The notes under the pieces are model-generated. The model was not told the origin of the DNA. It was given only the letters and a program-made list of their open reading frames with translations, and did not search any database. Made by a program: the position numbers and the translations under genes. From a virus, in the IMG/VR virus record IMGVR_UViG_3300036846_000895, positions 1 through 28,508 of that record: a stretch of DNA of 28,508 nt. One strand, 5' to 3'. This document shows, piece after piece, positions 1 through 28,508 of this stretch (positions are counted from its first letter, which is position 1; every line of letters begins with the position of its first letter).

Positions 1-36
1 CTTGTGTACAATATTGCCACCATCCACGAGATCGAT

Positions 37-54
37 CGTTCCAAGGTTGGAACG
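37..54. repeat. 18-bp palindrome near parS
   Basis: The two arms CGTTCCAA and TTGGAACG are perfect complements separated by two bases (GG). The spacer is too short for a good RNA hairpin, so a DNA-binding site for a dimeric protein is more likely. The inner arm bases GTTCCA/TGGAAC match the half-sites of the neighbouring parS, but here they are 4 bp apart instead of 2 bp. Its centre lies about 41 bp from the parS centre, close to four helical turns. Function is inferred; the symmetry is seen directly. Confidence 0.55.
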
Positions 55-78
55 TGCCGACGTAGCCGGGTCCACCGC

Positions 79-94
79 TGTTTCACGTGGAACA
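79..94. promoter_or_regulatory. parS-like centromere site (ParB binding)
   Basis: The 16 bases TGTTTCACGTGGAACA are, on the minus strand, TGTTCCACGTGAAACA, the canonical Bacillus subtilis parS (Spo0J/ParB) site, with no mismatch. parS is highly conserved across bacteria, including actinobacteria. It is framed by a second inverted repeat, CCACCG (72-77) and CGGTGG (97-102), centred almost on the same point. No ParA or stand-alone ParB gene is in the window, so binding by host ParB or by a phage ParB encoded elsewhere are both possible. The sequence match is direct; function is inferred. Confidence 0.75.
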
Positions 95-106
95 CACGGT
101 GGCGGC

Positions 107-128
107 GGGGGGAGGTTGCCCTCCCCCC
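107..128 (-). terminator. GC-rich hairpin after the leftward gene, GCAA loop
   Basis: Nine-base-pair perfect stem (107-115 with 120-128) around a 4-base loop that reads GCAA in the leftward transcript, a GNRA tetraloop. It begins 7 nt beyond the stop codon of the gene at 136-363. There is no U-tract, so it may act as a weak terminator or as a 3'-end stabiliser. The hairpin at 402-421 has the same design. Confidence 0.6.
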
Positions 129-135
129 GGAGCCG

Positions 136-363
136 TCACGCCTCGGTGCGGTGCACCCAGATGTGCTCGGTCTTGCCCTCCTCGAGCGGGAAGGAGTACT
201 TGCCTTCATCGCCCTCGTTGCAGATCAGCTCCCACGCCGCTTGACGTGGCGACAACCCACGACCGTGCTCGACGCTGATCGTGCCGACGACCCGCTCGAC
301 CACGACGTCGAACGTGTAACCGAACCCGTCGTCGTCGATGTTGCTGGTGGTCTTCGTGTTCAC
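136..363 (-). CDS. Small hypothetical protein (75 aa)
   Basis: The GTG start at 363 is preceded by AAGGAG with 6-7 nt spacing, which decides it over the longer upstream reading. The rest of that reading crosses a hairpin and is low-complexity Arg-rich. The product begins VNTKTTSNIDDDGFGYTFDV and ends ...EHIWVHRTEA. It is acidic, with no membrane segment or recognised motif. A central stretch (LSPRQAAWELICNEGDEG) looks like a short amphipathic helix. It lies downstream of the 432-752 gene in the same direction, and both have their own 3' hairpin. Function unknown; accessory host-takeover or regulatory roles would fit but are not shown. Confidence 0.75.
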   Translation of the reverse strand: MNTKTTSNIDDDGFGYTFDVVVERVVGTISVEHGRGLSPRQAAWELICNEGDEGKYSFPLEEGKTEHIWVHRTEA

Positions 364-401
364 TGTGTGCTCCTTGTGTGTGTGTTGTGATCGCTGACGG
401 C

Positions 402-421
402 GGGGGAGCTTGCGCTCCCCC
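402..421 (-). terminator. GC-rich hairpin between the two leftward genes, GCAA loop
   Basis: Perfect 8-bp stem (402-409 with 414-421) and a 4-base loop reading GCAA in the leftward RNA. It starts 10 nt after the TAG stop of the 432-752 gene and ends well before the ribosome-binding site of the next gene. No U-tract follows. It may attenuate transcription or protect the 3' end of the upstream message. Confidence 0.6.
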
Positions 422-431
422 TGTGTGCCGC

Positions 432-752
432 CTACGCCGTCGCTGTGGGCTTCCTGTCCGCCTTGGCGTTCGGGAGCGGCCAATCGCGGCGGATCATCTC
501 CGCCTCGGCCGTCGCCTTGCGCCTCGCGTCTCCCGACCGGTACTCGGCGAAGAGGAGCGACTTCCGCTTCGCGTCGTGACCGGGGACCCACCAGCCGCCG
601 CTGGTCTTGCCGCCGCAGCCGCATTCGCAGCTGCGCCCATCCACCGACTTAGGCGCCGTGATCGTCAGGATCGTCCCGACGGCCTGGGCCTCGCCTGTGA
701 GGAGCTTGGCAGCCTCCTGGGTCTCCGCTGTGACCTCGTGCTGTGTGCGCAT
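432..752 (-). CDS. Small Cys-rich phage protein (106 aa)
   Basis: ATG at 752 has GGAG six bases upstream, which rules out the longer readings further right. Product starts MRTQHEVTAETQEAAKLL. The central motif CECGCGGKTSGGWWVPGHDAKR (split here: CECGCGGKT then SGGWWVPGHDAKR) resembles a short CxCGCGGxT...PGHDAK signature that recurs in small actinophage proteins. The three cysteines could bind a metal. Both flanks are helical and basic. Function is not established for this family to my knowledge. Transcription probably starts at the extended -10 promoter at 834-842 or the stronger promoter at 1576-1604. Confidence 0.8.
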   Translation of the reverse strand: MRTQHEVTAETQEAAKLLTGEAQAVGTILTITAPKSVDGRSCECGCGGKTSGGWWVPGHDAKRKSLLFAEYRSGDARRKATAEAEMIRRDWPLPNAKADRKPTATA

Positions 753-788
753 TGTGATTCTCCTGTGTGTCGCCTGTGCCCACGCTGT

Positions 789-804
789 GACCCCGGGCGG
801 GGTC
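789..804. repeat. 16-bp perfect-arm dyad in the leftward leader
   Basis: GACCCCG and CGGGGTC flank two bases (GG). It lies about 25-40 nt downstream of the start expected from the extended -10 box at 834-842 and about 37 nt before the ATG at 752. It could be a repressor site or a short RNA stem (6 bp closing a 4-base loop). Confidence 0.4.
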
Positions 805-833
805 TCGGTCGGCGGGGGGAGCGGCACAAACCC

Positions 834-842
834 ATCATACCA
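834..842 (-). promoter_or_regulatory. Putative extended -10 promoter (leftward)
   Basis: On the minus strand the sequence reads TGGTATGAT, that is TGN directly before TATGAT, an extended -10 box. No good -35 is visible at the usual distance, as is common for extended -10 promoters. It would start RNA near 827 and drive the gene at 752. Confidence 0.4.
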
Positions 843-1575
843 GGGCCGCCTGGCACGAGCCTGTGAGACGGGGAAACGGGAGATGAACGTCTGGCAAACG
901 TTGGGTAAACGGAGCCTGTGGTCTACCTGGGTCCTCCTTGAATCGGAACTGTTGTTCCACTGTCGACGAGTTGAGGGGTAGCTGTATCCCAACTGTGCAC
1001 AGCCTGTGAGGTTGCTGAGTCCACACTGTGCCGTGGGCATCCCTCATTCGGACACGACTTGTCGTAACTCGGATTCTGTGTCGGAGAAGGAAGGTCTAGA
1101 GCCTTGGGGAATCGGGTGACGTGCAGAATTGTGGGAACGATTAAGTCCCCCCCCCCGAGCTGACTGTCATTAACGAAGCTAGCTCCGCGCTTCGGCCATC
1201 CTATGGTCGGTTGTGCCGTGTTAGACACTTGCTCACAACCACCGCATCCATGCGAGAACTTCTCCGTTTCCGGATGACGCTGTTCCGGTCTGTGAAAGGG
1301 AACTGGCCTGCTCGTGGAGGCGTGCCGAAGCTATGGATGTTTGGGCTACCGAAAGTCCCGCCAAGTTTCGATGGCGAACCCTATCGCAGCCGATGCAACT
1401 ATGATAGCCGCGACCAGGTTCAGCATGGCCCCTCGGAGGGAGAGCAGGAAAGGAGCACACCAAAACCTGCTCCCCCACCAGAGGTCACTTCCACGTCACC
1501 GCCTAGGAGACGTGTGCCAACGCAGACAAGTCCGTGAGCTGCAGACCCTTGGAGTCCTCTGCGCGGCACGACGCC

Positions 1576-1604
1576 ATTGTACCACGGCCTGGACCCGCTG
1601 TCAA
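1576..1604 (-). promoter_or_regulatory. Leftward sigma-70-type promoter
   Basis: On the minus strand TTGACA (1604-1599) and TACAAT (1581-1576) are separated by exactly 17 bp. That is a perfect -35 and a five-of-six -10. RNA would start near 1569 and run about 800 nt before the ATG at 752, giving an unusually long leader or a non-coding RNA. It is divergent from the promoter at 1637-1665. Confidence 0.65.
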
Positions 1605-1616
1605 GACCCCTAGCAT

Positions 1617-1628
1617 TTGGCGTGCCAA
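1617..1628. promoter_or_regulatory. Dyad (putative operator) between divergent promoters
   Basis: TTGGCGTGCCAA has five-base perfect arms around a GT centre. It lies in the 32-bp gap between the two divergent -35 boxes, 12 bp from the leftward one and 8 bp from the rightward one. This placement suits a protein that controls both promoters. A single half-site GTGCCAA also occurs at 1514-1520. Confidence 0.5.
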
Positions 1629-1636
1629 CCAGGGTA

Positions 1637-1665
1637 TTGACGGAGAGTCCTCGGCGTGTTATGAT
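1637..1665 (+). promoter_or_regulatory. Rightward promoter for the late module
   Basis: TTGACG (1637-1642) and TATGAT (1660-1665) are separated by 17 bp, close to the sigma-70/HrdB-SigA consensus. RNA would start near 1672, about 20 nt before the ATG at 1692. It is the only clear promoter before the terminase and probably serves the whole rightward block. Confidence 0.7.
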
Positions 1666-1691
1666 GGGGTGTGCCCGCAGCAGGTCCGTGA

Positions 1692-1907
1692 ATGCCATAC
1701 GCTCGAGACTATAAAGCGTTAGGCGTCAAGCACTACAAACTCAGTCCTTTCGTTGTTGACGTAGCGCACACTCTCGTGCAGCTTCCGGATGGAGAGTTGA
1801 TGACTACTTGTTGGTGCGAGCGCCAGTACGTGCGCGTGCGTAAAGAAGAATTGTTCGCCGGATACACCAATTCTTGCGGACATAAGGAGTGCGTAGAGCA
1901 TGCCTAA
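1692..1907 (+). CDS. Small zinc-binding-type protein before terminase (71 aa)
   Basis: The first gene after the rightward promoter. The C-terminal half carries CWC (around residues 41-43) and SCGHKEC (around 61-67), a four-cysteine arrangement with one His that looks like a small zinc ribbon. The rest is basic and β-strand-like (YVRVRKEELFAGY). The ATG lies about 20 nt after the expected RNA start with only a weak AGG upstream. Its TAA overlaps the terminase start by 8 nt, so the two are probably translationally coupled. A packaging-related DNA-binding or regulatory role fits the position, but no known family was recognised. Confidence 0.7.
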   Translation: MPYARDYKALGVKHYKLSPFVVDVAHTLVQLPDGELMTTCWCERQYVRVRKEELFAGYTNSCGHKECVEHA

Positions 1908-3681
1908 GTCTGTGGTGCCCGGCAAGATCGACCAGATGACCCAGCGTGAGAATCTGGCAGATTCGACCGGGATCTGGGCGGCGATGTCGCCTCCTGGGAT
2001 TATGCAGCCCAACACGTTCAACATGATCCAGACGATGGAGAAATTTCTGATTCTGAGGCTGCAGGGCTACACGATTGTCCAGGCATGCGATATGGTCGGC
2101 ATCATGCGGAAGACCTACGAGAAGTGGAGGCCTCGTTACCCCGAGTTCCGTGAGCTGCACGACTCTCTCCTTACTGAGATTAGAATTCGAAAGGAAGAAC
2201 CACTCAGGAAAGACGACTTCGCCACTTTCCGCGGTCGTTACTTCAAGATGATGAGTCCGCCGTTCCACCTGCGGATGATCTACGCGCTCGAGCATTCGAA
2301 GCCAGGGTCGGTGACGATGATCCTGGTCCCGCCGAATCATGGTAAGACGACAATGCTCACCGACTGGATCAACTGGAAGCTCGCATACGATGCGAACCAT
2401 CGGATCCTGTATATCTCGGAGTCGAGTAAGTTGGCGGCGAAAGTGATCGGTCGAGTGAAGCGGAGGATGACCGACACAGCGATCGCTCCGCAGTACATCT
2501 CGGAGTTCGGGCCTTTCTATCAGGTCGGCCAGGAGAAGTTCGGACGACCGTGGGCTGCTGAGTTCATGACAGTGTGCAACTCCACCCATGACGAGCAGGA
2601 CTATTCCTTAGAAGCGATGGGTTGGGTGAGCCAGATCTATGGAGTTCGTTCGGATACGATTGTCCTCGACGACTACCAAACTTTGCGTACTGCGGAGAAG
2701 GGGAACACTACCGAGGCAATGGTCGACAAGTTCCAGCAGGACATCTACACCCGAATCGATCCGAATGAAGGCCGAATTGTCATCATTGGCACGCGGGTTG
2801 CCCAGACCGACTTCTACGTGAAGCTCTTAGATCAGGGCGACGTGGTGGATGACGTGATCGTGATGCCTGCGATCGACTGGAAGGGTAACGCGCTGTGGAA
2901 TGACCGCCTCCCACTCGAGAAGCTCGAGCAGGTTCGGAAGAAGGTGGGACCGAAAATCTGGTCTCGAGCTTACCAGATGGCGCCTCAAGACGATGGCGCA
3001 GCGACGTTCCAAGTAGAAGTTGTCCAGGATTGCCGCCGATCGGATTTTAGAGTTCTGCAACCCGCTGAAATCGAGGAGGACGTATGGGCGTCGATCGATC
3101 CCGCTATCGACAAATACACGGCCCTGACTGCCGCTGCCGTCTCTGTTTCCCACCTGAGGCTGATGATGGCGGAGCATCACTTCGAGCTAGCGACCGGCGA
3201 GGCAATCCTGAGTCGAATCTTCACGACTTGGCAGCGCACTCACTTCACCAAGCTCATCGTCGAGGCCGTGTCGTTCCAGAAAGCGCTAGCAAGGGACGAA
3301 CGTCTCGAGAAGATGAGGCGTGAATGTGGATTCACGATCGTTGAGCACACCACCGCCTCGAACAAGCTGGATCAGACGTTCGGTGTCGCACGTATGGCGT
3401 CGAGCTTCATTGACCAGACCATTTGGATACCTGCGTCTGATGCAGAATCCGAGAAAGCGTTCCAGGATCTCATTGGCGAACTAGTGGCTTGGCGTGCTAC
3501 AATTCCCACACGCCTGCGCACGCAAGACCTCGTGATGAGCCTCTGGTTCCTTTGGATCAAGTGGCAGCAGTTCCGCAAAGAACACGAGTCCAAGGTTACA
3601 GCTATCACGACAGCCGGGGATCCGTTCAGTCCGACAGGTTACAAAACCGGGATGTTCACATATGACCGGATTCTCCGATAG
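1900..3681 (+). CDS. terL: Terminase large subunit
   Basis: Packaging ATPase/nuclease of 593 aa, usual length for the family. An N-terminal helix-turn-helix-like segment (residues about 47-85, around GYTIVQACDMVGIMRKTYEKW) resembles a recognition domain normally found in a small terminase. Walker A is the deviant VPPNHGKTT (143-151), Walker B is TIVLDDYQ (253-260) and the coupling motif is IIGTR (295-299). The RNase H-like nuclease half shows SIDPAID (398-404), VEA (454-456) and a late acidic DLVMSLWFLW near 545. AAGGAG lies about 10 nt before ATG 1900. No separate small terminase gene is evident in the window, so the N-terminal HTH may replace it or the gene lies elsewhere. The next gene (HNH) starts inside its 3' end. 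Confidence 0.93.
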   Translation: MPKSVVPGKIDQMTQRENLADSTGIWAAMSPPGIMQPNTFNMIQTMEKFLILRLQGYTIVQACDMVGIMRKTYEKWRPRYPEFRELHDSLLTEIRIRKEEPLRKDDFATFRGRYFKMMSPPFHLRMIYALEHSKPGSVTMILVPPNHGKTTMLTDWINWKLAYDANHRILYISESSKLAAKVIGRVKRRMTDTAIAPQYISEFGPFYQVGQEKFGRPWAAEFMTVCNSTHDEQDYSLEAMGWVSQIYGVRSDTIVLDDYQTLRTAEKGNTTEAMVDKFQQDIYTRIDPNEGRIVIIGTRVAQTDFYVKLLDQGDVVDDVIVMPAIDWKGNALWNDRLPLEKLEQVRKKVGPKIWSRAYQMAPQDDGAATFQVEVVQDCRRSDFRVLQPAEIEEDVWASIDPAIDKYTALTAAAVSVSHLRLMMAEHHFELATGEAILSRIFTTWQRTHFTKLIVEAVSFQKALARDERLEKMRRECGFTIVEHTTASNKLDQTFGVARMASSFIDQTIWIPASDAESEKAFQDLIGELVAWRATIPTRLRTQDLVMSLWFLWIKWQQFRKEHESKVTAITTAGDPFSPTGYKTGMFTYDRILR

Positions 3682-4003
3682 GCCATGTAAGATCTGGCCT
3701 CACGCAAAGGTCGCGGGGTATGGCGTCATCAAGGTTCGAGGCAGAATCGAACGTGTCCATCGTTTGACGTATCTCCTAGAACATGGAGAGATTCCCCCAG
3801 GCATCAATGTTCACCATCTCTGTGAGAACAAGGCCTGCTACGAGATTACGCACTTAGAAGGGTTAACTCGAGCAGAGCACGATGAGGTCCATTACGGCTC
3901 AACGTGTCGATCGTGCGGTAGCTTGGATTGGCTAAAAAGGCGAGACGGTAAGCGTTATTGCCGGACCTGTCAACAACGACGCAATAAGAATAAGGTGCGC
4001 TAA
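3662..4003 (+). CDS. HNH endonuclease (homing type) with zinc ribbon
   Basis: 113 aa. Begins with PCKIW and a GYG turn, then INVHHLCENKACYEITHLE (residues 48-66), the His-His-Asn ββα-metal core of HNH nucleases. C-terminal cysteine pairs are CRSC (82-85) and CRTC (100-103). It overlaps the terminase end by 20 nt and its own TAA overlaps the portal ATG. The start lacks a strong ribosome-binding site, so translation is probably coupled. HNH proteins next to terminases can take part in cos cleavage, but the PCKIW...VHHLC layout is more typical of free-standing homing nucleases. A clear paralogue lies on the other strand at 27259-27642. Confidence 0.88.
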   Translation: MTGFSDRPCKIWPHAKVAGYGVIKVRGRIERVHRLTYLLEHGEIPPGINVHHLCENKACYEITHLEGLTRAEHDEVHYGSTCRSCGSLDWLKRRDGKRYCRTCQQRRNKNKVR

Positions 4004-5910
4004 TGTCGGGCTTGAGTTTCGATGAAGCCGTCAATGCTTTGCAGCTCCGACAGAGTGAAGATTCGCTGATCAAGCGGCATATGATCGCCATTCGCGATCG
4101 CTACAACGGCGATTTCGTGATGCCGATGACCGAAGTCCCTGACGAGCCGTCGATTCAGCCACCGATTCCCGCTCTTATCGCTGAGACCATCGATAACACA
4201 GCAATGCGTGCCGCGTCGACCCGGCCCGCTGTGTTCGTCCCGTCGATGGACCCTGGGAAGACTCAAGCTGATAAGCGAGCGGAGAATCGCCGCCGAGCGT
4301 ATAACGCAACTTGGTACAACTCCAAGCTTCAACTGAAGCTGAGACGTGCGGCACGGCACCTGGTTGGTTATGGGGTCAACTGCATGGGTGTCGTGCCGTA
4401 CTTCAACGAGTCGAACGATTATAGTAAGGACGGACCAAGGATCGAGGTTCGAGACCCACTGACTGCGTATCCTGATGATACGTCACCGGAAGAGGTCCGC
4501 TGCCCGACCAATATCGGGTTCGTCTACCCGAGGTCGCCCGACTGGATCGTTCAGACATACCCTGAGTCTCGACAGTATCTCCACGATTACCACAGTGACC
4601 TGTGGGACATCTTCGAGTGGATAGATGAGGCGACCATCTATATCGGAATCCTTGGCCCGCGGATGTCTTGGGGTCAGGTGCCCGACCCGATTCGTGGTTA
4701 TGGCTCGAGCCGAGGGCCGCTCAAGCTTCGTCAGTGGGCCAATCGTGCTGCGATGGTTCCCTTTGTCTGTCCTGGACGAGTGACACTCGATCGTATCGCT
4801 GGTCAGGTGACCAAGATGGTCCCGATCATCGACATGTATGCGCAGCTGATGGCGTTGGAGGCGATTGCTGCCGAGAAGGGTGTGTTCGCCGACAAGTACC
4901 TGATGAGCAGGGCGAACGAGGAGATTGCGCTCATTGGTGCTGACAGCTGGGCAGATGGACGTACTGGCCGGGTGAACTTGATTGCTGGCGCTGAGAAAAT
5001 CGGCGAATTGGGGCATACACTTAACCCTGGCACCTTCCAGGTGGCCGATCGCCTGGAACGATCCGTCCGCATGAGCGCCGGACAGCCCGGGATTTTCGGA
5101 GGTGAGATGACGGGTGCTGTCCGTTCGGGGCAGACGATCAATCAGCTCGGTCAGTATGCTGTTGACCCGCGTGTTCAAGAAGTCCAGGAGATGATCGAGT
5201 ACCAGCTGTCTGCGATCAATGAAGGCATCCATGCGGTCTACAAGGGTTACTGGCCAAACAAGAAGTTCACGATTTTCTCAGGGTGGCCATCGGACCGAGG
5301 ATATGTTGAGTTCCAGCCGAGCAAGGACATGGAAGACTGTGCGAACGTTGTCGCTTATGGAGCGACTGGATTGGACGTTTCTCAGCTCACAGTGGCGCTC
5401 GGTCAAGCGATGCAGATGAAGCTGATGGGGCGGCGGACCGCGCAGCGTAAGCATCCAATGGTCGATAATCCGGATGAGGAGGAGAAGGCCGTCATTCTCG
5501 AGGCTTTGCAGGATGCGACTCTTGCTTCCTTCCTTGCGAGAGCGCAGCAGGGATCCGTTTCAGAGGTCGACATTCTTGCGGTCGCCGATATCTACAACAA
5601 GAGCGGCAACTTCATCACCGCGGTCAAGCAAGCGCACGAGCAGGCTCAGAAGCGGCAGGCTACGGAAGCTCCGCCTCCCGATCCTGGTCAGGCTGCAGCG
5701 CCTGAAACACAGCCCGGTTTGAGTCCTGCGGGGACAGCTGGGGTGGAACAGCCTCCACCGCAGGCGGGTCCCGGTGGGGGCAATCCTGCCGGGGTTGCCG
5801 CCTTGCTACAGGCGCTGGGTGGTCAAGCAGGTGCGGGTGCGCCGGTTGCTCCGACACCTAGGACGGGTGCTGTCGGTGGACCGCCAGGTGGTGGAGGTGG
5901 GAGGCCGTAA
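4003..5910 (+). CDS. Portal protein
   Basis: 635 aa, directly after the terminase block and of portal length. It forms the dodecameric ring through which DNA enters and leaves the capsid. Seen: an N-terminal helical wing, a mixed α/β core with GPRIEVRDPLTAYPDD (typical of phage portals that recite 'V.DP...YP'), long helices in the region GQVTKMVPIIDMYAQLMALE, and a QPGIFGGEMTGAVRSGQ segment. The last 90 residues are a disordered Pro/Gly/Ala tail ending in a run of glycines. The start overlaps the HNH stop (TAATG) and the stop overlaps the next start. Assignment rests on position, length and motif style rather than a catalytic residue. Confidence 0.85.
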   Translation: MSGLSFDEAVNALQLRQSEDSLIKRHMIAIRDRYNGDFVMPMTEVPDEPSIQPPIPALIAETIDNTAMRAASTRPAVFVPSMDPGKTQADKRAENRRRAYNATWYNSKLQLKLRRAARHLVGYGVNCMGVVPYFNESNDYSKDGPRIEVRDPLTAYPDDTSPEEVRCPTNIGFVYPRSPDWIVQTYPESRQYLHDYHSDLWDIFEWIDEATIYIGILGPRMSWGQVPDPIRGYGSSRGPLKLRQWANRAAMVPFVCPGRVTLDRIAGQVTKMVPIIDMYAQLMALEAIAAEKGVFADKYLMSRANEEIALIGADSWADGRTGRVNLIAGAEKIGELGHTLNPGTFQVADRLERSVRMSAGQPGIFGGEMTGAVRSGQTINQLGQYAVDPRVQEVQEMIEYQLSAINEGIHAVYKGYWPNKKFTIFSGWPSDRGYVEFQPSKDMEDCANVVAYGATGLDVSQLTVALGQAMQMKLMGRRTAQRKHPMVDNPDEEEKAVILEALQDATLASFLARAQQGSVSEVDILAVADIYNKSGNFITAVKQAHEQAQKRQATEAPPPDPGQAAAPETQPGLSPAGTAGVEQPPPQAGPGGGNPAGVAALLQALGGQAGAGAPVAPTPRTGAVGGPPGGGGGRP

Positions 5911-6443
5911 TGCCGAGAAAGGCGAAGCCAGGTCAGCCTCCCTCCGCGGGTCCGCAGCAAGCTGCGTCGATGGTGCAACCTGCTCGAGCGCCGACGGGTC
6001 TTCCTTATGGCGAGCATCAGGCGCTGATGCAGCAGCAGGCATCTGTCCCGTTGCCGAATTCGACTGATCGTTTGCAGTCTGGGATCGATGCGGCTCAGGC
6101 GAGTCCGCTTGGACCGGGTGACCATCTGGCGCAGCCGACTGCGATCCCTCAGGAGCCGGTGACTGCCGGTTTGCCGATTGGACCTGGGCCAGGCACGGAG
6201 GCGGTTCCCGCACCGATGGTTCCTCAGAACCCAGATAGTGCGGCGTTGTTGAAGTTCTTGCCGATGTTGGAGGCGTTGGCCGATCAGCCGACCGCGACAT
6301 ATGCGACTCGCAATTTCGTACGTCGTGTCCGTGGTTCGATTCCGGCGCAGTTGAACATGCAGAATCTGGTCGGGCAGAATCCGCCGAATCAGCAGCCTGC
6401 TCCGAATCAGCCAGCTCCCGGTCAACCTCCGCCGCCAGCATGA
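5910..6443 (+). CDS. Pro/Gln-rich structural-module protein (177 aa)
   Basis: Largely low-complexity, rich in Pro, Gln, Gly and Ala. A short ordered-looking helical part (about residues 108-155) contains LLKFLPMLEALADQPTATYA and FVRRVRGSIPAQLNMQNLV. No known domain recognised. It continues the low-complexity composition of the portal C-terminus and overlaps both neighbours (TAATG at its start, ATGA at its end). It may be a minor virion protein, a chaperone for the giant protein that follows or a scaffold-like factor. Confidence 0.75.
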   Translation: MPRKAKPGQPPSAGPQQAASMVQPARAPTGLPYGEHQALMQQQASVPLPNSTDRLQSGIDAAQASPLGPGDHLAQPTAIPQEPVTAGLPIGPGPGTEAVPAPMVPQNPDSAALLKFLPMLEALADQPTATYATRNFVRRVRGSIPAQLNMQNLVGQNPPNQQPAPNQPAPGQPPPPA

Positions 6444-9400
6444 GCTTTCTCGATAGACTCGGCAAGACGGTCAGTGGGTTCTGGGGTGCGGTGGAAGAAC
6501 CGACATACGGTCTTGTCCAGGACATCGCTGGAGACACACAAGGTCAAAGCGATTATTCGCTCGGCAGTTTTTTCCATGCCATAGTGAACGATGCCACCCA
6601 GCGTGGTGCTGACACGCTGCAGAATGTCTTTGGTCCTGAGGGTGCGATCGGTGCGCCGGTTGGTGGACTCCCTGATTTTGCGCGAGTTCCGGGACGTTAC
6701 ACAGTCCGGCCGGTCATGGATGCAGATCAGTGGGCATATTCCCATGGTATCTCGCATCCGTTAGCTACGGCGCTGTATGTGGGATCGCTCGCTGAGTCGA
6801 GCATTTGGACTGGTCAGCATGGCCATAGTCCGGGCGATCCGGGTGTTCTTTTCGATCCGCAGGCTTGGTATGATTCCTGGGAGATGACCAATCACAAGTC
6901 GCCTGGTCAGGCGCTTGCTGAGAACATACACTTCGGCCTCCTGCCCTCATTCGGTTTCGACCGCGGTAAGGTCGATATCATGAATCAGGGTGAGGTTAAC
7001 AAGTTCGATGGGTCTGATTTCTATAAGGCAACATCGGGATTGACCGATGCTCTCGCTTTCAGAAAAATCCTCGATCCAGCATCTCTGGCAGGAGATTTTG
7101 GTGCTGCGTATTTTGAAGGAGTCAGGGGGCCGATTGAGGAAGTCGGGGTCGCGAAGGCTGCTGAGAAGACTGCGACAAAGGAAGCTCTGAGGGGGGGTGC
7201 GACGCCAGAGGAGGCAACGGCTGCGGGTGCTGCAGCAAGCTCTGCGGCGGGTGTGGCGTCTCGTCAGTCGACGATAAGTCAGTATTTGGCTTCTCCTAGG
7301 TGGGATGCGCTCAGCTCGGTTCTACAGAGGGTCCGTGAGACTATTCCAGATGTTAATCAGCGGGCGGCCTACATTAAGAATCGCGTGCTTCGGGATCCGA
7401 TCAGCTACGACGCTGCGGGAGCATTGGCGCAATCTTCTGGTCCAGCGATGGATCAGACGGTCATTCAGGCAATGATGGGTGATAATCGAGTCATTAGGCA
7501 GATCGCTGAGAATGACCCAGCCCTGTCTGAGCGCTTGCGGGTCAAGGTCGAGGATCAGGCGATGATGCATGATCCGACATATACGCCGGAGTGGCATCAG
7601 TCTAATCTGTACAATCCTGATGCGAATCCTGCGGCGGACGCGGATGCGACAATGCAGGCTTTGGATGCTAACGAGAGGCTGCAGCGGATTACCGGTGAGT
7701 TGAGGTACGAGCCGCAGGCTCAAGGTGCGTTATACCACCTTTCCCATCCATTGCAGAGCCAGTTTTTCCAGGCGTCGCCGTATACACGCCCATTGCGGAT
7801 TTTTACGAACACCGTGCCGACCGGCATCATCAATCTGGGTGATCCTCGATATGTCGACCAGGTGCGCTACAATCTGCGCCAGGCTGGTATGTCTTTGGAG
7901 GATCAGGACAAATGGGTTGGTAAGCTTGCGAATGCTCCGTTGCAGGACCAGACTTTGGCGGATGGTACGACAGTTCCGGGTCGGTTGACGTTGGTGAAGC
8001 AAGCTGAGCAGGCGGGTCTACAGCTGGTTGCTGATCGGCATGGAATTCATCCTGACGATTTGAAGGGAATATCGTCGGGAGCGGAAGAATACAGGCAGAA
8101 AGCAATCAACGCGGTTCAGCAGGCAACTCAGATGGGCAACGACTACGTGAAGATCCAGCTTCCCTTCGATGACCAGCTGGAACAAGTGATCATGCCGAGG
8201 CCGACGAATCCGACGGACATCTACACGATGACTAACTTCCCCAAGGTTGAGGATCAGTTCAGCAAGTACCATCAGTTCATGGATGAGCATGGGCGTGTAC
8301 CTCAGACGTTGATTAACGGCTCGATGAGCATGTGGCGTGCGGGTGTGCTTCTGCGACCGGCATGGCCTGTCCGTATTATGGGGGAACACGGATTGGCGAT
8401 GGCGGCCAAGATGCAGGATCTGGCGATGGGTTCTTCGGAACTCATGAAGGGCATGAAAGATTATGCTTCATGGAAGAACGGGTTGAAGAATTACTGGGTT
8501 CATGCCAGTGATGCGCTGAATCTCGGTTGGGGTGGTGGAACCGGGGCGTTGTTTGGCGGCATCGTGGCTGGACCGCTTGGTGCGCTGGCCGGTGGAGCAC
8601 TTGGAACGGGTGCTCAGGTTTTGGGCCGTTCTCTCGATGAGGTTCCATATAAGCAGCTCGAGGTCAACGGCTATTTGGCTCATGAGGTCTTTGGACATCC
8701 GCTCGATACCAATGATGTACACAAGAACATTGTTACATACAACAATGACCTTGCTGCGGCTCGTGGCATTGATGCATCCAAAGATACGTACCGGGCGTCG
8801 ATCGATAATCGGCCAGAGCCGAACGATCTCACGCATACGTCGATCATGCCTGGTAACGATGCATACAATAGCGAGTGGGAGCGCATTGTCAACCAAGACA
8901 TCGGCAAAGACCCGCTTGCTCGAGTGATGCTCGCTCACGATCTAAATATGGGTGAGCCGATCTACACTCCGCCCGGTGAGCAGGTTGGATGGCGAGCGGG
9001 GGCTGGCTATCGATTCCCGGGCGAAAGTCTTGAGGGCAAAGATGGGGCGGAAGTTGGGCGTTTGTGGCTCGAGCACACGCCGGAGGGTCGTGCATGGGCC
9101 AAGCAAAATCCGATTCGTGCTCGGGATCCAGAGGCGTGGACGGAGACACTCTCTGAGCTGACCCACAATACGTTGGCCCTGCACGACGACCTTGGAAGGA
9201 AGCTCATCCGTGAGGGCCATCTGAACATTGATGATCTGCAGCGGGCAGTTTCGCCTACCGACAAGTTTGCTCAGCAAGAAGTAGAGGCGTGGGTTAATCA
9301 GCATGTTCGGTCACAAAGTCCTGGGGATCCACTGCGAAAGTCTAACAGTTTCCTCGCGGATCAATACAATGTTCCAATTCATAGGGTTGAAGAGATTCGC

Positions 9401-11824
9401 GGTTTGAACAAGGGTGATTTTGAAGAGCGGATCAATCAACTGTCGGGAGCGGGGGTTAGTTGGAGTGAGCTAACAGGTGTAGAGCAGAATGAGTTGACTC
9501 TGCTCGACGACATTCGTATACACCGGGGTGAACCCTCAGAATACCGAACGCCGGAGAATTACGCCAATACGGCGCTCCCTCTTCTCGACAGCGACCGGAG
9601 TATTGGTGAGGTCTATAACGCGGCGTGGGACCCAGCGCGTGGACAGCCTCGAACCTTGACCAAGGCGCAGATTCCGACCGACAAGATCGTGACTGTCCAA
9701 GGTTCTGTTAGTCCTAATCAAGTCGAGGGTGTAATTAATTCATATGTCACTGGATCGCACGAAGAGCGGGTTGAACTGGTGCCCACCGGGGACGGCAACT
9801 ACGTTCTGATCGACGGGAATCATCGGATGCACGCAGCGCTCGCTCGTGGCGACAAGACAATCGCAGCCGATATCCATCAGGTTCCCAATCCCCTCTCAGA
9901 TCGAGTGCGAGGGGAAGTCCAGCAGACTCTGGACAATTACCAGCGTCCGACGCCTCTGACACCCCAGGCTGCGACGCCCGACTTCGCGAAGATGCCGACA
10001 CTCCATGGCGAGTATACACAGCAGGTCCTCGGCAAGAGTCCGACGATCAAGCGGACCGAGGGAATTATCGAGCAGGCATACACGGCGCTCGGTAAGCTTC
10101 CTCTGGACGACCTGATCAATAATCAGCTGACCGCACGAGTGTATTACGCTCAGATGCGACGTTCGTTGACGGGTATCGAGCCGGGTGTGCTGACTGACAG
10201 TTACCTGCGGAACATCGAGAGGACAGCGAAGGATCAGGCCGTCAATGTGACTCGTGACCTGATGTACGATTTTGCTAACCGGAGCGAGTTCGCCAATATG
10301 GTTAGAACAGTCATGCCGTTCTACCCCGCCTGGCAGCAGACGATCCAACGGTGGGCCGGTCTGGCGCTCGAGAATCCGGCGTTCATCAATCAGGCTCGGC
10401 TTGCTCTCGGAGCGCCGAATAAGATGGGTCTCAATTGGAAGGATCCCGACACCGGAGAAAATTATGTACGTCTCCGGCTTCCGTCGATTGCCCAATCGAT
10501 CGTGAATCACGGATTCTTCCAGAGCGCTTTGGATGATCAGGGATACATCCGGTTCCAGACGAAGGGTCTGACGCTGGCCGGTGAGGGACTTCCGGGGTTC
10601 GGTCCGTGGGTGGACGTGGCGTTGAGTCCGTTCGTCAAGAATCACCCCGAGCTGGCCGACTCGTTAAAATTCATCTACCCATACGGAGTCCCCGACAATA
10701 TCGTCCAGTCGTTCATGCCGCCGAACGTTCAACGTGCGATTGCGACATCCGATGAGAATGGGCGCTCGTTCCGTGCTGCCTACAATCGGATCGTCGTGAC
10801 TCGTCTGACCAAGATGCACACCGGGGAGCTTCCCCGCCTCGATCTCAATAATGCGGATGTGCGATCGAAGTTCTTAACGGATGCAAAAGAGGAGGCTCAC
10901 CAGTTCATGCGCCTCCGGCTGGTCGCAGGTATGTTCTCTCCCGCGGCATTGCAGTACGATTCTCCGTATCAGCCGTTCCTCGAGAAGTACCAGGCAATGT
11001 TGAAGAAGGACCCCCAGAATGCACAGGATCACTTCCTCGACCAGTTCGGTGATGATTACTTCGCGTTGACGCAGGCGTTCACCAAGCTGAACAATGGAAT
11101 CCCGGCAACGCTGCAGGGGTCCCAGGATTATGCGAAGTATCAGAACTTGGTGCAGCGATTCCCGGAGCTTGGTTCTCTCATTGTTGGCGATCAAGGCGGC
11201 GGATCTCCTACTCAGTTCAGTGCAGCGGCCTACCAAAAGCAGCTCTCGACACCGATTCGGCCGGGGTCGGACATCATGCAGCGGTCGGCGCTGTCAGCTG
11301 AGGACATCATCAATCAGTCGGATGCTAGGTTGGGCTGGACAAAGTTCACTCGCACGATGGACCTGCTCGATGCCGAACTTGCACAGAGCGGCTCGATGAA
11401 CTACAATACGAAGGCGGCTGCCCCTCTGAGGCAGTTGAAGGATTTGGTCATCGCGGGAATTGCTCAACAGCATCCTCAGTGGTTTCAGGAGTACTCGCAG
11501 CGTGACGAGGTTAAGTGGAATAACCGGATTGCGGCGATGAAGGTACTCGCCCAAGATCCTCGTCTCAGTCAACGTCCAGACATCGCGATGCTGGACAAGT
11601 ACTTGAAGACGCGTGACGTGATTGTAGCGGAATTGGGCGCTCGCCCGTCTCATGGCATCCAGGCGTCGGATAATACCGATCTGCGAGACCTGTGGAGTAC
11701 CGTGGTCCAGGGCATGAAGCAAGGCCCGAATGGGCTAGCGTTCTCGAACCTGTATAATCGGTGGCTGGACAGTGATCCGCTTACCCAGCCTGGTCCTACG
11801 ACGATAGGTGAGGCGGCGGCATAA
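6440..11824 (+). CDS. Giant internal/ejected virion protein with ParB/Srx-like domain (1794 aa)
   Basis: By far the largest gene of the window. N-terminal region is Ser/Gly/aromatic-rich. Around residues 695-730 is a glycine-zipper segment (GALFGGIVAGPLGALAGGAL) that could insert into a membrane. Around 1040-1070 the pattern IHRGE...YRTPENYA resembles the start of ADP-ribosyltransferase-like folds, which is uncertain. Around 1071-1150 a ParB/sulfiredoxin-like domain ends in VLIDGNHRMHAALARGDKT (about 1122-1140). The C-terminal third has MPFYPAWQQTIQRW (near 1292), a pattern I associate with large internal proteins of short-tailed phages. Start overlaps the previous stop (ATGA). It could be an ejected channel protein like T7 gp15/gp16, a large polyvalent protein or, less likely, a tape measure. 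Confidence 0.8.
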   Translation: MSFLDRLGKTVSGFWGAVEEPTYGLVQDIAGDTQGQSDYSLGSFFHAIVNDATQRGADTLQNVFGPEGAIGAPVGGLPDFARVPGRYTVRPVMDADQWAYSHGISHPLATALYVGSLAESSIWTGQHGHSPGDPGVLFDPQAWYDSWEMTNHKSPGQALAENIHFGLLPSFGFDRGKVDIMNQGEVNKFDGSDFYKATSGLTDALAFRKILDPASLAGDFGAAYFEGVRGPIEEVGVAKAAEKTATKEALRGGATPEEATAAGAAASSAAGVASRQSTISQYLASPRWDALSSVLQRVRETIPDVNQRAAYIKNRVLRDPISYDAAGALAQSSGPAMDQTVIQAMMGDNRVIRQIAENDPALSERLRVKVEDQAMMHDPTYTPEWHQSNLYNPDANPAADADATMQALDANERLQRITGELRYEPQAQGALYHLSHPLQSQFFQASPYTRPLRIFTNTVPTGIINLGDPRYVDQVRYNLRQAGMSLEDQDKWVGKLANAPLQDQTLADGTTVPGRLTLVKQAEQAGLQLVADRHGIHPDDLKGISSGAEEYRQKAINAVQQATQMGNDYVKIQLPFDDQLEQVIMPRPTNPTDIYTMTNFPKVEDQFSKYHQFMDEHGRVPQTLINGSMSMWRAGVLLRPAWPVRIMGEHGLAMAAKMQDLAMGSSELMKGMKDYASWKNGLKNYWVHASDALNLGWGGGTGALFGGIVAGPLGALAGGALGTGAQVLGRSLDEVPYKQLEVNGYLAHEVFGHPLDTNDVHKNIVTYNNDLAAARGIDASKDTYRASIDNRPEPNDLTHTSIMPGNDAYNSEWERIVNQDIGKDPLARVMLAHDLNMGEPIYTPPGEQVGWRAGAGYRFPGESLEGKDGAEVGRLWLEHTPEGRAWAKQNPIRARDPEAWTETLSELTHNTLALHDDLGRKLIREGHLNIDDLQRAVSPTDKFAQQEVEAWVNQHVRSQSPGDPLRKSNSFLADQYNVPIHRVEEIRGLNKGDFEERINQLSGAGVSWSELTGVEQNELTLLDDIRIHRGEPSEYRTPENYANTALPLLDSDRSIGEVYNAAWDPARGQPRTLTKAQIPTDKIVTVQGSVSPNQVEGVINSYVTGSHEERVELVPTGDGNYVLIDGNHRMHAALARGDKTIAADIHQVPNPLSDRVRGEVQQTLDNYQRPTPLTPQAATPDFAKMPTLHGEYTQQVLGKSPTIKRTEGIIEQAYTALGKLPLDDLINNQLTARVYYAQMRRSLTGIEPGVLTDSYLRNIERTAKDQAVNVTRDLMYDFANRSEFANMVRTVMPFYPAWQQTIQRWAGLALENPAFINQARLALGAPNKMGLNWKDPDTGENYVRLRLPSIAQSIVNHGFFQSALDDQGYIRFQTKGLTLAGEGLPGFGPWVDVALSPFVKNHPELADSLKFIYPYGVPDNIVQSFMPPNVQRAIATSDENGRSFRAAYNRIVVTRLTKMHTGELPRLDLNNADVRSKFLTDAKEEAHQFMRLRLVAGMFSPAALQYDSPYQPFLEKYQAMLKKDPQNAQDHFLDQFGDDYFALTQAFTKLNNGIPATLQGSQDYAKYQNLVQRFPELGSLIVGDQGGGSPTQFSAAAYQKQLSTPIRPGSDIMQRSALSAEDIINQSDARLGWTKFTRTMDLLDAELAQSGSMNYNTKAAAPLRQLKDLVIAGIAQQHPQWFQEYSQRDEVKWNNRIAAMKVLAQDPRLSQRPDIAMLDKYLKTRDVIVAELGARPSHGIQASDNTDLRDLWSTVVQGMKQGPNGLAFSNLYNRWLDSDPLTQPGPTTIGEAAA

Positions 11825-13080
11825 TGGCGACTCCAGGGCAAGCATATGTCCAGGCAGCTGGTGGGAAGCCTGCTGCGCCGACCGGTACGCCTGTCTCTGG
11901 GTTGTCTCAGGATCAGATCGCGGCTATTGCTAAGTCTTCGGGTCTTGATCCGAATCTGTTGGCTGGCATTACTGGTCTCGGTGGGGGTACGAGCGGAACT
12001 TACAATCCGTGGGACGTGGGGCCGCAGAATTTCTGGACTGCGACTCTGTATACGGGGTCGTCGTATGAACAACCTCCGATGCATCCTGGGCTGCCTGATG
12101 TTGCGCCCAGGGGCAACAAAGTCTACCATATGAGATGGGGCGGACGGTTGGTCGACGTGTCGGCACCGGATTTTGGGGGCGGAGTTCATGTTGCCATCAA
12201 CAGCGATGTCGGTGAAAACCCCTCGCAGTCGGATCTTCGGAGGGCCAACCAGAACACCCAGGTATGGTTAGAGATACGGGACGCGAAAGGCAAGGCTCTG
12301 TATCGTCAGAATATCCAGCAAGACCAGCAGAACGTGCTCCTGACTCCAGGAGAAAACGCGCTGTTCGGATCGCCCGATATAACCTTGCGCGCGGACCCCT
12401 ATGCGCAGGCTGGTCCTCGAATTCCCGGCCACAATGTGATCAAGACGTCGACTGTCGAGGGCGAAATCAAGAGTCTGTACGACATGGACCCGAAGCAGCT
12501 GTGGGACATGAAGAACGAGCTGTGGCTTTCGGGTTATTACCCGAGTGGGATGAAACTTGCCGATCTGAACCAGAATTCGCTGACCAACGACGATATTGCA
12601 GCTTTCGCGGGAGTGATGATGGCTGCGAATCGTTATTACGAGGCGGGCAAGAATCTCACTTGGCAGGATCTGCTTCATTGGCAGGCTGCCGATCCCGCAG
12701 CGAAGAAGAAGGCACAGGTATCTCAGGGTGTGGTCACATATTCTTTGAGCGATCCGGCAGCGATCACGAAAGCGGCGAATGACGCGGCTGTACAGATTCT
12801 CGGGCGCACGCCAAGTTCCGATGATGTGTCCACTCTCGTCAGTCTGATTCATAGCCGGGAAATGGCCCAACAGAAGGTCACGAATGTGTCGGGTGCTGAT
12901 CAGCCTACCGGAGGTACGACGACCAATGTCGATCCTCAGGCGGATGTTGAGCAGTATTTCCGGCAGCACTATCCAAATGAGGCGATGGCGGTCGATTGGG
13001 GATCCCAGGCTCAGGTCTGGAACGATGCGCTATCAAGAACGTCGCCGCAACCTCCGATCGTGGGAGCAGCATCACCGTAA
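11824..13080 (+). CDS. Putative structural protein (418 aa)
   Basis: Starts by TAATG overlap with the giant gene and ends by TAATG overlap with the virion lysin. The N-terminal 50 residues are flexible and Gly/Ala-rich, with a short helix LSQDQIAAIAKSSGLDPNLLAGI. A β-rich middle (NTQVWLEIRDAKGKALYRQ) follows. The C-terminal half is helical and includes ADVEQYFRQHYPNEAMAVDW. No recognised family. The context, between the ejected protein and the lysin, suggests an internal or tail-associated virion component. Confidence 0.8.
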   Translation: MATPGQAYVQAAGGKPAAPTGTPVSGLSQDQIAAIAKSSGLDPNLLAGITGLGGGTSGTYNPWDVGPQNFWTATLYTGSSYEQPPMHPGLPDVAPRGNKVYHMRWGGRLVDVSAPDFGGGVHVAINSDVGENPSQSDLRRANQNTQVWLEIRDAKGKALYRQNIQQDQQNVLLTPGENALFGSPDITLRADPYAQAGPRIPGHNVIKTSTVEGEIKSLYDMDPKQLWDMKNELWLSGYYPSGMKLADLNQNSLTNDDIAAFAGVMMAANRYYEAGKNLTWQDLLHWQAADPAAKKKAQVSQGVVTYSLSDPAAITKAANDAAVQILGRTPSSDDVSTLVSLIHSREMAQQKVTNVSGADQPTGGTTTNVDPQADVEQYFRQHYPNEAMAVDWGSQAQVWNDALSRTSPQPPIVGAASP

Positions 13081-14159
13081 TGGTAAGCCTTGGAAATCTC
13101 CCTGGTCAACAGGACGTCCCGGATGCTGGGATTTCGAATCCCCAACAAATGGCGCAGTCATCTGTCAAGGACTATGGCCCCGCCTACACCGGATTGAATC
13201 CAGGATTTGCAGGTGCCCTGCAGCAACTGATCAACGCTTCGGGTGGGCGACTCTGGATCAACAGTGGGTATCGATCTGATGCGCGTCAAGTCCAGTTGTG
13301 GAATGATGCGTTAGCGAAGTACGGGAGCGAACAGGCTGCGAGTAATTGGGTAGCCAAGCCGGAGAGCTTGGGTGGTAAGGGATCCAATCACACGCGGGGG
13401 TTGGCAGCTGATCTGGGTGGAGACCTTGCGCTCGCCCATCAGCTGGCACCTCAATTTGGTCTTGTCTTCCCCCTGTACAACGAGGCTTGGCATATTGAGC
13501 CTGCATGGGCGAGAGATAAGAACGGCAACGTAATTGCAGATCCCCAGCAGATGACGGCTGGACATCCGAACGATCCGGCGACAGGTCAGCCTCGAGCCAA
13601 TCCATATGGATCGTTGCACACACAGCTCGTGAACTTCCAGTCGATCTTGAAGGGCGAACTGCCGACTGCTGGGACTCAGGATGCGGCACAGCAAGATCAG
13701 CAACAGCCGACGAATCCGCAGCAGATGGCTCAAGCTTCTACTGGTGGGCACACCACCGGTAATGTTGATCCGGCCAAGCTGTACCAGCTATTGAAGGCGA
13801 ATGGTCTCGATCCGGCGCATGCTGCTGCTTTCGTAGCGATTGCTGGGCGTGAGTCTGGATACAACGCGGGCAATGCGAACCTTAACGCTGGGACTGGTGA
13901 TCAGTCATACGGACTGTTCCAGGTGAACAAGATCGGCGGCATGCATCCGCAGTACTCAGTGGATATGCTGCAAACAGCGGAGGGTTCCGCTCAAGCGGCA
14001 GCCGATATGTATAAGAACGGCGGCTCTCGGCCTTGGGGACCGTACAAGGGGATGTCGTGGCTGTATAATACTCAAGACTTCTGGAACACCGCATCTCAGG
14101 CCAGTGGCGGTGAGGTTTCAGTCGATCAGATCGCGGCATTGCAGAATGAGGGGTTGTAA
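13080..14159 (+). CDS. Virion-associated peptidoglycan hydrolase: M15 peptidase + lysozyme-like domain
   Basis: 359 aa from ATG 13080 (TAATG overlap, chosen over the longer upstream reading that runs through the previous gene). Domain 1, residues about 40-142, is a D-Ala-D-Ala carboxypeptidase/endopeptidase of family M15: SGYRS (62-66), SNHTRGLAADLGG with zinc ligands H104 and D111, and NEAWHIEP with catalytic E135 and zinc ligand H138. Domain 2, about 228-335, is a lysozyme/transglycosylase-like fold with GRESGYN (probable catalytic E258) and SYGLFQVN. A Gln/Pro-rich linker (200-222) joins them. It likely cuts both peptide cross-links and glycan strands to let the DNA-delivery channel through the wall at infection. 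Confidence 0.9.
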   Translation: MVSLGNLPGQQDVPDAGISNPQQMAQSSVKDYGPAYTGLNPGFAGALQQLINASGGRLWINSGYRSDARQVQLWNDALAKYGSEQAASNWVAKPESLGGKGSNHTRGLAADLGGDLALAHQLAPQFGLVFPLYNEAWHIEPAWARDKNGNVIADPQQMTAGHPNDPATGQPRANPYGSLHTQLVNFQSILKGELPTAGTQDAAQQDQQQPTNPQQMAQASTGGHTTGNVDPAKLYQLLKANGLDPAHAAAFVAIAGRESGYNAGNANLNAGTGDQSYGLFQVNKIGGMHPQYSVDMLQTAEGSAQAAADMYKNGGSRPWGPYKGMSWLYNTQDFWNTASQASGGEVSVDQIAALQNEGL

Positions 14160-15187
14160 TGCCTACTCCCGGCACCGCTGATTACTACGCGCTTCCAATC
14201 TCGCAGCGGAAGCAGGATTACGATGCTGCTCAGTGGATGTCGGGTGGTCTGCAGCTTGTCCCGATGGAGGCGTACTTTTCCCCTTCTGAGACTGCGTACT
14301 TCCAGGCTCAAGAAACTGCGGGGATGACGGGGTGGCAAGATGAAGTAAAAAAGAAGTACCCGTCGTTTGCCCCCTACATGGACAATCCCGAGATTGCGGG
14401 GATTCTCAAGAAGGCCACCGACCAAAAGTGGCCACCGGAAATCCTGCAGTCGAACCTCGAGGCGTCGGTTTGGTGGAAGTCGCACTCTGACGCGCAGCGC
14501 CAATGGTACTTGCTCAACATGACCGATCAGGCGAGTGCGCTAAAGTCGGTCCAGCAGCAGTATCTGGCGACGTTCGACAAGGCTCGGATGATGGGCTTCA
14601 ATTTGACGTCGGGTCAGCTCATGGCGCTGTCCACGCAGGCGTTGAGTTCGGGTTGGAACGATCAGCAGCTGACGCAGAACATCATCAACGCCAACACAGG
14701 TTCGTGGGATCATGGAACAGCGGGGGTCATCCGCACTCAACTCAAGGCACTCAACCAGGCGTATCTTACTCCTTCTGCCGACGGTCTGTTGGACGCTGCG
14801 ACAAAGGAAGTCTTGGCGGGTACGGCGACAGTGGATACGTACAAGGACAACCTGGCGAAAAATGCCATGACCCGCTATCAGGACCCGGGCATTCGGGAAG
14901 CTCTGACTCAGGGAAAGACTCTGAGAGATTTTGCAGACCCATATTTCCAGCAGGCGTCGCAAACTCTTGGTCTCAATCCCAATGATATGAACTTCAGTGC
15001 CACGAAGTGGCAAGAGGGTCTTGATCACGTCGACCCCAAGACAGGCCAGCGTCGATCAATGACAATGGACGAGTGGGACCAGCACATCAAGATGGACCCG
15101 AAATACGGGTATGACTCGTCGGAGAACGGGATGAACGCGGCGGCGGGCCTGGTCGGTTCAATCCGTCAGAAGTTCGGGGTGGCGTGA
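14159..15187 (+). CDS. Putative structural protein (342 aa)
   Basis: Overlaps both neighbours by one base (TAATG, TGATG). Mostly helical with many Gln and Ala. Recognisable stretches are DYYALPISQRKQDYDAAQW at the N-terminus and repeated QLMALSTQAL/QQLTQNIINA helices. No enzymatic motif. Such Ala/Gln-rich helical proteins in this position are often internal virion proteins ejected with the DNA. Function inferred from place only. Confidence 0.8.
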   Translation: MPTPGTADYYALPISQRKQDYDAAQWMSGGLQLVPMEAYFSPSETAYFQAQETAGMTGWQDEVKKKYPSFAPYMDNPEIAGILKKATDQKWPPEILQSNLEASVWWKSHSDAQRQWYLLNMTDQASALKSVQQQYLATFDKARMMGFNLTSGQLMALSTQALSSGWNDQQLTQNIINANTGSWDHGTAGVIRTQLKALNQAYLTPSADGLLDAATKEVLAGTATVDTYKDNLAKNAMTRYQDPGIREALTQGKTLRDFADPYFQQASQTLGLNPNDMNFSATKWQEGLDHVDPKTGQRRSMTMDEWDQHIKMDPKYGYDSSENGMNAAAGLVGSIRQKFGVA

Positions 15188-16029
15188 TGGTTGACACCAC
15201 AGCTCAAGGAGTTCTACGGTCTCAGCTCCACGAGTGGGGTCTGGACGGTTTGGCTAATTGGGCCTGGAACCGTTTCAAAGAGACCAACTCGATGGACCTG
15301 GTGCACCTCGAGATGGAAGACCAGCCACTCTACAAGCAACGCTTCGCTGGTCGTCTCGCTCAGGTGTCCCAAGGATTCGAGATGACTGAGGCTCAGCAGC
15401 TTGCCTACGAACAGCAGGCCCATGATCTGATGCGTCAAGCTGGTATGCCAGATACGTTCTACAACAACTGGCACGACTTTACCAACCTGATCGCTCAGGG
15501 GGTCTCACTGTCGGAGTTGGGTACGCGTGTCAACGATGCGTATATGGCGGTCGCTCAGGCTCCGCAGGCGATCAAGGACGCGATGTATGAGTACTACGGA
15601 GTAAAGGGTGATTCAGCATTGGCAGCTATGGCTCTCGATGCGAAGAAAGCAGCCCCGGCCATCATGCATCAGATCGGTGCGGCGGAAGTCGGTGGATACT
15701 TGGCGCAGCAGCAGGTGCAGGTGTCCAAGAGGGTGTCCGAACTCGTGGCGACACAGCAACAGAATCAAGCGCCTGCGATCAAGCAGGGTGCGGAGCAAAT
15801 CGGTCAGTGGCAGTCCCAAGGCATATTTGATCAACGATTCGGTGAAGCGTCGATCGGGACTGCGGCCACAACAGGCGTGGCGGCTGGGCTGTTGTCAGAC
15901 GCAAAGGCCACTCAGAAGATGAGCGAGCAGGCTGATCAACGGGCAGCCTCCATGCAGGGAGCCGAGCACTTCGATCCGAACCGCTATGGTGCTGGTGGTC
16001 TTGGGAGTGTTGGTGCTGGGAGCAGGTAG
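15187..16029 (+). CDS. Putative structural protein, helical (280 aa)
   Basis: ATG 15187 overlaps the previous TGA. An adjacent GTG at 15184 would add one residue. The product is helix-rich (LRSQLHEWGLDGLANWAWNR at the start, then AQQLAYEQQAHDLMRQAG), with a Gly/Ala-rich stretch ATTGVAAGLLSDAK near the end and a flexible Gly tail. It shares the helical Ala/Gln character of the two genes before it, so the three may be subunits of an internal or tail-associated complex. It is the last gene before a 180-bp gap that holds a promoter candidate. Confidence 0.8.
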   Translation: MVDTTAQGVLRSQLHEWGLDGLANWAWNRFKETNSMDLVHLEMEDQPLYKQRFAGRLAQVSQGFEMTEAQQLAYEQQAHDLMRQAGMPDTFYNNWHDFTNLIAQGVSLSELGTRVNDAYMAVAQAPQAIKDAMYEYYGVKGDSALAAMALDAKKAAPAIMHQIGAAEVGGYLAQQQVQVSKRVSELVATQQQNQAPAIKQGAEQIGQWQSQGIFDQRFGEASIGTAATTGVAAGLLSDAKATQKMSEQADQRAASMQGAEHFDPNRYGAGGLGSVGAGSR

Positions 16030-16039
16030 CGCCGATCAT

Positions 16040-16067
16040 TTGCAGGCGCGTGCTGCTCTGCTAGACT
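16040..16067 (+). promoter_or_regulatory. Putative promoter before the scaffold/capsid genes
   Basis: TTGCAG (16040-16045) and TAGACT (16062-16067) are separated by 16 bp. TAGACT fits the actinobacterial -10 pattern TANNNT. It lies in the largest gap of the structural block, just before the genes needed in highest amount. Confidence 0.4.
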
Positions 16068-16070
16068 CTG

Positions 16071-16112
16071 GCTTAGGCGTGAGCTACGAAAGTGGCCGCT
16101 TAGGTGTGAGCT
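16071..16112. repeat. Two-copy tandem repeat in the leader of the capsid operon
   Basis: GCTTAGGCGTGAGCT (16071-16085) recurs as GCTTAGGTGTGAGCT (16098-16112), 14 of 15 identical, 27 bp apart. Both copies are followed by a GGCCG-containing stretch. It lies just downstream of the promoter candidate at 16040-16067 and about 100 bp before the next start. It could bind a regulator or fold in the RNA leader. Confidence 0.45.
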
Positions 16113-16209
16113 GTAATGGCCGCCGCGATTCCGTTGGCATCTGCCTCGCAGTCAACGTGATTCAAGCCGAGGCGTTCGTTTCCTGTACCCGCAGACAGGG
16201 GGAAGGTTC

Positions 16210-16779
16210 ATGACTTATACACCTCCGACCGAGGAACCCGAACAGGAACCGCAGTCAGATCCTGCAGCCGAGGAAGAATCTCGGCGTCAGCGTGCTGCGC
16301 GTGAGAAGGCCGAACACGACATGAAGCTCGAGAATCTCATGTTGCGAGCTGGCCTTGATCCTGAGTCGGCAGAACAGCCGATCAACAAGTTGTTCTTTGA
16401 GGGCTACCGGGGCGACCTCACAAGCGAGGCCGTGCTCGAGGCCGCGAAGAGCTACGGGTTGGTTCGGCCACCGGAAGACGGGCCGTCCGGCGATGTTACC
16501 GATCCGGAAGAGCGTCGGCAGACACTGGATCGGCAGGTCGCTTCGGGTGGTGCTAAGCCGGATGCCGAAACTCCCTCGGAGGATCCACGGATCACGGCGC
16601 TCAAGGTCGGGCAGGAAATGCTCGATGCCGGGTCCACGCAGGAAGCAGCATTTGGTCGTGCATTCGACGAGATCGCTGCTGCGGGGTTCGGAGAGAAGGC
16701 CACTGGTCGTGCTCCCGATCCTCGTGCTCAGTGGGATCCTGAGAAGCTCGATCCGCGGAGGCGTGACCTAGGATGGTAG
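16210..16779 (+). CDS. Putative capsid scaffolding protein (189 aa)
   Basis: Acidic, highly charged and helical, with a Glu/Pro-rich start (EEPEQEP) and long charged helices (ESRRQRAAREKAEHDMKLE). These features and its place two genes before the major capsid gene fit a scaffold. AGGGGGAAGG lies before ATG 16210. No protease gene is seen nearby, so a scaffold that leaves intact is possible. Sequence does not identify the family; the call is from composition and synteny. Confidence 0.65.
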   Translation: MTYTPPTEEPEQEPQSDPAAEEESRRQRAAREKAEHDMKLENLMLRAGLDPESAEQPINKLFFEGYRGDLTSEAVLEAAKSYGLVRPPEDGPSGDVTDPEERRQTLDRQVASGGAKPDAETPSEDPRITALKVGQEMLDAGSTQEAAFGRAFDEIAAAGFGEKATGRAPDPRAQWDPEKLDPRRRDLGW

Positions 16780-17129
16780 CTTGTTTTCACGGCTCGCCCG
16801 ATTGGGTGTGCAATGGTGATGATGAGCTTTGCTTCGCTTGCGAGACGGAAATGCACGATCGATTCCATCCCGAGCCGGTCGATGGTTGCCGTGAGTGCAA
16901 GTTCAGAACGATCCAGGTCCATTCGTCCTGTCGAGGGTCGGCGAGAAACAGTATTCCCCCGGAGGGTACAGCAGATCGCAATTCCTGGGAGCGAGGCTTG
17001 GCCCTGGATGCGCGTGGAATGCCTTACCGGGATGCGGCGTCAGGTGCGCTCATCACGGTTAAGCGGTTCGCAGAGAACCGTCATCGGTACGAGGATGCGT
17101 TGCGGCGGAATGCTGCAGGCGCGACATAG
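16773..17129 (+). CDS. Small Cys/His-rich protein before the capsid gene (118 aa)
   Basis: Starts within the end of the scaffold gene; GGAGG lies about 10 nt upstream. The first 53 residues contain six Cys and several His: ACFHG, WVCNG, LCFACETEMHDRFH and CRECKF. This suggests one or two small zinc sites. The second half (NSWERGLALDARGMPYRDAA onward) is basic with no Cys. A DNA- or RNA-binding role, or help in capsid assembly, are possible. No known family recognised. Confidence 0.7.
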   Translation: MVACFHGSPDWVCNGDDELCFACETEMHDRFHPEPVDGCRECKFRTIQVHSSCRGSARNSIPPEGTADRNSWERGLALDARGMPYRDAASGALITVKRFAENRHRYEDALRRNAAGAT

Positions 17130-17142
17130 AAGGAGAAGTTGA

Positions 17143-18276
17143 ATGCCTGCACCAGGCACAGCTCTTTCGTATGATCTCGTAACAGGGATCATGCTTGATA
17201 TGGAAGACCTGATCAATCTGCTCACTCCGACAGACACGCCGATCACCGGCGGCATCGGCGCGGACGGTCGCACCGTGCTCCCCATGGGAGTTGCAACGGA
17301 GAAGAAGGTTGAGTGGCTACACGAAGAGCTGCTCACCCCGAAGTCCCTCAACATCGGCGCGCTCACGAACGTGGCGACAGCGGTGACGGTCTCGACCGGC
17401 CAGGGTCTTCGCTTCGGAGCCGGTGACATCATCATCATCGATGCCGAGTACATGCGCGTTACGTCGATCGCTGCGGATGTCCTTACGGTTGTCCGTGCCT
17501 ACGGCGGCTCGACGGCGGTGGCCCACAACGACCAGGCCGTGGTCCTGAACTTGGGCCAGGCGCTTGGTGAGGGTTCCGACCCGAACCCGGCTCGGTGGGT
17601 GGACCGGACAGGCCAATACAACCTCACGCAGATCTTCGGTCCGACTGCCATCCAGGTGTCGGGCACGGAGAACGTCGTGCGGAAGTACGGCCTCGGCGGC
17701 ACGACCGAGTTCCAACACCAAGTTGCGAACCGGACCAAGGAGCAATGGATCACCCTCGAGCAGGCTCTGCTTTATGGTGTTCGTGCTGACGACACGTCGA
17801 ACAAGTGGCGGACGATGGGCGGCCTCGCCTACTTCCTCACTACTGGCAATGGCTCGGTGATCGACTCGGCTACGACGACATTCGCAGAGTCGGCGCTGTT
17901 GGCGATGCTCCAAGCGTGCTACGACAACGGCGGTTCTCCCGATCGTGCGATCATGGGGTCCAAGAACAAGCGTCTTGCCTCCGGCTTCACGTCCTCGGGT
18001 CAGATCCAGGTGATGCGTCCCGACGACGTGCGTGGCACGGTGGTCGACTACTTCGACTCCGACTTCGGTCGGATCTCGTTGATCCTCGACCGTTGGTGCC
18101 GGACAGCCGACGTATTTGTCTTCGAGCGTGAGCAGACGCAGATCACGACGTTGCGTCCGCTGGTGTTCGAGATGCTGGCCAAGACCGGCGACTCGATCAA
18201 GGGCCAAATCGTGAGCGAGAAGACGATGAAGGTCCGGCGCTTCCCGCACGCTGGTCGATTCACCGCTCTTACCTGA
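17143..18276 (+). CDS. Major capsid protein, SU10-like (DUF5309 type)
   Basis: 377 aa. Builds the icosahedral shell in the HK97-like fold. The N-terminal pattern with LINLLTPTDTPITGGIG and the later TLEQALLYG, DRWCRTADVFVFE and KTGDSIKGQIVSEKTM (with SIKGQIVSE near the end) match the style of SU10-type capsid proteins. An inserted β-module around residues 76-135 ends in VVRAYGGSTAVAHN and also occurs in two tail proteins of this window. A strong AGAAGGAG precedes ATG 17143. Codon use is visibly richer in C at third positions than in neighbouring genes, as expected for the most expressed protein. A 12-bp hairpin follows the stop. Confidence 0.88.
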   Translation: MPAPGTALSYDLVTGIMLDMEDLINLLTPTDTPITGGIGADGRTVLPMGVATEKKVEWLHEELLTPKSLNIGALTNVATAVTVSTGQGLRFGAGDIIIIDAEYMRVTSIAADVLTVVRAYGGSTAVAHNDQAVVLNLGQALGEGSDPNPARWVDRTGQYNLTQIFGPTAIQVSGTENVVRKYGLGGTTEFQHQVANRTKEQWITLEQALLYGVRADDTSNKWRTMGGLAYFLTTGNGSVIDSATTTFAESALLAMLQACYDNGGSPDRAIMGSKNKRLASGFTSSGQIQVMRPDDVRGTVVDYFDSDFGRISLILDRWCRTADVFVFEREQTQITTLRPLVFEMLAKTGDSIKGQIVSEKTMKVRRFPHAGRFTALT

Positions 18277-18297
18277 TCGCTCGGCGGCGACTGCCTG

Positions 18298-18334
18298 CGA
18301 GGGGTGGAGTTCGGTGGAAGTGCTCTGCCCCTCG
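18298..18334 (+). terminator. Strong hairpin after the capsid gene
   Basis: Arms 18298-18309 and 18323-18334 form a 12-bp RNA stem (ten Watson-Crick pairs, two G·U) around a 13-nt loop, 21 nt after the capsid stop. No U-tract follows. It may be a partial terminator or a stabiliser that keeps capsid message high relative to downstream genes. The ribosome-binding site of the next gene lies just after it. Confidence 0.55.
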
Positions 18335-18351
18335 TATGCGGAAGGAGAAAC

Positions 18352-18639
18352 ATGGACCTCGGTTACACGGTTACGACGCCGGTGACAGCGGGTGGTGTCC
18401 AAGCTGCGATGCCTGCAGGATCTGGATACTGCGGGATGGTTGCCAATGCGGCGGCTGCGGCGACCGTCGAGATTCGCGATGGGAGCGCAACCGGCACGCT
18501 TATCGACGTACTACTTATGGCAGCTGCGGGAGCGTACACGACGTTCTTCGGTCCAGCGCCGCTCTACGTGAACGGGAAGATCTTCGTCAACGTAGTGTCT
18601 GGGACACTACCGGCGTCGATGTCCATCCGGTGGCGATGA
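18352..18639 (+). CDS. Small β-rich virion protein, decoration/fibre candidate (95 aa)
   Basis: ATG 18352 has AGGAG four bases upstream, preferred to the in-frame ATG at 18304 which lies inside the hairpin. The product is hydrophobic, Ala/Gly/Val-rich and β-like (VEIRDGSATGTLIDVLLMAAAGAYTTFFGP split by turns), ending SMSIRWR. It directly follows the capsid gene, where decoration or head-fibre proteins are common. No family recognised with certainty. Confidence 0.72.
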   Translation: MDLGYTVTTPVTAGGVQAAMPAGSGYCGMVANAAAAATVEIRDGSATGTLIDVLLMAAAGAYTTFFGPAPLYVNGKIFVNVVSGTLPASMSIRWR

Positions 18640-18767
18640 GGGCCGGTGGCCAGAGCCGCCCGTCCTGAACAGCGGGACGGTCCTAGGAGCGCTCGGGGTA
18701 AACCAGGCCGTGGGCACCGGGCCTCGGTGCCAGTGGAGACAGCGGGTTTACGGGAGAGCCACGGTCG
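18640..18767. other. 128-bp intergenic gap before the fibre gene
   Basis: No start with a good ribosome-binding site and no convincing promoter seen. It contains a modest inverted repeat (CCGTCC with GGACGG near 18660-18680) and GGGAGAG just before ATG 18768. It may be a leader or weak terminator for the fibre gene. Confidence 0.4.
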
Positions 18768-20114
18768 ATGACAGACCGAGAGATGCCTCCTCCCCACACT
18801 CACTTTTGGGTCGATATTGTCGATCCTCAGGGTGGCGGTGGATCGCCTCTTCCGCCTCAAGCGGGGAATGCGGGCGAGTTCCTGCAGACCGATGGGACCA
18901 ATTCATCGTGGGAACCGGTGCCACCGGGACCTACAGGTCCACAGGGACCGGCAGGTTCGACAGGTGCGACCGGCGCTCAGGGTCCGCAGGGACCGCAGGG
19001 CAATCCAGGTGCCACAGGCGCTACAGGACCGCAAGGTCCGATAGGCCCAGCTTCGACTGTCCCAGGACCGCAGGGTCCAGCGGGTCCCACAGGACCGACA
19101 GGAACCACAGGTGCTGCTGGTCCGACAGGTCCGACAGGTCCGGGCGTTCCAGCTGGCGGTACACCCGGACAGCATCTCATCAAGAACTCGGGGACCGACT
19201 ACGATACGGTTTGGGATTCTTCAGTCGACATCCAAGAATTCTACGCAGCAGGCACGTATACCTGGACTAAACCCCCCGGCGCAAAATTGGTACGGATTCA
19301 AATGACCGGCGCGGGTGGCGGTGGGGGGGCAGGCGGGAAGGCTCCAGCTTCGACAGGTGCTGAGGGTGGGGGCGGCGGAGCAGGTGGAAGCGCTCTCGAT
19401 GCCGTGTTCGCCGCCTCCGACTTGAACGCGACCGAGACTGTTGTGGTAGGTGTCGGGGGACCGGGAGCTGCAGGTGTCACTGCAACAGGGAAAGGCAACG
19501 ACGGAACAGTCGGCACGCCCTCGACGGTGACAATCAAAGGCACGGTTCGGTTGTATGCGAGTGGTGGTGGAGGCGGAAATGGCGGAAACTCGGGAGTGAC
19601 GACGGCGACGACTGCGGGTGGACCTGCTGGAGTGGGTATGTTCTTTGGCGCGGCGGGAGGTATGGGTGCTACAGTCAATGCTAACGCTGTCTCGGGCTAT
19701 GGAGGAATAGCCTCAGGAACGTTCTTGGTCGGGGGCGGAGGCGGTGGCGGAGGTGGTGTTACCAATGCGAATGCATACAACACCGCGGCGGGTGGTGGAT
19801 CTGGCTCATATGGATGGTCTGGAGTAAATGGGGGCGGCGCTGTCGGTGGTGGAGCGGGAGGCCAAGGTGTTAATGGAGCACCGGCCAACTCGCCAGGTAC
19901 GTCCTTTGTTCCCAACTCGATGCTCGCTGGCGGTGGAGGAGGCGGGGGCGGTGGACGTGCTTCTGCTGGTAGTGGGGGTAATGGTGGAAATGGTGCTCTT
20001 GCAGGCGGTGGCGGCGGTGGTGGCGGCAATGGAATGGGCGCGTCCGGCACCAACAAAAGCGGAGATGGCGGGACCGGGGCAGCGGGCAGTGTTCTCATCA
20101 TAACCTGGCGATGA
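18768..20114 (+). CDS. Tail fibre/adhesin with collagen-like and polyglycine regions (448 aa)
   Basis: Short N-terminal attachment part, then a run of about two dozen Gly-X-Y triplets (residues about 45-125, such as [16 protein letters not shown]) that should form a collagen-like triple helix. A short linker follows ([17 protein letters not shown]). The second half begins [18 protein letters not shown], a known opening of phage glycine-rich domains, and continues with many GGGGGG-type runs to the end. Such polyglycine-rich tips act as receptor-binding modules in some phages (the S16 gp38 adhesin is a precedent). Start preceded by GGGAGAG. The last residues ITWR are typical of these domains. 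Confidence 0.88.
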
Positions 20115-20128
20115 AGTCCTCTTTGGGA

Positions 20129-20157
20129 TTGCAGCCTGCTGGCTGACGTGTTAGGCT
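20129..20157 (+). promoter_or_regulatory. Putative promoter before the connector gene
   Basis: TTGCAG (20129-20134), 17 bp, TAGGCT (20152-20157): a -35/-10 pair of the same style as the one at 16040-16067. The spacer holds the inverted repeat CAGCC/GGCTG. The start would fall at about 20164, within the AGGAGG ribosome-binding site (20163-20168), which makes a functional promoter doubtful. Confidence 0.25.
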
Positions 20158-20172
20158 GGCATAGGAGGCCGC

Positions 20173-21066
20173 ATGCTGATCCAAGAGCTGATCGATGACT
20201 TGCTCAACGAGACGTTGCTCGGCACCTATCGTGCGCACTTCAACCAGCTCCTGAATCCGATATCTGATACGGATTCAGTCCTTACGGTGATTCATCCCTT
20301 CGCCGGAGTAGGCGATGGTTCCTATCTGGAAATCGAACAGGAACTCATGTATGTGGTTCCCAAGGGGATCAACCAGACAGCCAAGACAGCAGTCGTCATC
20401 CGGGGAGTCCGAGGAACGACGGCTGTCCCCCATGTAGCCAATCTCGGGGTTTCGCTTAACCCGCGATTCGCTCGATCGGTCATTCTCGCCTCGATGCAAG
20501 AAGAAGCCAGATCATGGCCGATTTCCATGTTTCAGGTGCAACAGATCGACATATCTCTGCCAGCATCGGTTTCATCGATTGACCTGGCGACTGCTTTGGA
20601 CAGCGATAAGATCATTCGCACGGTACGGGTGTGGAGACGAGCAGACGATCCTGACGTGAATCGCTGGATTCCACTGAATGGTTGGCGCTTTGAAAAAGAC
20701 CTGTTCCAGGCAGGATCCGCTGATCTCTTTTTGGCCAAGATCTACGACCAGGGACGAGAAATTCGTATTCTGGTTGCCCTTCCATTTGATGATCCGGCAG
20801 GATGGACCGAATTGTCACCACTTAGTGATTCGGGGATTCCTGATTCAGCTGCTGACGTACTTAAGTATGGCGCAGCCTGGCGGTTGATCACAGGACGTGA
20901 GGCTCGTCGGCTTTTCACTGAAATCGAGAGCGAGGGCCGCAATTCGCAAGAGGTTCCAGCGGGGACTAATCTCGCACTCGGGCGGAACTTGAAGCTCGTG
21001 CGTGACGGTCGGCTGGCTGAGGAAATCTCGCGGCTGCGCTCGCTATACGGAGTGTATGGCCGATGA
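20173..21066 (+). CDS. Head-tail connector/tail adaptor-like protein (297 aa)
   Basis: AGGAGG is five bases before ATG 20173. N-terminus LIQELIDDLLNETLLGTYR is helical. A β-module with VVIRGVRGTTAVPHVANLG (about residues 74-92) shares its pattern with the capsid and second fibre proteins. The C-terminal half contains VLKYGAAWRLITGREARRLF, a helical segment like those in phage adaptor proteins. It is followed at an ATGA overlap by the nozzle-like gene. A T7 gp11-like adaptor role is inferred from order and length, not from a diagnostic motif. Confidence 0.65.
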   Translation: MLIQELIDDLLNETLLGTYRAHFNQLLNPISDTDSVLTVIHPFAGVGDGSYLEIEQELMYVVPKGINQTAKTAVVIRGVRGTTAVPHVANLGVSLNPRFARSVILASMQEEARSWPISMFQVQQIDISLPASVSSIDLATALDSDKIIRTVRVWRRADDPDVNRWIPLNGWRFEKDLFQAGSADLFLAKIYDQGREIRILVALPFDDPAGWTELSPLSDSGIPDSAADVLKYGAAWRLITGREARRLFTEIESEGRNSQEVPAGTNLALGRNLKLVRDGRLAEEISRLRSLYGVYGR

Positions 21067-22964
21067 CTCTTGTTCCTCCGATGGGGATTTCTGAGCCATT
21101 CGATGCTCCGTTCCATGGTGGCGAGGTTGTCATCTCTCAGGAGGAGATGTGGCCACTACCGATTTCGATCGGAGGCCGTCGCTACATCTGTGAGTGGGAG
21201 GGCTTTCAGCGTCAGACAGTCAGTCCGTTCCGGGAAGCTCGAGATTCCAATGCTCTCCCCGGTGAGCAGACACTCAATCCACTTGGAGCATGGAAGCGTA
21301 CCAGAAGTGACTGGTCGCTGGGTGCAGGACAAGTCTGGGCTGACCGAGCGCTCGAGCCGTTCAACGTCCGTATCGAGATTGAACCACGGCAGTTCTACAA
21401 GTCCAAAGGTATCGATCCGTGGACACCGAACGCGATCACGCTGCTGCCTGACACGCAGTTGGCGATTGCGTCCATCAATTCGCTCAAGCTTGTGTCGCTC
21501 GGATCTTGGTTGTATTTCCTCGATGGCAACACTCTCAAACGGACATCCAACCCAGACGCGACGACCCCGACCGTTGCGACGTTGACGGGGCTGACCGGAA
21601 CAATCAAAGATTTTACTACCGACGGCCAGCGGGTCTACATCTCCACCACGACGGGGATGTTTGTAAGTGACTCGTCAGTAATCACCTGTACAGCGCTTCC
21701 TGGTGCAGCAGCGACGTACTCGCCAGCGATTGTACAATGGGCAAACGGTTGGCTGTGGGGATGCGATGCAAACAAGATTCGTGAGGTTCGCGCCGACGGC
21801 ACAGTCAACCTGATCTTCACCCATCTGAACGCGAATTTCACTTTTGCTGCCATCACAGGGAGTCCTGGATTCTCGTACTTCGCCGGACAGAGCGCCGATG
21901 TCAACGAGATTTATCGGGTCGGCACCAAGACAGACGGGACTCTGGGACCAGGAATCTACTCAGGATCGGTTCCCAAGGGGTTCTCGGTTCGAGCGCTTGG
22001 CTATTACGGGTCATTCGTTCTGGTTTGCGCATCCAATGGGTTTCATCTTGCAGCGATTGCAGGAGATGGCTCGCTCAGTATTTCTCCGGTCATCGACACA
22101 AGCAGCGACGTTCGATGCTGCATCCCCGAGGGCAAGTACGTTTGGTTCGGTTGGACTGCGTACGACTCGACGAGTACGGGCCTCGGACGGGTTGATCTTT
22201 CTTCCTTCTCTGACATAGATAACTTGGTCCCGGCCTGGGCCACTGACCTGATGTACACGAATCAGGGTCAAGTCACTTCGGTCGCTCGATATAACCGGAA
22301 AACCTACTTCGCGATCGCGGGGGTGGGAATCGTCCGGCAACATGCGACCAATAAGGTGCCGCAGGGCCAGCTCGATATGGGCCGGTTTCGGTGGGGGACA
22401 TACGAACCGAAGGCATGGATTGGCATAGAAATCGTGTCGGATCCGCTAGCTGGAAACACCGATGGGATTATCTCGGCTACTGTGCTTGACGATACAACTG
22501 CTATAAGCTCGGTGGGACAGCGAGGTCCAGGCAATGCCTCAACTGGCATCGGACGGGCATACGGCTTGGGAATCGTCAGCGAGACGCACGACTGGTACGA
22601 GCCGACCCTCATCCTCAGTCGTCCTCCATCCAATGCTGCGGTTGCACCGATTGTTAGGCGCGTTTCTTTACGGGCACTCCCCACGCCGATGTTGCTCGAG
22701 CAGTTCACGATTCCAATCAAGATGTCGGAGACCATTCTGAGTCAGACACAGGAAGGTCAGGATATTAGTTACGTCACCTATGCCGAGTACAACTTCCTGC
22801 AGAGTCTTATCTTGGAAGGCAAGATTGTCACGTTCCAGTTGGGATTGGAGCAATTCTTGGTCACGGTGCGTGAGATTACTTGGGATAAGGTTTGGGGAAT
22901 GAACTCTAACCGTTCCAGCGTTGAGGGTATAATCACGGTGTCCCTCGTTACAGCGGAGTACTAA
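21063..22964 (+). CDS. Tail nozzle/hub-like protein with β-propeller-like middle (633 aa)
   Basis: Starts by ATGA overlap with the connector. The middle (about residues 125-420) contains repeated short blades with WLYFLDGNTLKR, YISTTTGMFVSD and YVWFGWTAYDS, which suggests a β-propeller. The C-terminal 130 residues (ETHDWYEPTLILSRP onward) are β-rich with YAEYNFLQSLILEGK. Podovirus nozzle proteins (T7 gp12 type) have a β-propeller, so this role is plausible. A minor tail protein or a host-surface-binding tail hub is the alternative. No enzymatic motif seen. Confidence 0.65.
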   Translation: MTLVPPMGISEPFDAPFHGGEVVISQEEMWPLPISIGGRRYICEWEGFQRQTVSPFREARDSNALPGEQTLNPLGAWKRTRSDWSLGAGQVWADRALEPFNVRIEIEPRQFYKSKGIDPWTPNAITLLPDTQLAIASINSLKLVSLGSWLYFLDGNTLKRTSNPDATTPTVATLTGLTGTIKDFTTDGQRVYISTTTGMFVSDSSVITCTALPGAAATYSPAIVQWANGWLWGCDANKIREVRADGTVNLIFTHLNANFTFAAITGSPGFSYFAGQSADVNEIYRVGTKTDGTLGPGIYSGSVPKGFSVRALGYYGSFVLVCASNGFHLAAIAGDGSLSISPVIDTSSDVRCCIPEGKYVWFGWTAYDSTSTGLGRVDLSSFSDIDNLVPAWATDLMYTNQGQVTSVARYNRKTYFAIAGVGIVRQHATNKVPQGQLDMGRFRWGTYEPKAWIGIEIVSDPLAGNTDGIISATVLDDTTAISSVGQRGPGNASTGIGRAYGLGIVSETHDWYEPTLILSRPPSNAAVAPIVRRVSLRALPTPMLLEQFTIPIKMSETILSQTQEGQDISYVTYAEYNFLQSLILEGKIVTFQLGLEQFLVTVREITWDKVWGMNSNRSSVEGIITVSLVTAEY

Positions 22965-22965
22965 C

Positions 22966-24240
22966 ATGCCTGGACGCAAGGAATACCGAGGCGGCGCGGG
23001 GATTATTACGCTTAACACCGCCATCAACGCCGCCTCTACAAACTGTCAGGCCGACGGAACGGTGACTGGTTGGCCGACGGGCGTGTCGTATCCGTTTGTC
23101 ATTCGGATCGATCCTGGGTTGGCCAACGAAGAGAAGATCCTCTGCACCTCCCTAACTGCAGGAACTCCGAACACGATCGCATTCACGCAGCGCGGGTATG
23201 ACGGAACCTCTGCGGCTGCGCATGGTGTGGGTGCACAGATTCAACACTGCGAGGACGCGGACTCCTTCGACACATTCGCTGATCACGTGTTCAACACGGC
23301 GAGGGACGACCACACCCAATACCTGCGGACCGACGGCTCGCGTCCTCCGACCAACGTAGCGGGGATGACGGGTACGCCAGTCGGTGTGGGAACAGCGATC
23401 GCCCCAGGATCTTCAAACCTGCTGGTTCGTGCTGATCACGTGCACAAGCTGAATGACGGGGCGATCAATCTGTCGTCCATGTTCGCAGCAGGAGTGGTGG
23501 ACTCGGCCGCCATCAAGAATCTGGCGGTGGTAAACGGGGACATCGCAGATGCGACCATCACGGCAGGCAAGCTCGTCAATAACACGTTGACAGCATTGCA
23601 GATTGCACCGGGGGCGATCACGTCGAACGAGCTTCTCGACGGGACGATCGCACTGGCCGATTTCAGTGAGACCGGCTATCGAGTTGTCCACACGTGCACG
23701 TCCTCGACTCGACCGGCTAGTCCATCTCCCGGTGATATGATCTGGGAGACCGACACCCACAAGTTTCTTATTTATCAGACGACAACCACCGGCTGGACCC
23801 CGCCGTGGAACATGGCGTGGGGCGAGTACGGTTCGGCCACCAAGACAACCGACCAGCTCGGCATCACAGGCATCACGGCGGTTACCTCCCTTTCCGTCAC
23901 CGGCATAACCGTAGTCGGCAATCGGGCTACTGACATCGAATTGATCATGCCGTTGTTGATGAAAGGAACGGTGCTTGATGGTGACATTAAAGTATGGATC
24001 TATGTCGATGCCGGAGCGTTCCGGCAGACCATCTTCAATCAATCGATTCCGGCTGGGAAGCGAGCATCTGTCAGCGGGCGTATGCGGATCAACCTGGCGG
24101 CTGGCTCTCATGACTTCACCGTTCAGGCACTCTCGACAGCGGGAAGTGTGGACATCAACTGCACCACACTTGCAAATGGTGACCCAGGTCCGGCCGTACT
24201 AACCGTCAGTGATGGTGGTCCGGCGGCGAATCCGATCTGA
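22966..24240 (+). CDS. Second tail fibre-like protein (424 aa)
   Basis: GGAG lies shortly before ATG 22966. It opens with GGAGIITLNTAINAAST and holds the shared β-module ending FTQRGYDGTSAAAHGVG (about residues 69-86). DDHTQYLRTDGSR follows, then NLLVRADHVHKLNDGAI, a fibre signature common in phages ('DDH.QYL.TDG' and 'VRADHVH'). The C-terminal part is β-rich (a putative binding domain around GITAVTSLSVTGITVVG). It is the last virion gene before the endolysin. Likely a receptor-binding or fibre-tip protein. Confidence 0.8.
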   Translation: MPGRKEYRGGAGIITLNTAINAASTNCQADGTVTGWPTGVSYPFVIRIDPGLANEEKILCTSLTAGTPNTIAFTQRGYDGTSAAAHGVGAQIQHCEDADSFDTFADHVFNTARDDHTQYLRTDGSRPPTNVAGMTGTPVGVGTAIAPGSSNLLVRADHVHKLNDGAINLSSMFAAGVVDSAAIKNLAVVNGDIADATITAGKLVNNTLTALQIAPGAITSNELLDGTIALADFSETGYRVVHTCTSSTRPASPSPGDMIWETDTHKFLIYQTTTTGWTPPWNMAWGEYGSATKTTDQLGITGITAVTSLSVTGITVVGNRATDIELIMPLLMKGTVLDGDIKVWIYVDAGAFRQTIFNQSIPAGKRASVSGRMRINLAAGSHDFTVQALSTAGSVDINCTTLANGDPGPAVLTVSDGGPAANPI

Positions 24241-24250
24241 GAGGAGCATC

Positions 24251-24967
24251 ATGGCAGTCACTCGCGTTACAATCCACCACGAAGGCGGAGGCAGTCCTTG
24301 TACAGCCGCTCAATGCGATCGGTTTGGTCATGGCGGCTATTGCTGCGGTATCGGGACCGATACGTTCAGGCGCTGGCGTTCTGCTGCTGACAATTGGGCA
24401 ACGCTCAACTTCAATGGTGAGGACTGGACGCCCTGTTTTAGCGGGAACAGGATGGATGCTTCGGTCACCGACCACGACATCGAAGTGCTGCATGCTGCGT
24501 TCATGGACGCGTACAACCGCGGCGAGGTTACCGCCAAACCCGAGGTCATCGCACACAAGAACTCGCCAGGATCGGCAACTGCGTGTCCCGGCGACCGCTC
24601 AATGGATCGATGGAGCGACATCGAAAACGCGTGTCGGGTGAGCGCTCCACCACAACCCAAACCACCGGAACCGGAGGATGACGTGACCGATCTTGCCAAT
24701 GCGAAAAACCATGACGGACGCCCTGTCATCTTCCAGGTGGGCGGCGACAAGAAACTGTACATGAAGATCCGCGACGCCAAGGGCGGCGACTGGTCCGATT
24801 GGCGCGATCTCACGGACGGCTTCCGCAACTTCGCGACTGTTACCGCGTTCACCAACGATGACCAAAGCATCGAGGTGTGGGTGACGATGGTGGACGGCAA
24901 GTCGTTCAGCCGCCGACAGACGAAGGATTTCGCATCCTGGGAGAAGTGGATCGACCAGACCAGGTGA
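24251..24967 (+). CDS. Endolysin: N-acetylmuramoyl-L-alanine amidase
   Basis: 238 aa from ATG 24251 behind GAGAGGAG; the upstream in-frame start runs through the fibre gene's end. The N-terminal domain is of amidase_2/PGRP type: IHHEG (His9/His10), later AHKNSPGSATACPGD (His102 and Cys112) as zinc ligands. It cuts the bond between muramic acid and the stem peptide. The C-terminal part (about 145-238) has VGGDKKLYMKIRDAKGGDW and a W..W pattern like lectin or wall-binding β-repeats, probably the cell-wall-binding domain. No signal peptide, so a holin is needed for export; two membrane-protein candidates lie downstream. Confidence 0.9.
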   Translation: MAVTRVTIHHEGGGSPCTAAQCDRFGHGGYCCGIGTDTFRRWRSAADNWATLNFNGEDWTPCFSGNRMDASVTDHDIEVLHAAFMDAYNRGEVTAKPEVIAHKNSPGSATACPGDRSMDRWSDIENACRVSAPPQPKPPEPEDDVTDLANAKNHDGRPVIFQVGGDKKLYMKIRDAKGGDWSDWRDLTDGFRNFATVTAFTNDDQSIEVWVTMVDGKSFSRRQTKDFASWEKWIDQTR

Positions 24968-24968
24968 G

Positions 24969-25292
24969 ATGAAGATTGATGTCAATGATTGGCCTTGGGG
25001 CGCAATAGCAGTCGTGCTCGTTATTGTCCACTACGGGGTCACAGAGTGGCGCTGGCATCGACTTTTGAAGGCAATCGAGGGAAACCATGCCGTGGAAACT
25101 CCAAAAGGTAAGAGGCGGTTATCAAGTCGTAACCGAAGGTACGGGCCGAAAGCATTCAAAGAAGGCAATGTCGAAGAAGCAAGCGACCGAACAACTGAGG
25201 GCGTTGTACGCTCAGAAGAAGGCCGGGAAGATCAAGTAGGAGGAACTGATGGCGAAGGTCAAGGGAACGAAGTACACCAAGAAGAAGAATGA
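24969..25292 (+). CDS. Small membrane protein, holin candidate (up to 107 aa)
   Basis: ATG follows the endolysin stop by one base. Residues about 9-27 (PWGAIAVVLVIVHYGVTEW) form one transmembrane helix, followed by a basic then acidic tail. The open frame completely contains the 25087-25239 gene in another frame and runs 44 nt into the next gene. That tail is charged and low in hydrophobic residues. Possible reading: a real 107-aa protein with dual coding, or a short membrane protein whose 3' end was changed by a frameshift. Its place after the lysin suggests a holin. Confidence 0.55.
   Translation: MKIDVNDWPWGAIAVVLVIVHYGVTEWRWHRLLKAIEGNHAVETPKGKRRLSSRNRRYGPKAFKEGNVEEASDRTTEGVVRSEEGREDQVGGTDGEGQGNEVHQEEE
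25087..25239 (+). CDS. Small Lys-rich protein, MSKKQA type (50 aa)
   Basis: Begins MPWKLQKVRGGYQVV and contains HSKKAMSKKQATEQLRALYA. GAGGGAAACC precedes the ATG, a usable ribosome-binding site. The PWK...GY.VV...HSKK...KK.A..QLRALYA layout is a recurring small-protein pattern in phages and large DNA viruses; its function is not established. It is basic and probably helical at the C-terminus. The gene is nested inside the frame of the membrane protein at 24969-25292. Confidence 0.75.
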   Translation: MPWKLQKVRGGYQVVTEGTGRKHSKKAMSKKQATEQLRALYAQKKAGKIK

Positions 25293-25428
25293 CAAGGCGG
25301 TCCATCCGCCGGTTCACCCCATGCCGATGCAGGGCGCGACGAACATGCAGACCCCCGGGTCTGACAATGAGTCGCACCACCCAAACGGTCACCAGCTGGC
25401 GACCAACTCAACGATGGGACCCTGCTGA
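25249..25428 (+). CDS. Small basic His/Pro-rich protein (59 aa)
   Basis: An optimal AGGAGGA lies six to nine bases before ATG 25249. Product begins MAKVKGTKYTKKKNDKAVHP and is rich in Lys, His, Pro and Met, with low predicted structure. Ends in GPC. It overlaps the next gene by one base (TGATG). Likely co-translated with its neighbours. Function unknown. Confidence 0.7.
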   Translation: MAKVKGTKYTKKKNDKAVHPPVHPMPMQGATNMQTPGSDNESHHPNGHQLATNSTMGPC

Positions 25429-25685
25429 TGTGTAGCGGTACCGAAATCATCCACGAACTCAACACAGACCCCGACCAGGAGGTCGTGGTTTACAATCAGG
25501 CGACCGGTGAGGTCTTCGATGTCGTCGGCTCCGGGTATGCGCCGGGTGCCCACGTCAAGGCGATCGTCGTCGACGTCCCGCCTCCGCCTCCCGATCTTCC
25601 GGAAGGTGAAGTTCAGGTCGACGTGGCGGCAGGGGTCAAGGAGTGGTGGGAAGACCAGCAACCGAAGGAGTCCGATGGCAGCTAA
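25428..25685 (+). CDS. Acidic small protein (85 aa)
   Basis: ATG 25428 overlaps the previous stop. Product MCSGTEIIHELNTDPDQEVV is acidic and β-like in the first half, with a central VPPPPPDLPEGE proline stretch and an acidic tail (KEWWEDQQPKESDGS). It lies between very basic small proteins. Function unknown. Confidence 0.7.
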   Translation: MCSGTEIIHELNTDPDQEVVVYNQATGEVFDVVGSGYAPGAHVKAIVVDVPPPPPDLPEGEVQVDVAAGVKEWWEDQQPKESDGS

Positions 25686-25887
25686 GAAGTCCAGCAACAA
25701 GAACTTCATCCAGGGTGCGATCAAGCGCCCTGGGGCGTTCACCGCGAAGGCCAAGAAGGCCGGGATGTCCACACAGGCCTACGCCAACAAGGTAACGGCG
25801 AAGGGGTCGAAGGCCGACACCCGGACCAAGCGCCAGGCGAACCTCGCCAAGACGCTCAGCAAGATGTCGAAGGGCAAGAAGAAGTGA
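25675..25887 (+). CDS. Small basic protein of the FIQGAIKRPGAF type (70 aa)
   Basis: AAGGAG lies five bases before ATG 25675, and this start overlaps the end of the preceding gene by 11 nt. The protein is Lys-rich and contains NFIQGAIKRPGAFTAKAKKA and QAYANKVTAKGSKADTRTKR. The FIQ.AIK.PGA motif occurs in small phage and virus proteins, with unknown role. The strong positive charge suggests nucleic-acid binding or DNA condensation. Confidence 0.75.
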   Translation: MAAKKSSNKNFIQGAIKRPGAFTAKAKKAGMSTQAYANKVTAKGSKADTRTKRQANLAKTLSKMSKGKKK

Positions 25888-26063
25888 ACCTGCTCGCCGT
25901 CCACACGATGTCGAACGGTGCTCAGTTCGTCATCTACCTGGCAGCGTTCATATTGTTCGTCGTCGCCGCGGTGTTCGCCTATACTGTGAAGGCATGGTGG
26001 GCAACGTTCATCAGCGCTGGGGCCGCGCTCGTGACGTTCATCCCCATGTGGATCCACAGTTAG
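25884..26063 (+). CDS. Small membrane protein with two helices, holin candidate (59 aa)
   Basis: GTG start overlaps the previous TGA (GTGA). The next in-frame ATG has no ribosome-binding site. Two hydrophobic segments, FVIYLAAFILFVVAAVFAYT and WWATFISAGAALVTFIPMW, are joined by VKA, with short ends. Two closely spaced helices and this length suit a small holin. It is the last gene of the rightward block; the convergent hairpin begins a few bases after its TAG. Confidence 0.75.
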   Translation: MNLLAVHTMSNGAQFVIYLAAFILFVVAAVFAYTVKAWWATFISAGAALVTFIPMWIHS

Positions 26064-26066
26064 GTC

Positions 26067-26108
26067 GAGGCGGGGGACGGGCAACTGCGGGGCCTGTCCC
26101 TCCGCCTC
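26067..26108. terminator. Bidirectional hairpin between convergent operons
   Basis: Arms 26067-26082 and 26092-26108 form a stem of 16 pairs with one bulge and two G·U, around a 9-nt loop. It starts four bases after the stop of the rightward block and contains the TGA of the leftward 26107-26223 gene. No U-tract on either side. A terminator shared by both operons is the simplest reading. Confidence 0.7.
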
Positions 26109-26223
26109 AACACGGTTCGTTCCTCTCCCGCTCGTCAAGCCGACGTATCCACCAGCGCAGGATCGGGTTCAGGATGAATGGCAACGCTACGAGCACAAGC
26201 ACAAGCACAAGCCAGCCGCTCAC
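26107..26223 (-). CDS. Tiny single-helix membrane protein (38 aa)
   Basis: GTG start overlaps the stop of the upstream gene at the element 26221-26240. Residues 4-24 (WLVLVLVLVALPFILNPIL) form a transmembrane helix, followed by a basic, charged end RWWIRRLDERERNEPC. The last part copies the end of the 26665-26916 gene through a 43-bp direct repeat (26111-26153). It is the last gene of the leftward operon. Possibly a small holin-like or regulatory membrane peptide. Its short length leaves doubt, but the start context is repeated in three neighbours. Confidence 0.65.
   Translation of the reverse strand: MSGWLVLVLVLVALPFILNPILRWWIRRLDERERNEPC
26111..26153. repeat. 43-bp direct repeat, copy 1 (vestigial start element)
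   Basis: Matches 26666-26708 at 42 of 43 positions in the same orientation, 555 bp away. On the minus strand it encodes the shared IRRLDERER-EP tail and a changed copy (GAACGAACCGTGTT) of the start-associated element. No gene follows this copy, which runs into the terminator hairpin. Confidence 0.85.
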
Positions 26224-26474
26224 GGCTCGGTCCTCCCCCGGTTCGCCAACGCCTCCTTGGCCGCGGCGAGAGCGCTCTGGCGAACCGAGAGCGCAGGATC
26301 ATCCAATCCGATCGCCGTATGCGAGGTCGTGTAGTCGAACAACGCGGTGAGCGCGTCGCGTAATGTCCGGACATTCGCGACCAGGGCGTCGATGGCCGCG
26401 GCCGACCACGGATCAGATGATGCGCGTGGGTCGTGCTCAATCCGTGTCAACTGATGCTCGTTTAGAAGGCTCAC
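26220..26474 (-). CDS. Small helical protein (84 aa)
   Basis: The GTG at 26474 overlaps the previous TGA. The longer upstream reading lacks such a signal and would read through the neighbour gene. Product begins VSLLNEHQLTRIEHD, with helices AAAIDALVANVRTLRDALTA and ALAAAKEALANRGRTEP at the end. Mixed charge, no known domain. It belongs to the set whose C-terminus is fixed by the start element of the next gene (26221-26240). Confidence 0.7.
   Translation of the reverse strand: MSLLNEHQLTRIEHDPRASSDPWSAAAIDALVANVRTLRDALTALFDYTTSHTAIGLDDPALSVRQSALAAAKEALANRGRTEP
26221..26240 (-). promoter_or_regulatory. Start-associated element copy D
   Basis: Minus strand reads GGGGGAGGACCGAGCCGTGA. The GGAGG is the ribosome-binding site for GTG 26223, and the same bases code for the terminal GRTEP of the upstream gene. 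Confidence 0.7.
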
Positions 26475-26668
26475 GGTTCGGTCCTCTCCCGGCTTGCCAA
26501 CCATTGGTCGAGGTCGCCGACGAGGTTCCGGTCGATCCATTCACGGAGGGCGTCGCGTTCCTGCTCCGCAGCCTCCGCACGCTCCCGATACTCGCGGGCA
26601 AGCGTCTGCCACTCTGTTCCCCACCGTTGTAGGCGTTCCACCTCGAAGGTGACGGGATCGTCGCTCAC
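26471..26668 (-). CDS. Small coiled-coil-like protein (65 aa)
   Basis: GTG 26668 overlaps the TGA of the 26665-26916 gene. Strongly helical and charged: ERLQRWGTEWQTLAREYRER and AEAAEQERDALREWID suggest a coiled coil. It ends ASRERTEP, the shared tail set by the start element of the next gene. Function unknown; possible binding partner of a phage or host protein. Confidence 0.72.
   Translation of the reverse strand: MSDDPVTFEVERLQRWGTEWQTLAREYRERAEAAEQERDALREWIDRNLVGDLDQWLASRERTEP
26472..26491 (-). promoter_or_regulatory. Start-associated element copy C
   Basis: Minus strand CCGGGAGAGGACCGAACCGTG. GAGAGGA serves as the ribosome-binding site for GTG 26474 and encodes the RERTEP end of the gene upstream. 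Confidence 0.7.
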
Positions 26669-26916
26669 GGTTCGGTCCTCTCCCGCTCGTCAAGCCGACG
26701 TATCCACCCCGCCCAACCGAGTGGTTGCGGAGCGCATCTGACAACGACGCCCACGCGATCGTGCCGCCAACCTGATGCTGCATCGGATTCGCCACTCATC
26801 ACCCACTCGTCGCGGAACTGATGGGCGGCGTCGGCGTCAGCGCAGACTTGGTAACCAGCGTCGCGGTCGCAACAGATGAGTCGCACAGCGAAGTCTCCGC
26901 TGCCACCTTCGGTCAT
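26665..26916 (-). CDS. Small hypothetical protein (83 aa)
   Basis: ATG 26916 is preceded by TGAGGACCGAGCC, a copy of the start element that lies in the gap after the nuclease gene. The product has three Cys (LICCDRDAGYQVC) followed by ADADAAHQFRDEWV, then a β-rich stretch VGVVVRCAPQPLGWAGWI. It ends IRRLDERERTEP, the same tail as the 38-aa membrane protein. A metal site is possible. Function unknown. Confidence 0.7.
   Translation of the reverse strand: MTEGGSGDFAVRLICCDRDAGYQVCADADAAHQFRDEWVMSGESDAASGWRHDRVGVVVRCAPQPLGWAGWIRRLDERERTEP
26666..26708. repeat. 43-bp direct repeat, copy 2 (start-associated element B)
   Basis: Same orientation as 26111-26153, 42 of 43 identical. The first 20 bp are, on the minus strand, start element B (GAGAGGACCGAACCGTG) for GTG 26668. 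The rest encodes the WIRRLDERER end of the gene upstream. Confidence 0.85.
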
Positions 26917-26931
26917 GGCTCGGTCCTCAAC
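26914..26931 (-). promoter_or_regulatory. Start-associated element copy A
   Basis: Minus strand reads CGTTGAGGACCGAGCCATG. Here the element follows the TGA of the nuclease gene instead of overlapping coding sequence, and it uses ATG instead of GTG. It is the most upstream copy seen. Confidence 0.65.
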
Positions 26932-27262
26932 GAGCTTCCACGTCGTCGATGATCAACGATACCGCCTGCACCAAAGGAAGCACAGCATAGGCGCGCTCGA
27001 TCACCTTGAGTCGACGCCGGACGATCAAGAGTCCGAAATCGGCATGATCGTTACGACGTTCTCGTTCCGTCTCATCCATCCACTCTGCCCAATTGGATGA
27101 GTTCTGGTTCTTCGCCTCGATCACCCAGGCTGGGATGCCTGCGATGTCCCCTTTGTCCTGGGTGCCGGTGAGCGCACGACGTTCACACGGGAGTCCGCGG
27201 GCGTTGAGATACTGACATAGCTCAGATTCGAAGCGAGTCCCCTTCATTTTCGACTTGTTCAT
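26927..27262 (-). CDS. Holliday junction resolvase/Hjc-like nuclease (111 aa)
   Basis: ATG 27262 overlaps the HNH stop (ATGA) and has GGAG upstream; a TTG five codons earlier is less likely. Motif order is KGTRFESELCQYLNARG (acidic E12), then GTQDKGDI (D39) and WVIEAKN (E49, K51), the E...D...ExK core of archaeal-type Hjc resolvases and related endonucleases. Length suits the family. It would cleave branched DNA during recombination or before packaging. A different PD-(D/E)xK nuclease with the same core is the alternative. Confidence 0.85.
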   Translation of the reverse strand: MNKSKMKGTRFESELCQYLNARGLPCERRALTGTQDKGDIAGIPAWVIEAKNQNSSNWAEWMDETERERRNDHADFGLLIVRRRLKVIERAYAVLPLVQAVSLIIDDVEAR

Positions 27263-27642
27263 CGCGTACGTCTCCAACCTATCGAGGGCGTACGATTGTA
27301 TTTGTTCATGTACGCCTTATGGCAGGGGACACAAACTCGGCGTCCGTCCTTCTTGCGCCTCCATTCGGACGCTCCGCATTTCGAGCACACCATACCGTAA
27401 TGCATTTCATGGTGCTCACGGGACGTACAAGCGAACAAATGCTCGGGTTCGTAGCAGAGCTTCTCGTCACAGAGATGGTGGACATCTTGATCTGGCGGAA
27501 TCGGGCCGTAGGCTTGAGTGTAGGCGTATCGATGGACCAGCCACGTTTTACCTTCAACACCCAAGTTACCGTACCCGTTAATGGTGCTCCCTGTCCAGAT
27601 TTTACAGGGCTTTGTGCCTTTGGTTTTACTCCTGTTGGTCAA
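27259..27642 (-). CDS. HNH endonuclease (homing type), paralogue of 3662-4003
   Basis: 127 aa from TTG 27642, which has GGAG seven bases upstream; no ATG or GTG is placed well. Shares with the other HNH the order PCKIW, GYG, HR.AY, PP..DVHHLC.EKLCYEPEHL, HYG and two cysteine pairs (86/89, 104/107). The catalytic pair is H55-H56. It overlaps the gene upstream by 17 nt and the resolvase start by 4 nt, so it sits between small genes without spacer, as expected of an inserted but tolerated homing gene. Confidence 0.88.
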   Translation of the reverse strand: MTNRSKTKGTKPCKIWTGSTINGYGNLGVEGKTWLVHRYAYTQAYGPIPPDQDVHHLCDEKLCYEPEHLFACTSREHHEMHYGMVCSKCGASEWRRKKDGRRVCVPCHKAYMNKYNRTPSIGWRRTR

Positions 27643-27760
27643 GGACTTGCTCCAAGCACTCAGCCATCAGAGTCTTTAGTTCGTTACGACCCCAGGATGT
27701 TTTTTCTTCTATGCGCTTTCTAAGCAGCGCCCAGACCTGCTTGTAGATGTCATTGGTCAT
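27626..27760 (-). CDS. Tiny helical protein (44 aa)
   Basis: Begins MTNDIYKQVWALLRKRIEEK and ends LMAECLEQVLDQQE. It is all helical and overlaps both neighbours (ATGA at its start, 17 nt with the HNH). The WALLRKRIEEKTSWGRNEL pattern looks like small proteins seen in actinophage early regions, but function is unknown. Below usual size cut-offs, so likely to be missed by automatic calling. Confidence 0.7.
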   Translation of the reverse strand: MTNDIYKQVWALLRKRIEEKTSWGRNELKTLMAECLEQVLDQQE

Positions 27761-27852
27761 AGCCGGGGGCCGGAACCTTCAGCGTGAATCGATTGACTGT
27801 TGACGTCCTCCCTGTGGGGACGCAGGTTCCTTTCTCCGCTGATCATCATCAC
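27757..27852 (-). CDS. Possible tiny gene (31 aa)
   Basis: Reads VMMISGERNLRPHREDVNSQ then SIHAEGSGPRL. A G-rich stretch precedes the GTG, and its TGA overlaps the next ATG (ATGA). No motif. It fills the gap between two genes in an otherwise overlapping operon, which is the main argument for it. Confidence 0.4.
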   Translation of the reverse strand: MMMISGERNLRPHREDVNSQSIHAEGSGPRL

Positions 27853-27865
27853 GGCTACCCCCCGG

Positions 27866-28174
27866 CTAAATCCGCATCCAGACTCGTTGTGGCGACTTGT
27901 GAGACTTTGGGCGGCGAGTTGGAACGAAATTGTTGGTCTCCTGACAAAGGCCTCGACCGCGCGCGCGAACCATCGCAGCACCCATTGCTCGAGGTTCCTT
28001 GGGTTGTAGGTGATCAGGGACGAAAGGCCAGATGTCGTCGGTCGTGAACAGGAAACCTTTGTCCCAATGTTCAATCACTGAGCATACGAACTCACTCAAA
28101 CTCGGTACATCCACGCGGGCGAGTGCTTCTCTTTTGAGACGTTCTCCCTCATCCTCGAACAAAGAACCCTGCAC
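27866..28174 (-). CDS. Winged-helix-like small protein (102 aa)
   Basis: GTG 28174 overlaps the previous TAG (TAGTG) and has AGGAG ten bases upstream; the longer reading to 28255 is in the neighbour's frame region. The product has SLSEFVCSVIEHWDKGFLFT, then DDIWPFVPDHLQPKEPRAMG and VRARGRGLCQETNNFVPTRR. The layout 'helix, F(T/L)..DIW, EPRAMGA, strand pair, RVW' resembles a winged-helix fold seen in actinophage recombination/replication regions. Likely DNA-binding. Confidence 0.72.
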   Translation of the reverse strand: MQGSLFEDEGERLKREALARVDVPSLSEFVCSVIEHWDKGFLFTTDDIWPFVPDHLQPKEPRAMGAAMVRARGRGLCQETNNFVPTRRPKSHKSPQRVWMRI

Positions 28175-28508
28175 TACAGCTGGACTCCTGCGGAGTGGAG
28201 CCTTGATGCGCATTCTTGGGCTACTCCATCGGTCGGTAGGTCGTTGGCACGGCAAAGCTCGCGCAATTCGGCAAGCGTATACGAGCGGCTCAGCGGCGGC
28301 ATGCCCTCTCCTGGACCGCGAGACGGTTCTCTCCGCCCCGGGGGTGAATCTGGCGCGGGGGATCGGGCCTCGGTGCCGGTGGGCAGCGCCGGTTTCCCCG
28401 CGGCCAGCGCCGGTGCAATACTTGGACCCTGCTCGATTTGCTGGATCTTGCGGGTAATCCGCTGCACCGAGTCCTCGATCAGGAGTGTAGGTACGTGATA
28501 TTGCCGCT
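28174..28508 (-). CDS. SAP-like domain protein, 5' end outside the window
   Basis: The frame is open to the window edge. Visible 111 residues include RITRKIQQIEQG, a flexible Pro/Gly/Ser middle, and YTLAELRELCRANDLPTDGV near the end, followed by AQECASRL. The helix-turn-helix spacing with L..LR.LC...LPT.G matches SAP domains, which bind AT-rich DNA. GTG 28467 could be an internal start, but the frame continues upstream. Its stop overlaps the next start. Probably a DNA-binding protein of the early/replication block. Confidence 0.65.
   Translation of the reverse strand, partial: RQYHVPTLLIEDSVQRITRKIQQIEQGPSIAPALAAGKPALPTGTEARSPAPDSPPGRREPSRGPGEGMPPLSRSYTLAELRELCRANDLPTDGVAQECASRLHSAGVQL

Follow-up and report, generated by a model that had tools for sequence, protein, structure and literature searches.

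Among the closest described systems is that of phage phi29, whose chromosome is carried into the spore by the host Spo0J, as stated in a passage of PMC9437464 that cites Meijer et al. 2005. The phi29 genome holds five parS-family sites within one mismatch, four of which are exact copies of GTTTCACGTGGAAC. Sites are also present in two phi29-like phages of hosts not known to form endospores, namely Voltaire (Glutamicibacter), with two adjacent parS copies, and Athos (Enterococcus), with one exact copy, from which we infer that spore entrapment is not the whole story. The Voltaire pair (8742-8776 of record L289) is separated by 19 bp and is flanked by the amidase and the major tail genes. In SGI1, parS-like sites were shown by experiment to borrow the ParB of the IncC helper plasmid, and the helper is disturbed (PMC10954446). 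Complete parABS systems are carried by some mycobacteriophages and Gordonia phages, as described in parts of PMC7157519 and PMC10586128, and the cassette of phage RedRock consists of directly repeated 8-bp motifs beside parA and parB (PMC7157519).

The window, by which we mean the whole stretch of DNA analysed, is a linear, incomplete virus fragment of 28,508 bases with 57.8% G+C. It contains the phage hallmark genes for terminase, major head protein, tape measure and tail fibre, which bears out the label of phage genome given to it in an earlier note. The terminase large subunit gene (1900-3681, plus strand) starts the rightward structural genes and adjoins a block of leftward genes, beyond whose end the parS-type site is found. 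The leftward genes include one of 106 aa (432-752, minus strand), with relatives in Arthrobacter, Streptomyces and Microbacterium phages, and a predicted one of 75 aa (136-363, minus strand), with a GTG start and an upstream AAGGAG that we read as a ribosome-binding site. A promoter-like TTGACA-17-TACAAT (1576-1604, minus strand), recognized by its match to the consensus, may drive these genes towards parS, and a divergent promoter-like TTGACG-17-TATGAT (1637-1665, plus strand), also a consensus match, faces the terminase. A stretch of about 800 bp (754-1570), which separates the leftward genes from the divergent promoters, has no convincing gene and may hold a leader, a packaging site or a small RNA. 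For the terminase and for one structural protein, the nearest named relatives are Streptomyces phage proteins. Because these proteins and that encoded at 432-752 have their relatives among actinophage proteins (Arthrobacter, Streptomyces, Microbacterium), the host is probably an actinobacterium; tRNA and Pfam searches of the window gave no match informative on the host.

Positions 79-94 of the window read TGTTTCACGTGGAACA on the plus strand and TGTTCCACGTGAAACA on the minus strand. The minus strand agrees with the chromosome-type parS consensus TGTTNCACGTGAAACA at 16 of 16 positions, confirming the exact canonical site that had been reported there, while the plus strand has one mismatch. This is the single exact parS in the 28.5-kb fragment; the other best parS-like sites, such as those at 20528 and 13915, have one to three mismatches and are apparently coding. 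The site is located in noncoding DNA (1-135), 79 bp from the contig end, a region where assembly errors concentrate, and on a contig that its terminase and capsid genes mark as viral, rather than in a chromosomal origin domain. Markov models of orders 1 to 3 gave an expectation of about 2-3e-5 copies of the four-variant motif TGTTYCACGTGRAACA per window, which is of the same order as the earlier chance figure of 1 in 75,000. This low expected number is by itself no proof of function, because many windows were read and rare matches get picked in such a reading.

A 16-mer that resembles parS by chance, with no reader during infection, is accordingly an alternative to be weighed, and its case is helped by the single copy and by the distant relatives, which are without the site. 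Searches for close relatives, by megablast of 24 kb and by IMG/VR scans with the terminase, capsid and structural proteins, turned up no relative above about 31% protein identity. No parS within one mismatch was present in 80 distant terminase-homologue loci (0.8 Mb, taken from the terminase alignment), or in six Beephvirinae genomes and ct2KA10. Control palindromes, moreover, also have matches among the 2.9 million contigs of IMG/VR (37 stretches). Against chance stand the excess of parS over such controls in two collections, described below, and the position of the site in noncoding DNA, within an inverted repeat of the kind seen in Gordonia phages. On balance we regard a chance match as unlikely, although it deserves to be taken seriously.

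Of the 50,697 phage records of INPHARED, 147 contain the exact asymmetric 16-mer and 286 its symmetric counterpart, while scrambled control palindromes of like composition were found in 0 and 4 records; the records are redundant, yet the matches are spread over many genera. Carriers include Salasvirus, Korravirus, Otagovirus, Bixiavirus, Jesfedecavirus, Lidleunavirus, Orchidvirus and Quhwahvirus, together with Listeria phages, Lactobacillus phages and microviruses. Since this search was run at a BLAST E-value of 8, its strength lies in the matched controls and not in the E-value. In IMG/VR, TGTTYCACGTGRAACA was present in at least 120 stretches, as was the exact asymmetric parS alone, compared with 37 (a complete count) for a scrambled control palindrome similar in composition. 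Among the matches listed, 62 of 147 parS sites were intergenic versus 8 of 37 control sites (p=0.02). That parS exceeds its controls in both collections indicates that most exact intergenic phage matches are not due to chance, and these collection-wide controls support function more strongly than the odds calculated for the window. Orphan sites are thus common in phages, and the uniqueness that the earlier note attached to this one was overstated. The exact 16-mer also occurs in actinobacterial chromosomes, for example of Microbacterium and Streptomyces, among the matches listed.

The carriers differ in how the site is placed and repeated. In phiPsa374 and other Otagovirus phages the exact 16-mer is within the direct terminal repeats (record L260, 389-404; KJ409772, 98151-98164), so that every packaged genome carries a copy at either end, and Vibrio phage phi 3 has two parS sites per terminal repeat. 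Many microviruses of 4-6 kb have an exact parS, often intergenic (examples are PQ006149, KT264806, MG945234 and Spiroplasma phage 4), and some have multiple copies, with as many as 12 places, counted per strand, in bajarodino virus 6. One IMG/VR contig (L173, 8906-13000) contains 11 exact asymmetric copies within about 5 kb, and two others (L032 and L085) contain five symmetric copies apiece. In Quhwahvirus (Microbacterium) phages, parS falls within the gene of a helix-turn-helix protein (record L290, 1501-1516).

A search of the 28.5-kb fragment with the ParB_N domain (PF02195) gave no match, and the earlier observation that parA and parB are missing here therefore holds for ParB_N within the linear fragment. 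The RedRock type of arrangement, with parA and parB beside parS, was likewise not found in the window: the right-hand neighbours of the site are the small leftward genes and then the terminase, and the left neighbour lies off the contig. Read by eye up to where the contig ends, region 1-135 showed one dyad site and no array of 8-bp direct repeats. Given that the record is a fragment, and that parABS is known in the mycobacteriophages and Gordonia phages cited above, parA and parB of a phage-encoded cassette could be located in genome sequence that the record does not cover. RedRock-like cassettes, however, use 8-bp direct repeats by parA/parB and not the chromosomal 16-mer (PMC7157519). Most of the parS-bearing phages tested are also without ParB: the ParB_N domain was detected in 5 of 80 IMG/VR parS records, and 16 of 17 named phages lacked it, the exception being Shotgun, where a ParB_N protein is encoded at 48449-48706. 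All but one of these 17 (FlowerPower) carry parS. We therefore consider a cassette split by the end of the record very unlikely.

The immediate surroundings of the site are rich in dyad symmetry. An inverted repeat, CCACCG ... CGGTGG (72-102), flanks the 16-mer with 6-bp arms at offsets of 1 and 2 nt. Arms of this length or longer are rare: they were present at 2 of the 248 other IMG/VR sites compared, and the idea that phage parS generally sits in stems was rejected. Directly after the stop codon of the 75-aa gene, and thus between that codon and parS, is a strong G+C-rich hairpin, CCGGGGGGAGGGCAACCUCCCCCC (103-134, minus strand), which is terminator-like but has no T run. On the other side, 25 bp from parS, is an 18-bp dyad, CGTTCCAAGGTTGGAACG (37-54), the only palindrome with 8-bp arms in the window. 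Its arms, GTTCCA/TGGAAC, are those of parS, with a centre of 4 bp instead of 2, and it is a possible operator or altered parS.

These features would fit a mainly regulatory element at the 3' end of the leftward operon, either with host ParB or a phage DNA-binding protein acting as a roadblock, or with the stem acting as a terminator that has a parS core. The location of the site 42 bp after a stop codon and next to a strong hairpin, as well as the second dyad with identical arms, are consistent with this proposal, as is the repression by ParB of promoters near parS in Pseudomonas, as described in part of PMC5521831. The sites of Gordonia phages Orchid and Damp, too, are 3' of leftward genes, in longer palindromes. 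In contrast, the terminator place is already occupied by the hairpin at 103-134, an exact parS core is unnecessary for a terminator, and there is no T run. A mainly regulatory role thus seems rather improbable to us.

In two groups of cultured actinophages the site is conserved. GTTTCACGTGAAAC was present at about 24-25 kb and at 34-36 kb in all six Korravirus genomes compared (Korra, Glenn, Pumancara, Oxynfrius, DrRobert and Urla). The first site is an invariant 14 bp that adjoins a 12-bp indel and variable codons, and the second forms an island of 14 invariant bp within the short, variable intergenic gap between the DNA polymerase I and PurA-like genes. A third site, near the right end in some members, was rejected as strong support; alignment showed it to be coding, of single origin and absent from Pumancara, and because it is coding and of single origin we treat it as weak evidence. 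Orchid and Damp share the same 16-mer in otherwise non-homologous intergenic flanks, just 3' of the stop codon of a leftward gene and near the right genome end. In each of the two the site is framed by a perfect inverted repeat (8 and 10 bp), although the flanking sequences are not alike.

Our preferred reading, which we consider probable, is that 79-94 is a genuine orphan chromosome-type parS of the phi29 kind, readable by host ParB. From it we infer host ParB binding, spreading and benefit at the site. A ParB-CTP clamp of the host would load at 79-94, which would serve as a cis-acting nucleation site on phage DNA, and the loaded ParB would spread along this DNA and link it to ParA and SMC of the host. 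In this way the phage DNA, whether just injected or in replication, would be kept together with the host origin region and moved like it. The likely benefit would be that the phage genome is retained in a host that divides or becomes dormant before it is lysed, comparable to the spore entrapment of phi29. Weighing against this reading are the single copy in the fragment, the distant relatives that have no such site, the nearness of the contig end, and those matches in other phages that are coding and of single origin, such as the third Korravirus site. The earlier proposal of a real chromosome-type parS that could recruit host ParB is supported in this respect by the enrichment, the conservation elsewhere and the phi29 precedent, its claim to uniqueness apart. 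A decoy that titrates or misplaces ParB, and so upsets host chromosome segregation, would have a parallel in the disturbance of the helper plasmid by the SGI1 sites (PMC10954446). One or two sites per genome, however, would titrate little unless the copy number were very high, and hosts have several parS of their own, so that we give this explanation hardly any weight. The sequence does not settle the choice between segregation, decoy and regulator.

The occurrence of parS far above chance in unrelated phages suggests that host segregation machinery is borrowed. More broadly, and with somewhat less than even confidence, we propose that carriage of an orphan parS is a widespread selected trait, including among virulent phages of non-sporulating actinobacteria and firmicutes, and that host ParB and SMC are routinely recruited to incoming DNA. 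Were this so, the recruitment would help to position or compact the phage DNA or to carry it through division of the host, and the spore entrapment of phi29 would be one special case. The precedent is already known, and how widely it extends to phages of hosts that do not sporulate seems to be under-reported; a literature search of open-licence papers found no report of orphan parS across many unrelated phages. This wider result, with many unrelated orphan-parS phages and two conserved actinophage groups, is of more interest than the single site in the window. If host ParB loads on phage DNA, ParB-SMC would be a host factor in many infections, partition sites would join the host signals copied by phages, and there would be an explanation for the persistence of virulent phages that lack lysogeny genes in a dividing or dormant host. 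Since Korra, Orchid and Damp are cultured phages with conserved sites, the idea is directly testable.

When set beside the known systems, the window resembles the RedRock type in having a partition site on actinophage DNA, and differs from it in that RedRock-type phages have their own ParA and ParB with 8-bp direct repeats and are temperate and extrachromosomal (PMC7157519). With SGI1 it shares the arrangement of a mobile element that has a partition site and, for the window within the fragment, not the proteins, and that would rely on the ParB of another replicon, although SGI1 uses a plasmid-type parS and a plasmid ParB, as experimentally shown. Phi29 (Salasvirus) is virulent, has no ParB of its own and carries the same GTTTCACGTGGAAC form, but it has five sites in 19 kb and an endospore-forming host, while the window has one site in a 28.5-kb fragment and a putative actinobacterial host. 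The Korravirus phages of Arthrobacter are alike in being actinophages with no ParB found (for the window, within the fragment), with the chromosomal parS core and with the 432-752 protein family in the genus; they differ in having two or three sites, most of which lie in the non-structural genome half, and in another gene neighbourhood. Orchid and Damp resemble the window in that parS is 3' of a leftward gene, close to a genome end and in an inverted repeat, whereas their parS is symmetric and present in two copies, with longer arms (up to 10 bp). The window shows the Orchid and Damp layout in a shorter version.
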